Assembly: GCF_014697475.1 (NCBI RefSeq)
Contig: NZ_JACJRV010000016.1
Span: forward strand, 1-64,000
Source of the DNA: Nostoc sp. FACHB-152
Lineage (GTDB): Bacteria > Cyanobacteriota > Cyanobacteriia > Cyanobacteriales > Nostocaceae
Direction of reading: 5' to 3'
DNA: 64,000 nucleotides
Shown: piece by piece, positions 1 through 64,000 of the stretch
Numbering within the stretch: position 1 is the first letter of the stretch
How the letters are laid out: each line of letters opens with the position of its first letter
Translations under genes and position numbers: made by a program
The notes under the pieces: model-generated
Databases searched by the model: none
Told to the model about the DNA's origin: nothing
Seen by the model: only the letters and a program-made list of their open reading frames with translations

Positions 1-101
1 GTAAGCTGTTTGGCGTTCTCTATTTTCACTGCTCCTCAAAGTCCTAATCGCAAATTGCCAAACCTCGTATCATACCATAAAACACTTTTGCAAGAGTTCT
101 A

Positions 102-434
102 ACCAAGACACCAGAATATTTAGCCGCAGGTAAGCCTGTAGTTTCTACCAGCATTCGAGATGTGGTGCGTCCTTATGGTGAGTCGAAACTGGTGCGAATT
201 GCAGACACAGTTGCAGATTTTGTTGCAGCCGCCGAACAAGCGATGCAAGAAGACACAGCAACTTCAGGGTGGTTAAGCCGAGTAGATGCCTTTTTAGAAC
301 AAATTTCTTGGGATCGGACTTGGGCTGCAATGATGAAATTGCTAGACTCTGCGATCGCAACTCGTGATCTAGAAGATAAAGCTAATTTAAATGGAGCGAT
401 CGCCGGTAAGCAAGCACCCAATGTCATTACTAGA
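102..434 (+). pseudogene. C-terminal remnant of a glycosyltransferase joined to the mutase
   Basis: Reading the mutase frame backwards gives KTPEYLAAGKPVVSTSIRD, then RPYGE, characteristic of the C-terminal half of GT4-type glycosyltransferases that often accompany UDP-galactopyranose mutase. The similarity stops abruptly near base 102. The frame has a stop at 78-80, and the first 100 bases do not resemble a glycosyltransferase in any frame. The N-terminal catalytic half is therefore missing, while the C-terminal part (to about FLEQISWDRTW) continues without a stop into the mutase. A frameshift further upstream, outside the window, cannot be excluded. Confidence 0.6.
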
Positions 435-1535
435 GAATTTGTCTTTGATTACTTAATTGTCGGTGCTGGTTTTTCTGGTAGCGTCATAGCTGAACGCTTG
501 GCGAGAGAATCTGGCAAGAAAGTACTAGTTGTTGATAAGCGCAACCATATTGGCGGTAATGCCTACGATCATTACGATGAAAATGGTGTTCTTGTTCACA
601 AATACGGGCCGCATATCTTTCACACCAACTCCCGCGAAGTCTTTGAATACCTTTCACGCTTTACAAAGTGGCGGGCTTACGAACATCGCGTGCTGGCTAG
701 TGTCGATGGGCAACTTGTGCCGATCCCCATCAACCTAGATACCATCAATAAACTGTATGGTATGAACCTCAACTCATTTGAGGCAGAAGAATTTTTCAAA
801 TCACTTGCTGAACCCAAAGAATACATCCAAACTTCTGAAGATGTCGTCATCAGCAAAGTTGGTCGAGTACTGTATGAAAAGTTCTTCAAAAATTACACAC
901 GCAAACAATGGGGACTTGACCCTTCAGAACTTGATAAATCAGTAATTGCCCGGATTCCTACCCGCACCAATCGGGACGATCGCTATTTTACTGATACATA
1001 CCAAGCAATGCCCCTGCATGGCTTTACCAAGATGTTTGAGAATATGTTAAATCATCCAAACATCAAGGTAATGCTCAACACCGATTATCGAGAAATTGAA
1101 AAGGCGATACCTTGCCGTGAGATGGTTTATTCAGGGCCAGTTGATGAGTTTTTTGAATATCGTTACGGTAAGCTACCCTATCGTTCCCTAGATTTCAAAC
1201 ACGAGACACATAACACCGAAGTATTTCAGTCTGCGCCAGTTATTAACTATCCCAATGAACACCTTTATACTCGTGTCACCGAGTTTAAATACTTAACTGG
1301 ACAGGAACACTCGAAAACTAGCATTGTTTACGAATTCCCTAAAGCTGAGGGTGATCCTTATTACCCTGTGCCACGCCCAGAAAACCAAGAAGTTTATAAG
1401 AAATATAAGGCACTGGCAGATGCAACACCAGGAATCCACTTTGTAGGCCGGTTAGCAACCTACAAGTATTACAACATGGATCAATGTGTTGCTCAGGCTT
1501 TGGCTACGTATAAACAAATTGCTGTTACTGCTTGA
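162..1535 (+). CDS. glf: UDP-galactopyranose mutase with N-terminal glycosyltransferase tail
   Basis: The enzyme interconverts UDP-galactopyranose and UDP-galactofuranose using reduced FAD; the product feeds galactofuranose-containing surface glycans. The mutase part starts at about residue 93 with DYLIVGAGFSGSVIAERLA, the Rossmann FAD-binding motif. It continues through GPHIFHTN and ends with GRLATYKYYNMDQ, the family's C-terminal signature, so it looks complete (about 364 residues, normal size). The 92 residues in front are a glycosyltransferase tail. No ATG lies in frame right at the mutase start; candidate starts are GTG 162 or 165, ATG 243 and the ATG pair near 330. The real N-terminus is uncertain, and the gene may once have encoded a glycosyltransferase-mutase fusion. 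galE downstream would supply UDP-galactose. Confidence 0.85.
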   Translation: MVRPYGESKLVRIADTVADFVAAAEQAMQEDTATSGWLSRVDAFLEQISWDRTWAAMMKLLDSAIATRDLEDKANLNGAIAGKQAPNVITREFVFDYLIVGAGFSGSVIAERLARESGKKVLVVDKRNHIGGNAYDHYDENGVLVHKYGPHIFHTNSREVFEYLSRFTKWRAYEHRVLASVDGQLVPIPINLDTINKLYGMNLNSFEAEEFFKSLAEPKEYIQTSEDVVISKVGRVLYEKFFKNYTRKQWGLDPSELDKSVIARIPTRTNRDDRYFTDTYQAMPLHGFTKMFENMLNHPNIKVMLNTDYREIEKAIPCREMVYSGPVDEFFEYRYGKLPYRSLDFKHETHNTEVFQSAPVINYPNEHLYTRVTEFKYLTGQEHSKTSIVYEFPKAEGDPYYPVPRPENQEVYKKYKALADATPGIHFVGRLATYKYYNMDQCVAQALATYKQIAVTA

Positions 1536-1559
1536 GTAATTGGTGATTTGTGAAGAGTA

Positions 1560-1592
1560 AGATCCCCGATTTCTTAAAGAAGTCGGGGATCT
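1560..1592 (+). terminator. Hairpin after the mutase gene
   Basis: A 10-bp perfect stem (AGATCCCCGA with TCGGGGATCT) closes on a short AT-rich loop 25 bases after the mutase stop. There is no immediate U-run; AT-rich sequence follows some 15 bases later. A close relative with a U-tract lies at 49002-49039, so this is one of a family of terminator-like hairpins. Confidence 0.55.
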
Positions 1593-1631
1593 GAAGGTCA
1601 CTAAATTTTTTAATTAAATTTGACTTTCTTA

Positions 1632-1666
1632 ATTACGAATTACGCATTACGCATTACGAATTAGGA
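1632..1666. repeat. Heptamer tandem repeat (attacga/attacgc), five units
   Basis: Five consecutive 7-base units (attacga, attacgc, attacgc, attacga, attagga) end six bases before the start codon of the next gene. Short tandemly repeated repetitive sequences of this period are common between genes in Nostocales. Confidence 0.85.
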
Positions 1667-1672
1667 ATAACT

Positions 1673-3865
1673 ATGGCTTTTGTTAATTCAAAATTTCCTC
1701 TGGAAATTTGGGCTGGTGTGGAGTGTACGGTTAATCGTGTCGGTGATGAGTATTTTGATCAGTTAGAACGCAACGGTCATACAGAGCGTTTGGATGATCT
1801 GGAGTTATTTGCCCAACTCGGTATTCAGAAAATCCGCTATCCAGTTTTGTGGGAAAAAGTCGCTCCCGATGGTTTAGAGAATGCAGACTGGTCGTGGACT
1901 GATGAACGCTTGGCAAAACTGCGTGAACTTGGGATTACTCCGATTGTCGGATTAGTACATCACGGAAGTGGGCCGCGTGATACAAGTTTGGTAGATCCCC
2001 AATTTCCTGAAAAATTAGCTGTCTTTGCCCGTGCGGTGGTAGAACGGTATCCTTGGGTGACTTATTACACACCCATCAATGAACCTCTGACAACAGCAAG
2101 ATTTAGCGGGATGTATGGTCATTGGTATCCTCATGGCCAGGATGGTACAACTTTCGCCCGTGCTTTGTTGGGACAGTGCCGCGCGATCGCACTTTCGATG
2201 CAAGCTATCCGCGAAGTCAACCCTAATGCTCAACTAGTCCAAACTGAAGACTTAGCTAAAATTTACAGTACACCAAAGCTCGCTTATCAAGCCCAATTTG
2301 AAAACGAGCGTCGCTGGTTAAGTTTAGACTTCTTGTGTGGTCAAATGAACCCAAATAACAATCATCTTGTTTGGGATTACTTACGCAACCACTGTGGAAT
2401 CAGCGAGGCGGAAATTGCCGCAGTTTTACAAAATCCCTGTCCCCCTAACATCATTGGCATTAACCATTATTTAACAAGCGATCGCTTTTTAGACGAGCAT
2501 TTAGAAAACTATCCAACTTGGACACATGGTGGTAATGGAAAAGAGCCGTATGCAGATGTCGAGGCTGTGCGAGTTTGTGCAGATGGGATAACAGGCCCCT
2601 ACACATTACTTAAAGAAGTATGGGAACGTTACAATTTGCCTGTAGCTGTCACTGAAGTTCACCTGAGTTGTACTCGTGAAGAGCAAATACGCTGGCTGTA
2701 TGAAGTCTGGAGTGCAGCCAAAAAATTACGAGAGGATGGTGTAGATATCCGGGCGATTACTGCATGGTCACTTTTAGGTAGTTATGACTGGAATAGCTTA
2801 TTAACTCGCTGGGTTGGTTACTACGAATCTGGTGTATTTGATTTGCGTTCTGCCAAGCCTAGACCAACTGCGATCGCTAAAATGGTGCGTGATTTAGCCA
2901 CCGGACATCAACCAAATCATCCCCTACTGGAAACACCCGGATGGTGGCATCGGCCAGAACGCTTGGTTTACCCAGTGTTCAGTTGTCTCAATGAAGGAAG
3001 TGGGGAAACAATTACCCCTACACCCACTCGCCCCCTGGCGATTGTCGGAGCTACAGGCACATTAGGAAGAGCTTTTGCGCGGTTGTGCGAACTGCGAGGC
3101 ATTACCTATCGCTTGCTGTCACGTCAAGAAATGGATATTGCCAATGCAGATTCCGTGGATGCAGTGTTGGCTCAATTGCAACCTTGGGCAGTTGTGAATG
3201 CTGCGGGATATGTGCGTGTAGATGATGCAGAGCGTGAACCTCATCTTTGCCTCAAAATCAACACTGAAGGAGCCGAAATTTTAGCTACTGCTTGCGCCAA
3301 ACATAACGCTGCACTGCTAACTTTTTCCTCAGATTTAGTCTTCAACGGTGCTGTGACCAATCCTTACGTTGAAACTGATGCTGTTGCTCCACTCAATGTT
3401 TATGGATGCAGTAAAGTTTTAGCAGAAAAACTGGTATTGCAAGTTAATCCAAGCTCGTTAGTGATTCGCACCAGTGCATTTTTTGGCCCCTGGGATGAAT
3501 ACAACTTCGTAACTATCGCACTACGTGAGCTTAGTGCCGGAAACACCTTTGTTGCGGCTGAAGATGCGATTGTTTCGCCTACCTATGTACCGGATTTAGT
3601 TCATGCAAGCCTCGATTTATTAATTGATGGTGAAAGTGGTTTATGGCATCTAGCCAACAAAAGTGCGATCGCCTGGGCTGATTTAGCACGACTAGCAGCA
3701 AAACAAGCAGGTGTGAGTGTTAAAAGTTTGGTGGCTTTGCCTACCGAAGAAATAGGTTTAGTTGCTCCTCGTCCAACTTACAGTGTTCTTGGTAGCGATA
3801 GAGGTGAAATCATGCCTTGTCTTGAAAGTGCTATATCCCGTTATTTCGAGGAAAGGGGAAATTAA
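1673..3865 (+). CDS. Fusion of GH1-type glycosidase domain and RmlD-type sugar-nucleotide reductase
   Basis: Residues 1-430 resemble glycoside hydrolase family 1. Glu137 in PINEP is the expected acid/base and Glu328 in VTEVH sits at the nucleophile position, although the usual TENG is replaced by TEVH. From about residue 455 a short-chain dehydrogenase of the RmlD (dTDP-4-dehydrorhamnose reductase) type begins with IVGATGTLG, followed by NAAGYVRVDDAE and the catalytic Tyr577-x3-Lys581 (YGCSK). RmlD proteins are normally about 300 residues and separate. Both active sites look intact. The gene lies between the mutase and galE, which suggests a surface sugar or deoxysugar role, but substrate and reaction are unknown. 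The start is an ATG next to the heptamer repeat; no strong ribosome site is visible. Confidence 0.85.
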   Translation: MAFVNSKFPLEIWAGVECTVNRVGDEYFDQLERNGHTERLDDLELFAQLGIQKIRYPVLWEKVAPDGLENADWSWTDERLAKLRELGITPIVGLVHHGSGPRDTSLVDPQFPEKLAVFARAVVERYPWVTYYTPINEPLTTARFSGMYGHWYPHGQDGTTFARALLGQCRAIALSMQAIREVNPNAQLVQTEDLAKIYSTPKLAYQAQFENERRWLSLDFLCGQMNPNNNHLVWDYLRNHCGISEAEIAAVLQNPCPPNIIGINHYLTSDRFLDEHLENYPTWTHGGNGKEPYADVEAVRVCADGITGPYTLLKEVWERYNLPVAVTEVHLSCTREEQIRWLYEVWSAAKKLREDGVDIRAITAWSLLGSYDWNSLLTRWVGYYESGVFDLRSAKPRPTAIAKMVRDLATGHQPNHPLLETPGWWHRPERLVYPVFSCLNEGSGETITPTPTRPLAIVGATGTLGRAFARLCELRGITYRLLSRQEMDIANADSVDAVLAQLQPWAVVNAAGYVRVDDAEREPHLCLKINTEGAEILATACAKHNAALLTFSSDLVFNGAVTNPYVETDAVAPLNVYGCSKVLAEKLVLQVNPSSLVIRTSAFFGPWDEYNFVTIALRELSAGNTFVAAEDAIVSPTYVPDLVHASLDLLIDGESGLWHLANKSAIAWADLARLAAKQAGVSVKSLVALPTEEIGLVAPRPTYSVLGSDRGEIMPCLESAISRYFEERGN

Positions 3866-3935
3866 TAATTTCTTTTGTTGGCATTTGTCTTCAAGGTTGT
3901 TTGAAAAGTGTTTCGCTGTGACTTTAGGCACTTTT

Positions 3936-4012
3936 AAATCTCCCTAACCCCCTTGAATAAGGGAACACTGAATCAGATCCTCCTTTTTAAAAGGGGATTT
4001 AGAGGGATCTAG
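3936..4012. repeat. Dispersed intergenic repeat with internal hairpin
   Basis: The stretch holds CTCCCTAACCCCCTTGAATA followed by an inverted pair (AGATCCTCC ... GAGGGATCT) around an A/T-rich loop. This text is typical of non-coding dispersed repeats in filamentous cyanobacteria. It may also act as a terminator between the convergent genes on either side. Confidence 0.5.
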
Positions 4013-4122
4013 AACCTTTAATACAGACAAGAGGACTTTTCAAACACCCTCTGATATCGTGTCCTGTTAAAGACTTATCATTAAGGCCGCAGGGGAAAGG
4101 GTTTGTTCTTCAATTAATACAA

Positions 4123-4527
4123 TTAGGGCCGATTAACGCCACAAACTGACATGATTCCGGGTATAGTTGTTGTCCAGTTACCGTTCCAAACTCCATTGGC
4201 TGCTGCTGCTGCTACAGGACATTTAAGTTGTGCATCATCGTTGTTCCAGATCGGGCCAGCGTTTACATCTCCGGGTAAAGCAATCGTAGGTAGAAAAGTT
4301 AAGTTCGTACCACAAACTGACATTTGTCCGAATACAGTCGTTACCCACTGCCCATTCCATTGAGCATTATAAACTTGAGCAGCTACAGGGCATTTAATTT
4401 GTGCATCATCATTGTTCCAGATTGGGCCAGCTTTAACATCGAGGGCAGAAGCCTGACTAGAAAAACCAAAAACAGCAGAACTGCCAATAATAACTGCACC
4501 GAGAGATAGCAAAAATTTATTTTTCAT
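4123..4527 (-). CDS. Secreted MVL-type mannan-binding lectin, two tandem domains
   Basis: The 134-residue protein has a signal peptide (MKNKFLLSLGAVIIGSSAVF..ASA) and two near-identical repeats, each with AGPIWNNDDAQ-x-KCPVAA and a WNG-x-W-TT...MSVCG segment. The Microcystis viridis lectin MVL, known for binding high-mannose oligosaccharides, has the same plan (AGPLWSN, TGQWTT, MSV, twice). Two cysteines per repeat, absent from MVL as I recall it, could form disulfides outside the cytoplasm. The start is set at 4527 rather than further upstream because AAGGA lies seven bases before this ATG and the signal peptide begins there. It is a single gene, convergent with the GH1/RmlD gene. Family assignment is by motif recognition. 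Confidence 0.8.
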   Translation of the reverse strand: MKNKFLLSLGAVIIGSSAVFGFSSQASALDVKAGPIWNNDDAQIKCPVAAQVYNAQWNGQWVTTVFGQMSVCGTNLTFLPTIALPGDVNAGPIWNNDDAQLKCPVAAAAANGVWNGNWTTTIPGIMSVCGVNRP

Positions 4528-5385
4528 GGATTCCTTATGGTTATTAGTTGAATTGGACTTGATTCGCATACACCAGACAGTATTCAGCTGTTCCATATTT
4601 AACTTACATTTCTGATGCAAAGTACATATGGTTTAGCTTACTAGGAACCAATCAGGACGCTACCCCAATTTGCTTTTTCAACAAATATTACAGTTAGAGA
4701 AAATGCTGACACTAAGCTTGGACTTTAGAAAAATTTGTCTTCAGAGGCAAACTTTTAGGAATTAAGCATTGATCCAAGTTTAGTTTTGTGTAATGCCTAC
4801 ATTAATTGCTAAACAGAAGTCAAGCGGGGTAGCTTTGATTTAATATTTTTTATAGGCATACACAAAATCAAATTATGGCTTTTGTTGGTTTTTTGTGTGC
4901 AATCTTATTTCAATTGATTTCTCCTTGAGATATATCCTATATCTCAAATAATGTAATAGTCACGCTATATTTATAAGTAGCGTATATACAGAATTAGAGG
5001 TGCAGCACAAGCTAAAAAAATGTTTTAAAGCTGCTAAATACTCAACGGCGTTACATTTTTCTTTTACGCAAGATTGGTGATTTCGTAATATCTCTTTACA
5101 ATAAGTCTTGATTTGATATTGTTGATCCGCAAGTTGGTTAAACCGTACAAGCTCCTTAGCGATAGTACTAGAACAGCAATTAAGTAATCTTGAAAAAACC
5201 TCTCCCCCTACCCCTCTCCTACTTAGAAATCTGCCTTGTCCCTAAATTTAACAGAGCCAGGTTTTGACTTTACTGTTGTAAGAAAATTCCGCGACCGATT
5301 AATAAAAGGTGACGTTAAGTTGGAAATATTAGATAAGATACTGTCGAAATTTCAGAAACTCAAACTACTTTCCTAGGGCAGCATT
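4528..5385. other. 858-bp intergenic region upstream of the lectin and galE
   Basis: No credible gene was found on either strand. It serves as the divergent promoter region of the lectin and galE. It contains a perfect palindrome (listed separately) and, around 5194-5245, a CT-rich stretch (cctctccccctacccc) of the dispersed-repeat type. Confidence 0.6.
4925..4947. promoter_or_regulatory. Perfect palindrome, possible operator
   Basis: TTGAGATATA and TATATCTCAA form 10-base perfect arms around TCC. It lies about 400 bases upstream of the lectin start and 440 upstream of galE. It has no U-tract and little GC, so it fits a protein-binding site better than a terminator. No regulator is known for it. 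Confidence 0.35.
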
Positions 5386-6372
5386 ATGTCAACTATTTTA
5401 GTCACAGGTGGAGCCGGGTATATTGGCTCCCATGCAGTATTAGCTCTGAAAAATGCAGGCTATGAAGTCATTGTTCTAGATAATTTATCTAATGGGCATC
5501 GAGAAATTGTTGAAGAGGTTTTGCAGGTAAAGTTGATTGTAGGCGACATGAGCGAACGCGCCCTACTTGACAATATCTTTACCAGCCATAATATAGCCGC
5601 AGTTATGCATTTCGCCGCTTATATTGCTGTGGGCGAATCTGTTACCGACCCAGCCAAATATTACCAAAATAATGTTGCAGGTACACTCACTCTTTTAGAG
5701 GCAATGGTAGCTGCTTCTATTAATAAATTTATCTTTTCTTCTACTTGCGCTCTTTATGGTGTACCTCAGTTTGTGCCAATTACCGAAGTCCATCCACAAG
5801 ACCCGATTAGCCCCTATGCTACTAGCAAATGGATGGTAGAGCGAATCTTATCTGATTTTGATGTCGCCTACAATTTCAAGTCTGTACGTTTTCGCTATTT
5901 TAATGCCGCCGGGGCTGATCCAAATGGCTTGCTGGGTGAAGACCATATCCCCGAAACTCACCTAATACCATTAGTTTTACTAGCAGCTTTGGGTAAGCGC
6001 GAATCTATTTTAATTTTCGGCACTGATTACCCAACCCCAGATGGTACTTGCATCCGAGATTATATTCATGTAAACGACTTAGCCGCAGCCCATGTTTTAG
6101 GTTTGAAATATTTGCTAGAAGGAGTGGAAAGCGAGGTATTTAATTTAGGAAATGGTAGTGGTTTTTCAGTCAGAGAAGTGATTGAAACTGCAAATCAAGT
6201 TACAGATAAAGAAATCAAAATTGAGGAACGCGATCGCCGTCCAGGTGACCCACCTATTTTAGTAGGCAGTAGTGATAAAGCCCGGAAAATTTTAGGCTGG
6301 CAACCCCAATACCCAAACTTGAATGAAATTATTAGCCATGCTTGGCAATGGCATCAGAGGCGGCATCAGTAA
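5386..6372 (+). CDS. galE: UDP-glucose 4-epimerase
   Basis: Interconverts UDP-glucose and UDP-galactose with bound NAD. The 328-residue protein opens with VTGGAGYIGSH, the glycine-rich NAD site. It has SSTCALYG (catalytic Ser/Thr), YATSKWMVE (catalytic Tyr-x3-Lys) and FRYFNAAGADP, followed by RDYIHVNDLAAAH, all diagnostic of GalE. Length is normal. It stands alone with a terminator behind it and supplies the substrate of the UDP-galactopyranose mutase encoded 4 kb upstream. Confidence 0.93.
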   Translation: MSTILVTGGAGYIGSHAVLALKNAGYEVIVLDNLSNGHREIVEEVLQVKLIVGDMSERALLDNIFTSHNIAAVMHFAAYIAVGESVTDPAKYYQNNVAGTLTLLEAMVAASINKFIFSSTCALYGVPQFVPITEVHPQDPISPYATSKWMVERILSDFDVAYNFKSVRFRYFNAAGADPNGLLGEDHIPETHLIPLVLLAALGKRESILIFGTDYPTPDGTCIRDYIHVNDLAAAHVLGLKYLLEGVESEVFNLGNGSGFSVREVIETANQVTDKEIKIEERDRRPGDPPILVGSSDKARKILGWQPQYPNLNEIISHAWQWHQRRHQ

Positions 6373-6399
6373 CGATTTTGAAAAATTTAATAGGTTTAG

Positions 6400-6435
6400 C
6401 TCCCCGACTACTTTAAAAAGTTGGGGATATTTTTA
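6400..6435 (+). terminator. Rho-independent terminator after galE
   Basis: TCCCCGACT pairs with AGTTGGGGA (one G-U pair) across an A/T loop, followed by TATTTTTATT. It lies 28 bases after the galE stop. Confidence 0.8.
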
Positions 6436-6962
6436 TTCATAAATAATTTATTAGTTTATATGAGTCTAGTTTATTTTTCAAAAGTTAATGCGATCGCTAA
6501 GTCGGCAAAAAAACACAACTCCGTTACAAAATGTTAATCAATCTCAAACTCTCTTTTCTCCGTTTTTGGTTCTACTCTGAATTCAAAAATCAAGTTACTA
6601 ACAGGTTAATAGATTTATGCTATATGTTATATTTGTTATATCTTAAAATAATATTTTCAGGAAATTTACGGTAACAAATAATCAGCTTTATAAGATACTT
6701 TGATGACAATCAATTAAAGAGACAATAACTATGCAGTATGAAAGATATAAGAATCCGGTTTGATTACTGAACATACCGATGTAGTCAGGCAATAGTCAAC
6801 AGCAACTAAGGGAGCTAAGAATGTACAGATTTTTTTTAAATCAAAATATGAGTCTTATATATATATATGGAATTAGTGAGGATGCATAAACAAACTAGGT
6901 AAAAAACCCCTCCTTACTCTTGATATGTTAGTAAATATTTTTACATTAAATAGGTTTTTAGT
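6436..6962. other. Intergenic region before the ethylene-receptor-like kinase
   Basis: About 530 AT-rich bases without a credible gene. It holds one HIP1 site (6490-6497), a TA dinucleotide run near 6857, and around 6750-6800 a dispersed repeat (GAATCCGGTTTGATTACTGA) with a second copy at 61294. Confidence 0.6.
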
Positions 6963-8914
6963 ATGGCGTTTTTAGATAATTTTTTTTTACTAACCAGTTC
7001 ATTCCTCACGGACATTGTTATCTCTGGAAGCCTGGATTAGTCTGGTTACACGTCATATCAGATTCGCTCATTGCTTTAGCCTATTATTCCATCCCAGTAA
7101 TGCTAGTTTATTTTGTCCGCCGACGAAAAGATATACCTTTCGGCTGGATATTTTTAATGTTTAGTACATTTATTGTTGCTTGCGGCACAACCCATGTGAT
7201 GGATGTTTTAACGTTATGGCATCCTACCTATTGGTTATCAGGATTTATTAAAGCAATTACGGCTTTTGTCTCAGTAACTACTGCTATTAAGCTCTTTCCT
7301 TTGATACCTCTAGCACTTGCTTTACCAAGTCCTACACAATTAGAAGCAGCAAATTCCCAACTTGCAGCAGAGATTGCTGAACGCAAACGTACTGAAGAAG
7401 TACTAAGAGAGAGCGAAGAACGTTGGCAGTTAGCATTACGCGGTAATAATGATGGGATTTGGGATTGGAACGTCAAAACCAATGAAATTTTCTTCTCGGC
7501 TCGTTGCAAGAAAATGCTCGGTTATGAAGACGATGAGATTGTCAATCAACTTAAAGAAATATGGATACGAATTCATCCAGATGATGTTGATTTTGTAAAT
7601 AATACAATTCAAAATCATTTTGCTCAAATTACGCCGTTTTATGCTGCGGAATTTCGTGTTCTTTGTCAAGACGGAACATACAAATGGATTTTAGATCGAG
7701 GTCAAGCACTGTGGGATCAAAATGGTCAAGTAGTTAGAATGGTAGGGTCGCATACAGATATTACTGAGCGCAAGCAAGCAGAAGCTACTGTTAGCAAATT
7801 ACTTGCACAACTAGAGATAAAGGTCGAGGAACGAACAGCAGAGTTAAAAAGAATTAACACATCTCTACAAGCAGAAATATTAAAGCGTGAAGAGATAGAA
7901 AAGGCATTACGTGAAAGTGAAGAGCGATTCCGTACTGCATTCCATCAAGCCGCCGTTGGTATTGCCCATGTCGGATTAGATGGTAGATGGTTATTAGTAA
8001 ACCAAAGACTTTGCGATATTGTTGGTTACACACCACAGGAATTAGAGTTACGTACTTTTCAAGAGATTACTCATCCAGAAGATTTAGAGGCGGCTCTGAA
8101 ATATGTGAATGAAATGCTTATAGGTATTATTCAAACCTATACAATGGAAAAACGCTATATCCGCAAAGATAGTTCTATCATTTGGGTGAATATCACGGTG
8201 TCTTTAACGCACACATCTGCGGGGGAACCAAAGTATTTTATTTATGTTGTTGAAGATATTAGCGATCGCAAACATTCCCAAAATCAAATTCAAGCATCAA
8301 TTGTAGAAAAAGAAGTTTTACTTAAGGAAATTTACCATAGAGTTAAAAATAATTTGCAAGTAATTTCTAGTTTGCTTAACTTGCAATCTGAATATATTAA
8401 AGACAAACAAGACCTAGAAATATTCCAAAAAAGTCAGCAACGTATTGCTTCAATGGCTTTAATTCATGAAAAAATGTATCAATCTCCAGATTTAGCTCGG
8501 ATTGATTTCGGGGAATACATTCAAGATTTGGTTGCAACTTTATTTAGTTCTTACGAAGTTCAAGAAGGTTCAATTTCTTTAAACTTAAATCTTGATAATC
8601 ATGTTCTGCTCGGCTTAGATTTAGCAATTCCCTGTGGTTTAATTGTTCATGAATTAGTTTCTAATTCTTTGAAATATGCTTTTCCTCTAGGTGGCAAATG
8701 TGAGATTGATATTGATATTCGACAAAACAGTCAGCAGCAATCCATTATCACTGTCAGTGATAATGGAATAGGCTTACCACCTAATTTTGACTTTAAAAAT
8801 ACAGCCTCGTTAGGTTGGCAGTTAGTTGATGCTTTAATTTACCAAATATCAGGCGATATTAATATTGTAAGTAACAATGGTGTAAAGTTTCAAATAATAT
8901 TTCCTTTAATTTAA
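6963..8914 (+). CDS. Ethylene-receptor-like sensor histidine kinase, apparent frameshift in a T9 run
   Basis: The open frame from ATG 7100 begins inside a membrane domain. In the same frame the sequence upstream reads IPHGHCYLWKPGLVWLHVIS, then DSLIALAYYSIP, until a stop at 6977. With one extra T in the T9 run (6980-6988), ATG 6963 joins this frame (MAFLDNFFFTNQFIPHGHC). Numbered so, Asp34, Tyr41, Ile44, Pro45, Cys74 and His78 keep the spacing of ETR1 Asp25, Tyr32, Ile35, Pro36, Cys65 and His69, which bind copper and ethylene. From the 7100 start follow PAS/PAC at about 105-225, a coiled coil, a second PAS at about 275-390, HisKA_2 with His413 in EIYHRVKNNLQ, and an ATPase domain (Asn522, DNGIGLP). 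No ATG, GTG or TTG in this frame would retain helix 1. Downstream kinase is 12 bases away. Confidence 0.85.
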
Positions 8915-8926
8915 AAATACATATAC

Positions 8927-10450
8927 ATGACGAACGCAAATATTTTAGTTGTAGAAGATGAGGCTATTGTTGCAAAAGACTTGCAGAATCGACTTAAAAA
9001 ATTTGGTTATAAAGTTTGTGGTATTACTTCTTCAGGACAGGAAGCAATTAATAAAGCTAGAGAAATTAAACCTGATTTAATACTAATGGATGTTAGATTA
9101 AAAGGCCAAATAGACGGTATAAAAGCGGCTGAAGAAATTCATAAGTATTTAGATGTACCTGTAATATATTTAACTGCATACGCGGATGAAAATACTTTAG
9201 AAAGAGCCAAAATTACTGACCCTTTTGGCTACCTACTCAAACCTTTTAAAGAAAGAGAATTACAAACGAGTATTGAAATTGCCCTTACCAAGCATAGTCT
9301 AGAAAAGCAATTAAAATCTAACAAAAAGTGGTTAGCTACATTGCTAAATAGTATCAGTGACGGTGTGATAGCTAGTGATATGAATCAACTAATAACTTTT
9401 ATGAATCCTGTTGCAGAAAAATTAACAGGATGGCGGCAAGAAGAAGCTTTGGGAAAAAATATTGCAGAGATTTTTAGAATTGTGGATGCAAAAACTCGGC
9501 AACCATTAGAAATTCCCTTAAAAAAAGTTCTACAATCAAGTGATATTTCATCTTTGTCAACAGCAACTAGACTAATTGCTAAAAATGGTACAGAAACGCC
9601 AATTGATGACAGCACATCACCCATTAAAGACGACCAAGACAACATTACTGGTGCAGTGTTAGTATTCCGCGATGTCACGGAACGCCAACAAGCCATCGAA
9701 GCTAGACAAGAACAAATAAAACAGGAGCAACTTGTAGCGCAATTAGAACAGCTTAATCAACTCAAGAATGACTTTTTGGATTTAGTTTCTCACCAACTGC
9801 GATCGCCTTTATATAATATTAAGGGAATCGTTCAAACTCTAGAGATTTCTATAACGCCTCACCAAAAGCACTTGCTGTCTCTACTAGAAGCAGAGTGCGA
9901 TCGCGAAATGGAATTAATCAATGATTTATTAGATTTGCAAAAACTAGAAAATTCATCCTATTTCTTGCTCGCTCCTGAACTATTGCTATTACAACAATGG
10001 TTACCTTGGCTAATCGAGCCATTCCAAATTAGAACTAAAGAACATCAACAAACTTTGCAATTAAATCTGTCTCCCAATCAACCCGCATTATTTTCAGATC
10101 GTAATAGCTTAGAGCGCATTTTAGTAGAATTGCTTAATAATGCTTGTAAATACACTCCTCTTGGTGGTGAAATTATTTTGAATGTTAGTTTTTCTGCTGT
10201 TGAAGTTCCCCAAAAAACTATTATTACAGTGAGTAACTCAGCACACATTCCAGCAACAGAGTTACCAAGAATTTTTGAAAAATTTTACCGCATTCCCAAT
10301 AACGACCTGTGGAACCAAGGCGGTACGGGCTTAGGTTTAGCTATTGTGCAGAAACTAACAGAACAACTGCAAGGTAGCATTCAAGTTGAAAGCACCCAGG
10401 GCTGGACAAGGTTTACATTAATATTGAGTGATTTAGAGCTTAATAGCTAG
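8927..10450 (+). CDS. Hybrid response regulator-PAS-histidine kinase
   Basis: A 507-residue soluble signalling protein. The receiver domain (1-120) has phospho-acceptor Asp55 in LILMDVRL and the conserved Lys in LLKPF. A PAS domain follows at about 135-255, ending VFRDVTERQQ. The dimerisation domain carries His289 in LVSHQLRSPL, then an ATPase domain with ELLNNACKYTP and GGTGLGLAIV. It starts 12 bases after the ethylene-receptor-like kinase, so the two are surely co-transcribed. The simplest reading is a phosphorelay in which the membrane kinase phosphorylates Asp55, which then adjusts this kinase. No DNA-binding output domain is present, so a further partner must exist elsewhere. Confidence 0.88.
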   Translation: MTNANILVVEDEAIVAKDLQNRLKKFGYKVCGITSSGQEAINKAREIKPDLILMDVRLKGQIDGIKAAEEIHKYLDVPVIYLTAYADENTLERAKITDPFGYLLKPFKERELQTSIEIALTKHSLEKQLKSNKKWLATLLNSISDGVIASDMNQLITFMNPVAEKLTGWRQEEALGKNIAEIFRIVDAKTRQPLEIPLKKVLQSSDISSLSTATRLIAKNGTETPIDDSTSPIKDDQDNITGAVLVFRDVTERQQAIEARQEQIKQEQLVAQLEQLNQLKNDFLDLVSHQLRSPLYNIKGIVQTLEISITPHQKHLLSLLEAECDREMELINDLLDLQKLENSSYFLLAPELLLLQQWLPWLIEPFQIRTKEHQQTLQLNLSPNQPALFSDRNSLERILVELLNNACKYTPLGGEIILNVSFSAVEVPQKTIITVSNSAHIPATELPRIFEKFYRIPNNDLWNQGGTGLGLAIVQKLTEQLQGSIQVESTQGWTRFTLILSDLELNS

Positions 10451-10487
10451 TGCAAGCATTAAGTTAGTAAGTCGAACTTTTTATTAC

Positions 10488-10598
10488 TTAGACACAACTC
10501 TAGGAAGATGTGCTTATTTGTAACTGAGTTTAGATTAATCCTGGTGTGTCAAATAACTGCTTTCTACAAAGGTTTAGCTCAGTGCTAAACCTTTTTTG
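10488..10598 (+). ncRNA. Predicted small RNA unit A of a tandem array
   Basis: The shared element at 10488-10510 (TTAGACACAACTCTAGGAAG, then ATG) is followed about 60 bases on by a strong terminator: AGGTTTAGC pairs with GCTAAACCT over a 5-base loop, then six T. It could also simply end the upstream kinase operon, but the repetition further right argues for a separate unit. The promoter is not clear. Confidence 0.5.
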
Positions 10599-10693
10599 TA
10601 AATTCTTAAAATTCTAAAATATTAACTTTGAGTTTTTTCGACAATAGTTCACAATAATTAAAATGAACGCAATAAAAGCATATAGTGTGGTAT

Positions 10694-10800
10694 TTAGCTA
10701 TAACCCTTAGATAGATGAACTAAAGGAGTAGACGCAATAAATTATTGTTATAGTAAACTCTTGTTATATATTGACCTAGCTATCAGCTAGGTCAATATAT
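10694..10800 (+). ncRNA. Predicted small RNA unit B of a tandem array
   Basis: The shared element at 10694-10720 (CCCTTAGATAGATGAAC) continues as TAAAGGAGTAG and ends in a perfect 16-bp hairpin with a 3-base loop (arms 10766-10781 and 10785-10800). There is no U-run directly after it, so termination is less certain than in the other units. Unit E shares the 13 bases AGATGAACTAAAG with it. Confidence 0.45.
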
Positions 10801-10875
10801 AAACAAACCAAGTTTTTTTAAATTTTTCACTAATTTTACAAGTCATAAGCTGTTAAGCACCTAATTTGCAGTTTA

Positions 10876-10965
10876 GACCGCAGGGGATCCAGTACGTTGC
10901 GAAGCTTCCCTCCGTTGTAGCAACTGGTGTGAGCGGAGGGGCAAAGCAGCAGAGGAGAAAGTTTA
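10876..10965. repeat. GC-rich dispersed repeat with nested hairpins
   Basis: The stretch from ACCGCAGGGG to GCAGAGGAGAAAG stands out by composition. CCCTCCG pairs with CGGAGGG, and an overlapping pair CCAGTACGTTGC/GCAACTGG offers an alternative fold. The same ends (gccgcagggg, gcagaggagaaa) occur inside the MITE-like element at 55030-55132. Confidence 0.55.
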
Positions 10966-11171
10966 AGTCATTTATTCACAAATTCAATAGTGCAGCAAAT
11001 GCTGATTAGCTTATCATTAAGTAACTGATAATTTAGGCTTTTATAAAAAGCATATTTGAGATATGTTCTTTAACATAGATGGGATTTTTTATCTATACTT
11101 CAATAGATAGTTTAAATAAGTTATTTGTAGAGGTAATATTTTGTGACAGAATGCCTGAAAAAAGTATATTT

Positions 11172-11200
11172 ACCCTGGCAAAAACCAGGGTTTTATTTTT
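11172..11200 (+). terminator. Terminator of array unit C
   Basis: ACCCTGG pairs with CCAGGGT, followed by TTTATTTTT. The roughly 100 bases before it (from about 11085) contain AATAGATAG and GAGGTAATATTTTGTG but no full copy of the shared element, so the 5' end of the transcript cannot be placed. Confidence 0.65.
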
Positions 11201-11274
11201 GATAGTTTATTTAATCAGCTTATTAGAGAGGTAGGAAATTTTGCTATTCAAAGATGATTTATTCCTGCTATATC

Positions 11275-11304
11275 AAGGCGTGGCTAATAGCCACGCCTTT
11301 TTTA
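11275..11304 (+). terminator. Terminator of array unit D
   Basis: An 11-bp perfect stem (AAGGCGTGGCT with AGCCACGCCTT), 3-base loop and a T-run. Only about 70 bases separate it from the preceding terminator, so any transcript ending here is very short. AAAGATGATTTATTCC just before is a weak match to the shared element. Confidence 0.7.
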
Positions 11305-11448
11305 TATTTTTAGACAGTGGAAAAACAGCAGTTCATTTGTCGATGCTTAAAAAGTTTATTAATTTATCAGCATAGCATATATAAATTTATGCTTATATAG
11401 CAATGTTTATTCTTTTATTAGATCATAAGTTAGCAATTTCTAATAATT

Positions 11449-11474
11449 TTAGACATATCCTCAAGATAGATGAA
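11449..11474 (+). promoter_or_regulatory. Copy of the shared array element without a nearby terminator
   Basis: TTAGACATATCCTCAAGATA, then GATGAA matches the element of units A, B, E and F. No hairpin with a T-run follows within about 150 bases, so this unit may be decayed or may use the unit E terminator at 11725. Confidence 0.4.
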
Positions 11475-11640
11475 TTGTAAAAATAATATGTAATAAGCTG
11501 GTTTAATATTTTGTAAAAAACTATCTATGTTTATCTTTAACTAATTTTTTGTAATTAATCAGAACTTTATTTTGAGCATTTTTTGACCTAATCGAAGTTA
11601 AAACCCCAATTTTTGTTCTTTCAATATCAGTTTTAAAATA

Positions 11641-11752
11641 TTTTGCATACATCCCTTAGGAAGATGAACTAAAGTAAGTACCAGTGTAAATTAAAATTGG
11701 TGTAGTAAATGCTTGGTATACATAGGGCTTGGATAAACCAAGCCTTTTTTCG
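11641..11752 (+). ncRNA. Predicted small RNA unit E of a tandem array
   Basis: The element CCCTTAGGAAGATGAACTAA at 11653-11672 is followed by a possible ACCA...TGGT hairpin. A terminator at 11725-11752 (GGCTTGG with CCAAGCC, then six T) ends the unit. Together with unit B it defines the core AGATGAACTAAAG. Confidence 0.55.
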
Positions 11753-12016
11753 TGTAGAGCATCAGATTAATCTAGTTGTGTTATTGCTACGTTGTTCTAC
11801 ATAAGTGTTGGACTAGCTTAGAAAATTAATATTAAGAAAATCTAAAATATTTTGTATTAACCTTTTTTGGGCTTTAGTGCAGCAGTGAAGAGGAATCATT
11901 GCTTTTAACTGTGAGCAAGCAAAAGAATTGAGATTTATCTTATAAAATCTCAGAGATAAATATACAGCAATTAGTAACTGTATGAAATATTTGATAATTA
12001 CCAGATATTCGAGTAT

Positions 12017-12132
12017 TTAGATACAACCTCTAGGAAGATGATCTGTAGGCTAAGTCTGTCTACATTAATTTGGGATGTCTGCTTAAGCATTAGGACATTT
12101 CAAGGCTTAGTTAAATACTAAGCCTTTTTTTT
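12017..12132 (+). ncRNA. Predicted small RNA unit F of a tandem array
   Basis: The element TTAGATACAACCTCTAGGAA, then GATGA at 12017-12041 matches unit A in 20 of its first 23 positions. A terminator (AGGCTTAGT with ACTAAGCCT, then eight T) lies 62 bases further on. A second pairing, ATGTC with GACAT, is possible in between. Confidence 0.55.
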
Positions 12133-12184
12133 AAGTTTTATTTTGCTCACCTAAATTCAGCCATTGCGCCTGCTGTTGCTGGAA

Positions 12185-12395
12185 AATTTGGCACGTAGAC
12201 GCAAGGCGGTGAAGGGGTCAGAGTCTTGGATGCCACTTGACGACAGTTGCCTCAAGTTGGGAGACCCTTCCACCGCAGTGGCTCCGCTTCCTGTCGAGTC
12301 TGAACCCCTGAACCCGTTCGACGAAGTCGTTCTCGTTCGCGCAGTGTCTCCGTCAGGAGAAGAGTAGGGCTTGTCCTTGGACATCGCCTTCCTTT
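12185..12395. repeat. GC-rich dispersed repeat element
   Basis: About 210 bases of clearly higher GC than the surroundings, with outer arms GGGGTCAGAGTC and GAGTCTGAACCCC and several internal short inverted repeats (CTTGA...TCAAG). Fragments such as GGGAGACCC and CGCAGTG recur at 24535-24575. Short open frames cross it on both strands but look like by-products of composition. Confidence 0.6.
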
Positions 12396-12518
12396 TGTAC
12401 CTGATATTGCAAATAACGGATTACAATTATGTAAAAATTGCATAAAGAGTGATGCAATAGTGTCCAACTAGTGCGATTCTCGTTATGTAGGAATAGGTTG
12501 ATGCTGATAGAGATAGAT

Positions 12519-12550
12519 ACCCCTGGACACAAACCAGGGGCTTTTTATTT
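12519..12550 (+). terminator. Terminator of array unit G
   Basis: CCCCTGG pairs with CCAGGGG across a 7-base loop, followed by CTTTTTATTT. It faces the 3' end of rtcB but its T-run is on the + strand only, so it does not serve rtcB. GTAGGAATAGGTTGATG, 30 bases upstream, is a weak relative of the shared element. Confidence 0.65.
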
Positions 12551-12562
12551 GTAGCTGACATC

Positions 12563-14002
12563 TTATGCTTTAAACGTCAACACTGGACTTAACCGTGCTA
12601 CGACATCTACCATTCCCGCCGCTACCTGCACATCAATGACTGATTGAATTGGCTTGTAGGCAGCAGGTGCTTCTTCAATACGACGTTCTTCACGTAAGGT
12701 AATGCAGTCTACTCCACTTAATCCCAGTTCAGATTCAGTTTGGGATGCACCTTTGCGGCTCAAGTCAAATCGACTACGTAATCTGCCAGCACCATGCGAA
12801 GCCGAATTACAAAAAGCGGGATTGCCTTTGCCTACCATCAGGTAAGAGTAAGCACCCATTGAACCAGGAATAATTACAGGTTGCCCTGGATGGGCGGGAC
12901 AAGCACCTTTACGCGTTACCCATCCTTGACCTTCTCTTAAAGTAATGTTGTGGGGCAAATCGTAAATTAAAGGTGCTTCCACATCACCGTAGACTTCTCG
13001 CAAACGCAGACGTAGCAGTTCCGCTAACAACAGGCGATTCATAAAGCCGTAATTTGCAGCAGTCGCCTCGGCTTGCAGATAACTAGCAACTAATTCTGGG
13101 TGTGAATGTACAGACAAAGGGAAAATTTGCGATTCTGGGTATTTCAGACCTTTAGGCCAAGTTGCCTTAGTTTTATCTCGCCACATTCCGCCAATGTATT
13201 TACCCACATTGCGCGAACCAGAGTGAACCATAAAAGCTAATTGTCCCTCTCTGATTCCCCAAGCGTAGGCAAGCGATCGCTTTTCGACTTGATCAACCCT
13301 TTGCACTTCTACAAAATGGTTGCCAGAACCGATAGTAGCCAATCCTCCATCCCTTACTAGTCCAGCATCAGGAACTAATTCTTCTGGTGCTAACTTCCAG
13401 TCGCCAGCCATTGCACCATCCAAAAATATAGATTCGCTTTCCTGAGAAAGTTGATCTAAGTCAGACTTGACAAAACTACCTGTAGGCTGATCCAACATGG
13501 CATCCAACCAACCGGGAACACCATACTGAAATAAAGCTTGCATTGTGTTAGCCGTCATGGTGACATCCCTGGTACCAAAGAAGTAATCCCCTTTCATGCG
13601 TTCTACAAATAAGTCCCGCTTGGAGAGAAATTCTTCAATCGTCAAATCAGCGACGTGCAAACGCATCCCGCAGTTAATATCAGAACCGACAGCTGCCGGA
13701 ATCACCTGATCTACCGTTTCGACTACAGAACCAATGGCAACACCCGCATCACCAGGGTGAAAATCAGGTGTAGCGCAGGCACGACAGACACATCCGCCAT
13801 TGGGGTGGCGTACATTTGCTAAATTAGCTAACTGTTTTAGTGCTTTGGCTTCGACGGGAAAGCCTTCTGGTAATAGCACTTCTGCTGCTGGTGCATCAGG
13901 AGAATTAGTTAAACGGACAGAATAAATACCGTTGCTATAAGTCACATCCAAACCTTGCCGCGCTAAAGCACGCAGCAGTCGTTGAAGATTTTTGGGCTGC
14001 AT
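12563..14002 (-). CDS. rtcB: RNA-splicing ligase RtcB
   Basis: RtcB ligates RNA 2',3'-cyclic phosphate or 3'-phosphate ends to 5'-OH ends with GTP and Mn2+. All expected metal and guanylylation residues are visible: Asp108 and Cys111 in GSDINCGMR, His229 in GSGNHF, His260 in VHSGSRNVG, His351 in DLPHNI, and the guanylated His403 in SHGAGR. At 479 residues it is full length. It has no archease or rtcR neighbour and stands alone, convergent with the terminator-rich array. Targets in cyanobacteria are not known to me. Confidence 0.92.
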   Translation of the reverse strand: MQPKNLQRLLRALARQGLDVTYSNGIYSVRLTNSPDAPAAEVLLPEGFPVEAKALKQLANLANVRHPNGGCVCRACATPDFHPGDAGVAIGSVVETVDQVIPAAVGSDINCGMRLHVADLTIEEFLSKRDLFVERMKGDYFFGTRDVTMTANTMQALFQYGVPGWLDAMLDQPTGSFVKSDLDQLSQESESIFLDGAMAGDWKLAPEELVPDAGLVRDGGLATIGSGNHFVEVQRVDQVEKRSLAYAWGIREGQLAFMVHSGSRNVGKYIGGMWRDKTKATWPKGLKYPESQIFPLSVHSHPELVASYLQAEATAANYGFMNRLLLAELLRLRLREVYGDVEAPLIYDLPHNITLREGQGWVTRKGACPAHPGQPVIIPGSMGAYSYLMVGKGNPAFCNSASHGAGRLRSRFDLSRKGASQTESELGLSGVDCITLREERRIEEAPAAYKPIQSVIDVQVAAGMVDVVARLSPVLTFKA

Positions 14003-14233
14003 GAAAACTCCATGAGAGTCTAAAGACTCTTGTTTTAAATTGATTGCAGAGACATGGGTTCAGCAGCCGCGTCTCGAAGATTTTTTCAGGTCGTTTTTCA
14101 GAGTTATAGGAAAAACAACTAGTTAATTCTTTTTTGATAACACAGACTTTAATCGCCTGACAAGTGTAAAGATTTGTAAATATTGCTAGATTCTCCATCC
14201 AAATGGAGAGTTTAAAGTGAATTTAAGTCAAGG

Positions 14234-14249
14234 TTAGCCAGATGAACTA
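14234..14249 (+). promoter_or_regulatory. Isolated match to the array element upstream of the DUF305 gene
   Basis: TTAGCCAGATGAACTA differs from unit E (TTAGGAAGATGAACTA) at two of 16 positions. It lies 45 bases before the DUF305 start codon, where a promoter or 5' leader is expected. It suggests the array element may be a control site rather than only part of a small RNA. Confidence 0.35.
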
Positions 14250-14293
14250 TGTAAGACAAAAATAGTTCCTTTGAACCAGAAAGGAGGAACAGT

Positions 14294-14953
14294 ATGTTAA
14301 ATAAATCAAAAATTTATGGACTGATAGGTATACTTGCAGGTGCTGCTATTGCAGGTTTATCCATAACCTATAATGTCAGAGCCGAACAACAGCGTTCTTT
14401 GCAATCTCCGCCTTGCGGTACAACCAGCACGATGCCACACAAGATGGCGGGAAGACAGCAAGTAGATCAGCATTTTATCGAAATGATGATTCCCCACCAT
14501 CAGGCAGCAGTAGAGATGTCAGACGTAGCTTTGCAAAAGGCGCAACGTCCTGAAGTCAAGAATCTAGCTACTGCGATTAAAGCTGATCAGACCAAAGAAA
14601 TTGAGCAAATGAAAGCTTGGTACAAACAATGGTATGGGACTGAAGTCCCTGCTACTCCAAAAACTAGCATGGCAATGCATCATGGTAGAGGCCAAGGTAT
14701 GTCAGGAATGTCTATGCACTCAGGAATGATGGGTATGGAGATGAATTTAGAGGCGTTAAAAAATGCTTCTGATTTTGATCAGGAATTTGTGCGGCAGATG
14801 ATTCCTCACCATGAGTCAGCAGTGATGATGGCAAGAATGGTCTCCAATAAAGCTACCCATGCTGAAATCCGCAACTTAGCTGAAGCTATCATCAAATCAC
14901 AAGCTGCTGAAATTCAGCAAATGCAGCAATGGTACCAAGCTTGGTCTAAATAG
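14294..14953 (+). CDS. Secreted DUF305 protein, duplicated domain
   Basis: A 219-residue protein with an N-terminal signal or anchor segment (IYGLIGILAGAAIAGLSITY). Two DUF305 halves follow, each with an MIPHH core: FIEMMIPHHQAAVEMS at about 55 and FVRQMIPHHESAVMMARM at about 175. A Met/His-rich linker (MAMHHG, MSGMSMHSGMMGMEM) lies between them. DUF305 proteins are helical, ferritin-like and frequently sit next to copper-handling genes; the Met/His pattern fits copper binding in the periplasm, which is an inference. AGGAGG eight bases before ATG is a near-perfect ribosome site, so high expression is likely. The next gene encodes a metallochaperone-like protein 25 bases downstream. Confidence 0.85.
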   Translation: MLNKSKIYGLIGILAGAAIAGLSITYNVRAEQQRSLQSPPCGTTSTMPHKMAGRQQVDQHFIEMMIPHHQAAVEMSDVALQKAQRPEVKNLATAIKADQTKEIEQMKAWYKQWYGTEVPATPKTSMAMHHGRGQGMSGMSMHSGMMGMEMNLEALKNASDFDQEFVRQMIPHHESAVMMARMVSNKATHAEIRNLAEAIIKSQAAEIQQMQQWYQAWSK

Positions 14954-14978
14954 TTTTATCGTTCAATATTTTACAACT

Positions 14979-15173
14979 ATGACAGTTACACTCACAGTTC
15001 CTAACATGGCTTGTTCTGCTTGTGCAAACAATATTACTAATGCCGTCAAGACAGTTGATGCTGATGCGATCGTTCAGGCGGATCCTAAAACTAAGCTTGT
15101 TAGTGTAGAAACTCAAGTTTCTGAGCAAAAGATTAAGGATGCTTTAGCTGAAGCTGGCTATCCCGCAGCCTAA
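14979..15173 (+). CDS. Heavy-metal-associated (CopZ/Atx1-like) metallochaperone
   Basis: A complete single HMA domain of 64 residues. MACSAC near the N-terminus supplies the CxxC pair that binds Cu(I) in this family, and the C-terminus ends EAGYPAA as usual. The loop near residue 60 carries Tyr, as copper chaperones of cyanobacteria do. It follows the DUF305 gene closely, so both probably form a copper-handling operon. The metal is inferred from the family. Confidence 0.87.
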   Translation: MTVTLTVPNMACSACANNITNAVKTVDADAIVQADPKTKLVSVETQVSEQKIKDALAEAGYPAA

Positions 15174-15216
15174 TTCTTACATTAGAAGCTAATAGGGTTA
15201 TTGTATAAATTTAGAG

Positions 15217-15250
15217 TAAGGGTTAAAGGATGAATTTCCTTTAACCCTTA
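15217..15250 (+). terminator. Perfect 14-bp hairpin after the metallochaperone gene
   Basis: TAAGGGTTAAAGGA pairs perfectly with TCCTTTAACCCTTA across a 6-base loop. Only a weak T-rich tail follows. It probably ends the DUF305-HMA operon. Confidence 0.65.
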
Positions 15251-15557
15251 TGTTTATGAAATCATAACCTTTTAAAAGTATTCTGAACTAAAAATAGTTT
15301 TAAAATAGATTAGTATTTTCCGCAGTTTTACTTTTATAAATATTGATTGCTATTAGTTTTTAGGTGATACAAGCTTATAGTAATTAGGCAAAATTTTAAC
15401 TTTATAATTAATTATATATATAAAAAGTTGATGAGAACAACATTTTAACTGGTACTGAAAATAACTGTTTTAATGAAATTAACATGATATCTCTAGAGGA
15501 ACCGCTTCACTTTTAGTGAAATTGGAAAATTCCTGTTAACTCGCAGAGTTTATTTCG
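15251..15557. other. AT-rich intergenic region upstream of the Rieske gene
   Basis: About 300 very AT-rich bases with no gene and no clear structured element. They presumably contain the promoter of the Rieske gene. Confidence 0.5.
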
Positions 15558-16610
15558 ATGCGTAAACCTAAAACTTTTAATAACCCAGAGCGTTTCGTTG
15601 AGGGCTGGTATTGGGTAATGCCATCTCAAAATCTGCGAATAGGTGAGGTAAAACCTGTTACTATTTTAGGCAGAAATCTAGTAATTTATCGTGGTAAAGA
15701 TAAAAGAGTTGTTATTTGTGATGCCTACTGTCCACATATGGGTGCTCACCTAGCTGAAGGCCAAGTTGAGGGTAATGAAATACGTTGTTTTTTCCATCAT
15801 TGGAAATTTGATGAACAAGGAGTCTGCACTGATATTCCTTGTTTAACAGAATCTATCCCGGTGAAATTAAAAACTTGGCCTACAGCCGAAAAGTATAAGA
15901 TGATTTGGGTTTGGACTGGGGAAAATCCGCAGCAACCGATACCATTTGTTCCTGAGTTAGAATTTGAAGAATATGAAAGTTTAATCGGCCCTCGCATTAT
16001 AACTAATTGTCACCCGAATGTTGTAATGATCAATCCTATTGATGCACAACATTTTTCTACAGTTCATCAACTACCAGGAGATTTTTTCTTTGAAAAAGTA
16101 GAAATCTATCAAAATGCTCTGATGTTCAACAATTATACTCGTGGTAACGAAGAGACATTTTTCGGAAAATTAATTCATTTATTCAATAACAATAATATTT
16201 ACCAAATCTGCTATTGGAATGGCAGTACATTTACATTAACATTTGGATCTGATTTTATACATTTACACATTATGGTAACCTTGCATTTACTTAAAGCTGG
16301 TAAATGTGAAACTCAGCTAATATTTATCACTAAAAAACGTCGCGGAATTGTTGGTAAGGTATTAAATCGATGGGTGCTGTGGTTGACTAGTCTCTTCGCT
16401 GGGTACTTTGTTAAAGGTGATGCTAAGGTTTTGCAGACAATTCGGTTTGATTTTAAAACACCTATCAAAGCAGATCAAGCAATTATCCAGTTTATTAACT
16501 ATATTGAAAAGCAAAAACCGCTAATGTGGGAAACTTGGCAGTTAGCGCGATCGCGCGAGGTTGAACCCAAAGAAAACAACAAATGGCGCGAGGATTTAAC
16601 TAACGATTAA
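15558..16610 (+). CDS. Rieske non-haem iron oxygenase, alpha-subunit type
   Basis: The N-terminal Rieske domain binds a 2Fe-2S cluster through Cys58, His60 (CPHMGAHL), Cys77 and His80 (CFFHH). In the C-terminal part NPIDAQHFSTVH gives Asp162, His165 and His170, matching the D-x2-H-x4-H pattern of the mononuclear iron centre of ring-hydroxylating oxygenases. Length (350 residues) is normal for a single-component oxygenase. A hydrophobic segment (WVLWLTSLFAGYF) near residue 275 may be membrane-associated. No ferredoxin, reductase or beta subunit is nearby, so it probably draws electrons from general ferredoxin. The substrate cannot be told from sequence. Confidence 0.85.
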   Translation: MRKPKTFNNPERFVEGWYWVMPSQNLRIGEVKPVTILGRNLVIYRGKDKRVVICDAYCPHMGAHLAEGQVEGNEIRCFFHHWKFDEQGVCTDIPCLTESIPVKLKTWPTAEKYKMIWVWTGENPQQPIPFVPELEFEEYESLIGPRIITNCHPNVVMINPIDAQHFSTVHQLPGDFFFEKVEIYQNALMFNNYTRGNEETFFGKLIHLFNNNNIYQICYWNGSTFTLTFGSDFIHLHIMVTLHLLKAGKCETQLIFITKKRRGIVGKVLNRWVLWLTSLFAGYFVKGDAKVLQTIRFDFKTPIKADQAIIQFINYIEKQKPLMWETWQLARSREVEPKENNKWREDLTND

Positions 16611-16682
16611 GTAAGACAAAAAAGTAAAAAGTTAACACCTACTTTCTACTTTTTATTTTATAGTTGATGGCTTAAATAAAAA

Positions 16683-16705
16683 GAAGTGGCAAACAAAGCC
16701 ACTTC
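16683..16705 (+). terminator. Hairpin between convergent genes
   Basis: GAAGTGGC pairs with GCCACTTC across a 7-base loop, 73 bases after the Rieske gene. There is no clear T-run on either strand, so terminator function is tentative. Confidence 0.45.
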
Positions 16706-16866
16706 ATCATTCCCAGGTAGAACCTAAAAATGAGTATAGCGATTATAAAAATCGAAAATGGTATAAAACAACACTAATTAATTTGATATTCGAGTTTTAC
16801 TTCGGATATTAGTTAGAAAATTTCAATTTCTACTCATGTGCTAACTCAAGGTTTTACAGCTGAATG

Positions 16867-17544
16867 CTACTGACCTGGGTCAAGTGAGACAATCACCTCT
16901 GACACCCTAATTCCTAGAGGTTTCCAGTGGGGGTCGGTAGAAGAAAATGTGCTGTCGCCTAAAACTGCACGATAGTCTCTGGGGTATTTTTGCCCTGCGT
17001 TGGGTGCAGCATCCACGCGCAGGATAAGTTTACCTTGATAGCGGGATAGTCGGCTGCTTTCTAGCAAAATAGTACCACCGTAGTCCCAAGCCAGTCCAAA
17101 AAGTTTAAAATTACCTAATTTTTGGCGTAACTCACTCCACCTAGTACCAACACCAATACCTTCACGCGTTTTCCAAGCAGTGCCTAAGTTACGCACATCG
17201 AGAGGTTTAGTACGAGTGTTATCACTCCACACTACCAAAAGCGATCGCTCTTTACCCAAATTTACCTGAGTAGCAGCAAAACTACCGATTCCTTCCGCCC
17301 CAGAAATGGTTTTATCGACTAAGCGAGATGCACCAAATAGCTTAATTAAATCTTGTTTAGTAGTTGTGCGTTTAATTGGCCCTACACGTTCACCTGGCAC
17401 AATTAAGTTATCTGTTAACTGTTGTGATTTAGCAACCGTGAGGCGGTGAGAGTTGTTTTGCGGTATTGCAATGGCTGGGGTTGCTGAATAGCTAATCAAC
17501 AAAGCTAACGCAGCTGTTGTAATTTTCTTGATTGGTAAATTCAC
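16867..17544 (-). CDS. Exported protein of unknown function
   Basis: Not recognised. A signal peptide (TTAALALLISYSATPAIAI) opens the 225-residue protein, starting at a GTG codon. The remainder is a soluble domain with GERVGPIKRTTTKQDLIKLF and later GIGVGTRWSELRQKLG, which read like two similar turns (VGPI...L...FG) that may be repeats of one small fold. No catalytic motif or metal site is apparent. It lies 92 bases from the P-type ATPase gene on the same strand but behind it, so co-transcription is possible. Confidence 0.7.
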   Translation of the reverse strand: MNLPIKKITTAALALLISYSATPAIAIPQNNSHRLTVAKSQQLTDNLIVPGERVGPIKRTTTKQDLIKLFGASRLVDKTISGAEGIGSFAATQVNLGKERSLLVVWSDNTRTKPLDVRNLGTAWKTREGIGVGTRWSELRQKLGNFKLFGLAWDYGGTILLESSRLSRYQGKLILRVDAAPNAGQKYPRDYRAVLGDSTFSSTDPHWKPLGIRVSEVIVSLDPGQ

Positions 17545-17636
17545 TGTAATTCTCGGTTGAGTAGTAGGAGTAAAAGTGACGACTCCTATTACCTACAGTT
17601 CCCTATTACCAATTCCTAAATTCTCAATTACAGATT

Positions 17637-19613
17637 TTATTTCATTACCCTAGTGGCGTTAAAAATAGCTAGTAATGCTACACCAACATCAGCAAAGACA
17701 GCTTCCCACATTGTTGCTACGCCTAAAATACCCAAGCCAATAAATGCAGTTTTAATTGCTAAAGCAAAACTAATATTTTGCCAAACAATTGTACGGGTTT
17801 TTCTGGCAATTTGAATTGCTGTTGCTACTTTGGAGGGCGCATCTGTCATGATGACTATATCGGCAGTTTCTATGGCTGCATCTGAGCCTAAACCACCCAT
17901 TGCCATACCTACATCGGCTCTAGCAATTACAGGTGCATCGTTAATACCATCACCGATGAAGGCTACTTTACCATGTTTACTGTTGTTACTAAGTAACTTT
18001 TCAATTGCACTGACTTTTTCTTCTGGTAATAACTCTGCAATATAGGAATCTATGCCCAGTTGTTGAGAAATTCGAGAAGCGATCGCCTGATTATCTCCTG
18101 TTAACATGACTGTTTTCTCTACACCCATCCGTTTGAGTGCTAGAATCGCTTCTTTAGCATCCGCTTTTAACTCATCAGCAATAATAATATATCCAGCGTA
18201 AATATTATCTACTGCTAAATGCACAACTGTGCCTTCTACGTTGCAGGTATTATGGATAATATTCTCTTTATGTAGTAGGCGATCGCTTCCCGCTAATACT
18301 AGTTTATTTCCTACCTTTGCCCTAATTCCATGTCCTGCGATTTCTTCATAATCTTTGATTTCTGTTATCTCAAAACTATCACCGTATGCTTCTCGAATTG
18401 ATTGAGCGATCGGATGATTAGAATGGGATTCTACTTTTGCGGATAGTTCCAGAATTTCTTGTTCATTATAACCATTGAATGGAACGATTTTTATTACTTT
18501 AAATACTCCTTTAGTTAAAGTGCCTGTTTTATCAAAAACCACTGTTTTGACTGTGGTTAAAGTATCCAAAAACATGGAACTTTTAATTAAAATACCCCGT
18601 TTTGCAGCACCACCAATCCCACCAAAATATCCTAAAGGTATACTAATTACCAGTCCACAAGGGCAAGATATCACTAATAATATTAAAGCCCGATAAACCC
18701 ATTCTGAAGAAGTAGCACCTGGAATAAGTAAAGGTGGTAATATCGCTACTGCTAGAGATATAAAAACCACTACTGGCGTATAATAACGAGCAAATTTTGT
18801 AATAAATTTCTCTGTTGCTGCTTTCTTACTTCTGGCATTTTGTACCAAGTCTAAAATTTTGGCGATGGAAGACTCATTAAATAGTTTTATAACTCTAATT
18901 TTAATTAATCCAACTTGATTGATTGTCCCAGCTAATACCCTATCTCCTACCCTAACTGTTTGTGGTACAGATTCTCCCGTTAAAGCAGATGTATCAATCT
19001 GGGAAGTTCCTGAGATAATTTCACCATCTAAAGGAATTTTTTCTCCAGGTTTAATAACAACAATTTCTCCAATTTTGACTGTTTCTGGAGATACTTTATT
19101 TAATTTATCTTCTGTCTCCACATTGGCATAATCTGGACGTACCTCTAATAAAGCTTTAATAGAGTTGCGAGAACGACTAATGGCTGTATCCTGAAATAAT
19201 TCGCCAATTTTGTAAAACAACATCACACCCACAGCTTCAGGTAATTTATGAATTGCTAAAGCACCAAGTGTTGCGATTGTCATTAAAAATGTTTCATCAA
19301 AAATTCTGCCTTTGAGTATATTGCGTCCGGCTATTGTTAAAACACTCCAGCCACTAAGAAGATAGGCAGGAATAAAAATTAGATATTCACCAATAGCGTA
19401 AGGTGTATTATGCAGTTGCTGCTCAAAAACTAATCCAGTTATATACAATATGCCAATCAAAGCTAGAGAAAATATTTCATTTTTCAGGATAAATTCTCCC
19501 CCGTGGTCATGGTTATGATTATCATCATGATCGTGATTATGATTATCATGATGCTGATGTTCATGATCGTGATTGCAACAACTGGAATGCGTTGAATGTG
19601 TTTTATGCTGCAT
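17637..19613 (-). CDS. Heavy-metal P1B-type ATPase with His-rich N-terminus
   Basis: Exports a divalent metal (zinc, cadmium or cobalt class) across the membrane using ATP. The N-terminus has no HMA domain but a dense His/Asp run (CCNHDHEHQHH, then repeated NHDHDD) in residues 12-38, a likely metal-binding region. Core motifs are present: TGES in the actuator, CPC at residues 317-319 in the transport helix, DKTGTL with phosphorylated Asp361, and GDGINDAPV. HP follows in SNHPIAQS. At 658 residues it is complete. Cyanobacterial relatives are ZiaA and AztA; His-rich tails favour zinc. A dyad upstream may be an SmtB/ArsR-type operator. The Nramp importer is divergent. Confidence 0.9.
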   Translation of the reverse strand: MQHKTHSTHSSCCNHDHEHQHHDNHNHDHDDNHNHDHGGEFILKNEIFSLALIGILYITGLVFEQQLHNTPYAIGEYLIFIPAYLLSGWSVLTIAGRNILKGRIFDETFLMTIATLGALAIHKLPEAVGVMLFYKIGELFQDTAISRSRNSIKALLEVRPDYANVETEDKLNKVSPETVKIGEIVVIKPGEKIPLDGEIISGTSQIDTSALTGESVPQTVRVGDRVLAGTINQVGLIKIRVIKLFNESSIAKILDLVQNARSKKAATEKFITKFARYYTPVVVFISLAVAILPPLLIPGATSSEWVYRALILLVISCPCGLVISIPLGYFGGIGGAAKRGILIKSSMFLDTLTTVKTVVFDKTGTLTKGVFKVIKIVPFNGYNEQEILELSAKVESHSNHPIAQSIREAYGDSFEITEIKDYEEIAGHGIRAKVGNKLVLAGSDRLLHKENIIHNTCNVEGTVVHLAVDNIYAGYIIIADELKADAKEAILALKRMGVEKTVMLTGDNQAIASRISQQLGIDSYIAELLPEEKVSAIEKLLSNNSKHGKVAFIGDGINDAPVIARADVGMAMGGLGSDAAIETADIVIMTDAPSKVATAIQIARKTRTIVWQNISFALAIKTAFIGLGILGVATMWEAVFADVGVALLAIFNATRVMK

Positions 19614-19641
19614 TTTGTTAAAATCCCATCTATTTAATGTA

Positions 19642-19655
19642 TGAGCATATATTCA
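19642..19655 (-). promoter_or_regulatory. Candidate SmtB/ArsR-type operator upstream of the ATPase
   Basis: TGAATATATGCTCA on the minus strand is an imperfect dyad 29 bases before the ATPase start codon. It resembles the TGAA...TTCA half-sites bound by zinc-sensing SmtB/ZiaR/AztR repressors. No such regulator gene lies in the window. Confidence 0.4.
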
Positions 19656-19857
19656 AATTTATTAGAAAGCAATATTTTATGCAAGCTAAAATTTTAAGAA
19701 AGAGAATCTTTATCAAACGATATTTTAGATATGTTATTGAATTTGCTGATAAACTTTCCGTCAATATGAATATTTGCAAATTTAACTTAGGAAAGATGTA
19801 TGTATCTTAGTCTTTTATAAAATTATGAAAAGATTATGATAAATTGAGTCCAAACGA

Positions 19858-21192
19858 ATGCCATTTTCGGATAATTCGGCTAAAAAGCCTAGCCTACCTG
19901 AAGTCCACCGCAGTATTAAAGTCCCGCATACCAAAAGTTTCTGGCGTAAGATTTTGGCATATGCAGGGCCAGGATACCTAGTTTCTGTAGGATATATAGA
20001 TCCTGGGAATTGGGCGACTGATTTAGCTGGCGGGGCTAAATTTGGCTATGCACTGCTAACAGTAATTATGCTGTCTAACTTGATGGCGATTTTAATGCAG
20101 TCGCTGTGTGTGCGGTTGGGGGTAGCGACTGGGAAAGATTTAGCCCAAGCTTGTCGGGATTACTTTAGTCCGCGTGTCAGCTTTTGTTTATGGTTAATGT
20201 GTGAGATTGCGATCGCTGCTTGTGATTTAGCAGAAGTTTTAGGTAGTGCGATCGCGCTACAATTACTTTTTGGCATTCCTCTGAGTTGGGGTGTGTGCAT
20301 CACGGCATTAGATGTAATTGTATTGTTACTACTACAAAATAAAGGCTTTCGTTATACAGAAGCCTTAGTAATTATGTTAGTAGCAACTGTGGGCATTTGT
20401 TTTGCAGCAGAAATTATCTTTTCACGTCCTGACTGGGGCGGAATTTTATTAGGTTATGCCCCTAAAGTAGAGATTTTGCAAAATCCAGAAATGCTGTACA
20501 TTGCCATTGGCATTTTAGGGGCAACAGTCATGCCACACAATTTATATTTGCACTCCTCAATTGTCCAAACGCGAGATTGGCAACCAACAACAGAAAAACG
20601 ATGGGAAGCTATTAAATTTGCCACGATAGATTCTACCTTGGCATTGTGTTTTGCCTTGTTTATAAATTCAGCAATATTAATTGTGGCAGCCGCAACGTTT
20701 CATTTTTCAGGACATCAAGATGTCGCAGAAATTCAAGATGCTTATAAATTACTTTCTCCTGTGTTGGGGGTGAATGCAGCTAGTGCAATTTTTGGTTTAG
20801 CATTGTTAGCTTCTGGACAAAGTTCAACCCTCACCGCCACTTTAGCAGGGCAAATTGTCATGGAAGGCTTTTTAAATTTACGTATGAAACCTTGGTTACG
20901 TAGATTAGTCACCAGACTAATTGCAATTGTCCCGGCTTTGATTTCTATTATGTTTTTTGGTGAAAAAAGTACTAGTAGCTTATTAATTTTTAGTCAAGTA
21001 ATTTTAAGTTTACAGTTATCATTTGCGGTAGTACCGTTAGTAATGTTTACCAGTAATCGCCGCTTAATGGGTGAATTTGTTAATCCTTGGTGGTTGAAAG
21101 TTTTATCATGGTTAGTAGCGATCGCAATTGTTAGTTTAAATGCTTGGCTGCTCTTAAAAACTCTTTCTGCTTTGTTGCTTGGGAGTTTTTAG
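19858..21192 (+). CDS. mntH: Nramp-family divalent metal transporter (MntH-like)
   Basis: A proton-coupled importer of Mn2+ or other divalent metals. The first core helix has DPGNWATDLAGG (family consensus DPGN) and the sixth has MPHNLYLHS, with the metal-coordinating Asp, Asn and the A/M-P-H-N signature. About eleven hydrophobic segments fill the 444 residues. It is divergent from the metal-exporting ATPase across a 244-base region, so import and export may be controlled from the same stretch. Metal preference is not certain. Confidence 0.9.
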   Translation: MPFSDNSAKKPSLPEVHRSIKVPHTKSFWRKILAYAGPGYLVSVGYIDPGNWATDLAGGAKFGYALLTVIMLSNLMAILMQSLCVRLGVATGKDLAQACRDYFSPRVSFCLWLMCEIAIAACDLAEVLGSAIALQLLFGIPLSWGVCITALDVIVLLLLQNKGFRYTEALVIMLVATVGICFAAEIIFSRPDWGGILLGYAPKVEILQNPEMLYIAIGILGATVMPHNLYLHSSIVQTRDWQPTTEKRWEAIKFATIDSTLALCFALFINSAILIVAAATFHFSGHQDVAEIQDAYKLLSPVLGVNAASAIFGLALLASGQSSTLTATLAGQIVMEGFLNLRMKPWLRRLVTRLIAIVPALISIMFFGEKSTSSLLIFSQVILSLQLSFAVVPLVMFTSNRRLMGEFVNPWWLKVLSWLVAIAIVSLNAWLLLKTLSALLLGSF

Positions 21193-21251
21193 TTAAAATG
21201 GTGCAATAGGAGCAATCCTAACTCGTGCTGCAAGTGTGAAGGGGTCAAATT

Positions 21252-21920
21252 ATGAACCATATCCAGCAAAAAATTGCAGTCTTAGGAATCACAATCTTGT
21301 TTGGCGTAACACCTGCGGTTGTATATGCAAAAACACCAAGCAACCAAACGAAGTTTCAGGAATATTATCAACAAGGGGTACAAAAGCTAGAACAAGGGAA
21401 TTTTAAGGCGGCAATTGTAAATTTTGATCAAGTAGTACAGCAGAATCCTGACTTCTACGAAGGCTTTTGTTTGCGAGGTTTAGCTAAATCGCAAATCGGA
21501 GACTTACAAGCAGCAATTACCGACTTTAACCAAGCACTAAAACTTAATCCTAACCATGTAGATGCTTACAATAGTCGGGGAATAGTTCATGTCCAATTAG
21601 GAAATCTGCAAAAAGCAATAGCAGATTTTAACACTACACTCAAAATTGATCCCCAATCTGTAGATGCTTATTACAATCGGGGATTAGCTTACTTTCAACA
21701 AAAAAATCCTCAAGCAGCCATTTCTGACTTTAACCAAGCAATTAGCTTAAATCCTAATTTAGCTGATGCTTACGGCAATCGCGGGCTGTCCAAGAATGCT
21801 TTAGGAGATCAGCGTAGCGCGATCGCGGATTTACAGCAAGCCGCAACACTTTTTCGCCAGCAAGGAGACACCGTAAGCTATCAACAAACACAAACCTTAA
21901 TTCAGCAGGTTCAACGTTAG
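21252..21920 (+). CDS. Exported tetratricopeptide-repeat protein
   Basis: A signal peptide (IAVLGITILFGVTPAVVYAK) precedes about five consecutive TPR units from residue 35 to 205, recognisable by AAI-x-(D/N)F(D/N)QA and the AYxNRGL turns at 34-residue spacing. Such proteins act as scaffolds; partners are unknown. It follows the Nramp gene by 59 bases on the same strand. Its last four bases overlap the convergent 406-residue gene. Confidence 0.85.
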   Translation: MNHIQQKIAVLGITILFGVTPAVVYAKTPSNQTKFQEYYQQGVQKLEQGNFKAAIVNFDQVVQQNPDFYEGFCLRGLAKSQIGDLQAAITDFNQALKLNPNHVDAYNSRGIVHVQLGNLQKAIADFNTTLKIDPQSVDAYYNRGLAYFQQKNPQAAISDFNQAISLNPNLADAYGNRGLSKNALGDQRSAIADLQQAATLFRQQGDTVSYQQTQTLIQQVQR

Positions 21921-23137
21921 TATTGCAGTCTAAGTTTCTGTTTTAGCTGCAATCCTACTAACAAACCGACAATAATAATCCCTGTCAGGTAAGCCAAAAC
22001 AATTAACCTAATTGACAAAGGTGGCGCAACTCCTTCCACATCGACATTTTTTTGCACCCGCACAGGTGAAAATTGCCGTGATGCATTTGGCTGCGGCGAA
22101 ACTTCTACCTGAATGTTGTGGGGTGCGCCATCAAAAAATTGCTGTTCCCAAGAGAGTTTTCCGGTTGCATCTGGGATACCTTGGTAAGCAAAAGGAACCC
22201 AGCCATCTTCTAAGGCTGTAGTCTTAATATTTAACAAGACATCTGAAACAGGCTGCTTGGTTTTTTGGTCGAGGACTTGTACTTGTAATTTAGCAGGTTC
22301 GCCAACTGTAGCACTGTTATCTCCCAACAGTTGCACTTCTAAACCCTGTTGGCGAACAATGCCATAGTTATCAGTTTCGGGTTCAGCCGCCGATGTATGG
22401 TGATCTGCGGCTGAATCAGCAGCTGTATGATGGTGATGATCTCCGTGCGATGTCTGCGATTGTGCCATTTCTGCACTCAGGTTAACTGCCAATAAAGCAA
22501 CAATTGCCACAGCAGCAGCACCACTCAACAGCAATCTTACTCGTTGAGGTGCAATTTCTCCTGGTTGAGTTTCTTGCCGTCCACCAATTACCCAGCCACC
22601 ACCTAAGCCAACCAGCAACAGAATTACAGCGAGAATCGCAAAATTGCGGTATTTAACCCCATTTTCAGGAACTGACAGGTTGAGGTTTTGTTTAATTGGG
22701 GTAAAAGCATTGGGCGTTATCGGGGTAACATTCACTTGTAGCTGGTAATTACCTCGAATTGGTAATATTTGTTGGAATTGCAGTTGACCTTTAGGCGCGA
22801 TCGCTTCTATATCTAATAGCTTGGTTCCTTCTACTATGGGAAAGTCTGTCGTAAACCAAGGATTTTTAGGAGGAGTGAAAATTTTTAAATTAACTTTGGC
22901 ATTTTCTAATGCTTTGCCTGTTGCATCTACCGCTTGCAGTGTCAGTTTTACCGGAGATTGAAGTGTACTAGCTTCTGCCTCAAAGGGTATTATTTTGTTA
23001 ATAGGAGGTTCAGTAGTTATGCGTACATTTGGTTGGGGTGACTGAGAAAAGCCAACTGAGTTATAAAACCCGATACTCATCAAACAAACTACAAAACTGA
23101 CGAGTAGATAAAACCTTAATTTTCTGATTTGAAGCAT
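21917..23137 (-). CDS. Membrane protein with two Ig-like periplasmic domains and His-rich linker
   Basis: Not recognised as a named family. The order is N-terminal signal/anchor (YLLVSFVVCLMSIGFYNSVG), beta-rich domain (about 40-160) ending QLQVNVTP, TM (NFAILAVILLLVGLGGGWVI), TM (LLLSGAAAVAIVALLAV), His-rich linker (HGDHHHH, DHHTS), second beta-rich domain (about 265-365), and C-terminal TM (LIVLAYLTGIIIVGLLVGL). Both beta domains resemble the carbohydrate- or metal-related FixH/YtkA type in outline (APKGQLQFQQ, DATGKLSWEQ). It lies directly downstream of cbtB on the same strand, so a role with cobalt or another transition metal is likely but inferred. Confidence 0.75.
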   Translation of the reverse strand: MLQIRKLRFYLLVSFVVCLMSIGFYNSVGFSQSPQPNVRITTEPPINKIIPFEAEASTLQSPVKLTLQAVDATGKALENAKVNLKIFTPPKNPWFTTDFPIVEGTKLLDIEAIAPKGQLQFQQILPIRGNYQLQVNVTPITPNAFTPIKQNLNLSVPENGVKYRNFAILAVILLLVGLGGGWVIGGRQETQPGEIAPQRVRLLLSGAAAVAIVALLAVNLSAEMAQSQTSHGDHHHHTAADSAADHHTSAAEPETDNYGIVRQQGLEVQLLGDNSATVGEPAKLQVQVLDQKTKQPVSDVLLNIKTTALEDGWVPFAYQGIPDATGKLSWEQQFFDGAPHNIQVEVSPQPNASRQFSPVRVQKNVDVEGVAPPLSIRLIVLAYLTGIIIVGLLVGLQLKQKLRLQY

Positions 23138-23149
23138 ATATTTTAAAGA

Positions 23150-23171
23150 GGCTAGAGTAGTTCCTCTAGCC
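23150..23171 (-). other. Hairpin between cbtB and the 406-residue gene
   Basis: GGCTAGAG and CTCTAGCC form an 8-bp stem with a 6-base loop in the 131-base gap, 13 bases upstream of the downstream gene's start. It could attenuate or stabilise the transcript. No T-run follows in the minus direction. Confidence 0.4.
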
Positions 23172-23268
23172 CTAGCGATCGCAATAATTTTGATATATTT
23201 TGCAGATGATGGGGAGAATAGTTTAAATTTCTTATCTCCCTGACCATCGGTTTATACAATCAAGGCTA

Positions 23269-23460
23269 CTAGTGACAACCTACTAGCAAAGTATGGTGAC
23301 GTACAGAGTGTACGCGATCGTGAATAGCTGGATTAGTAGTAAAATAAACAGTCCAAAGTGTTAAAGCACATAAAGAAACGAACAAGGTTGCTTGTACAGG
23401 TGTGGATATAGCCACACTTGCTGTCTTTTTCAAAACTGAAGGATGGGCTTGAGTAGTCAT
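23269..23460 (-). CDS. cbtB: CbtB-type cobalt transporter small subunit
   Basis: A 63-residue single-helix protein. ATLFVSLCALTLWTVYFTT is the membrane segment and HDRVHSVRHHTLLVGCH the His-rich tail typical of CbtB, predicted partner of CbtA in cobalt uptake. Here no CbtA is visible; the two-domain His-rich membrane protein downstream may take its place. The start at 23460 is preferred over one nine codons upstream because GAGG lies eight bases before it. It is a good example of a metal gene easily missed for its size. Confidence 0.82.
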   Translation of the reverse strand: MTTQAHPSVLKKTASVAISTPVQATLFVSLCALTLWTVYFTTNPAIHDRVHSVRHHTLLVGCH

Positions 23461-23934
23461 CAAATACCTCGGATGAATATGAAACATTTAACCTATCGGT
23501 CAAGATTTTAGCTAAGAGTAGCTGTAACTGTTTTACAGTTGTAATCCTTTAGTTTAGGATTAAACTTTACTCATAGCTTCTAGTGGCAGTTATCCACTAA
23601 AACCGATTATTAAGCAGATAACACAAGATATTAGATTTTACCACCGTGCAATCCTGTAAATTCATGTTTTGTTGTAGACATAATTCTTGTACTATTGAAC
23701 AAAATTGATTGAGATTGTGATTATTCTATTTAATGGATTCATCATTCAATATCCAATTACTTATAAATTTCTTATAAATGGAGAAAAAAGCCGGATAACC
23801 CTGTTGAATTGTCAAAAAAAGCTTAATTAAGCTAAAAATAACATTAATTTTGAATATTGCTGATGAACACCGACTTGACCAGTAAAAGGGAATCGGATAG
23901 GCTTGGCAACTATATATGATTAATTAGGAGACCT
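23461..23934. other. Divergent region upstream of cbtB with three hairpins
   Basis: Three small perfect hairpins lie close together at about 23530-23600: AACTGT/ACAGTT, TAATCCT/AGGATTA and AGTGG/CCACT. On the minus strand they would be in the cbtB leader. The conserved core of a cobalamin riboswitch was looked for and not found. The remainder is AT-rich, with the promoter of the next + gene presumably near 23880. Confidence 0.45.
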
Positions 23935-24318
23935 ATGAACAAGAAATTAATACTTAATTTGTTTTCTAGTTCGGCGATTTTTACTTCTCTGATGTCTACG
24001 TTGGCAATCATCAACCCAGCCCATGCTAACGTTAACCTGACCCAGCGATTAATTCATACAAATGACGGTCGTACCTGTATCACAAATCCCCACGGGCTGA
24101 AGGATTTTGTCTGTATTCGAGATAGTGAAAGAGATCCTAAGGCTGCGCCTCCACCAAAATCTATGGTCGTTTCATCAAGGCCATCTGACAACAACATTGC
24201 ACAGCTAGATTTTACTGATGAGGAAAGTGATGCTGCAATTAGAATCTTTAAGTGCGATTGTCCTTATTGCATCAATTCTTTGCGGCAATTACGAGGTACT
24301 GGCAACTTAGTTTACTAA
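23935..24318 (+). CDS. Small exported cysteine-containing protein, unknown
   Basis: Not recognised. AGGAG seven bases before the ATG and a clear signal peptide (IFTSLMSTLAIINPAHAN) support a real gene of 127 residues. The mature part has two cysteines in GRTCITNPHGLKDFVCI and a second group CDCPYC near the C-terminus, which could be disulfide or metal-binding pairs. It stands alone and has its own terminator. Confidence 0.7.
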   Translation: MNKKLILNLFSSSAIFTSLMSTLAIINPAHANVNLTQRLIHTNDGRTCITNPHGLKDFVCIRDSERDPKAAPPPKSMVVSSRPSDNNIAQLDFTDEESDAAIRIFKCDCPYCINSLRQLRGTGNLVY

Positions 24319-24411
24319 GAGATTGATGAAATATCTCTATCCAATCGAAAACCAAAAAAAGCATTTTTAACCACAATCGATGACTGATACAGGACAAATT
24401 TATATCTATCT

Positions 24412-24449
24412 TCAGGGGGTTTGTAGTAACACAACTGCAAACCCCCTGA
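24412..24449 (+). terminator. Terminator-like hairpin
   Basis: TCAGGGGGTTTG pairs perfectly with CAAACCCCCTGA (12 bp, 14-base loop), followed by TTTATTT. It lies about 95 bases after the small exported protein gene. Confidence 0.75.
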
Positions 24450-24461
24450 TTTATTTAAGAC

Positions 24462-24482
24462 AGTTATCAGTTATCAGTTATC
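24462..24482. repeat. Heptamer repeat agttatc, three units
   Basis: Three perfect copies of AGTTATC, followed by AGT. A related run with ACTGTTT/ACTGTTC units lies at 24627-24650, so the two flank the GC-rich repeat between them. Confidence 0.75.
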
Positions 24483-24494
24483 AGTCCTGAAAGC

Positions 24495-24610
24495 GTATGG
24501 TGGGGGATAAAGAAGCGCCCTAACGGGTTCGTCACTTGCTTCACTTGGGGAGACCCCAAGACCGCAGTGACTCACCACCAACGCCTTCCACCAATTGGTG
24601 TGGTGTTTTC
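24495..24610. repeat. GC-rich dispersed repeat fragment
   Basis: A GC-rich insert with inverted pairs CTTGGGGAGACCCCAAG and CCACCAATTGGTGTGG. It shares text with the element at 12185-12395 and is flanked on both sides by heptamer repeats. Confidence 0.55.
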
Positions 24611-24674
24611 GCCAAGGATTTGACTGATAACTGTTTACTGTTCACTGTTAAATGTAAATTTGCCTTTTGTCAGC

Positions 24675-27347
24675 TTATTCAACCACTTCATTCACCGGGA
24701 ATCTATCAATTAATTGCATTGCACGGTAGGCATTGCGCTGCAAAACTTCTGGTAAATGGGGAACATGGGGAATTTGGGATAATAAATCCAAAGTCCGGCG
24801 TAAAATCCTGACTACATCACCCTCATCTAAGCTGGTGTTACTGCAAAGTTCTGTCCATTCCATGCCCAAAGCCCACTTTTCTACAAGCGCAATTAACTCA
24901 AATTCCAACCAAATAGGTAATGCTACGTTATACCGTCGTTGCAGTTGGAACATTTGGCGACGAATTCCTCGTAGTTTTGCCAAAGCTTCTGCTACTTGTT
25001 CACTCAAGTCAAAATTGACTTTACTATCTGGACGTGGGGTTTCTGTTACTAAAGCCGCGATCGCAGCTGCTAAGTGGTGCGGGTCTAATTGGTTGAGTTC
25101 ACCACTGGCAAAAACTAAACCCAGCCACAATTCATTTTCTCCACGAATAGCGGCAGCAATTCGACCTAGTTCGGTTGGGACTAAGTTATCCAAACAGCCA
25201 AAATGTTGCAAAATCTCAATTAAATTGAGAAATTCCTCCCAATGGCGTTGTGATTGTTGTTCGACTTGGCTTTGCAGTTCTTCGAGTTCGGCTTCGAGTT
25301 CGATATAGCGTGCTTTGCGTTTGAAAATATTGCCAGCATTACCTGATTGATGCAACGGATGATTTTCTAACTGTTCTTGGACTGCGGTAACGCGACTGAG
25401 TTGTTCTGCGACTTCTGGTGGCAGATTCAAAGATTCAGTTTCGTCAGGAATAAGTTTTGCGATCGCAGCTGATTGTTCATTCCCCCGGCGCGACTGTCCT
25501 GGTTTAAAGGGCATTTCTGGCGGTGGCAAAATATCTGCTGGCACGTCAATGCGGGGCAATTGGGCATACAAATTGACGACATCCGCCGTCGTGGCTACAT
25601 ACCAACGGTTATCTTGCCCTAAACATATTAAGTATGGTGCTTGACCTGAGCCAGGGCTTTTGCCAACTAATACTGCTGGTACAGGTGTAGACACTGTAAT
25701 ATTTTTCCCTTTCAGGCTTAACAGTGTCCCAGAGACAGCAAAGCCCAACATCATGAACAATTCCTCTTGACGGTCATCTTGGGCTTGTTCTTGCAGCGTT
25801 TTCAATAACTGGCGTTCAACTTTCAGCCGTTGTCGCAATTTCTCATAAACAGCGATTTCGTTTTCGTCTACGGCGGCAATTTGTTCTCCTAGTTGGGTTA
25901 GTTGGGCTTGTAATTCCGCTATTTCGTCATATTCTGGCTTGAGGTGCAAGTTGGCTATATACTGCCCAAAACTGCGTTCTACAAGTTCTCTGGCTTGTTC
26001 TATGGTGTGAGTTTGCAGCAAGTTCAGCACCATACCGTAGCTAGGTGTAAACTGGCTGACTAGGGGATCTGGTTTAGATGTTGCCAGATACGCTGCTTCT
26101 TTAGAACCTTCAAAGGGAGTTTGGACTGTCACCACATGACCTTGTTTATCCATCCCTCGCCGCCCAGCCCGACCTGCCATTTGCAGAAACTCGGAAGCGT
26201 TCAATAGGCGATGTCCAGTATCGGTACGCTTGGAAAGGGTGGAAATAACTGTTGTCCTGGCAGGCATATTAATCCCTGCGGCTAAGGTTTCAGTGGCGAA
26301 TACCACCTTAATTAATCCCTGCTGGAATAATTCTTCGACTAGCACCTTCCAAGCAGGTAAAATTCCGGCATGGTGGGCAGCAATTCCGCGATAAAGGGGG
26401 GCAATTTGTCCAGAACGCCCGGCTTCGGGGTTACGGTTTAAGAAATCATCGATTTGCTCGCGCAATATTTGTGACTCTTCGCCATTCACTAGCCATAAAT
26501 CACCTACTTCTGCCACGGCTTTATCGCATCCCCGACGGCTGAAGATAAAGTAAATTGCGGGCAGCATATCCCGTTGTTGTAGCTGGCTCAAGGTATAGAT
26601 GATGCCAGGGGCTTCTGGTCTGCCATTTTTGCCTTTATCCCCTTGCCCTTTTTTGTGTTTCTTAACTAGGCGGGGATTAATCTTAGTTTTACTTTCATTT
26701 AATAGGGGAAACAAACCTTTGGGATTGCAGTAGTGAAATTCCAAGGGTACTGGCCGAAAATCAGAATAAATCAGGTCTGTGGGGCCGTGGACGTGATTTA
26801 ACCAATCTGTTAGTTGTTCGCTATTATCAACTGTGGCAGAGAGGGCTACTAGTTGCACTTCACGGGGACAGTAGATGATTGATTCTTCCCACACTGTACC
26901 TCGCTGGCGATCGTTCATGTAGTGGCACTCATCTAATACCACTGCTTCTACGTCCACTAAAGAAGTACCGACTTGCCCGATGGGTGTGCCATAGAGCATA
27001 TTGCGGAAAATTTCTGTGGTCATCACCAGAATCGGCGCATCTCTATTAATAGAGGCATCTCCTGTTAACAGTCCCACCAAGTCGGGGCCGAATTTTTCTC
27101 GAAAGTCACGTAATTTTTGATTCGACAGAGCTTTGAGGGGTGTGGTGTAGAATACGCGCTTGCCACGGGATAAAGCGCGATAAATAGCGTACTCTCCTAC
27201 CAAGGTTTTGCCCGAACCTGTGGGCGCACACACGACTACGGAGCGTCCAGCATTAAGGGACGCGATCGCATCTTTCTGAAACTGATCCAGATCAAAGGGA
27301 AATATCAACCCTAAATTAAGTTCTGGAGACGCTGCGGGATAATTCAC
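24675..27347 (-). CDS. Ski2-like DExH-box RNA helicase
   Basis: An 890-residue superfamily 2 helicase. Visible motifs in order are I (APTGSGKTLVGEYA), II (DECHYM), III (SATVDN), the second RecA domain with IFSRRGCDKAV and VFATETLAAGINMPA (IV-V), and VI (QMAGRAGRRG). The C-terminal region (about 700-880, LAKLRGIRRQMFQLQRRYNV) matches the DSHCT helical domain of Mtr4/Ski2. Cyanobacteria and chloroplasts (ISE2) share this type; roles lie in RNA processing or turnover. The start codon is GTG. No neighbour suggests a specific pathway. A Glu/Gln-rich coiled region lies near 480-520. Confidence 0.9.
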   Translation of the reverse strand: MNYPAASPELNLGLIFPFDLDQFQKDAIASLNAGRSVVVCAPTGSGKTLVGEYAIYRALSRGKRVFYTTPLKALSNQKLRDFREKFGPDLVGLLTGDASINRDAPILVMTTEIFRNMLYGTPIGQVGTSLVDVEAVVLDECHYMNDRQRGTVWEESIIYCPREVQLVALSATVDNSEQLTDWLNHVHGPTDLIYSDFRPVPLEFHYCNPKGLFPLLNESKTKINPRLVKKHKKGQGDKGKNGRPEAPGIIYTLSQLQQRDMLPAIYFIFSRRGCDKAVAEVGDLWLVNGEESQILREQIDDFLNRNPEAGRSGQIAPLYRGIAAHHAGILPAWKVLVEELFQQGLIKVVFATETLAAGINMPARTTVISTLSKRTDTGHRLLNASEFLQMAGRAGRRGMDKQGHVVTVQTPFEGSKEAAYLATSKPDPLVSQFTPSYGMVLNLLQTHTIEQARELVERSFGQYIANLHLKPEYDEIAELQAQLTQLGEQIAAVDENEIAVYEKLRQRLKVERQLLKTLQEQAQDDRQEELFMMLGFAVSGTLLSLKGKNITVSTPVPAVLVGKSPGSGQAPYLICLGQDNRWYVATTADVVNLYAQLPRIDVPADILPPPEMPFKPGQSRRGNEQSAAIAKLIPDETESLNLPPEVAEQLSRVTAVQEQLENHPLHQSGNAGNIFKRKARYIELEAELEELQSQVEQQSQRHWEEFLNLIEILQHFGCLDNLVPTELGRIAAAIRGENELWLGLVFASGELNQLDPHHLAAAIAALVTETPRPDSKVNFDLSEQVAEALAKLRGIRRQMFQLQRRYNVALPIWLEFELIALVEKWALGMEWTELCSNTSLDEGDVVRILRRTLDLLSQIPHVPHLPEVLQRNAYRAMQLIDRFPVNEVVE

Positions 27348-27410
27348 TCAATCACTTTTGCAACCAGACTGTTTACTATATTAACGGGTCTTTTGTCAAC
27401 TTCGTCATCG

Positions 27411-27452
27411 GAAATAGGGAATAGGGCATAGGCAATAGGCAATAGGCATTAT
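27411..27452. repeat. Heptamer repeat aataggc
   Basis: Consecutive aataggg, aatagggc, ataggc, aataggc, aataggc units between the helicase and proC genes. The same heptamer occurs at 30764-30799, 37273-37310, 58794-58830 and 61330-61352. Confidence 0.8.
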
Positions 27453-27493
27453 TTTTTACTTTCCCAACTCCCTATTCACCAATCCCTACTCCC

Positions 27494-28306
27494 CTATTTC
27501 CCCAATTCGTGCGATCGCATTGTAGCCGCTTTGACTGCTTCAATTAAAGCAGAACGAAAACCTGCTTTTTCTAGTTGGCTAATGCCAGCAATGGTTGTGC
27601 CGCCAGGACTGGTAACTCTATCTTTTAGTTCTGCTGGGTGCATTTTGCTCTCGTGCAGTAGTTGTGCTGTTCCTAAAACTGTTTGTAGGGCGAGTTGATT
27701 GGCTATACTTCTGGATAAACCTGCGGCGACTCCGCCATCGGCTAGGGCTTCTACTAGGATTGATACATAAGCCGGGCCGCTACCGGATAGTCCTGTGACA
27801 GCATCCATCAAGCTTTCAGAAACTTCAACAACTTCCCCCACTGCCGAAAATAATTGTTGGGCGATTTGCTGGTGTTTGGTGGTGGTATAAGCACCTAAAC
27901 ATATGGCTGTCATCCCAGCCCCGACGGTGGCGGGGGTATTAGGCATGGCTCTAATTACTGGTAATTGGGGAAACGCTGCTTCTAGCTGATGTAAAGACAC
28001 TCCCGCCAAAATTGAGATTACTAAAGGAGAGTGTTCTTTCAGAATGATATCTGCTAATTCTTGAGCGATCGCACTAAATACCTGCGGCTTAACAGCTAAA
28101 AATATCACTTCTTGAGCTTGCTGAAATACCAAGCTGTTATCTGTCGTCACAGTCACATCGTATTGCTGCTGTAAAAAAGCCTGACGCGCTGATTGGGGTT
28201 CGCTAACTATAACTTCTGAAGGTTGGTAGATACCACGCGCAATAAGGCGGGATAACAGTGCTTCTCCCATTACCCCGCCTCCAATTAAGCCAAATTTTAT
28301 GGTCAT
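27494..28306 (-). CDS. proC: Pyrroline-5-carboxylate reductase
   Basis: Last step of proline synthesis: NAD(P)H-dependent reduction of pyrroline-5-carboxylate. FGLIGGGVMGEALL is the nucleotide-binding loop. VIRAMPNTPATVGAGMTAI and VTGLSGSGPAYVSILVEALADGG are the family signatures, and RVTSPGGTTIAG closes the active site. Its 270 residues are normal. It follows sepF by 93 bases, the usual cyanobacterial arrangement with pipX and pipY. Confidence 0.95.
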   Translation of the reverse strand: MTIKFGLIGGGVMGEALLSRLIARGIYQPSEVIVSEPQSARQAFLQQQYDVTVTTDNSLVFQQAQEVIFLAVKPQVFSAIAQELADIILKEHSPLVISILAGVSLHQLEAAFPQLPVIRAMPNTPATVGAGMTAICLGAYTTTKHQQIAQQLFSAVGEVVEVSESLMDAVTGLSGSGPAYVSILVEALADGGVAAGLSRSIANQLALQTVLGTAQLLHESKMHPAELKDRVTSPGGTTIAGISQLEKAGFRSALIEAVKAATMRSHELGK

Positions 28307-28399
28307 TTGTTACTTGTCATTAGTCCTTGTCATTAATCATTTGTATTTTAGGACGAATAACAAAGGACAAAGGACAATGGACTAACAACAAATGTAAAT

Positions 28400-28996
28400 T
28401 TACTGTGCCATCCGGTTAGGTTCATTACCCCAGTTTGGTGTTGCAGTCGGGGCGGTACGTACAGGACGCGCTGGTGGTTGTGGAACTTCGTGAATAACTC
28501 CACCTTGAGTGCTGACTTGCACACAGCTTGGCGTAAACAAAAAGATGCTTTCGCCAATTCGCTCTTGGTGTCCATCTAGGGCATAAGTTCCACCAGCAAC
28601 AAAATCAACTGCTCTTTGAGCTTGATCTGGATCCATAATTGTCAGGTTGAGAACTACTGACTTCCGCTCACGCAAGGCTTGAATTGCCTGGGGCATTTCT
28701 TCAAATGTACGAGGCTCAAGTACTAATACTTCCGAAATCCCGTTCACTGCTCCTGGCATACCAATTACGTTCCCCATTGTAGACTTTGATCCTGTTGCTA
28801 CATCTTCACCCATTGTAGACATGGGTTCGCGCCAACGTCGATTTTGTGTAGTGGCTTCGGCGGGTGCAGGTTGAGGATTTTCTTGTTGGTACAGATTTTG
28901 GTAGTTATCTGTATCTGGTTCTTCTTCGTAATATTCGTACTCTACCTGCTCGTTCAACCCCACGAAGTCCCGAAGTTTGGAAAAAATATTGTTCAT
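28400..28996 (-). CDS. sepF: Cell division protein SepF
   Basis: SepF (Cdv2 in cyanobacteria) binds FtsZ and the membrane at the division ring. The N-terminus [14 protein letters not shown] is an amphipathic helix suited to membrane binding. A long acidic, Gln/Pro-rich linker follows, and the SepF core starts at about residue 88 with [20 protein letters not shown] and continues through [20 protein letters not shown] and [14 protein letters not shown]. Complete at 198 residues. Part of the pipX-pipY-sepF-proC group. Confidence 0.93.
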
Positions 28997-29360
28997 TGGT
29001 ACGCTCCTGATGCAAATTACCTTTATCGACTTAGCGATGATGCTGATGTAGCCATCTGAGATCGCTACAAAGGTCAGACAGTTTTTGTAATCTTATCGCT
29101 GTTTGTAGCTTCTATTACAATTACGAGTAATAAACTGACGCTTATGTAAACGCCTGTACAATAACCTAGATACAATAATGAGTCAAGATTATATCCCAAA
29201 CATTTCCGGATATAAAGTTTAATACCAGGTTTCTTTGATTATTCTTTATTTTTTTTAATATTATTTTTGGTGCCGTATTGTACCTCTAAACGAGGAAAAT
29301 TGACTGCATTCCCTACTTAGAGGCTCGGCTACCAGTACCTAGCAATTACTATTTGAGAAT
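28997..29360. other. Region between pipY and sepF
   Basis: About 360 bases, AT-rich, with no gene. It probably holds the sepF promoter, separating sepF-proC from pipX-pipY as independent transcription units. Confidence 0.5.
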
Positions 29361-30029
29361 TTAATAGCGATCGCCGAATAATATAGTTCCTAATCTAACC
29401 ATAGTAGCCCCAGCTTGTACAGCTAGGTGATAGTCACTTGACATACCCATCGATAAATGCTGTAATTTAAGGTTTTGCCAATTTTGTAATTGAATTTCTT
29501 TGGCTAAGTCACGAGTGCTATTAAATACATCAACAATTTCCGCATCATCCAAACCAAGCGGCGGAATTGTCATCAAACCTTGAAATTGTAAAAATTTACA
29601 CTCGTTTAGTTCCGCCAAGTCAGCCATTAATTCGGGAACACTCCAACCAGACTTACTAGGATCGGGGAGTATTTTGACTTGTAGGCACACATTAGGGCTA
29701 ACTCCTAGCTGCTGGGCTAATTGGTTTAAACGCTGTGCCAGTTTCAAATTATCTACCGAGTGAATCCACTCAAATAGTTCTAGGGCTTTTTTGGCTTTGT
29801 TGCTTTGCAAATGCCCAATCAAGTGCCAAGTGATATCAGATAAGTCTTGTAACTGTTCCTGCTTAAGAGCGGCTTCTTGAATGCGACTTTCACCAAAATC
29901 ACGAAGTCCGGCATTATAAGCTAGGCGAATCACCTCAGCCGGAACTTGCTTACTGACAGCAATTAACCTGACTGAGGGAGGCAGAGAGGCGCGAATAGAG
30001 GCAATACGTTCGTCAATCGAACTAATCAT
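29361..30029 (-). CDS. pipY: PLP homeostasis protein of the YggS/PipY family
   Basis: A 222-residue single-domain protein binding pyridoxal phosphate without known enzymatic activity; it affects amino-acid and vitamin B6 balance. LIAVSKQVPAEVI carries the PLP lysine, and SRIQEA, WHLIGHLQSNKAK and LSMGMSSDYHLAV are family signatures. Its first codon overlaps the end of pipX by four bases (ATGA), implying translational coupling, as in other cyanobacteria. Confidence 0.93.
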   Translation of the reverse strand: MISSIDERIASIRASLPPSVRLIAVSKQVPAEVIRLAYNAGLRDFGESRIQEAALKQEQLQDLSDITWHLIGHLQSNKAKKALELFEWIHSVDNLKLAQRLNQLAQQLGVSPNVCLQVKILPDPSKSGWSVPELMADLAELNECKFLQFQGLMTIPPLGLDDAEIVDVFNSTRDLAKEIQLQNWQNLKLQHLSMGMSSDYHLAVQAGATMVRLGTILFGDRY

Positions 30030-30304
30030 TGGAAGGTGCGTTGGAAAACACTCTGAAGCTGATCGTACTCCTGAGATTGACCATTACGGCGTAGGGTACG
30101 CAAACGATTTTCTAACATCATTCTGGCCTCAGTCCGCCCAATGGATTGAAACTTAATACCTTTAACGTCGTTTGTGACCAGAAAAAATAAGCGTTGGGCA
30201 TAAAGTGTAGTGAACAGATCTTGGTTTTCGTCAACCAAACAAATCCGATAAAGCAAGCCCCAATTTGGATGATTTATGTAAATTTCTGAAGTTTCTGAAG
30301 TCAT
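30026..30304 (-). CDS. pipX: PII-interacting protein X, NtcA co-activator
   Basis: PipX bridges the PII signal protein and the nitrogen regulator NtcA. The 92-residue protein has IYINHPNWGLLYRICLVDEN, the Tudor-like fold that contacts both partners, then FFLVTNDVKGIKFQSIGRTEAR and two C-terminal helices. It is restricted to cyanobacteria, which supports the assignment of the window. Overlaps pipY by four bases. Confidence 0.95.
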   Translation of the reverse strand: MTSETSEIYINHPNWGLLYRICLVDENQDLFTTLYAQRLFFLVTNDVKGIKFQSIGRTEARMMLENRLRTLRRNGQSQEYDQLQSVFQRTFQ

Positions 30305-30763
30305 TTAGGAGTCAAGGTAGGAGTATGTATATTTTGTCTTAGTAAAAAATAAACATTCAGACGATGATAATGCCTTTTCGTCAGAATATTTAGACAATAC
30401 TAAGTGAAGTTGTGTAACTTTTTGCCCTTTTTAGCATTGATGAAGTCATGAATCGAATGCTTTTTGAGCAGATGAAGCTAAAAGTTAGGAAGGATAAACG
30501 CACAAGAGATTTGATTTGTCTGAGGTAACATCAAAAAGTCTCTGCTTTCTGTTTGGCTTTGCCTTGACAAAGGTATTTACCCTGCAAAATTTTCACCACG
30601 CACAGCTGACTCTCAGATTAAAACTGACGCTGGCTTCTCTCCATGTTGCCATAATTCTGGCTTGGTGGCGCAAAATTGCTAACGATGGATTGATATGCTG
30701 AATATATGAGACATCACACAGACAACACATCAAATTTGGAAACCAGGCAGCACTGAAGCCTAT
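30305..30763. other. Intergenic region upstream of pipX
   Basis: About 460 bases. A 61-codon frame (30516-30701) exists but lacks a ribosome site and recognisable features and was not called. The pipX promoter should lie at its left end. Confidence 0.5.
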
Positions 30764-30799
30764 TGCCTGTTGCCTGTTGCCTATTGCCTATTGCCTATT
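30764..30799. repeat. Heptamer repeat gcctatt/gcctgtt
   Basis: Five to six consecutive 7-base units, running into the 3' end of the following gene's frame (stop at 30781). Confidence 0.8.
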
Positions 30800-32337
30800 T
30801 CATGATTCAGCAGTTTTAAGGCTGCTAGTTGTGCCTGAGCTTTGTGCAGAGATTCATACCATTCTCTTTCGGGATCACTGTCAGCGACAATGCCTGCACC
30901 CACTTGTCCCCAAACGGTATTGATTGGGGAGTTGGGAGTTGGGAGTTGGGAGTTGGGAGTAAGATATTCTTCCCTTGCATCCCCTGCACCCCTGCACCCC
31001 TGCACCCCTGCTTGAGAAGTAGGAGCCAACAATAGGGTACGAATCAAGATATTCAAGTCCAAGTTACCGCGCCAGTCTAAATAGCCACAGGAACCGTAAA
31101 ATAGGCTACGTCTTACAGGTTCAAGTTCTTCGATGATTTCCATGCACCGGACTTTTGGACACCCTGTGATTGTGCCGCCAGGGAACATGGCACGAATCAA
31201 ATCAACGGCGTTTTTGCCAGATTGTAAGTTACCTTGAACGTTGCTCACAAGATGCATAACGTGACTATAACGCTCAATTGTGAGTAATTCATCGACTTTG
31301 ACTGTACCCCATTCACAAACTCTCCCTAAATCATTGCGTTCTAAATCGACCAACATGATATGTTCTGCGCGTTCTTTAGTATTGCTGAGTAGTTCTTGTG
31401 CCAGTTGATGATCTTGTTCTGGAGTCGCACCACGCGATCGCGTTCCGGCGATTGGTCGAGTCTGTGCCTCCTGATTTTCTAACAGTACCAACCTTTCTGG
31501 CGAACAGCTAACTACTTCACCCCAGGGAGTCCGCCAATAGCTGGCAAAAGGCGAAGGATTGATTTTTTGTAATGCTTGGTAAATCGACCAGCCAGAAGCC
31601 GATGTAGAGGCGGAAAATCGCAAAGAAAGATTCGCCTGAAAAATGTCTCCAGCCTGAATATATTTTTTGGCACGATTGACTGATGTTTCATAATCTGACT
31701 GCGATGTGAAGAACTCAGGGGCAGAACTGATGGGTGTATGTTGTGAGGAGGTAACTTGGTAGAGTGAATTCCCTGAATTTTTTTCTTCTAAAAGAATTTT
31801 TAACCTATCTACATCATCAATGTCACTAGCTGCTAGCCAAAGAATTTGATCTACATGATCTAAAACAGCAAATGAGTCTGGTTCATACCAAAAAGCTACG
31901 GGGAAGGGTAAGGTATCAGATTTGGCAAAAGGTAGCTGTTCAATTTCCCAAGCTGCGTCATAACCAAGCCACCCTAGCCAACCGCCGGTGAAGGGGAGGT
32001 GTGGAGGAGGCAGGGGAGCAGGGGGGCAGGGGAGCAGGGGGGCAGGGGAGCAGGGATGGTTTTCTGCTTGTTTCTTCTGTAGTAACTCTTCTAAAAAGGG
32101 GAGAATTTGGCCTAAAGTAGGTGTCCACATCTGCGGTACGCCATCGATGATGCGGGGTGTGCCTGCACAGATGGAATAGCGGCTGAGTTGAGGTTGATCA
32201 GTAGGTGTGGGGTAAGGACTTTCTAGAAGGGTGGCGATTTTTGATGGTGTGTTTGTGAGAAATAAGGCAGCGAAAATTTCTGAGCCTGTACGATTTTCTA
32301 AGGGAAGCGATCGCCAATACCAAGGCTTGGTTATCAT
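30781..32337 (-). CDS. pabB: Chorismate-utilising synthase component I (PabB/TrpE type) with two repeat-derived inserts
   Basis: Converts chorismate with ammonia to aminodeoxychorismate (folate path) or anthranilate (tryptophan path). Core motifs are intact: PIAGTRSRG, HIMLVDLERNDLGRV, VSNVQGNL, MFPGGTITGCPKVR and GSCGYLDWRGNLDLNILIRT. PIAGT rather than PIKGT leaves the choice between PabB and TrpE open; PabB is favoured because the N-terminal leucine-rich allosteric pocket of TrpE is not evident. Two stretches are foreign: Pro/Leu-rich residues about 90-114, and about 438-471 (EEYLTPNSQLPTPNS). Both are encoded by intergenic-style tandem repeats that kept the frame. The second falls between core strands before INTVWGQVGAGIVADSDP. 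Confidence 0.85.
   Translation of the reverse strand: MITKPWYWRSLPLENRTGSEIFAALFLTNTPSKIATLLESPYPTPTDQPQLSRYSICAGTPRIIDGVPQMWTPTLGQILPFLEELLQKKQAENHPCSPAPLLPCPPAPLPPPHLPFTGGWLGWLGYDAAWEIEQLPFAKSDTLPFPVAFWYEPDSFAVLDHVDQILWLAASDIDDVDRLKILLEEKNSGNSLYQVTSSQHTPISSAPEFFTSQSDYETSVNRAKKYIQAGDIFQANLSLRFSASTSASGWSIYQALQKINPSPFASYWRTPWGEVVSCSPERLVLLENQEAQTRPIAGTRSRGATPEQDHQLAQELLSNTKERAEHIMLVDLERNDLGRVCEWGTVKVDELLTIERYSHVMHLVSNVQGNLQSGKNAVDLIRAMFPGGTITGCPKVRCMEIIEELEPVRRSLFYGSCGYLDWRGNLDLNILIRTLLLAPTSQAGVQGCRGAGDAREEYLTPNSQLPTPNSPINTVWGQVGAGIVADSDPEREWYESLHKAQAQLAALKLLNHEIGNRQ
30927..31020. repeat. Tandem repeats inside the pabB frame (heptamer and octamer)
   Basis: Five copies of GTTGGGA (30927-30960) and, after a spacer, about four copies of CCCCTGCA (30979-31012) lie inside the coding frame and add roughly 33 residues near the C-terminus. 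Confidence 0.85.
31999..32055. repeat. 16-bp tandem repeat inside the pabB frame
   Basis: About three copies of a 16-base unit (GGCAGGGGAGCAGGGG) encode the Pro/Ala/Cys-rich insert at residues 95-113. The unit is not a multiple of three, yet the total length keeps the frame. Confidence 0.85.
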
Positions 32338-32348
32338 AAATTCAAAGC

Positions 32349-33266
32349 TTAAAATTGATTACCTAAAACTAGGCGCACACCCCAGAATAAAGTTAAAGTG
32401 GCGATCGCTAACCAATCCCATTTTTTCAGCCGTAATTCATGCCACTGCACTTTGTGTTCGTGGGGACTGGTAAAACCGCGCACCATCATGGCATTAGCCA
32501 TTTGTTCCGCCCGTAATAGTAGATTTTCTAACAGTCTTTCTGCGATTATCATCCAAACTTTGACGGCGCCTTTTAACCCTAATTTTTTCCAATTAATCGC
32601 CCTTGTCATGACAGAACGAATGAGATTTTGTATTTCTTCTAAGACAAGGGGAATAAACCGCAACGATAAAGTTAGAGTTAGGGTAATTTCAGTTACAGGT
32701 ATTTTAAACCTACGTAGTGGCTGCATGATGCTTTCAAACGCAGCAGTAATTTCTTCTGGTGCGGTTGTAAGTAAATATAAGTTAGTGCTGTAAATTACAG
32801 TGAACAAAATTGTACTCAGCCGCACTGCCAAATCTAAAGAACGACGAGTTACTTTGACTGGGCCTTGATGAAATAGGACGTAAGAGTATTTATCCTTACT
32901 AGGAAATATGATATTAGGAGCAGGGGGCGGGGTGCGCTGGGTTAAAACTTGTTCGTTGCCTGGCAGACGCGGCTGATAATTGATCCCCAAACCATCAGGA
33001 CTGATAGCTGCAATTAATAATACTAAAAACGACAGTGTTAATAGCCAGCCCATCTGCTGTTGCCAGACTCGTCGGGGAATTCTAGCAACTAATGTAAAAA
33101 TAATTAGCAATGCAACTAACAAAACACGCCATTGATTGTTGGCAAAGCTATAGCTTGTCAAAAAACTCATCAACCAAAAAAACTTGACACGCGGATCTAA
33201 TTTATGTAGCCAAGTTTGCGGTTGTTCTAAATATAGTCCTAGTGGTAGCGATCGCAGTAAATCCAT
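32349..33266 (-). CDS. CbiQ/EcfT-family transmembrane protein
   Basis: The T-component couples ATPases to a substrate-binding subunit in energy-coupling-factor transporters. The 305-residue protein has five to six hydrophobic segments, and LDPRVKFFWLMSFL near the N-terminus and AMMVRGF near residue 265 match EcfT coupling motifs. A long extracellular or periplasmic loop (about 90-135) is unusual. No ATPase or S-component is nearby. It lies between der and pabB on the same strand, an arrangement I associate with cyanobacteria, so substrate cannot be inferred. Confidence 0.82.
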   Translation of the reverse strand: MDLLRSLPLGLYLEQPQTWLHKLDPRVKFFWLMSFLTSYSFANNQWRVLLVALLIIFTLVARIPRRVWQQQMGWLLTLSFLVLLIAAISPDGLGINYQPRLPGNEQVLTQRTPPPAPNIIFPSKDKYSYVLFHQGPVKVTRRSLDLAVRLSTILFTVIYSTNLYLLTTAPEEITAAFESIMQPLRRFKIPVTEITLTLTLSLRFIPLVLEEIQNLIRSVMTRAINWKKLGLKGAVKVWMIIAERLLENLLLRAEQMANAMMVRGFTSPHEHKVQWHELRLKKWDWLAIATLTLFWGVRLVLGNQF

Positions 33267-33333
33267 AATTTAGTCATTAGTCATTTATCATTAGTCATTA
33301 GACAAAGAACAAATGACTAATGACCAGCAATTA

Positions 33334-34695
33334 TTACACGCGAGTTGCGCGGTTAACATTGCCACTTTCCACATCGCGGACTTTCTTACTCCGCCAGAGT
33401 AAGCGAATGGGTGTACCCTTAAACCCTAGCTGTTGCCGGAATTGTCTTTCAATATAGCGGCGGTAGTTGTCGTTGAAGCGTTTGGCTTCGTTCACAAACA
33501 GGGCAATTGTCGGGGGTTGGGTGGTTACTTGTGTACCATAATAAATTTTGCCCTGACGACCACCGCGTGAAGTTGGTGGTGAGTGCCATCTGACAGCTTC
33601 TTCTAAGACTTCATTAATTACCGATGTACTAACACGGCGTTTATGTTCTGCTGCTGCTTCAACGACTAACTCTAAAATCTTTTCTACCCGTTGTCCTGTT
33701 AAAGCACTTACAAAGATGGTAGAAGCCCAATCTGTAAAATGTAACCGTTCTTGCAGAGTTTTTTCGTAATCGTAGATAGTGTGAGAGTCTTTCTCAATCG
33801 CATCCCATTTATTTACTACAACGATGCAAGCGCGACCTTCTTCGATAATCCGCCCAGCTAATTTTTGGTCTTGCTCGGTAACGCCGTCAAGGGCATCTAT
33901 GACTAATAACACTACGTCAGCCCGACGAATTGCTTTAAAGGCACGGTTAATACTAAAGAATTCTGTCCCGTATTCGATGCTTTTCTTTTTGCGAATCCCC
34001 GCAGTGTCAATCAGTCGGTATTGTTGCCCATCCCTTTCGATTGAGGTATCGATCGCATCGCGGGTTGTACCAGAAATAGGGCTAACAATGGCTCTTTCTT
34101 CACCCACGAAGGCATTTAACAAACTTGATTTTCCGACATTTGGCCGACCAATGATCGCCACTTTAATTTCGTTTGTTTCTGGTACTTCTGATACCGGCGG
34201 AATGTATTGAATTAACTCGTCGAGTAATTCTCCTGTACCGTTGCCATGAATTGCCGAAATCGGGTATGGTTCTCCTAACCCTAATTCCCAAAACTCGGCA
34301 GCTTGAATTATGCCTTGGTCTGGTGATTCACACTTATTCACAGCCAGCAGCACTGGTACTGGTTGTTGACGCAACCACTCAGCAATTTCTTCATCAGCTG
34401 AGTTTGGGCCTGTTTGACCATTCACCACAAAAATCGCTGCACTGGCTTCTGCTAAGGCTGCTAATGCTTGTTGGCGAATTAGGGGTAAAAATTCGGTGTC
34501 ATCGTTAAAGACTAAACCACCTGTATCTACCACTAAAAACTCGCGATCGCTCCAATAAGCGGGCAGATAAGTGCGATCGCGGGTCACACCTGGCTCATCG
34601 TGGACAATCGCCGTTTGTTCCCCGGCGAGACGATTAACCAGGGTGGATTTGCCGACATTTGGCCGGCCGATAATTGCAACAATTGGCAGTCCCAT
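33334..34695 (-). CDS. der: Ribosome-assembly GTPase Der (EngA)
   Basis: Two consecutive GTPase domains plus a KH-like C-terminal domain. G1 motifs GRPNVGKS occur at residues 10 and 183; DTGG and DTAG, NKCE and NKWD complete each domain. The final part ([16 protein letters not shown]) is basic. At 453 residues it is complete. Essential for 50S subunit maturation in bacteria. Confidence 0.96.
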
Positions 34696-34836
34696 AAAAC
34701 CAGGCGTAGAGAAACAGATACTATATCACATTTCTTCATTTTAGCGACTTTAAGACTCTCTTTGATTTTATTTAATTAGAGAAAATTAACCACCAAATTT
34801 TTAGAAAGTAGCTCTCACGTCGAAGGAGATGATGCC

Positions 34837-35703
34837 TTGAGAACTCGTAAATGGTTGAGAAAAGCCAGCAGATCAGCCTTTCGATGTATGGGATTGTGCA
34901 TTTTGCTAGGCTTTGGTACTTTACTATACGCTAAGTTGATAGAACCAAATTGGATTGAAATCAATTCTTTACAACTGAAATTACCAAACCTGGCATCAGA
35001 ATTTAATGGTTATCGCATTGTGCAAATTAGCGATATTCACCGAGATAGATGGATGAGTACTCGGCGTTTGCAGCGAATAGTACGATTAGTTAATCAACAA
35101 AAACCCGACTTAGTAGCAATTACAGGAGATTTAGTTACTCGGAACTTACCACACTTAATTCCTTCGCTGACTGTTTCTTTAACTCACCTCACACCCAAAG
35201 ATAAGACTGTAGCAGTATTGGGCAATCATGACCACGAAAATGATACACAAAAGATTATCGAAGCACTACAAAAAAGTAATATTGTCCACCTTGGTAATGC
35301 TGTTTACACCCTAAAACGGGGTAATGCCATGCTGCATATTGCTGGTGTAGATGATGTGCAAATGGGTAAAAGTCGCATAGATTTAGTTATGCAGCAGCTA
35401 CCCAAAGAAGGCGCAGCAATATTGTTAGCACACGAACCAGATTTTGCAACTATCAGTGCGGCTACAGGGCGGTTTGATTTGCAACTATCAGGACATTCAC
35501 ACGGCGGACAGGTACGTTTACCGTTTATCGAACCGCCAATTCTGCCACCGTGGGGAAAAAAATATTATTTAGGACAATATCAAATAGGGAATATGTTTTT
35601 ATATACCAACCGAGGCTTAGGAATGACAGGTTTGCATCTGCGGTTGTTTGCTCGTCCTGAGATTACGGTGTTTACTTTAGTTGCACCAGGGGCTAAGGGT
35701 TAG
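34837..35703 (+). CDS. Membrane-anchored metallophosphoesterase
   Basis: A calcineurin-like phosphoesterase with dinuclear metal site: QISDIHRDRW, ITGDLVTR, LGNHDHEND, LAHEPDF and SGHSHGGQV are the five ligand motifs in order. One N-terminal membrane segment (MGLCILLGFGTLLYAKL) anchors it. The family includes UDP-diacylglucosamine pyrophosphatases (LpxG/YkuE-like); substrate here is open. The start is a TTG codon with AAGGAG eight bases upstream; the nearby ATGs are out of frame and stop at once. Confidence 0.88.
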   Translation: MRTRKWLRKASRSAFRCMGLCILLGFGTLLYAKLIEPNWIEINSLQLKLPNLASEFNGYRIVQISDIHRDRWMSTRRLQRIVRLVNQQKPDLVAITGDLVTRNLPHLIPSLTVSLTHLTPKDKTVAVLGNHDHENDTQKIIEALQKSNIVHLGNAVYTLKRGNAMLHIAGVDDVQMGKSRIDLVMQQLPKEGAAILLAHEPDFATISAATGRFDLQLSGHSHGGQVRLPFIEPPILPPWGKKYYLGQYQIGNMFLYTNRGLGMTGLHLRLFARPEITVFTLVAPGAKG

Positions 35704-35708
35704 AGGTT

Positions 35709-35812
35709 ATACCATTTCACATCTATGGCGATATACATAAATTTTGTAGAGACGCGATATATCGCGTCTCTACAAGATCCGTATACACATCAGATTTTTC
35801 CTGAAATGATAT
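35709..35812. mobile_element. MITE-like element, about 104 bp, with central palindrome
   Basis: Ends ATACCATTTCAC and CTGAAATGATAT are imperfect inverted repeats. The centre (35744-35775) is a 32-base perfect palindrome built on GTAGAGACGCGATA. The element at 55030-55132 has the same ends and almost the same length but a different interior. No coding capacity, so it would depend on a transposase elsewhere. Confidence 0.6.
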
Positions 35813-35836
35813 TAGGGGCTGGAAATATCAATGAAA

Positions 35837-35872
35837 AGGGGTTCCTTCCTTGCGAGGAGAGAAGGAACCCCT
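35837..35872. terminator. Hairpin between convergent genes
   Basis: AGGGGTTCCTTC and GAAGGAACCCCT form a perfect 12-bp stem with a 12-base loop. It can serve the phosphoesterase gene and the convergent PEP-CTERM gene. Confidence 0.65.
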
Positions 35873-35946
35873 GAGCGTGTTTGAGTTTAAACTTTGCAAT
35901 CAAATCAATCCAGTTGATGAATTATCCCCGACTTTCAAAAATGTAA

Positions 35947-36558
35947 CTATGCTACGGGAGCTTTTTGTTTACGCTTCATCCATAAACCCATAGCACCTGC
36001 AACTGCAATACCAGTAGTGGAAAGAGGTTCTGGTACTGCTTTGATAGGTAATTGTCCAGAAACTATAGTACCTTTTTTAAACACTACACTACTGAACAAG
36101 CCATCAGATGCGCCACCAACAGGACTAGTAAATCCTGGTGCAAATACTAATCCTAAACTTGCAGTTTCTTGACCTTTGGATGAAGCAATTTTGTTTGTAA
36201 ATAAAAGCCCATCATTTACTACTAAACCAGTATTGCCAATTGTGCTACTAGAAAAGGTTTTCAAAATATTGTTGGAAGCATCTTTCAAATTGATAATCCA
36301 ACTGGATAAAGATACTTGCGTAGTAGTAGGTAATAAATCTGTATCTACTGTGTAGCTACCATCAAAAAAACCATTTTGCAAATCTACAGCTATTCCAGTT
36401 GAACCATTAAGAGCTTGTGATGCAAATTGTCCTGAGAGATTGAATGTTTGCAAATTGACAGCATGAGCAGGGGCATTCCCTACAGATGCCAACATAGCAA
36501 TACCAAGGGCTGTAACAGCAGTAGCTTGAGATAATTTTTTGAAAGTTGTTGTCAACAT
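35947..36558 (-). CDS. PEP-CTERM sorting-signal protein
   Basis: A signal peptide (VTALGIAMLASVGNAPAHA) leads a 203-residue exported protein. The C-terminus VPEPLSTTGIAVAGAMGLWM plus KRKQK is the PEP-CTERM signal: VPEP, a hydrophobic stretch and a basic tail, processed by exosortase. The body is a beta-rich domain of unknown function (GSYTVDTDLL, SSWIINLKD). No exosortase is in the window. Such proteins are typically surface or matrix proteins. Confidence 0.87.
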   Translation of the reverse strand: MLTTTFKKLSQATAVTALGIAMLASVGNAPAHAVNLQTFNLSGQFASQALNGSTGIAVDLQNGFFDGSYTVDTDLLPTTTQVSLSSWIINLKDASNNILKTFSSSTIGNTGLVVNDGLLFTNKIASSKGQETASLGLVFAPGFTSPVGGASDGLFSSVVFKKGTIVSGQLPIKAVPEPLSTTGIAVAGAMGLWMKRKQKAPVA

Positions 36559-37324
36559 GGTTTTCTTTTCTCCAACATTAGAATTGATGAATTGGCAAAG
36601 TGAGTCAGGAATGATTTACATGAATCCTGTACACATCAAGATTTGATCTCTATTTGCAGAGATGTTACTTATTAGGTATTTGAAACTGATTTAAAACTCA
36701 AAAATTGCATCAGTTTTGATATCAGCAAGCTTCTAAAACTCAAAAGTTTTTCTATTCTTGATTTTGGCAAAATGTTTGGTAGGCTTGATAGTTCTAATCA
36801 AAAAGCATAGCCTAGACAAATATACTGAAATCAAATTATGAGCTTTAGAGATGTTTATGTCACTCGCTATACATATATCCATTGAGTATGAACACACTTA
36901 AGTAATATTGCTGAACTCTACATTTCTGTTAACTCCCTAATCTTTGAATTTCGTTTTTTGTTTGTTGCCTTTGCATATTTCTATACTGTCAGTAGAAAAA
37001 ACGAACGGCAACTCTAATAGAAGTTTTTTACAAAAAGCTTAAATTAACAGCCTCAGTATGATTGGGGAAAAAAGTGTAAAATTGCTAGCAATATTAAGGA
37101 TTGTAGGCTTTAGTACTAAAAAATATATTCAGTATTTACGCGAGAGTAGCTTAGTAGAAAGTTTACAATCTATCTGGTTTACTGGAACTTAGATGTGTAA
37201 TAACTGCATTACTAAGACGTAAGTACATAACAGACATTACAAGAAGCGATCGCTACAATTTAGTCTCATAAAAAACACAGGCAATAGGGAAGAGGCAACA
37301 GGCAATAGGGTAATAAGATATGAG
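36559..37324. other. 766-bp intergenic region
   Basis: AT-rich, no credible gene or RNA seen on either strand. At the right end (37273-37315) there is a short run of aataggg/aggcaac heptamer-type units. The promoter of the PEP-CTERM gene lies at the left end. Confidence 0.5.
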
Positions 37325-38878
37325 TCAACTTTTATCTTGGATATTTTCTTCTGCGACCTCAGCTTTATCTTGTAAGGGTTTGACAACTCTGGCGATCGCT
37401 TCTTGAATAAAAGCTTTAATAAATTCATCCCGGCGATTAATTTGAAATTGTCGCTGCACGACTTCCGTCATTCCACCATCGCCCCAATCTTGATCATGGC
37501 GAAAATACTCAATAAAGCTTTTCCCGGCAATTCGGGTTAAATAGGCGGCGGTTACACCTTGAATTGCCCGGCCTATAATAAATGTCGCCACATTCAGTTG
37601 CAAGGCGGTAGATAGTAATTGAATCGCGCCCTTGACTATACCTAGACTGGCAATAGTTTTTGCTAAAGATAAGGCTAACTCTCGCCCGCGTTCCATGTTT
37701 AACTCACAGCCGTAAACTCTGCCAATTTCTACAACCATCTGGGCATTGACAGCTGCCGTCGCCAGTAAATCTACTACTGGTAACGGTGTGACAGATACTA
37801 CACCCGCACCTATCCATTGAAATCGCTCGACGATTTTATCTGCTTGGCGGCGACGTTGGGCATCGATGAGTTTTCGTGCTTCCTCTCCTAATCTTAGAGA
37901 TTGCAAAAGAATGTTATCTGCAACTAAATCTTCCCCCTCAGCCCGCAACACAGCCGCCATGCGCCGCAGCAACGGTACAATATCAGGTTCTGGTTGGAAG
38001 AGTTCACCTGTTTCTAATTGGGCAGATTGGGGGTTAGCTGCGATCGCTACGACATCGTTAGGGGCAATAAATCCCTTCACCCGTTGACGTAATCGGGCGA
38101 GAATTATTTCCTTATTTTCATCTGTATATAAATCTGTTTTGTTAAGAATTAACAGCGATCGCTTGCCGATTTCTGCTAAACCGCGCAATGGTTCATATTC
38201 TGAGCGTCGTAAGTCATTATCCACGACAAACAACAATAAATCTGCCGCAGTTGCCAATTCCCTGGCTAATTGTTCTCGTTCTGTTCCTGCTACCCCTGCT
38301 TCTAAAATTCCCGGTGTGTCGGTAATTAAAATCTTGCGTTCCAAGCCCTTCAATCGCAAGCAATAAGTTTCGCCGACGGTAGTTGTACCCATTGGCGCGT
38401 TTACCTGGCCTACCATCCGCCCCATAATCGCATTGACTAAGGAAGTTTTGCCTGCACTCCCTGTACCAAACACGACAACTTGAATTTCTCCCCTGGCTAA
38501 ATTGGCTTCAATTTCCCGCGATTTACTCAATAAAGCTTGCCGTGCTACTTCATCTTGAATTTGTGAGACTTGTTGCCGTACAGCTTGCAGCGTGGAAGAT
38601 GCTGCATCAGATTTCACAGCTGGAATTTGCGCTGGTGTGACGCGTCTGCGATTTTGCTTAGAACGTTTTTCTCCACCTTGCAGCACTAACACGTAATAAA
38701 CAAAGGCAGCAACCAATCCACCAATGAGGACAACTAGCAGCAACAACAGTAAATTGCCTAGTAATGGGGAATAGGACAATTGCCAATACAGGCGTGACAG
38801 AGAATCAATCAGCCACAGGCTAAGTGCCAAGATGACGATGAGACCAACAATCAGCGTTACTATACGCGATAAAGGCAT
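37325..38878 (-). CDS. Membrane-bound Era-like GTPase with DUF697 domain
   Basis: Two N-terminal membrane helices (residues 5-25 and 42-65) are followed by a GTPase domain with GTGSAGKTS at 138-146, switch region TTVGETY, DTPGI and NKTDLY. The C-terminal 180 residues (LPVVDLLATAAVNAQMVVEI, GIVKGAIQLLS) match DUF697, a helical, membrane-associated domain. These GTPases are widespread in cyanobacteria; the function is unknown. No close partner gene. Confidence 0.87.
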   Translation of the reverse strand: MPLSRIVTLIVGLIVILALSLWLIDSLSRLYWQLSYSPLLGNLLLLLLVVLIGGLVAAFVYYVLVLQGGEKRSKQNRRRVTPAQIPAVKSDAASSTLQAVRQQVSQIQDEVARQALLSKSREIEANLARGEIQVVVFGTGSAGKTSLVNAIMGRMVGQVNAPMGTTTVGETYCLRLKGLERKILITDTPGILEAGVAGTEREQLARELATAADLLLFVVDNDLRRSEYEPLRGLAEIGKRSLLILNKTDLYTDENKEIILARLRQRVKGFIAPNDVVAIAANPQSAQLETGELFQPEPDIVPLLRRMAAVLRAEGEDLVADNILLQSLRLGEEARKLIDAQRRRQADKIVERFQWIGAGVVSVTPLPVVDLLATAAVNAQMVVEIGRVYGCELNMERGRELALSLAKTIASLGIVKGAIQLLSTALQLNVATFIIGRAIQGVTAAYLTRIAGKSFIEYFRHDQDWGDGGMTEVVQRQFQINRRDEFIKAFIQEAIARVVKPLQDKAEVAEENIQDKS

Positions 38879-39126
38879 GGTTAGCGGGAGTCACTATTTA
38901 ATGGGCAGATGCTTTTAATCTTAATAGTTTCAGCAGTGAAACAAATCCGCACAAGGTTTTGCAGCTAAAAAATGGCAGGACAAGAAAACAATAGTCTGTC
39001 CTTAGTACTAGAGATAGTTCCTCGAATTCCTGGAAATGAGTAGGATGAAAAATTAATATATAGGCAAAATTGGAAAAATACACCGCAATTATCAGATATT
39101 GAATGTAATTCAGGGAGAAAAAACTT

Positions 39127-39651
39127 ATGGGACTTTTTGACCAAATTCTGGGTGCTGTAGCTAACCCTAATCAACAAGGTAGTTTGGGGCAAATAGGTAG
39201 TATTGTCAACACTGTGCAGCAGTTGAGCGATCGCACTGGTGCAGATTCTTCTACCATACAATCGGTTATGGGTATTGTCGGCAACTATGTACGTTCTTCG
39301 TTACAAGAAAAGCAAGCTACAGGCGGTAATGCCGAAGCCCAAACTTTAGTAAATGAATATGCGGGTACTTCTCCTAACCCCCAGGCTGTAGATTCACTGT
39401 TCTCTTTGGGTATGCAACAGCAGATAGCGCAGGTAGCCGCCCAACGCACTGGCTTAGATGCTGGGATCATTCAACAATTCCTACCTTTAATGGTGCCTGT
39501 GGTTTTGAATTTCTTAAAAGTTGGTGCCAACTCGCAAAATCCTCAATCTGGCGGCAATCCGGTACTCAATAGCTTTTTGGATGCCGACGGAGATGGCGAT
39601 GTTGACATTGCTGATGCGATTCAGTTAGCGAGCCAGTATATCAGACGGTAA
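39127..39651 (+). CDS. DUF937 protein with C-terminal calcium-binding-like motif
   Basis: The first 145 residues look like DUF937 (GLFDQILGAVANPNQQ at the start, LPLMVPVVLNFLK near 125), a small helical bacterial family of unknown function. The last 25 residues read FLDADGDGDVDIADAIQLAS, a DxDxDGxxD loop as in EF-hands or dockerins, which may bind Ca2+. GGGAG upstream of the ATG is a good ribosome site. It lacks a signal peptide. Confidence 0.8.
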   Translation: MGLFDQILGAVANPNQQGSLGQIGSIVNTVQQLSDRTGADSSTIQSVMGIVGNYVRSSLQEKQATGGNAEAQTLVNEYAGTSPNPQAVDSLFSLGMQQQIAQVAAQRTGLDAGIIQQFLPLMVPVVLNFLKVGANSQNPQSGGNPVLNSFLDADGDGDVDIADAIQLASQYIRR

Positions 39652-39808
39652 GCATTAATTAAAGGGTGTAAGGGGGTAGGGGTTTAGGGTGTAGGTGAAT
39701 GAGGTACAAGTTTTCACCAAAAAGCCATGTAACAAAAGACTTTCAAGCCTGTCCCCTGTTACCTGCTGTAATTCTTTCCCCTAAACCCTTACACCCGACT
39801 CTTGCTAA

Positions 39809-40414
39809 TTAACTCGCTCCCATATTAGTTTCAAAGTCAGTATTTCTTTCGTCTTCTAGGCTATTACCATCAGCATCGGTAAAGTCTACATTACCTGTTT
39901 CAGATTCGTAAGAATAAGTAGTCTCCCGATAATAACTACTACCCCAGCTATCTCTATAGCTACCGTAGTTCGGGTAATAGGCGTAGTCTTCTGTATATGA
40001 CTCGTTGCAGAAGGGACAGTTAGTTCTGTCGGTGCGTCCACAACGGCGTTTAAATAAAAAGCCTACCATGCGATCGCATTCCCAGGCTGTAGTTGTGATA
40101 TTAACTACGATTTCCGCAGTACCAATTTGAATGCGATCGCCATTTTTGAGAATGCCATTAGATGATTGTACGCCGTTAATCTTGATGCCATTGTTGGTAT
40201 TTTGATCAATAATAATTAACTCTTGATTTTGTTCATCAATTAAAGCGTGATAATCTGCAATTAAATCATCTGCGATCGCAACTCTCGAAACTCCTTTTTC
40301 GCCAATTTGTTGAGGCATAGTTGCAGTTTGCCGCCCTATTGCCACGGGAGTTTCTAATCTTAATTCTGTACGAGTGCTGGTGTTTGGATCTGTCCAAGTT
40401 AGCTGTATTTGCAC
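39809..40414 (-). CDS. FHA-domain protein with cysteine cluster
   Basis: The N-terminal 110 residues are a forkhead-associated domain (VAIGRQ, GVSRVAIADDLIADYHALI, NGIKINGVQSSNGILKNGDR), which binds phosphothreonine peptides. A cluster CDRMVGFLFKRRCGR...CPFC follows and could bind zinc. The C-terminal 60 residues are Tyr/Ser-rich and acidic, probably disordered. The GTG start lies three bases after the lipoprotein gene region on the same strand. No kinase in the window phosphorylates it as far as can be seen. Confidence 0.82.
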   Translation of the reverse strand: MQIQLTWTDPNTSTRTELRLETPVAIGRQTATMPQQIGEKGVSRVAIADDLIADYHALIDEQNQELIIIDQNTNNGIKINGVQSSNGILKNGDRIQIGTAEIVVNITTTAWECDRMVGFLFKRRCGRTDRTNCPFCNESYTEDYAYYPNYGSYRDSWGSSYYRETTYSYESETGNVDFTDADGNSLEDERNTDFETNMGAS

Positions 40415-40417
40415 AGT

Positions 40418-41089
40418 CTATCGCCCTCCTGTCGAATTTACAGCATAAGCCAAAGCCGCCTGCTGTTCACGAGTCATAACATCAAAACCAAAGCAAGCAA
40501 ATGCAATTGATGATATGCCTGATTTTGTCGAAAAAATGGTTTTTTCTGATGGATTTCTTAAAGAAATTTTTCCTTCTTTTACTTTTATTTTGTAAACTAA
40601 TTGATTATTAGGCGTTAGAATTTCTAAACCATCATTGCGTGACTTAATCTGATAGATTTCTTTTTTAGCCGCGTCTTCTAGTTGATAATCGCCATTATTC
40701 TGCTTTCTAAGGATATATAAATCTTTATTTTGTTCTGGATTTTCTACTTTCCAATGATCTTGTTTGGTTACTACATATCCTAAGGTTTTATCAGCAGAAT
40801 TTTTTAACTTAATTTTCCCTGATTTATCTGCCTTAATTCTAGCTAACTCTTGCTCTTTGCCATCTACTAATTTTGCGCCATCGGCTTGCTGTTTAAGCGA
40901 AAATAAATCAGAACCGCCTTCTGTTTTAAATTTAATTTTGTCAGTCCGAGCATCTATATTAGTTGCTGTTGCTGCAATTGGAGTGCTATTTACTTGATTT
41001 GGCTCTATATTAGCTTTATTTACGCTATTACATCCCCAAACTGTAGCTATTAAAACAAGAAGTGAGACTTTTAAAATTGCATTTTTCAT
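40418..41089 (-). CDS. Lipoprotein with beta-strand repeats
   Basis: Not recognised as a named family. VLIATVWGC is a lipobox with Cys20 as the acylated residue. The 200-residue mature part consists of repeated short strands of a common pattern (AKKEIYQIKSRNDGLEIL, NQLVYKIKVKEGKISL), suggesting a beta-propeller-like or beta-solenoid fold. The stop lies three bases before the FHA gene, so the two are co-transcribed and the lipoprotein gene comes first. Confidence 0.75.
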   Translation of the reverse strand: MKNAILKVSLLVLIATVWGCNSVNKANIEPNQVNSTPIAATATNIDARTDKIKFKTEGGSDLFSLKQQADGAKLVDGKEQELARIKADKSGKIKLKNSADKTLGYVVTKQDHWKVENPEQNKDLYILRKQNNGDYQLEDAAKKEIYQIKSRNDGLEILTPNNQLVYKIKVKEGKISLRNPSEKTIFSTKSGISSIAFACFGFDVMTREQQAALAYAVNSTGGR

Positions 41090-41164
41090 ATAACAATATT
41101 TAATTTATTTAGACATCAAAATACTTTTAAATCTGTCACCCTATTACCTGTCATCTGTAACCTA

Positions 41165-42076
41165 CTATATATTTTGTTTAGACAATACTTTTGCTAAATT
41201 GAGTATTTGATAAACGCTTAAAAACATGGCTGTAATTGTTTGATAAACCTCTTCTGGACTACCTACAACATTTGGTGCTACTCTCACAACTATATGCATC
41301 GCTTTATCTGTAATTCTCAACCCTCTAAGATGAGCTAATCTAGATAATTTAATTGCATTTGTGGCTTCATTTTTTAAAAGTTTAACTGCTCCATATCGGC
41401 GTTGAGGATAGGTAATATTTAAGTTGATATCTAATCCTCCAGACTTGGTTTTTGATTTATACTTGCTTTTACCACTGCTACCACGCTTCCAGCCATATTG
41501 CTTTTTAGATATATCAGTTGCAGATAACTCAAAGCGAGTTTTATCTAAAAATTGACCTTGAATTTTCAGCCATTCATGTTGATAGTGGTCTATTTTCCAT
41601 CCAGACTTGATAGGATGTGGTGTTGTATTTGTTTTATATTCATCTTTCTCAATTGGCTGAAAGGATAATTGCAACTCAATATCAGCATTTGCATCCATAT
41701 CTCTAGATAGCATTTGCAATATTCTTTGCGTTGACTGATATCTAGAATTAACAACGTTGATTCTGCCAAACTTGAACCTATTCACTAAGGCATAAATAAA
41801 ACCAATACTCAACACGATGATAGCTAACGCAAACAAGGCAACAAGCACACTCTGTAATCCAGTATTGGTGATAGCATTGGGTGCAACCAACATCAATACA
41901 ACTGTAATAATTATTCCTAAAAAATAATATAGTGTCTGCTGTCCGTATTCCTTTTGTTTTAGCTCGGCGAGATGATCAACCTCTGCTATTTCCTGTAGAT
42001 CATCTATTATTTTAGCGACTGGAGCTTGCGCTTTATAGATCAGGTGTTGGCGGAATTGTTTTAAATCAATAGGCAT
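41165..42076 (-). CDS. Membrane protein of unknown function
   Basis: Not recognised. A short N-terminal cytoplasmic helix is followed by two membrane segments (LYYFLGIIITVVLMLVA and VALFALAIIVLSIGFIYALV) and a 190-residue soluble domain with many charged residues and a basic loop (GWKRGSSGKSKYKSKTKSG). It lies 75 bases upstream of the lipoprotein gene on the same strand, so membrane protein, lipoprotein and FHA protein probably form one operon. Confidence 0.7.
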   Translation of the reverse strand: MPIDLKQFRQHLIYKAQAPVAKIIDDLQEIAEVDHLAELKQKEYGQQTLYYFLGIIITVVLMLVAPNAITNTGLQSVLVALFALAIIVLSIGFIYALVNRFKFGRINVVNSRYQSTQRILQMLSRDMDANADIELQLSFQPIEKDEYKTNTTPHPIKSGWKIDHYQHEWLKIQGQFLDKTRFELSATDISKKQYGWKRGSSGKSKYKSKTKSGGLDINLNITYPQRRYGAVKLLKNEATNAIKLSRLAHLRGLRITDKAMHIVVRVAPNVVGSPEEVYQTITAMFLSVYQILNLAKVLSKQNI

Positions 42077-42238
42077 ATTATTGCAGATTTAATGAGATTT
42101 ACTAGCTTTAAATTATTTTTTAACCTTCTCAAGTTTTTTATTATAAAAATTGAAATATTTTTTAATATATTTTATCCAACTTCAAGGCTAGTATAGCAAG
42201 ACATAAAAATAGGAGACAATGATATTATGTAGATATTT

Positions 42239-43438
42239 ATGAACCAACAAAAGTTAGCGTATATTTCTTTTGATACTCTTCCAGCACCAAAGGGAGCAGC
42301 AATTCATATTGCAGCTTTTTCTAGAGCATTAGTAGATGCTTTTGGCAGCATTAATTTATTAACAGTTTCACCAACAACCGAATGTCTAGATGGTAAAGAA
42401 ATTTATCCGCAAGTTATTCAAACGACTTTACCAGCTTTGGGTGAGAATTTGATTCAGCGAATTTTATATTTTCGCTATGGGTTATGGCTATGGTTAAAAG
42501 ACAAGCAATTTGAAGCAGTACATATTCGTTCAATTTACGAAGGCTTTATAATTGCCCTTAATAAACCGCAATATTGCGATAAGTTAATTTTTGAAGTGAA
42601 TGGCTTACCTTCTATAGAATTAAAATATCGTTATCCAGCCGTTGCTGATGACAAAGAGCTTTTACATAAATTGCGATCGCAAGAGAAAATTTGTTTGTCA
42701 GCCGCAGATTTAATTGTTACGCCTAGTAGTGTGACATCGCAATATTTACAAAGTCGCGGAGTCCCAGCAAATAAAATTAAAGTAATTCCTAATGGCGTAG
42801 ATTTAGATGTGTTTACATATCAACCCAAGATAGTAAATCACAATAGCGTAGCAGATATACAGATGCTATATTTTGGTACACTTTCACCTTGGCAGGGAGT
42901 AAACTTAGCAATTGAAGCTTTAGGTTTATTAAATCGAGATATTCCAGCCTGTTTAACAGTAATTGGACAAGCAAGACCTGACCAAATCAAAAGTTTAAAA
43001 CAACAGGCATTAAAATTAGGTGTAACAGATAAACTTAATATATTAGAACCCATCTCACAGCCAGAGTTAGTGCAATATATTCATACTGCTGATGTAATTT
43101 TGGCTCCTTTAACACCCAACGATCGCAACTTAATTCAAGGTTGTTGTCCCCTCAAAATTTTAGAAGGCATGGCAACCGGAACACCTGTAATTGCTAGTGA
43201 CTTACCAGTAGTAAGAGAACTGGGAGAAAATGGAGTACATTTTTTATTAGTTAAACCCGGTTCAGCCAAAGCTATTAAAGATGCAGTGTTGCAGTTGCAG
43301 AATGATCAAGAATTGGCAAATCAACTTGCAGAGAATGCTAGAAAAAGAATTGCAGAATATTACACATGGAACTATGCAGGGGAAGCTTTAATTGCAGCTT
43401 ATACAGAATTAGGCATCAAGCGGTCAATTAAAATTTGA
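42239..43438 (+). CDS. Glycosyltransferase family 4
   Basis: A GT-B glycosyltransferase of 399 residues. The N-terminal domain starts with LPAPKGAAIHIAAFSRALV, the C-terminal one has YFGTLSPWQGVNLAIEAL and ends its nucleotide-sugar site with EGMATGTPVIASDLPVVRE (E-x7-E pattern). Acceptor and donor are unknown. The last 40 bases overlap the 3' end of another GT4 gene on the opposite strand. Confidence 0.87.
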   Translation: MNQQKLAYISFDTLPAPKGAAIHIAAFSRALVDAFGSINLLTVSPTTECLDGKEIYPQVIQTTLPALGENLIQRILYFRYGLWLWLKDKQFEAVHIRSIYEGFIIALNKPQYCDKLIFEVNGLPSIELKYRYPAVADDKELLHKLRSQEKICLSAADLIVTPSSVTSQYLQSRGVPANKIKVIPNGVDLDVFTYQPKIVNHNSVADIQMLYFGTLSPWQGVNLAIEALGLLNRDIPACLTVIGQARPDQIKSLKQQALKLGVTDKLNILEPISQPELVQYIHTADVILAPLTPNDRNLIQGCCPLKILEGMATGTPVIASDLPVVRELGENGVHFLLVKPGSAKAIKDAVLQLQNDQELANQLAENARKRIAEYYTWNYAGEALIAAYTELGIKRSIKI

Positions 43439-44562
43439 AGTCGCCGTTGTTCTTGAGCGATAGAATATTCTGAGAGGATGCGATCGCGTGCAGCTTGAGT
43501 AATTTGATTTTTCTCTAATATCGGCATTGTCAAAAATTCCAGCACCGCTTCGCCTAGATGGTGTAGTTGTGAACGTGGCAAGATAAAACCATTTTCACCA
43601 TGTGTAATTACTTCGGGAATACCACCCGCATCACTAGCAATACAGCAACAACCACAAGCCATTGCTTCTAACAGTGCATTTGGCATTCCCTCCCACAATG
43701 ACGGCTGGAGATAAACATCGCACAGTTGTAAATGTGCCGCGACTGCTTGAGGATTAGATAAATGTCCTGTAATAATAATTCTTTGGCTACTTTCTGCTTG
43801 CTGACTGGCATACACTTGCAGCACAGATTCTTGAGAATTCCGCACTTCACCGATAATTAACAAGCAAGCAGGACGCTGATAACTTACTGTTGCCAAAGCC
43901 GTTAACAAAAACTGTTGCCCTTTCTTTTCGCGCAATTCACCGCAAAATCCTATAACTAATTCATCTGGGGGAATTCCTAAAGATTCCTTGCTAATTTCTT
44001 CAGTCGCTTGCTGTGGTGCAAAAATCTCTGTATCCACTGCATTTTTCAATATCAACACATCATCTCTACCACTTAATAGCTGAATTTTGCGCGACATATC
44101 AGCACTCACAGCCGTAATTACTTTAGCTTGTTGTAGCGTCCATTGCAGACGGGCAAAATCTCCTGGTGGAAACATTTCTTTATCAATATCATTACCACGC
44201 GCGCTAACAGTACTAACTAACCCCTGAAGTTTGGCAAACCAAGTGGCTAGAAACCCACTAGGAAATAAGTAATGTCCCCATACAGCATCATACTGCCGAG
44301 AAGAGTGCAACCATTCCAGCACATTCAAAGTGTGCGGCATAGTCATATCCCAGTGACGATAAAGCCCAATACGATAAACGCGAGATTTGACATCTATAGA
44401 TTCCGGTGGTAAAACTTCCCCTGGTTGCAGATAACGACTCCATGTAACTACATCAACTTCTACATCTAATTGAGAGAGTGTAGCCACTAACCTTGTTGCA
44501 CTTCTAGCTAACCCCCCTAAATCTGGGGCAAATCTTTCTGTCATAAAAAGCAATCTTTTCAT
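43399..44562 (-). CDS. Glycosyltransferase family 4
   Basis: 387 residues, GT-B fold. ERFAPDLGGLARSATRLVAT opens the N-terminal domain, GFCGELREKKGQQFLLTALA begins the C-terminal one, and EGMPNALLEAMACGCCCIAS holds the donor-site glutamates. It is convergent with the other GT4 gene, overlapping it by 40 bases. The two enzymes may act on the same glycan, but the target is unknown. Confidence 0.87.
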   Translation of the reverse strand: MKRLLFMTERFAPDLGGLARSATRLVATLSQLDVEVDVVTWSRYLQPGEVLPPESIDVKSRVYRIGLYRHWDMTMPHTLNVLEWLHSSRQYDAVWGHYLFPSGFLATWFAKLQGLVSTVSARGNDIDKEMFPPGDFARLQWTLQQAKVITAVSADMSRKIQLLSGRDDVLILKNAVDTEIFAPQQATEEISKESLGIPPDELVIGFCGELREKKGQQFLLTALATVSYQRPACLLIIGEVRNSQESVLQVYASQQAESSQRIIITGHLSNPQAVAAHLQLCDVYLQPSLWEGMPNALLEAMACGCCCIASDAGGIPEVITHGENGFILPRSQLHHLGEAVLEFLTMPILEKNQITQAARDRILSEYSIAQEQRRLQILIDRLMPNSV

Positions 44563-44679
44563 AAACCTCTGAATATCAATTTCAATTTCAACTTATTTAC
44601 AGTTTTTTGGCATAAATTTAATCAATGTGGATGATAGGTAAGCATACGAACAATAATATTAAACACTAGGTTTTCAGGT

Positions 44680-45648
44680 ATGACTAAAACCACCCATAGG
44701 GTAGATGATTTAGGAATTCAATTGCCAATTTCTCAAACTGCTCGTAACATTGCTCAACAGTTTGCCAATCAACAACCTACTTCTGCCAAAGCCGAACAAG
44801 TCCGCTTAAATACATTAGCTGTGTTGGTAGTAAATGATTACTTGCAAATGATGGAAATTCCCACTAATCTCAATGCCAGCGATAGTTGGAATCCCATCAT
44901 GCAGTTGTGTGCCAATGTAGCCGACTTAGAAATCCCATCAGTTGGTCGGTTAGAGTGTCGTCCTGTACAATTGCACGCACAAGGATGTTTAATGCCACCA
45001 GAAACTTGGGAAGAGCGAGTTGGTTATGTGGTGGTGCAAATTGATGAATCACTGCAAGAAGCAAATATATTAGGTTTTATTCGCACTGTGGATGCTGAAA
45101 TATTACGTTTAAATCAATTGCAACCTATAGAAGCATTAATTGACTGCATCGCCCAATTAAAAACATCTCCAGTTCAACCATTGGTAAATTTAAGCCAATG
45201 GTTTATTAATCAGTTTGAGTCCGGTTGGCAAACAGTAGAATCCTTATGGGACTTACTAGACTCTACGCCCGTTTATGCGTTTCGCGGTGGCGTAACTACA
45301 GACGAAACATCACCTCATCAGTCACAAATACCTACGAAACGAGCAAAGCTAATTGATTTGGGTATTCAAATAGCTAATCATCCCGTAATGCTGATTGTAG
45401 AAATTAGCTCGGAAACAAATAATAAAACCAGTATCCGTTTACAATTACATCCTATAGGTAATCAGATTTATTTGCCAGAGGCAGTCAAACTCACGGTATT
45501 AGATGAGTCGGGAGAGGTATTTTTAGAAGCTCAAGCTAGAAGCGCAGACAACTATATACAGTTGCAACTTCGTGGTGACCTTCAAGAAAAGTTTAGCGTG
45601 CAAATCTCTTTAGGGGATATGAGTTTTACAGAACATTTTATTATTTAA
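44680..45648 (+). CDS. DUF1822 protein
   Basis: A 322-residue soluble protein found only in cyanobacteria as far as I know. The N-terminal half has LNTLAVLVVNDYLQMMEI and VGRLECRPV, typical of DUF1822; the C-terminal third is beta-rich (SIRLQLHPIGNQIYLPEAVK). Function unknown. It precedes the CHAT/CHASE2 gene by 98 bases on the same strand; this pair plus DUF928 is a recurring cyanobacterial gene group, so it may be a regulator, chaperone or substrate of the CHAT protein. Confidence 0.83.
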   Translation: MTKTTHRVDDLGIQLPISQTARNIAQQFANQQPTSAKAEQVRLNTLAVLVVNDYLQMMEIPTNLNASDSWNPIMQLCANVADLEIPSVGRLECRPVQLHAQGCLMPPETWEERVGYVVVQIDESLQEANILGFIRTVDAEILRLNQLQPIEALIDCIAQLKTSPVQPLVNLSQWFINQFESGWQTVESLWDLLDSTPVYAFRGGVTTDETSPHQSQIPTKRAKLIDLGIQIANHPVMLIVEISSETNNKTSIRLQLHPIGNQIYLPEAVKLTVLDESGEVFLEAQARSADNYIQLQLRGDLQEKFSVQISLGDMSFTEHFII

Positions 45649-45746
45649 AAAGGCAGGAGGCAGAATAATTTTAGATTTTGGATAGTTGATTACTTCAAGC
45701 TTGTAAATGACGAATCACAAATGATAAATAACAAATAACGACAGTC

Positions 45747-48080
45747 ATGACGAAGTTAGTGGTTTTGAAATTCGGAGATGGTAATTTCAACCAAGGGTTT
45801 GCTGTGACTCTTCAGATTGGTGAAGAAGGCGATCGCCCTGACTCCGAAATTACAGGTAGACTGTCACCATGCCCAGAAATGCCGCTTTACTACTCCAGGT
45901 GGCAATTTAGCTATCTCCAATTAGGGAAGACTTACCGCTTAGATGCGGAAAAAATTCAAGTAACAAATGTATCTATTAGCCAAAGTTGTCAAGATTTAGC
46001 CCATGCCTTAGGCGCTCGGTTTAACTCTTGGTTACGAGCAGAAGAGTTTCGTCTGTTAAGAGAAAAATGGCTAGAAAAATTACTGCCTACAGACGAAATA
46101 AGGGTAGTTTTGCAAACAGATAATAGTCAAATACAGAGATTACCTTGGCATTTGTGGGAAATATTTGAACGCTATTCTAAAGCAGAAATTGCGATCGCTT
46201 CACCAACATATGATCGGATTCTGCAACCACGCACCCAAAACCCAAAAGTCAAAATTTTAGCGATTGTTGGCAATAGTCAAGGAATTGATACCCAGGCAGA
46301 CCAAACTATTTTGCAACAGTGTCCCAATGCTGATGTCACCTTTTTAGTAGAACCAACAAGGCAAGAATTAAATGATTTTCTTTGGGGAAAAAACTGGGAT
46401 ATTATATTTTTCGCTGGACACAGTTCTAGCCTGGGAAATGATGCTACAGGGCTGATTTATTTAAATAAAACTGATAGTCTCAGCATTAATGAGTTAAGAT
46501 ACGCCCTCAAGCAAGCAATTGAGAGGGGTTTACATCTAGCAATTTTCAACTCCTGTGATGGTTTAGGACTGGCACGAGAATTGGCAGATTTACACATTCC
46601 CCAAATGGTAATTATGCGCGAACCTGTTCCTGACCAGGTAGCCCAAGAGTTTTTAAAGTATTTTTTAATTAGTTTTGCCAGAGGCGAACCTTTATATCAA
46701 GCAGTACGCCAAGGGCGGGAACGCTTACAAGGCTTAGAAGATAAATTTCCCTGCGCTACGTGGCTACCAGTAATTTTTCAAAATCCCGCACAGACACCAT
46801 TGACTTGGCAGGAACTAGTATTTACAGCCCAGCCAGAAATTCCGAGTTCACCTCCACCCTCTAAATTAGGATGGAAGTCAGGTTTATTATCTAGTCTGGC
46901 GACGACCGCCGTAATTTGTACGTTGCGGTTTTTGGGAGTATTTCAAGGTGTAGAATTGCTAGCATTCGACCAAATGATGCGATCGCGTCCTGATGAAGGC
47001 CCTGATCCTCGACTGCTAATAGTCACAATTGATGATGCTGATTTAGTCGCCCAACGTCGCAACGGTGAAATTTTAAAGGGAACTTCTCTGTCTGACAAAT
47101 CACTCAATGCCCTACTAACCAAATTACAACAACATCAACCGCGAGCGATCGGGTTAGATATTTATCGTGATTTTCCGGCTGAACAAGCAAATTTAATTGG
47201 GCGACTGCAAAAAACAGATAACTTAATTGGCGTGTGTAAGGGAAGTGATGCTACAGCCAATATTAAAGGCATTGAACCACCACCAGAAATTCCCCAACAA
47301 CGCCTAGGTTTTAGTGACTTTATTCATGATGCTGATAATGTGGTGCGTCGCCATCTGATGTTTATGACTCCAGAGACGGCATCTTTATGTCCGGCTGAAT
47401 ATGCTTTCAGTACCCAATTAGCATTCCGCTATCTTTTACCTTTGGGAATTGAGCCAAAATTTACTCCTCAACGGCAGTTAAAGTTAGGTAAGGTTATTTT
47501 TCCCCGTTTATCATCTCGTAGCGGTGCATATCAAAAAATTGATGCCAATGGTGGGCAAACCTTACTTAACTACCGCGCCTCGAACATGATTGCCGAAAAG
47601 GTGACACTCACCCAATTTTTATCTAGTCCGGTTAACGCCAATGCCATCAAAGACAGAATTGTGTTGATTGGTGTGACAGCGAGAGGTGATTTTCCCGACT
47701 ACTGGGCGACTCCCTATGGCAAAACCTTAGAAACCCAAATGCCCGGAGTGCTAGTACAAGCGCAAATGATCAGTCAAATTCTGAGTGCTGTCTTAGATGG
47801 GCGGCCGTTACTTACAGTTTGGTCGCCTGGGGTGGAAATCATTTGGATTTGGGCTTGGTCACTCTTAGGGGGAATTTTGGCTTGGAGGTGGCGATCGCTG
47901 CCAATATTATTATTGGTAGTATGTATTACTAGTAGTGTGTTGTATTTACTGTGCTTGAGTCTGTTAATTGGGGGTGTATGGGTGGCTTTCGTCCCATCAG
48001 CTTTGGCGTTAGTAGGGACAGTGAGTATCATTTCCATCCAACATAAAACTTTTTACAAAAGTCACAAAATAAATAATTAA
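45747..48080 (+). CDS. CHAT protease-like domain fused to a CHASE2 membrane sensor
   Basis: Residues 1-360 are a CHAT domain, the caspase-like family that includes separase-like bacterial proteases. The expected dyad is present: His225 in FFAGHSSS and Cys270 in IFNSCDG. A Pro-rich linker and a hydrophobic segment (SGLLSSLATTAVICTLRF) follow at about 375-395. A CHASE2 sensor domain occupies about 400-690 (LLAFDQMMRSRPD, LIVTIDDADL, IGLDIYRDF, KDRIVLIGVTA), and three C-terminal membrane helices (IIWIWAWSLLGGILAWRW onward) end the protein. CHASE2 normally faces the periplasm and signals to kinases or cyclases; here the only cytoplasmic effector is the CHAT domain. Stimulus and substrate are unknown. 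Confidence 0.88.
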   Translation: MTKLVVLKFGDGNFNQGFAVTLQIGEEGDRPDSEITGRLSPCPEMPLYYSRWQFSYLQLGKTYRLDAEKIQVTNVSISQSCQDLAHALGARFNSWLRAEEFRLLREKWLEKLLPTDEIRVVLQTDNSQIQRLPWHLWEIFERYSKAEIAIASPTYDRILQPRTQNPKVKILAIVGNSQGIDTQADQTILQQCPNADVTFLVEPTRQELNDFLWGKNWDIIFFAGHSSSLGNDATGLIYLNKTDSLSINELRYALKQAIERGLHLAIFNSCDGLGLARELADLHIPQMVIMREPVPDQVAQEFLKYFLISFARGEPLYQAVRQGRERLQGLEDKFPCATWLPVIFQNPAQTPLTWQELVFTAQPEIPSSPPPSKLGWKSGLLSSLATTAVICTLRFLGVFQGVELLAFDQMMRSRPDEGPDPRLLIVTIDDADLVAQRRNGEILKGTSLSDKSLNALLTKLQQHQPRAIGLDIYRDFPAEQANLIGRLQKTDNLIGVCKGSDATANIKGIEPPPEIPQQRLGFSDFIHDADNVVRRHLMFMTPETASLCPAEYAFSTQLAFRYLLPLGIEPKFTPQRQLKLGKVIFPRLSSRSGAYQKIDANGGQTLLNYRASNMIAEKVTLTQFLSSPVNANAIKDRIVLIGVTARGDFPDYWATPYGKTLETQMPGVLVQAQMISQILSAVLDGRPLLTVWSPGVEIIWIWAWSLLGGILAWRWRSLPILLLVVCITSSVLYLLCLSLLIGGVWVAFVPSALALVGTVSIISIQHKTFYKSHKINN

Positions 48081-48141
48081 CTATTTATATAAGCAGATAA
48101 AATTCACCGTTTAGTCTTAGACATACTGGAGTTTACAACTA

Positions 48142-48900
48142 ATGAAACTGTATTTAAGATTAGCGTTGGGCTTCACAGTTTTCTTGGCTAGCCAGATGGC
48201 AATAGCAACACCAGTACCAACCCCGAAAAAGTCGCGCCAAAAAGTCAGCTTTAACCCACCTTTACCCCCTAAAGAACCTGCTCCTGGCGGTCGGATAGTG
48301 GGTGGTGCCAAACGTGGTTCCTGTCCGCAAGTCCAAACTGAATTGACGGCCTTAGTACCCTTTAATCAAGAACGCCCCACTGTGACTAATGTCTGGGGGT
48401 TAACGACAGCAGCACACCCAACATTTTGGTTTTATGTGCCGTACTCCCAAGATTTTCCTTATCCGGTTGAGTTTGTGCTAGAAGATGAGAACGCAAACCC
48501 AATTTATCAAAAAGCGATCGCTCTCCCTAAGCAACCAGGTATCATTAACATCTCTCTACCTGCTGATACTGCTTCACTAGCTGTAGAGCAACAATACCGT
48601 TGGTTTTTTAATGTCTATTGTGACAAAGATAAAAAATCTCCGCCTGTATATGTTGAAGGCGTAGTAAAACGAGTTAATCTTGATCCTGCGATCGCTCAAC
48701 AACTACAAAAAGCAACATTGCAACAACAGTTTGCCATCTATGCCGAACATGGTATTTGGCACGAAGCCATAACAACACTAGCGCAAATGCGGCAGCAAAG
48801 CCCCAAAGACCCAACCCTAGAAACACAGTGGCAAGATTTATTAGCCAGCATCCGCTTGAGTAATGTGGCAAAAGAACCAATTTTGTCGGTGAAGCCTTGA
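48142..48900 (+). CDS. Exported DUF928 protein
   Basis: A signal peptide (LALGFTVFLASQMAIATPVP) precedes a Pro/Lys-rich linker and the DUF928 domain: GGRIVGGAKRGSCP at residue 50, LTALVPFNQ, TTAAHPTFWFYVPY and YRWFFNVYCDKDKK. The C-terminal helix region (about 190-235) is an added feature. DUF928 proteins are cyanobacterial and uncharacterised. The gene follows the CHAT/CHASE2 gene by 62 bases, and its periplasmic location makes it a candidate ligand or partner of the CHASE2 sensor (inference). Confidence 0.85.
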   Translation: MKLYLRLALGFTVFLASQMAIATPVPTPKKSRQKVSFNPPLPPKEPAPGGRIVGGAKRGSCPQVQTELTALVPFNQERPTVTNVWGLTTAAHPTFWFYVPYSQDFPYPVEFVLEDENANPIYQKAIALPKQPGIINISLPADTASLAVEQQYRWFFNVYCDKDKKSPPVYVEGVVKRVNLDPAIAQQLQKATLQQQFAIYAEHGIWHEAITTLAQMRQQSPKDPTLETQWQDLLASIRLSNVAKEPILSVKP

Positions 48901-49001
48901 AAATTTCAGTAAGGATGCGCCAACTTCTCTTGGCGGTGTAAATAATAAGGAGTCAAAGGAAGGTTTTCTTCCTATTTTCATTATGAAAATCACACTTACT
49001 C

Positions 49002-49039
49002 AGATCCCAGACTTTTTAGAGAAGTCTGGGATCTTTTTG
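49002..49039 (+). terminator. Rho-independent terminator after the DUF928 gene
   Basis: AGATCCCAGACT pairs perfectly with AGTCTGGGATCT, followed by TTTTTG. It closes the DUF1822-CHAT/CHASE2-DUF928 cluster and is a relative of the hairpin at 1560-1592. Confidence 0.8.
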
Positions 49040-49187
49040 TTCACAGCTTAACCTATACAAAAATTACAAAAAAAGACAAAATCCTTAAGAATTGACCTTT
49101 TAATTTTTAATCTTTGATATTTTCAATTTGGGCTTGAGAATTTTTTGAATCTCAATAGCCAGTTCAAATATCAAAGCAGAGTGTTAC

Positions 49188-50150
49188 ATGAGCGAAATAA
49201 AAATCAAAGAAATCGCACCTAACTTATTTCCCAAAGGAGATTACATTTCGCCAGGATTGTCTACTATTAAGCCTGATTCATGTTTTCCTAATATGATTTT
49301 AGGAAATAAGTATGATACTTTTTGGCTTTATCTGCGAAGAGATATTCCGCATAACTGGTATGTAGATCAGCGACGCTCTGATGTTGGGTTTGTTAGCCGC
49401 GATGAAGCCCATATTCTTTACAACACTGCCTTAAAATTTCAAGGTAAAAAAGCTTTAGAAATAGGGTGTTGGATGGGTTGGTCAGCTTGTCATCTAGCTT
49501 TAGGAGGAGTAGAGCTAGATGTCATTGATCCGATGTTATCTGAACCATTATTTAATGAAAGTGTCACAGATTCACTGAAGCGGGCAGGTGTGAAAGATTC
49601 TGTGAATTTAATACCAGGATATAGCCCACAAACAGTAGAAGAGGTAGCCAATAAATTTAACCGAAAATGGTCATTGATATTTATAGATGGTCATCATGAA
49701 GCACCAGCACCACTTAATGATGCAATAATTTGCGAACAACTAGCCCAAGCAGATGCGTTAATTTTATTTCATGATTTGTCTTCTCCCGATGTCGGACAAG
49801 GATTGGATTATTTAAAAGCCAAAGGTTGGCACACAATGGTTTATCAAACTATGCAAATTATGGGAGTTGCATGGCGAGGAAATGTTGAGCCTGTGATGCA
49901 TCAGCCAGATACAACAATTGATTGGCGTTTACCTCCACATTTACAAAATTATGCTGTTAGTGGCGCAAATCAAACTGCAAAAAAAGATAAATTGGGAGCA
50001 ACGTTGAAAGCAGTTCAACCATATACCTTCCTCAGTGAAGCTCAGTTATTAATGCGGTATAGCCAAGTAAAACAAGTATATGACTACCTTTTTTGGCTAC
50101 CGAAAATGCTCTGGCAGACAACTTCTAGAAAGAAATTTTTTAATAGTTAA
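49188..50150 (+). CDS. SAM-dependent methyltransferase (class I type)
   Basis: ALEIGCWMGWSACHLALGGV is the SAM-binding glycine-rich loop, VELDVIDPM the acidic residue after strand 2, and LIFIDGHHEAPAPLNDA with FHDLSSPDVGQGLDYLK matches the Methyltransf_24 group, often found with glycan or polyketide genes. The 320 residues include a N-terminal region with TFWLYLRRDIPHNWYVD not seen in small methyltransferases. Convergent with the DevA-like gene; substrate unknown. Confidence 0.78.
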   Translation: MSEIKIKEIAPNLFPKGDYISPGLSTIKPDSCFPNMILGNKYDTFWLYLRRDIPHNWYVDQRRSDVGFVSRDEAHILYNTALKFQGKKALEIGCWMGWSACHLALGGVELDVIDPMLSEPLFNESVTDSLKRAGVKDSVNLIPGYSPQTVEEVANKFNRKWSLIFIDGHHEAPAPLNDAIICEQLAQADALILFHDLSSPDVGQGLDYLKAKGWHTMVYQTMQIMGVAWRGNVEPVMHQPDTTIDWRLPPHLQNYAVSGANQTAKKDKLGATLKAVQPYTFLSEAQLLMRYSQVKQVYDYLFWLPKMLWQTTSRKKFFNS

Positions 50151-50160
50151 ACAACAGCTA

Positions 50161-51393
50161 TTATTCATTATCTTTGAGTTGATTTGATAGCTGATTAACT
50201 AACTCACTCAACACATCGATTTTAGTCCTTGAGGTTTGTCTACAGTAATCCTCAAGGATTTGTAATTCTTGGTTGGCAAGGGGAAGTTGTTGATACACAT
50301 TAGGACGATTTTTTGCTTCCCTTTGCTCAATTTTCATGGCTTCATAATTTAAAAGTGCAGAAGTCATTTCAGAATTGAGCATCATGTTCTGAAAAGCTGT
50401 ACGGTCAAAAGCTATAACTTTTATTGTTGTGCCATTTGCTGCCCTTACTGTTGCTGTTCTTTTAGCTTGGTGAAGTAACCCTACTTCACCAAAATGGCTA
50501 TTTGCCCCCAATGTTTTTAATAATTTTGGTTCTGAGTCTGGATCTTCTAAAATTATTTCTACTTCACCTTCCATTACAATATAGAATTTATCAGCTACAT
50601 CACCTTGGCGGAACACAATTTCACCGGGTTGGAAAGTCAACATTTTTATTTGGGGAATTACCTCAGTCAATTGGTTATCCGATAAGGTTGGTAGGGCAAC
50701 AGATAGCCGACCTTGATAGTCTAAATCTAGTTGACCATCTTCCATACGAACAATGCGATTGGTAATATCAAAAATCCGGCTGTCATGCGTGACGATTAAA
50801 ACAGCACTTCCTTGTTCTTTTGCTAGTGCGGTCATTAGTTCTACGACTTCTCGCCCCGTTTGTCTATCTAAAGCTGATGTAGGTTCATCTGCCAAAATTA
50901 AAGGCGGGCGGTGGACAAGAGCGCGGGCGATCGCTACTCTTTGTTTTTGCCCACCAGAAAGATCCCTAGGATAAGCATTTAAGTGCTTTCCCATACCTAC
51001 TGCTTGCAATATTTCCGTACTTTTGCGTTTTGCATCCCCTGGTGTGAAATCTTTCTGTAGTTCTAGAGACAGCATCACATTCTGAAGCACAGTCATAAAA
51101 TCCAGCAAATTGAAATGCTGAAAAACATAACCAATGCGTTGCCTTAGCTTCATTCTCTCGATTTCGCTAGCACCATTTAATTCATAATCTAATACTTTCA
51201 GGCTACCCTCTTGCACAGAACGCAGACAGCCAATTAAAGTTAAAAGTGTCGTCTTTCCTGAACCAGAAGCTCCAGTTAAAATTACAACTTCTTTGGTATG
51301 AATCTCTAGATTGACTCCAAATAAAATTTGTTTTTTTCTGCCACCTTCTTGATAATAATGATTAAGTTCTTTAATGCAAATAACCGGATTCAT
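50161..51393 (-). CDS. devA: DevA-type ABC exporter ATPase fused to cyclic-nucleotide-binding domain
   Basis: Residues 1-230 form a complete MacB/DevA-type ATPase: GASGSGKTT (Walker A), LSGGQKQRVAIARAL (signature), LILADEPTSALD (Walker B), VTHDSR (H-loop). From about 245 a cNMP-binding domain follows (FQPGEIVFRQGDVADKFYIV, EGEVEIIL, HFGEVGLLHQAKRTATVRA); FGE and the Arg of RTATVRA are the ligand-contact positions. DevA proteins are normally about 240 residues, so the extra 170 suggest control by cAMP/cGMP or another ligand. The C-terminal helices may mediate pairing. It lies 26 bases behind devC. Confidence 0.87.
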   Translation of the reverse strand: MNPVICIKELNHYYQEGGRKKQILFGVNLEIHTKEVVILTGASGSGKTTLLTLIGCLRSVQEGSLKVLDYELNGASEIERMKLRQRIGYVFQHFNLLDFMTVLQNVMLSLELQKDFTPGDAKRKSTEILQAVGMGKHLNAYPRDLSGGQKQRVAIARALVHRPPLILADEPTSALDRQTGREVVELMTALAKEQGSAVLIVTHDSRIFDITNRIVRMEDGQLDLDYQGRLSVALPTLSDNQLTEVIPQIKMLTFQPGEIVFRQGDVADKFYIVMEGEVEIILEDPDSEPKLLKTLGANSHFGEVGLLHQAKRTATVRAANGTTIKVIAFDRTAFQNMMLNSEMTSALLNYEAMKIEQREAKNRPNVYQQLPLANQELQILEDYCRQTSRTKIDVLSELVNQLSNQLKDNE

Positions 51394-51419
51394 AAATTGT
51401 CTAAAAGTTATTAATTAAT

Positions 51420-52628
51420 CTATTTAAAAATTTCTACTGGGTCTGCATCTTTAACCTTAAATAAAGAAAGCCCTGCCGATATTAGGCAAATTAGACTTAC
51501 TAATGATAGAACAAATAACGCTACACCTACAGACATTTGAATAAATATCTTGGTTACATTAAGTAGATAATCATAAGCGAGGTAAGATAGGATTATACCT
51601 GGGATATATCCAGCAATTACTAAAATAATTGCTTCTTGTATAACTACACTAACCAAAGATTTTTGGCTAAAGCCTAAAGCTTTTAGAGTTGCATAATTAC
51701 CAAGATTGTGTGTTACTTTTACATACAAAATTTGATATAAAATAAAAATGCTAATCACAACAGCCATAATTAAAATAAACCGAAAGATAAAACCCATCGG
51801 TGAATTATTTTCATGAAATATTTTTTCTCGTTGGATTAATTCGGTTTTCGAGAATATTTTAATAGTTGTAGGTAAATAACTCCTTAATTGTTTAACAGTT
51901 TGTTCTATATTTGCGTCAGATTTAAACTCTGGCTTTAATTTAATCAAGCCAACATCTATTTTTGTCTCGTCACGTCCAAATAATTCACTAAAAGTTGTTG
52001 AACTGGTAATAAAACTAGCATCATAAGCATTATTAACACCTAATTCAAAAAGTCCGACAACCCTAAGTTCTCTCAATGAGCTACTATTTCCTACTTGAAT
52101 CTCTGCTGAAGACTCTCCTTTTGCCTTAACGTTGGCAATAATAGAAGAAAATTCATTTCTCGCATTTTTGTCAAATAAAGCAAATTTTTGCTTATTGAGT
52201 TTTTGCAGGTTTGCCTCTACTCCTGGCAAACTAAGTGTTGGCACATTTAAAGAAATGCCCATAACGTTAACTCTAATGCGATAAACAGAGTTGTTTTTGT
52301 CGTACCATTGAGTTGAAGTAATGTAAAGTGGCGCAACAGATTTAACTTGCTTGAGTGCTAGTGTTTGATATAAAGGTCTTGAAGAAAAAGTTACTGGTTG
52401 CAATGCAGTCGAAGAAAGAGAGCTAATTACAACAATATCTGCATCAAAGTTTAACGGTAATTGTAACGCCCCTTCTAAAAATGCATTTCTCAGCCCTACC
52501 TGCATAAATAGCAGAAATGTAATGCAAATAATACCAATAACTCCCGCAATAGTTTGATTGCGTTGATATCTCAACTGCAACAAAGCAATAGGAATTTTTC
52601 GTAGTTCAATTAAATAACGTTGAATCAT
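51420..52628 (-). CDS. devC: DevC-type ABC exporter permease (FtsX-like)
   Basis: 402 residues with an N-terminal membrane helix (IAGVIGIICITFLLFMQVGL), a large periplasmic domain (about 45-270) and three C-terminal helices (FIFRFILIMAVVISIFILYQ; VSVVIQEAIILVIAGYIPGI; VALFVLSLVSLICLISAGLS). This is the MacB/FtsX plan of DevC. Upstream ILYVKVTHNLGNYATLKALG is a signature of the type. The expected neighbour devB is 1057 bases away, beyond two opposite-strand genes. Confidence 0.87.
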   Translation of the reverse strand: MIQRYLIELRKIPIALLQLRYQRNQTIAGVIGIICITFLLFMQVGLRNAFLEGALQLPLNFDADIVVISSLSSTALQPVTFSSRPLYQTLALKQVKSVAPLYITSTQWYDKNNSVYRIRVNVMGISLNVPTLSLPGVEANLQKLNKQKFALFDKNARNEFSSIIANVKAKGESSAEIQVGNSSSLRELRVVGLFELGVNNAYDASFITSSTTFSELFGRDETKIDVGLIKLKPEFKSDANIEQTVKQLRSYLPTTIKIFSKTELIQREKIFHENNSPMGFIFRFILIMAVVISIFILYQILYVKVTHNLGNYATLKALGFSQKSLVSVVIQEAIILVIAGYIPGIILSYLAYDYLLNVTKIFIQMSVGVALFVLSLVSLICLISAGLSLFKVKDADPVEIFK

Positions 52629-52899
52629 GAGCTAAAAACTCAACATAAGAAACCCAGCCTTCAGATGGACAGGCTTTTATCTCAAACAGCTTAACTCAAA
52701 CTCAAGTGAAAAAAACTAGTGATATACTCATTAAATTTTATGGGAGCTAAAAATCTGTAATGCTTTTTTGACAAGACTTACAGCAATCAAAGTTTGAATA
52801 CCTATTGACAATTAAAAGGCATTACGTACAATAATACGTATACACCTAACTCATCTCATTAAATTTATTAAATCGGCGTTTCCAGAAAACGTACAGATC

Positions 52900-53394
52900 A
52901 TGTCTCTTACAATTTTTAGCAATGCTTACTCAGATGAACTAATTACAGCCACTGAGTTAAATCGTCAACCTGGGCGAATTCTAGACAAAGCCTGTGAACG
53001 CCCAGTAACAATTACTCGCAATGATCAATCCTTTGCACTGATGCGTCGTGAAGATGCAGCTTACCTTGTTAAGGGAATAACACAAAGTAAAGCTGTTATT
53101 GAAATGTTATCCGTCGCTTTCAGTTTGCGGTTAGGAAAAGAAATCGGTTCTGAGCATCCTTATGGATGGCTGAGAGTGTTTGAAGCGGATGATATTCAAG
53201 ATTTGATTAAAGAGGTTACTGAAGCTTTTCGTTTAACTGATGTCTCTGACAATGCATGGGATTTGATTGATGCAATAATCCATGAATGGCATGAAAGTGC
53301 CATTGCGATCTCTAGCCCTGAACTGGCGGCAGCTTTTAGTGCCGAAACTGATGAAGTGCCTTTAACCAAACCATCTACTCACGGTGCTGTGTAA
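52900..53394 (+). CDS. Phd-type antitoxin
   Basis: A 164-residue protein whose first 60 residues match the Phd/YefM fold: ITATELNRQPGRILDKACE followed by PVTITRNDQSFALMRREDA. Phd proteins bind DNA with this part and neutralise toxin with the C-terminal part, here longer than usual (about 100 residues, acidic). It is transcribed opposite to the dev genes. The following frame encodes what remains of its toxin. Confidence 0.8.
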   Translation: MSLTIFSNAYSDELITATELNRQPGRILDKACERPVTITRNDQSFALMRREDAAYLVKGITQSKAVIEMLSVAFSLRLGKEIGSEHPYGWLRVFEADDIQDLIKEVTEAFRLTDVSDNAWDLIDAIIHEWHESAIAISSPELAAAFSAETDEVPLTKPSTHGAV

Positions 53395-53401
53395 AGCGTG
53401 T

Positions 53402-53617
53402 ATGTCAGACAACCAACAAGAAGATGCAATAGTAGAGAATGTGGAGCCGCCAGAAGTTAAACTGACGGCTCCTGCATTATCTGAAACAGAAAGCACTTGG
53501 TTAGTGGTAGCTAAAAATCGCCGGGTTAATCGGGACTGGGAAGGCTTAATGCAACGCCATCCAGAAAACTCTTGTCGTTGCTATAAGGATTTATGTACTG
53601 CACCTATAGAAAAATAA
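53402..53617 (+). pseudogene. Truncated RelE/ParE-like toxin
   Basis: From ATG 53402 (an overlapping GTG at 53384 is possible) 71 residues can be read. TWLVVAKNRRVNRDWEGLMQ, then CRCYKDLCTAPIEK, corresponds to the N-terminal half of cyanobacterial toxins of about 120-150 residues, which go on with a PLKG...YEV...Y core. The frame stops after APIEK and no continuation is visible in any frame before devB. The toxin is therefore probably inactive, leaving an orphan antitoxin. Confidence 0.6.
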
Positions 53618-53684
53618 ATAACTAGATAACCGCTTATCTTTAAACCGAACTCAGGTTAATATACTCATCTTGTAAGCAGAAATT

Positions 53685-54770
53685 TTAGTGTTCAAGTCCT
53701 ATAGATACATCAACTTTAAGATTAGTTAGTCCCGCAACAACATGACTACTTTCCTGATTCAAGTTAATTTTTACTTCTACTACACGCGCATCTACATTTG
53801 TGGTGGAATCTGTATCTAATACATTCCGATTACCAATTTCTAACCCTACTTGCGAGACTGTTCCAGAGAGTGGTTTGGTGAGACTGGGGCTGGTAATTTT
53901 TGCTGTTTGTCCTGGCTGTACTTTGCGGATATCTGTTTCGTAAACTTCAGCTATGACTACCATTTGGGTTGTATCACCTAAACTAACAATGCCTTTATTT
54001 CCTACTAGTTCGCCAGGAAAAGTTTGCACTTTCAAAATTTGTCCACTTTGTGGCGATCGCACTATACTTAAATCCAAATCTGCCATAGCTTGTAATACCC
54101 TAGCCTTAGCCTGTCTTACCTCTGCTTGGTACAACTGCACATCAACTGGACGTACTTCCGCCAAACTATTCAACGCAGCACGGGCTTGATTTACATATCT
54201 TTGTGCAGATTCCATTTGCAGGCGTTTGCTATCGTACTGCGAAGCTGAAACCGCCCCTTCTTTGGACAAAGTGCGATATCGTAATTCCTCGGCTTGAGAG
54301 TTGTGCAGTTCTGCTTCTAATCGCGCGATTTCTGCTTGTTGAGCTTGTAAATCACCCTTTTTTGCTCCCGCTTGTACTTGCATTAACTTAGCTTGGGCTA
54401 CCCGCACTTCTTCTTCGGCCGCTTTCACAGCAGCTAAACGACGGGCATAATTATCCAACACTGCAAGCACTTGCCCTTTTTCCACCCAGTCGCCTTGCTT
54501 CACCCGTAGCTGTTGAATACGAGCCGATTCTGTTGCAGAAGGTGGAAAGACTTGAGTCACTTTTCCTTTGGGTTCTACACGCCCTAAAGCTGTGACTGCT
54601 TGTATTGCTGGAGCGACTACATCTTGCTTGGGTTGTGCGATTTCTTGACTGTTAACTATTGGCGGTATCGTGACCCTGCTGAAAGCGATCGCGCCCGCAC
54701 CTAACGTAGCTAAAAATGCAAATATCTTAGTATTTTTACTTTTGTAACCTGGAATAAAAAAATTTGTCAT
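53685..54770 (-). CDS. devB: DevB-type membrane fusion protein (HlyD family)
   Basis: Periplasmic adaptor of a TolC-dependent exporter. One N-terminal membrane helix (IFAFLATLGAGAIAFSRV), then a biotinyl-lipoyl-like half motif (VEPKGKVTQV..., QGDWVEKGQVLAVLD), a long coiled coil (about 115-215, AEEEVRVAQAKLMQVQ), the second lipoyl half (IVRSPQSGQILKVQTFPGE) and beta-barrel (VYETDIRKVQPGQTAKIT). Complete at 361 residues. It should lie just before devC but is separated by the toxin-antitoxin block, so devCA may need a separate promoter. Confidence 0.88.
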   Translation of the reverse strand: MTNFFIPGYKSKNTKIFAFLATLGAGAIAFSRVTIPPIVNSQEIAQPKQDVVAPAIQAVTALGRVEPKGKVTQVFPPSATESARIQQLRVKQGDWVEKGQVLAVLDNYARRLAAVKAAEEEVRVAQAKLMQVQAGAKKGDLQAQQAEIARLEAELHNSQAEELRYRTLSKEGAVSASQYDSKRLQMESAQRYVNQARAALNSLAEVRPVDVQLYQAEVRQAKARVLQAMADLDLSIVRSPQSGQILKVQTFPGELVGNKGIVSLGDTTQMVVIAEVYETDIRKVQPGQTAKITSPSLTKPLSGTVSQVGLEIGNRNVLDTDSTTNVDARVVEVKINLNQESSHVVAGLTNLKVDVSIGLEH

Positions 54771-55029
54771 ACTTGCTCCAAATTAAGCGGCAAAACCTTT
54801 GACAGGCAATAGATATTTAGTTTAATTTCAGTTCTATTACGCAAAAAATACCAGAGTAAATCAACTGGTATTTTCCTATTTTTTAAATATATGCTGTAAT
54901 TATTTTTACTAGTAATTCTGATCACTCTTCACAAGAAAACTCAACAGCATTAGCTCTCAAAAGCAGGTTCGATTTTCCGTACTAACCGAAATACTGTTTA
55001 CTCAACGACTTTTAACTCTGTCACCTGTC
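54771..55029. other. Intergenic region upstream of devB
   Basis: AT-rich with no gene; it presumably contains the devB promoter and runs into the MITE-like element. Confidence 0.45.
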
Positions 55030-55132
55030 ATACCGTTTCACTTTAAGTTTGATACAAATAGGCCGCAGGGGGGCATGGGAGCAGAGGGGCAGAGGAGAAA
55101 TTATTTGTATCATTTATTTCGTGAAATGGTAT
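55030..55132. mobile_element. MITE-like element, about 103 bp
   Basis: ATACCGTTTCAC at the left and GTGAAATGGTAT at the right are terminal inverted repeats whose similarity extends inwards (GATACAAATA against TATTTGTATC). The interior is GC-rich (gccgcaggggggca). Ends and length agree with the element at 35709-35812. A one-sided relic (TTTAAGTTTGATATAAGTAG) lies at 58846-58872. Confidence 0.65.
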
Positions 55133-55142
55133 CTATCACCTG

Positions 55143-55724
55143 TCACCTGTCCCCTATCACCTGTTCCCTTAATCGCGGATATTGGGAACGACAAGGGCTT
55201 CCCCAACATACTTGACTAGATGGCATATTAGTAAACACACTACTACGCGCGCCAATCACAGCATTCGCGCCAATTTCAACGCCTGGGCCAACAAAGCAAT
55301 CAGCTGCTACCCAAACGCCATTCCCAATAGTAATTTTCGCTGTTTTTAAGCCAAACGCAGGGTCATGGATGTCATGACTACCAGTGCATAAATAACTTTT
55401 TTGAGAGATGATGCAATGTTCACCAATGCAAATCTCATCCAAGCTGTATATAACTACGTCATCACCAATCCAACTATAGTCACCAATGCTAACTTTCCAA
55501 GGGTAAGTAAAGCGAACAGTTGGGCGAATTAATACACCTTTACCAATACGCGCACCAAACAGTCGCAGTAAAGCACAACGTAGATTATTGAAAGGATGTG
55601 GAGTTAAAGGAAAAGCGATCGCCTGTACAAACCACCATAGCAAAATATACCAGCCGGGACGACCTCGGTCAAACCAAGATTGGTCATACTTGCGTAAGTC
55701 TATGAAAGATTTATCATTTATCAT
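55143..55724 (-). CDS. Hexapeptide acetyltransferase, WcaF/HpsU type
   Basis: A 193-residue left-handed beta-helix acyltransferase: repeated I-G-x4 hexapeptides (ARIGKGVLIRPTVRF, IGDYSWIGDDVVIYS, IGEHCIIS, ITIGNGVWVAADCFVGPGVE), with the catalytic His in CTGSHDIHDP. It acetylates a sugar in polysaccharide assembly. The first five codons lie in a short repeat (atcattt/gtcattt), so the true start could be slightly different. The two upstream genes encode glycosyltransferases of the hormogonium polysaccharide type, which suggests HpsU. Confidence 0.82.
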   Translation of the reverse strand: MINDKSFIDLRKYDQSWFDRGRPGWYILLWWFVQAIAFPLTPHPFNNLRCALLRLFGARIGKGVLIRPTVRFTYPWKVSIGDYSWIGDDVVIYSLDEICIGEHCIISQKSYLCTGSHDIHDPAFGLKTAKITIGNGVWVAADCFVGPGVEIGANAVIGARSSVFTNMPSSQVCWGSPCRSQYPRLREQVIGDR

Positions 55725-55805
55725 TTGTCATTTGTCAATAAATAATAAGGACTGGGTAGTATTCTTTTCCCAGTCCCCAATGTTTACTACCCAATCGTCA
55801 ATTGT

Positions 55806-56747
55806 TTAAATTGCCGTTTGTCCGATTTCTTGGGTTAGAGATGGTGGTGCAGATTTAGCTGTATTTGCAGTATTTAATTTACCGCCACAGTTGCGTAACT
55901 CATAAAGTTTTACGCCAATTTGATATTCATATTGACTTAATAAGCGTCCATAAATATATCCTGCTTTGCCATCCAAGAAACCGCGCTGAATAATATAGAA
56001 CAAAATAAAGCGTAAGAATGGTTTAAATGGCAAGTGTACCCACACTCTTTTCAAAAAGCGTTTGCGTTGGACTGCATCACCAAATAAGTTTGCGCCAATT
56101 GTGCCTTTTTCATCTTGACCAGTCAGAATATTGTAATAAACACGGGCTTCCCAATTAGAATAGCGATTGTGTCTTTCTAACCAGTGGAACAAGTCACGGA
56201 AATCCTCATGGAGCATATCATTTTTTAGATAGCCCACCTTACCTTGCAAAATAACGTGTTCGTGTACTTCGTTATCGCCTGTATTGGCTATATCTTCGGT
56301 ATTCAGATTTTCGTAACGACCGATTTTATGTTTAAACAAACGTAAATTCCAATCGGGATATTTACCACCGTGGCGAATCCATTTACCTAAGAAAAATACC
56401 CGACGATTGAGATAGTAACCGTTAAATTCATTGCTTTCAATCGCTTGAGCAATTTCGTCCCATAATTCAGGAGTTATGCGTTCATCACAATCTACAATTA
56501 GTACCCATTCATTACGAAAAGGCAAATTATCTAAAGACCAATTTTTCTTTTTTGGCCAGCGTCCATTAAATTGAAACTGGACAACATTTGCACCGTAATT
56601 TTGACCAATTTCGATGCTTTTATCTGTACTTTGCGAATCTACAATAAATATTTCATCTGCTCTTTGAAGACTCGCAAGACAAGCAGGTAAATTGGCTTCT
56701 TCGTTTTTTGCCGGAATAAGTACAGAGACTGGAATTTTAGCTGACAT
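55806..56747 (-). CDS. Family 2 glycosyltransferase (WaaE-like)
   Basis: GT-A fold, inverting. VSVLIPAKNEEANLPACLAS at the start, VDSQSTDKS and VDCDERI (the metal-binding DxD-like motif), and HEDFRDLFHWLERHNRYSNW in the C-terminal part match KDO/heptose-type GT2 enzymes that extend surface polysaccharides. 313 residues. Between the other two polysaccharide genes, spaced by 15 and 81 bases, so co-transcribed. Confidence 0.83.
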   Translation of the reverse strand: MSAKIPVSVLIPAKNEEANLPACLASLQRADEIFIVDSQSTDKSIEIGQNYGANVVQFQFNGRWPKKKNWSLDNLPFRNEWVLIVDCDERITPELWDEIAQAIESNEFNGYYLNRRVFFLGKWIRHGGKYPDWNLRLFKHKIGRYENLNTEDIANTGDNEVHEHVILQGKVGYLKNDMLHEDFRDLFHWLERHNRYSNWEARVYYNILTGQDEKGTIGANLFGDAVQRKRFLKRVWVHLPFKPFLRFILFYIIQRGFLDGKAGYIYGRLLSQYEYQIGVKLYELRNCGGKLNTANTAKSAPPSLTQEIGQTAI

Positions 56748-56762
56748 ATATGTTGTTATTGG

Positions 56763-57695
56763 TTATTTTTTATTGGAGGTAGACAATAAACCCTGAATTG
56801 CAGCATTTAAATAAGCTATCTGACAATATGCATACACGAGTTTGTCGAAGCGTTCTGCTGGGTCAGAAAAATACTGTAATGTTTTATATAAACCCCGAAT
56901 TAATCGCTCGCTACCGCGTTGTAACTGACCGATACCTGTTTTACCTGCAAGTTGTTCTCGATAGCACTCACTAATACCTTGCCACCAACCACGATTCAAA
57001 AACCAAGAGCGATTGAGACGTTCGGGTGCAACGTTATGAGCAACTAATGCCTCTGGAAGATAGGCGACTTGCCAACCACGTTGAAGCGCAAATTCTGTCA
57101 TTTGCAGTTCTTCATTAGATAACAAGTTTTTTCCGACTCGACCGAGATGGGGATCAAAACCACCTATTTCTGTCAAAAAACTCCGACGGATAGAATAATT
57201 CAAGCCTCTGGGGGTTAAACCTGGCTGCTGGATATAAACTATTTTATCTCCTAGATCGTAGGCTCCTAAGTTGCCTGCTAATCCAGAAGATAGCCATTTT
57301 GGTTGTTGGATAGTTGGCGGCCATAAAAGCGTAACTTTGCCACCAGCGATCGCTAGTTTTGGGTTACTAGCATAGGCAGAGTACAATATTTGCAACCAGC
57401 GATCGCTTGCGACGGCATCATCATCTAAATATGCGAGAATTTCTGCACTAGCAACTCTAGCACCAGTGTTACGGGCAACCGATAAGCCGGTGGTGGGTTC
57501 AAAGATATACTTTAACCGGGGATTGCAGGCTCTCTGTTCTACAACTTCACGAGTGCGATCGCTTGAGTTGTTATCTACCACTATCACCTCAAAGTCAGCC
57601 GCAAAATCCTGCGCCAACAGGCTATCAATCGCAGCACCTAAATAGGTGTCTCGATTGTGGGTGCAGATAATAGCAGAGATTTGGATGTCTGGCAT
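56763..57695 (-). CDS. hpsE: Family 2 glycosyltransferase, HpsE-like
   Basis: 310 residues. ISAIICTHNRDTYLGAAIDS and VVDNNSSDRT form the nucleotide-sugar site, AYLDDDAV the DxD motif, and LSNEELQMTEFALQRGWQVA the acceptor region. It resembles HpsE of the hormogonium polysaccharide locus, needed for gliding motility in Nostoc punctiforme; the exact name is inferred from motif resemblance and gene order. First gene of a three-gene polysaccharide operon. Confidence 0.75.
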   Translation of the reverse strand: MPDIQISAIICTHNRDTYLGAAIDSLLAQDFAADFEVIVVDNNSSDRTREVVEQRACNPRLKYIFEPTTGLSVARNTGARVASAEILAYLDDDAVASDRWLQILYSAYASNPKLAIAGGKVTLLWPPTIQQPKWLSSGLAGNLGAYDLGDKIVYIQQPGLTPRGLNYSIRRSFLTEIGGFDPHLGRVGKNLLSNEELQMTEFALQRGWQVAYLPEALVAHNVAPERLNRSWFLNRGWWQGISECYREQLAGKTGIGQLQRGSERLIRGLYKTLQYFSDPAERFDKLVYAYCQIAYLNAAIQGLLSTSNKK

Positions 57696-57828
57696 AGGAT
57701 TAGTTGTAAGTTGTCACCTCTGGATTTTAGATTCAGTCTTCAATCCAGCAGTCGCCTGCTCAGTGCTAATCTATAACACAAAATCCAGACCCACCAACCG
57801 CGTTTCTTCGGAATTAGTTTTTAAAACT

Positions 57829-58638
57829 TCACGCTTGTTGAATATGGCTGTGTAATACTACTAAAGTTTCTGCTAGCTGACTCAGGCGAGTTTCTAAATC
57901 TTGTTTGCGTCCTAACAACTGACGTAATTTTTGATGACGGGCTATAGCCATACTTACCGTAGCTACTTGCTCCGGTGGACATGGCCGTGACCAAACTTTA
58001 CCTGATTCATCTAAACCACAAAGACGATATCCTGTCCGGGAAAATTGATAAGCGTCCTTTCCCCCAGTTGTGCAAATTTCTTCTACATAGTTCATCAGTT
58101 GGTCAACCTCTGCATGGCGCAGTGTGACAGTTCCAGGCTGTTCTGGTTCTTTAGGATTGGATTCTAACCAACCATTAACTATTGGCCCATCTAAGTAAAT
58201 GTCTTGGATTTGTTGCAGAATAGTTTGGAGTTCTTGTTGCCAACCAGCTACGTGAATTTGAATTTCTTGCAACAAATTCATGGCTAAAGCTGGATTAGCA
58301 CCGTGGCGATGGTTGCTAAAGCTAGGAGTTTTAAACTTGGGTAGGCTAGGTGTTTTATCACCATTCTCTTGTGCAGGAAATGTTTCTACAGAATGATGCG
58401 AAGAAAATAAATTCTGTTCAAAAGTACTGTCTTTTTGAGAGTCTATTTTGTCTGTTGTTTTTGGTTGGCTGCTCTCTAGATCGTCAGATATAACTGTACC
58501 TGTGGTTGCTTCTTTAGCAGAAACGCTAATTCTAAAAGATACCGGACGCTTTGGAGAATCACCAGTTTCGACAGTTGCATTGTCACGATTTCCTAGATCA
58601 TGTAAAGTAGCCTCAATGCGTTTTAGACCTGTTTTCAT
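57829..58638 (-). CDS. Conserved cyanobacterial protein, unknown
   Basis: Not recognised. The first 110 residues are hydrophilic and look disordered (SQPKTTDKIDSQKDSTFEQ). Residues 115-270 are helical (MNLLQEIQIHVAGWQQELQTILQ) with a small central segment GPIVNGWLES, GYRLCGLDESGKVW and C-terminal coiled coil (RKQDLETRLSQLAETLVVLH). No membrane segment. It is transcribed away from cobU and stands alone. Confidence 0.65.
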   Translation of the reverse strand: MKTGLKRIEATLHDLGNRDNATVETGDSPKRPVSFRISVSAKEATTGTVISDDLESSQPKTTDKIDSQKDSTFEQNLFSSHHSVETFPAQENGDKTPSLPKFKTPSFSNHRHGANPALAMNLLQEIQIHVAGWQQELQTILQQIQDIYLDGPIVNGWLESNPKEPEQPGTVTLRHAEVDQLMNYVEEICTTGGKDAYQFSRTGYRLCGLDESGKVWSRPCPPEQVATVSMAIARHQKLRQLLGRKQDLETRLSQLAETLVVLHSHIQQA

Positions 58639-59015
58639 AAAGATACCCTGTAAGTTTGCTGCTATATGTGGTGTTTAACTGTTAACAATCGTTTGTTGGG
58701 AGTTTTAGCTTTTGCTAATTTTGGCACAAATTATTGCTGGTGCTAATTTTATCTCTTAAAAGATATTTGCGACAAACAAACTCAAAGTGGGAGCAGGCAA
58801 TAGGTAATAGGCAATAGGCAATAGGTAATAATTTGTTTGAATCTCATTTAAGTTTGATATAAGTAGGTCGTCGTGAATATTTATCGTCAGGATAAGGCAG
58901 GAGGCAAGAGGCAGAAGGCAGAAGAGAAGAGGCTTTTAGCTTAATTAATCTTTCGTAACATAGTTAGGTTTTTTCTCACCGACTTACTTATCTGTAAAGC
59001 TATTAGGAATCATCT
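58639..59015. other. Intergenic region with heptamer repeats and a MITE relic
   Basis: Holds an aataggc/aataggt heptamer run (58794-58830), a relic of the 103-bp MITE-like element (58846-58872) and a purine-rich GAGGCAG/AAGGCAG heptamer run (58893-58940), in front of cobU. Confidence 0.7.
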
Positions 59016-59570
59016 GTGGGGATTATTTTAATTACGGGGCCTGCTAGATCGGGAAAAAGTGAATGGGCAGAACATTTAGCAACGCAGTCAGGCAAAAAAG
59101 TTGTTTATGTGGCAACGGCAAGGGAAACCCCTGACGATATAGAATGGCAAACACGCATTCAAGCCCACCAACAACGCCGTCCTCAAGATTGGGAAACTTT
59201 AGCAGTACCGATAGATTTATCTACTACTTTGGCTGATGCCAAACCAAATACTTGCTTGTTAGTTGATTCTTTAGGCACTTGGGTAAGCAATCTTTTAGAG
59301 CAAGATGAAGTTAGCTGGCAAAATACGATCGCAGAGTTGATCGATACTGTACAACTAGTTGCCGCCGATATGGTGTTTGTTGCCGAAGAAGTAGGTTGGG
59401 GTGTAGTACCAGCCTATCCAATTGGGAGACAATTCCGCGATCGCTTGGGTTCTTTAGTGCGGCAATTAAGTGCAGTTTCTGAATCTGTTTATCTTGTGAC
59501 TGGTGGTTATGTTTTAGATCTCAGCGTTCTTGGTACACCTCTACCTAAAGTAATAAATTATGAATTGTAA
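59016..59570 (+). CDS. cobU: Adenosylcobinamide kinase/guanylyltransferase
   Basis: Bifunctional enzyme of nucleotide-loop assembly in cobalamin synthesis. ITGPARSGKSEWAEHLA is the P-loop, YVATARETPDDIEWQTRI and HQQRRPQDWETL carry the guanylylated His region, and EEVGWGVVPAYPIGRQFRD is the family signature. 184 residues, GTG start. No cobalamin riboswitch or other cob gene is adjacent. Confidence 0.93.
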   Translation: MGIILITGPARSGKSEWAEHLATQSGKKVVYVATARETPDDIEWQTRIQAHQQRRPQDWETLAVPIDLSTTLADAKPNTCLLVDSLGTWVSNLLEQDEVSWQNTIAELIDTVQLVAADMVFVAEEVGWGVVPAYPIGRQFRDRLGSLVRQLSAVSESVYLVTGGYVLDLSVLGTPLPKVINYEL

Positions 59571-59682
59571 ACTGTTTTTTAAGAAAAATTAAGACAACTA
59601 GATAATTATTTGTATACCTTCTGAAGGGCAAATATTTAATAGAAAATTAATAAGATCAGTAGAGTCAGCCTCCTCATACCGA

Positions 59683-60129
59683 ATGTACAATCTTAGTATG
59701 GCAAACGAAAAAGATGTAAAAAAATATCTTGCCTACTGGTTTCAGTTAGGTAAGAGAGTAGTAATAGGTAATGGGGCAACACACTTGTTACCTCAACCTG
59801 TTTACAGAGGTAATATATATAGCCAAGAATTTGAAGACTGTTGGCAAAGAATTATTTCGTTAGAGTCTGGTGACTGTTATTTAGAAGGAACTAACGAAAC
59901 TATTGCCGAATTACTTACGCCTACATGGGAAATGATGCCTTGTAGCCGTTGTAATATGCCAATTCCGATGAAAAACGTAGGAATGCCCGCAGAAGTCTGT
60001 CCTTGTAGTAATTTACCAGGCTGGCCTAATACAGACCTGCCAGCACCACGCTCTGCTGTAAATGATCAAGAAAGATTAATTGGAATTCGCGATCGCCTTT
60101 TACAAAATCTTTCCGTAAAAACTAAATAA
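59683..60129 (+). CDS. Conserved protein with cysteine pairs, unknown
   Basis: Not recognised. 148 residues (an ATG five codons later is an alternative start). CSRCNMPIPMKNVGMPAEVC followed by PC gives four cysteines in a zinc-ribbon-like arrangement near residue 90. The N-terminal part (YLAYWFQLGKRVVIGNGATH, QEFEDCWQRI) is a soluble helical region. Same strand as cobU and rnz but separated by over 100 bases on each side. Confidence 0.65.
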   Translation: MYNLSMANEKDVKKYLAYWFQLGKRVVIGNGATHLLPQPVYRGNIYSQEFEDCWQRIISLESGDCYLEGTNETIAELLTPTWEMMPCSRCNMPIPMKNVGMPAEVCPCSNLPGWPNTDLPAPRSAVNDQERLIGIRDRLLQNLSVKTK

Positions 60130-60329
60130 ATTTTGTTGGTCTATGACTTTCAAAAGGTTTATATCCGTGGTTTTTCTCAAAAACTACGGTAATTTTGTAT
60201 ATAGCAAATTTTTGGTAGCTTGCTCACAATCTTATCTAATGACTAATGATAAATCACCAAATTTTTGTTGAGAAACCATGTCACTATATAAAATAGAGCG
60301 AAATTAGTAATAAGAAAACGAAAAACGCT

Positions 60330-61289
60330 GTGCAGATTACATTTTTAGGCACAAGTTCCGGTGTACCCACGCGATCGCGTAATGTATCTAGTGTTGCCCT
60401 GAGATTACCCCAAAGGGCAGAACTTTGGTTATTTGATTGTGGTGAAGGTACTCAGCATCAAATTTTGCGAAGTGACCTAAAAATCAGCCAGCTTTCCCGA
60501 ATTTTTATCACTCATATGCACGGCGACCATATTTTTGGTCTGATGGGTCTTTTAGCTAGTTGTGGTTTAGCTGGCAATGTAGACAGAGTAGATATCTATG
60601 GCCCATCAGGATTAAATGATTATATTCAATCGGCATCACGATACTCACATACACATTTTTCCTATCCCATCAAAGTTCATGCCGTCCGTCCAGGTGTAAT
60701 CTACGAAGATGATGAGTTTACCGTCACCTGTGGTCAGTTACATCATCGAATAACTGCTTTTGGTTATCGGGTTGCCGAAAAAGACCGAGCCGGACGTTTT
60801 GATATCGAAAAAGCCAAAGCACTGCAAATTCCTCCTGGTCGGGTTTACGGACAACTCAAACGCGGTGAAACAGTAACATTGACTGATGGACGAGTAATTA
60901 ACGGTACTGAACTTTGTGGCCCGACAGAAATTGGCCGCAAAATCGCTTATTGTACAGATACCATTTACACTGAAGGCGCAGTTGAACTAGCCCAAGACAC
61001 AGATGTGTTAATTCATGAAGCTACCTTTGCTCATCAAGACGCAGACATGGCCTTTCAGCGATTACACTCTACAACTACAATGGCAGCGCAAACAGCCTTA
61101 GCTGCTGGTTCACGTCGGTTAATTATGACTCATTTCAGTCCTCGTTATGCCCCAGGCAACCCCATAGAATTGAAAGACTTGCTTAAGGAAGCGCGCGCCA
61201 TTTTTCCGCATACAGATATGGCTTACGATTTTATGACCTATGAAGTACCCAGGCGGAGAGAACCCAAACTCGCTGAAGTCAAGTCTTAA
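60330..61289 (+). CDS. rnz: Ribonuclease Z
   Basis: Cuts the 3' trailer of tRNA precursors, metallo-beta-lactamase fold. [10 protein letters not shown] opens the protein; [12 protein letters not shown] supplies His62, His64, Asp66, His67; LHHRI, CTDT and MTHFSPRY the remaining ligands. [10 protein letters not shown] and the flexible arm follow the family. 319 residues, GTG start with no strong ribosome site. Confidence 0.94.
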
Positions 61290-61293
61290 ATAT

Positions 61294-61355
61294 AGGAATC
61301 TGGTTTGATTACTGAAAATGCGAGTGTAGAAAGGCAATAGGCAATAGGCAAGAGG
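61294..61355. repeat. Dispersed repeat and aataggc heptamers
   Basis: GGAATCTGGTTTGATTACTG at 61298 is near-identical to 6752-6771 and is followed in both places by a G-x-GTAG...AGGCAATAG stretch. Here three aataggc heptamers extend it. Confidence 0.6.
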
Positions 61356-61414
61356 AAAGAAAGCAGATAAAAATATACTGATTTTTTTTCATAAATCAAA
61401 TATTAGTTTTATTG

Positions 61415-62926
61415 CTACCCTAAAAATAGCTTATAAGCAGGGTTATTACTTTCATCCCAGAATTGATAGCCAAGAGTATCAAGAAATGCTTGCCATTCCT
61501 GCATTTCCTGGGGAGGTACTTGCATACCAACTACAATGCGCCCGTAGTCTGAACCGTTATTGCGGTAATGGAACATACTAATATTCCAATTGGGACTCAT
61601 GGAACAAACAAACTTCATCAACGCGCCAGGCCGTTCCGGAAACTCAAACCTGTAGAGTAATTCGTTATGAGCTAACGCGGAGTGTCCCCCAACCATGTGT
61701 CGCAAATGTAATTTGGTGAGTTCGTCGTCTGTTAAATCGATAGTTTTAAAGCCGCAACCTTCAAAAGTTTCTACCATTTTGGCTCTGTCGGCACTGTTTT
61801 GAATTTGCACACCGACAAAAATATGGGCTTCTTGTTCATCAGCGATGCGATAGTTAAATTCAGTCAAATTGCGTTGACCAATGCATTCACAAAACTTACG
61901 TAAACTACCGCGTTCTTCAGGTATCGCAACTGCAAAGATAGCTTCCCGTCGTTCACCTAACTCTGCTCGTTCTGCAACAAACCGCAGCCGGTCAAAGTTC
62001 ATGTTAGCTCCGCAGGCAACGGCAACTAAAGTTTGCCCTTGAATTTGTTCGCGCTCTACATAGGCTTTAGCAGCTGCGATCGCCAATGCTCCCGCAGGTT
62101 CTAAAATGGAACGGGTATCTTCAAATACATCTTTAATCGCCGCGCAGGTGGCATCGGTATCCACCAAAATAATGTCATCCACATATTCCTGGCACAAACG
62201 GAAGGTTTCTTCACCCACTTCCCTAACCGCTACACCATCAGCAAACAAACCCACTTGCGACAAGCGTACCCGTTTCCCTGCTTTTAAAGATTGATGCATG
62301 GCATCCGCATCAACAGGTTCCACCCCAATAATCTTAATTTCTGGACGCAACCGTTTCACATACGCCCCAATTCCCGAAATCAAGCCACCGCCACCAATAG
62401 CGACAAAAATCGCATGGATAGGCTGCTGGTATTGTCGCAAAATTTCCATCCCAATGGTTCCCTGTCCTGCTATCACATCAGGGTCATCAAAGGGATGAAT
62501 AAAAGTTAAGCCTTTTTCTGCTTCTAATTGCCGCGCATAAGCATAGGCATCATCATAGGTATTACCATGCAGAACTACTTCGCCACCTCTGGCTTTGACC
62601 GCATTCACTTTCACCTGGGGTGTAGTGACAGGCATAACAATAATCGCTCTTGTTCCCAGACGGCTAGCTGATAAAGCTACGCCTTGAGCATGATTACCCG
62701 CCGAGGCTGCAATTACACCTTGCGCCAGCAAATCAGGCGGTAAATTTACCATTTTGTTATAAGCACCCCGCAGCTTAAAAGAAAATACTGACTGCATATC
62801 TTCCCGCTTCAGCAGCAACTTATTATTCAGTCTTGCAGAAAGATTTGGGGCATATTCCAGTGGTGATTCCTGGGCAACATCGTATACACGGGCAGTCAGG
62901 ATTTGTACCAGATAGTCGCAAAGCAT
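61415..62926 (-). CDS. ilvA: Threonine ammonia-lyase, biosynthetic
   Basis: First step of isoleucine synthesis: threonine to 2-oxobutanoate with PLP. VFSFKLRGAYNKM holds the PLP lysine; SAGNHAQGVA and GGGGLISG bind the cofactor phosphate. Two C-terminal ACT-like regulatory domains (about 325-500, FAVAIPEERGSLRKFCECIG and YRFEFPERPGALMKFVCSM) suggest isoleucine/valine feedback as in the long form. 503 residues, normal. Confidence 0.94.
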   Translation of the reverse strand: MLCDYLVQILTARVYDVAQESPLEYAPNLSARLNNKLLLKREDMQSVFSFKLRGAYNKMVNLPPDLLAQGVIAASAGNHAQGVALSASRLGTRAIIVMPVTTPQVKVNAVKARGGEVVLHGNTYDDAYAYARQLEAEKGLTFIHPFDDPDVIAGQGTIGMEILRQYQQPIHAIFVAIGGGGLISGIGAYVKRLRPEIKIIGVEPVDADAMHQSLKAGKRVRLSQVGLFADGVAVREVGEETFRLCQEYVDDIILVDTDATCAAIKDVFEDTRSILEPAGALAIAAAKAYVEREQIQGQTLVAVACGANMNFDRLRFVAERAELGERREAIFAVAIPEERGSLRKFCECIGQRNLTEFNYRIADEQEAHIFVGVQIQNSADRAKMVETFEGCGFKTIDLTDDELTKLHLRHMVGGHSALAHNELLYRFEFPERPGALMKFVCSMSPNWNISMFHYRNNGSDYGRIVVGMQVPPQEMQEWQAFLDTLGYQFWDESNNPAYKLFLG

Positions 62927-63064
62927 GGGTGTTAAAAGGTAGCAGATGCCGGATAAAGGATAATTTTACGGTACTTGTGTACCCTATCTTTAACAAAATG
63001 ATAGCTGCGATCGCTATACTAACTCGTACTAGCAATCATCCCTGACCAGTGTCATAAAAAACCA

Positions 63065-63889
63065 ATGGGTGCAACAATTATCATATTTCTTATTCTTACG
63101 CTGATTGTTACCGCTATTCTCATCAGTCCCATCCTTACCAAACAGCGCAGAAATAAAATTAAAAAGCGTCCTTTTCCTCCCTTGTGGAGTGCAATTATTG
63201 AAAATAATCTGCCTATTTACTTACATCTTTCCCCTGATGAACGTAGGCGACTTCAGGGACATATTCAAGTATTTTTAAGAGAAAAACAATTTATTGGCTG
63301 TCAAGGCTTGCAGGTGACAGAGGAAATGAAACTCACCATCGCAGCTGTTGCCTGTTTACTCTTACTCAACGAACGAGGAGAATACTTTCCTAAACTACGT
63401 TCAATTTTAATTTATCCCAGTGCCTATTTTGTACAGCAGACAATTGCTGTTAGTGATTACGTTGTTGAAGAAAGACGAGATATCAGACTAGGCGAATCAT
63501 GGACGAAAGACCAACTAATATTATCGTGGGAACAGGTGCAACAAGATACGCAAAACTGGAAAGATGGTCATAACGTTGTTTTACATGAATTTGCCCACCA
63601 ATTAGATCAAGAAGATGGGAAAGCCGAAGGAGTCCCCATCTTACAGCGAAAATCAGATTATCCTGTATGGGCAAGAGTCATGACAGCCGAATATCAACAA
63701 CTTTGTCAGGATATTCAACAAAATGCCATAACCCTAATTGATAGTTATGGTGCAACTAATCCCGCAGAATTTTTTGCAGTAGCAACTGAAACCTTCTTTG
63801 AAAAACCTCAGCAACTATTCTCTCAACATCAAGACCTTTATGAATTACTGCAAAATTACTATCACCTCAACCCCACACAATGGACTTAA
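63065..63889 (+). CDS. MtfA-like zinc peptidase
   Basis: An M90-type protein of 274 residues. A N-terminal membrane helix (IIIFLILTLIVTAILISPIL) is followed by a cytoplasmic domain with VLHEFAHQLDQEDGK, the zinc site His174-Glu175-x2-His178, and TNPAEFFAVATETFFEKP, where the downstream Glu is the third ligand. E. coli MtfA inactivates the Mlc repressor; cyanobacteria lack Mlc, so a different target is likely. The gene is divergent from ilvA. Confidence 0.87.
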   Translation: MGATIIIFLILTLIVTAILISPILTKQRRNKIKKRPFPPLWSAIIENNLPIYLHLSPDERRRLQGHIQVFLREKQFIGCQGLQVTEEMKLTIAAVACLLLLNERGEYFPKLRSILIYPSAYFVQQTIAVSDYVVEERRDIRLGESWTKDQLILSWEQVQQDTQNWKDGHNVVLHEFAHQLDQEDGKAEGVPILQRKSDYPVWARVMTAEYQQLCQDIQQNAITLIDSYGATNPAEFFAVATETFFEKPQQLFSQHQDLYELLQNYYHLNPTQWT

Positions 63890-64000
63890 AAACTCAGCGT
63901 AACTCTGCGTTAACCTTTGCGATACTTTGCGTTTAATTCCGCACACGAAAACCCTGTTGTCCATTACCTGAATCAAACAAGACATCGTATTTGTCAAAAA
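63890..64000. other. Right end of the window
   Basis: No gene can be called. The start has a short repeat of the type CTCAGCGTAACTCTGCG / TTTGCGATACTTTGCG, a pattern often seen after genes in Nostocales. Confidence 0.5.

Follow-up and report, generated by a model that had tools for sequence, protein, structure and literature searches.

The gene-free interval between positions 10451 and 12562 of the window (the whole 64,000-nucleotide stretch of Nostoc sp. FACHB-152 DNA analyzed here) is probably an array of co-regulated genes encoding trans-acting small RNAs (sRNAs) of different specificities. These 2.1 kb carry eight plus-strand units (U1 to U8) between a response-regulator/histidine kinase gene on the left (8927-10450, plus strand) and an rtcB-like gene on the right (12563-14002, minus strand), both named by inspection, and contain ORFs of 20-75 amino acids and none of at least 90. 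The genome comprises 8.6 Mb in 190 contigs. A preliminary description had read the interval as a family of sRNAs with different bodies and either a shared promoter or a shared 5' end, and comparison with relatives supports both for the predicted family. The five element copies on which it was built are all there (10491, 10697, 11452, 11645 and 12020), as are its six U-tailed plus-strand hairpins (approximately 10569-10593, 11172-11191, 11275-11299, 11724-11746, 12102-12126 and 12520-12540), and a terminator or palindrome follows four of the five elements at about the distance it gave, the exception being the copy at 11452. The perfect hairpin that it reported lies at 10764-10802, with a stem of 18 bp instead of 16. 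The copy at 11452 is a remnant. The hairpins at 11172, 11275 and 12520 mark three further units, with diverged or decayed elements, that it had missed, the one at 11275 being part of a decayed unit.

BLAST searches of 60 genomes with the interval returned matches in 34, its own genome included, part of them to two interspersed repeats and not to units. The 34 loci fetched were oriented by their matches; two (L042 and L054) contained no elements. Across loci and window, 93 element copies lie on the array strand versus one on the other, and in 89 of 94 elements (32 relative loci and the window, U1 added) a terminator ends 82-95 nt past the predicted start, with a median of 91. The alignment of these 89 units, from which the five without a terminator near 91 nt were left out, has AGGAAGATGAACT in common, followed by a linker, TAAATTAA, a type-specific core and the terminator; the units were collected by likeness to the window elements, and the shared 5' end is thus partly a selection effect. 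A typical unit consists of a promoter-like block (TATCA, 12 nt, TTTGnnYACA), the 5' end AGGAAGATGAACT, a variable linker, a core some 20-25 nt long and an intrinsic terminator. We distinguish types a, b, c, d, e (at two positions), f, g and h, as well as s, which lies in the array and has an h-like terminator but differs in its upstream region. Model R1 was built from 72 transcribed sequences, those left of 89 after hand removal of near-duplicates, without promoters and without type g. A matrix of promoter and 5' end was built from 86 units of relatives, window units excluded; those units had been found with an earlier matrix seeded by the five copies in the window. The interval contains the following features:

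10502-10598, plus strand: U1, type a; core GGTGTGTCAAATAACTGCTTTC, terminator stem 10569-10593, promoter eroded.
10671-10708, plus strand: promoter-like block of U2; matrix score 31.5 with the 5' end, the matrix being trained without window units.
10709-10803, plus strand: U2, type e (left); R1 59.5 bits, 18-bp perfect hairpin 10764-10802, fold z = -6.8.
10845-11013, no strand: interspersed repeat between units, outside the array; four more matches in the same genome.
11105-11191, plus strand: U3, type h, diverged; 5' AGATAG, core GAATGCCTGAAAAAAGTATAT, terminator ACCCTGG/CCAGGGT at 11172-11191.
11229-11303, plus strand: U4, type e (right), decayed; R1 38.5 bits, terminator 11275-11299 intact.
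11426-11520, plus strand: U5, remnant of a type d unit (start 11464) that retains promoter and 5' end but has lost its core and terminator; matrix score 33.1.
11620-11657, plus strand: promoter-like block of U6; TATCAG, 11 nt, TTTGCATACATCC, matrix score 53.5 with the 5' end.
11658-11751, plus strand: U6, type b; core TTGGTGTAGTAAATGCTTGGTATA, terminator 11724-11746, R1 78 bits.
11994-12031, plus strand: promoter-like block of U7; matrix score 46.0 with the 5' end.
12032-12131, plus strand: U7, type c; core GGATGTCTGCTTAAGCATTAGGA, terminator 12102-12126, R1 77 bits, orthologs at locus B of relatives.
12193-12370, no strand: interspersed repeat-like stretch in the gap between U7 and U8; short matches to its parts at many places in relatives.
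12383-12549, plus strand: U8, type s; conserved block, predicted RNA at about 12489-12545, terminator 12520-12540.

The order in the window is hence a, e, h, e (decayed), d (decayed), b, c, s. The body of U1, itself one of the R1 training sequences, scores 78 bits with that model and has matches of 76-86% identity in relatives; its promoter is one base shorter. The U2 hairpin lacks a U tail, and relatives show at that place a shorter terminator hairpin followed by several Ts. In relatives that keep both e units, orthologs of U3, whose start is a predicted one, lie between the left and the right one. The types of the two decayed units rest on position and weak matches: U4 was assigned from its place in the conserved order and because relatives match its 3' part (no more than 11264-11322) at 79-86%, and U5, which gives no R1 match at E <= 10, matches the type d unit of a related locus (L027) at 72% over 11431-11517. 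The U6 promoter block fits the promoter pattern exactly, and its core occurs with 0-1 mismatches, once per genome, in 16 of 50 family genomes. U8 has matches of 79-86% identity, its terminators and upstream DNA align across relatives, and it stands last wherever it is recognized; the DNA upstream of it (12383-12500) carries TGCAA/TTGCA repeats that are kept in many relatives and might form an operator of its own. Neither repeat stretch (10845-11013 and 12193-12370) showed an inverted repeat of at least 12 nt within it or right around it.

A terminator scan of the interval detected six U-tailed hairpins, versus 0.9 expected in shuffles; five of these are among the hairpins listed above and the sixth is a weak one at 12044, the hairpin at 10569 having been seen in separate analyses. 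In the aligned units, 98.4% of the cells of the terminator helix are paired, a figure favored by the choice of units for having a hairpin, and 62 cells have both sides changed, versus 20.1 in shuffles. At the level of sequence, the units thus present the promoter of their own and the intrinsic terminator by which trans-acting sRNA genes are judged, with three exceptions in the window: U1 with its eroded promoter, U2 with a hairpin lacking the U tail and U5 without a terminator.

Upstream of the predicted start, the conserved positions are mostly TATCA near -33, TTTG near -16, YACA near -10 and CC at -5/-4; farther out than about -40, conservation is at background level. Scanning both strands of the 64 kb with the matrix, the top sites were 11658 (53.5 bits), 12032 (46.0), 11464 (33.1) and 10709 (31.5), with U1 not among them; the next-best site scored -1.9, and 20 simulated 64-kb sequences gave at most 10.6. 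In a held-out test on 20 later loci, some of them near-duplicates (e.g., L104 and L106), the promoter exceeded the 99.9% null level at 73 of 89 R1 hits, falling under it at 16, and exceeded the 99% level at 78; the 89 are what was left of 92 hits once three weak opposite-strand rows had been removed. Across 80 family genomes the promoter pattern returned 68 matches in 41 genomes, and its reversed control none. Fetching the 36 sites that fell outside the arrays known at that point yielded 29 units (26 of type g, two of type b and one of type e) and seven sites without a unit, and 27 of the remaining 32 matches abut listed units, which brings the matches at units to 56 of 68, with seven elsewhere and five unassessed. 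With most of its matches at units, the predicted promoter is nearly private to this putative sRNA family. Sites for SigJ (J-Box), NtcA and DIF1 were sought in the interval and rejected, none being present; the DIF1 motif TCCGGA is absent from both strands of 10451-12562.

Comparison with related genomes, which the preliminary description had recommended, revealed that the same array recurs in the same order across Nostoc-like cyanobacteria. The order a-f-e-h-e-d-b-c-s is kept in 35 of 36 arrays of a first genome set and in all 39 arrays of genomes from named species, two sets that overlap in genomes and the second of which was chosen by type b. The test required at least three types per array, leaving out 18 of 54 and 6 of 45 loci, respectively, and accepted e at any position between a/f and d/b/c/s; the one exception (L031) is due to an extra e-like match about 3 kb away. 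All nine units are present in Amazonocrinis nigriterrae CENA67 (L126). Ten relatives of the same genus (G001-G010) carry the units up to b and the units c/s on separate contigs or far apart, with only s recognized at the second place in G002 and, at the first place in G006, b alone, identified by its core. Other genera, too, have undivided arrays with c and s at the end, which indicates that the window holds the undivided form. One locus (L112, in the 3.8-Mb genome G023) is unlike these tidy arrays, with four R1 matches of which two lie on opposite strands at one place.

The genes around the arrays, named by inspection, vary by genome, being contractile-injection-like and chemotaxis-like genes, a glycosidase and molybdate transport, or a kinase pair; what is conserved is therefore the array and not its site. 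The kinase-like pair to the left of the interval (7100-10450) also lies beside arrays in G006 and, inverted, in G025 (loci compared: L026 and L037), possibly reflecting an older array site or a functional link. Arrays that stand beside different genes in different genomes would also suit a conserved block that is mainly a DNA element, such as an operator or recombination site, with RNAs as by-products, and a partial inverted repeat, CATC...GATG, does span the predicted start. This explanation is nevertheless quite improbable: the terminator stems show compensatory changes, the best-conserved part is the cores, which lie inside the RNA, the units keep to the strand of the array (462 cores, versus three on the opposite strand, in two overlapping sets), and the type b unit had no match on plasmids or phages. 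This last result, together with a search of viral contigs in which the type d core had no match, led us to reject a plasmid or phage element as well.

Within types, the cores are the most constant segment of the units. In types a to e and g (f, h and s being left out of these figures), core identity is 0.92-1.00, versus 0.39-0.59 for linkers and 0.31-0.38 for DNA further upstream; identical copies were removed, the sets for the two e positions overlap, and the cores were gathered with 4-5 substitutions allowed, so that a more diverged core would be missed. In type g, 25 of 25 core positions are unchanged in 26 distinct copies, and this unchanged 25-nt segment exceeds what a simple seed requires. 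Cores b and g occur in one copy per carrier genome at 0-1 mismatches. Searching for long complements of these two cores (at most 3 mismatches, 50 genomes each) returned only the sRNA genes and a single 3-mismatch site for b; any pairing would therefore be short or imperfect. Folded alone, most cores are weak, with c as the exception, which fits single-stranded recognition segments with short seeds. Core sequences searched in the open-access literature gave only unrelated matches.

These properties bear on whether the predicted RNAs pair with targets at all. They might instead bind a protein, the invariant 5' end and the cores serving as binding sites and the array setting the dose of a protein sponge. 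The frozen type g core and the lack of long complements for cores b and g are in keeping with this idea, as are GATG at +6 to +9 and G at +2, almost invariant positions that the search favored. Cores that differ strongly between types while frozen within them are better suited by separate specificities, however, and most cores fold weakly, so that we consider protein binding unlikely. As to short mRNAs for tiny proteins, AGGAAGATG contains a Shine-Dalgarno-like AGGA and an ATG, U1 carries a 26-codon ORF, and the ORF reaches at least 20 codons in 25 of the 87 units with ATG at +7, all types pooled, so that some units may be translated. Against this, the median ORF from the shared ATG in those units is 7 codons, 52 of the 87 have at most 10, and in type b a stop often follows the first two codons, which makes a coding role very improbable. 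The preliminary description had named a conserved hidden ORF as the finding that would speak against sRNA genes; the ORF listings and the ORF length from the shared ATG reveal none common to the units, and such a common ORF was rejected, although single types may still carry one.

In 388 genomes of the order, units were detected at E <= 1e-3 and under stricter filters in 58, of which 57 belong to the family of the window; the single carrier outside it has E = 1e-3. An exact scan of genomes from named species with a 22-nt segment from core b identified 45 stretches, in Nostoc, Anabaena, Cylindrospermum, Nodularia, Desmonostoc, Fortiea, Anabaenopsis and other cyanobacteria, genera that we take to belong to the Nostocales. 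Among 40 genomes spread over the family, 23 carry units and 22 have a match over the cut-off to the Rfam family RF02596 (cyano_het_sRNA). All 22 are among the 23 unit carriers, with G016 as the exception, and 17 genomes have neither; 14 control genomes gave no RF02596 match over the cut-off and two below it. The 22 strongest RF02596 matches in the 40 genomes (71-87 bits) are, as identified by position, the dispersed type g unit, which agrees with the array units in promoter, 5' end, length and terminator. R1, built without type g, matches the type g loci over positions 1-95, and on this ground RF02596 is, by sequence, the 3' part of a dispersed member of the putative sRNA family. The RF02596 model spans 56 positions of core and terminator, mainly of one type, without the shared 5' end and without the array; four array units of the 40 genomes also exceed its cut-off and many more fall below it. 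The Rfam search proposed in the preliminary description gave a mixed outcome for the window itself, whose units are homologous to RF02596 members and yet do not reach the gathering score of 35.7, the best three plus-strand matches having 25.9-27.3 bits. A dispersed type g unit of the same genome (G000:C1:176869-176967, L095) scores 75.4 bits with RF02596 and has the same type of promoter and 5' end. No neighbor is common to 27 type g loci, the largest neighbor family comprising 10 ORFs, and no mention of RF02596 was found in the open-access literature searched.

Tandem sRNA arrays are known from this group of organisms. Nostoc sp. PCC 7120 carries NsiR1 (RF02399) upstream of hetF in 12 tandem copies; according to the available part of that report, seven copies are identical, their promoters carry DIF1, and copies with diverged sequence can differ in targets (PMC9045159). 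The parallel with NsiR1 drawn in the preliminary description stands as an analogy: both are tandem arrangements of short RNA genes with an own promoter each, a likeness of architecture only. Unlike NsiR1, each unit in the window carries a frozen core of its own and DIF1 is absent; no connection to heterocysts was seen. The units, of unlike types, are flanked by the histidine kinase and rtcB genes (names by inspection). The only NsiR1 match in the interval, at 12499-12548, has 17.5 bits against a gathering score of 39, and with this score and the absence of DIF1 we rejected membership in that family. The accessible text of a Nostoc sp. PCC 7120 catalogue of sRNAs confined to heterocystous strains lists three of 89, 92 and 95 nt and a Northern-verified one of 51 nt (PMC4734099), lengths that, compared as lengths only, resemble those of the 91-nt units and of s; no array of unlike sRNAs is described in that text. 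The J-Box of SigJ in hormogonia, GGGaAtacT, is of the extended -10 type with an absolutely conserved trio of Gs, in the portion of the source at hand (PMC6495340). The promoter predicted for the units is likewise of the extended -10 type in Nostoc, but G is frequent in it only at -13 and -12, and the interval contains no J-Box. The available text of PMC3610870 gives no start sites near the Nodularia array, and the open-access literature searched yielded no description of the array.

The anatomy of the units, their conservation, the near-private promoter, the fixed order and the decay of single units are observed features of these genomes, from which we infer transcription, its start site, joint regulation and target pairing. 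An array of co-regulated sRNA genes would work as follows. Each intact unit would be transcribed alone from its own promoter-like block, the transcript starting at or near AGGAAGAUG and ending about 91 nt further on at the intrinsic terminator. Because the family shares its promoter and 5' end, a single signal, acting through a dedicated activator, repressor or sigma factor, would switch the whole set on together. The unit-specific core, mostly weakly structured and near-unchanged between genera, would pair with the mRNAs of its own unit, and one signal would thereby be spread over several target groups; that different units address different targets is plausible. More tentatively, the set may constitute a regulon of regulators, with up to nine sRNA genes in fixed order that are not co-transcribed, most of them under copies of one private promoter read by a regulator dedicated to this sRNA family alone, frozen cores leading to many target groups, and one dispersed member (RF02596) present and absent together with the array.

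Tandem sRNA arrays were already known and one member of the family is in Rfam; the array described here adds a fixed-order set of unlike putative sRNAs. The copies of the NsiR1 array are mostly alike, whereas those of the array described here are split into near-frozen types with promoter and order in common. If this reading is correct, it would extend an Rfam family that now covers part of one member only, and would provide a ready set of co-regulated RNAs for testing in Nostoc or Anabaena. It would also raise the question of which regulator reads the near-private promoter and why the order of the units is kept.
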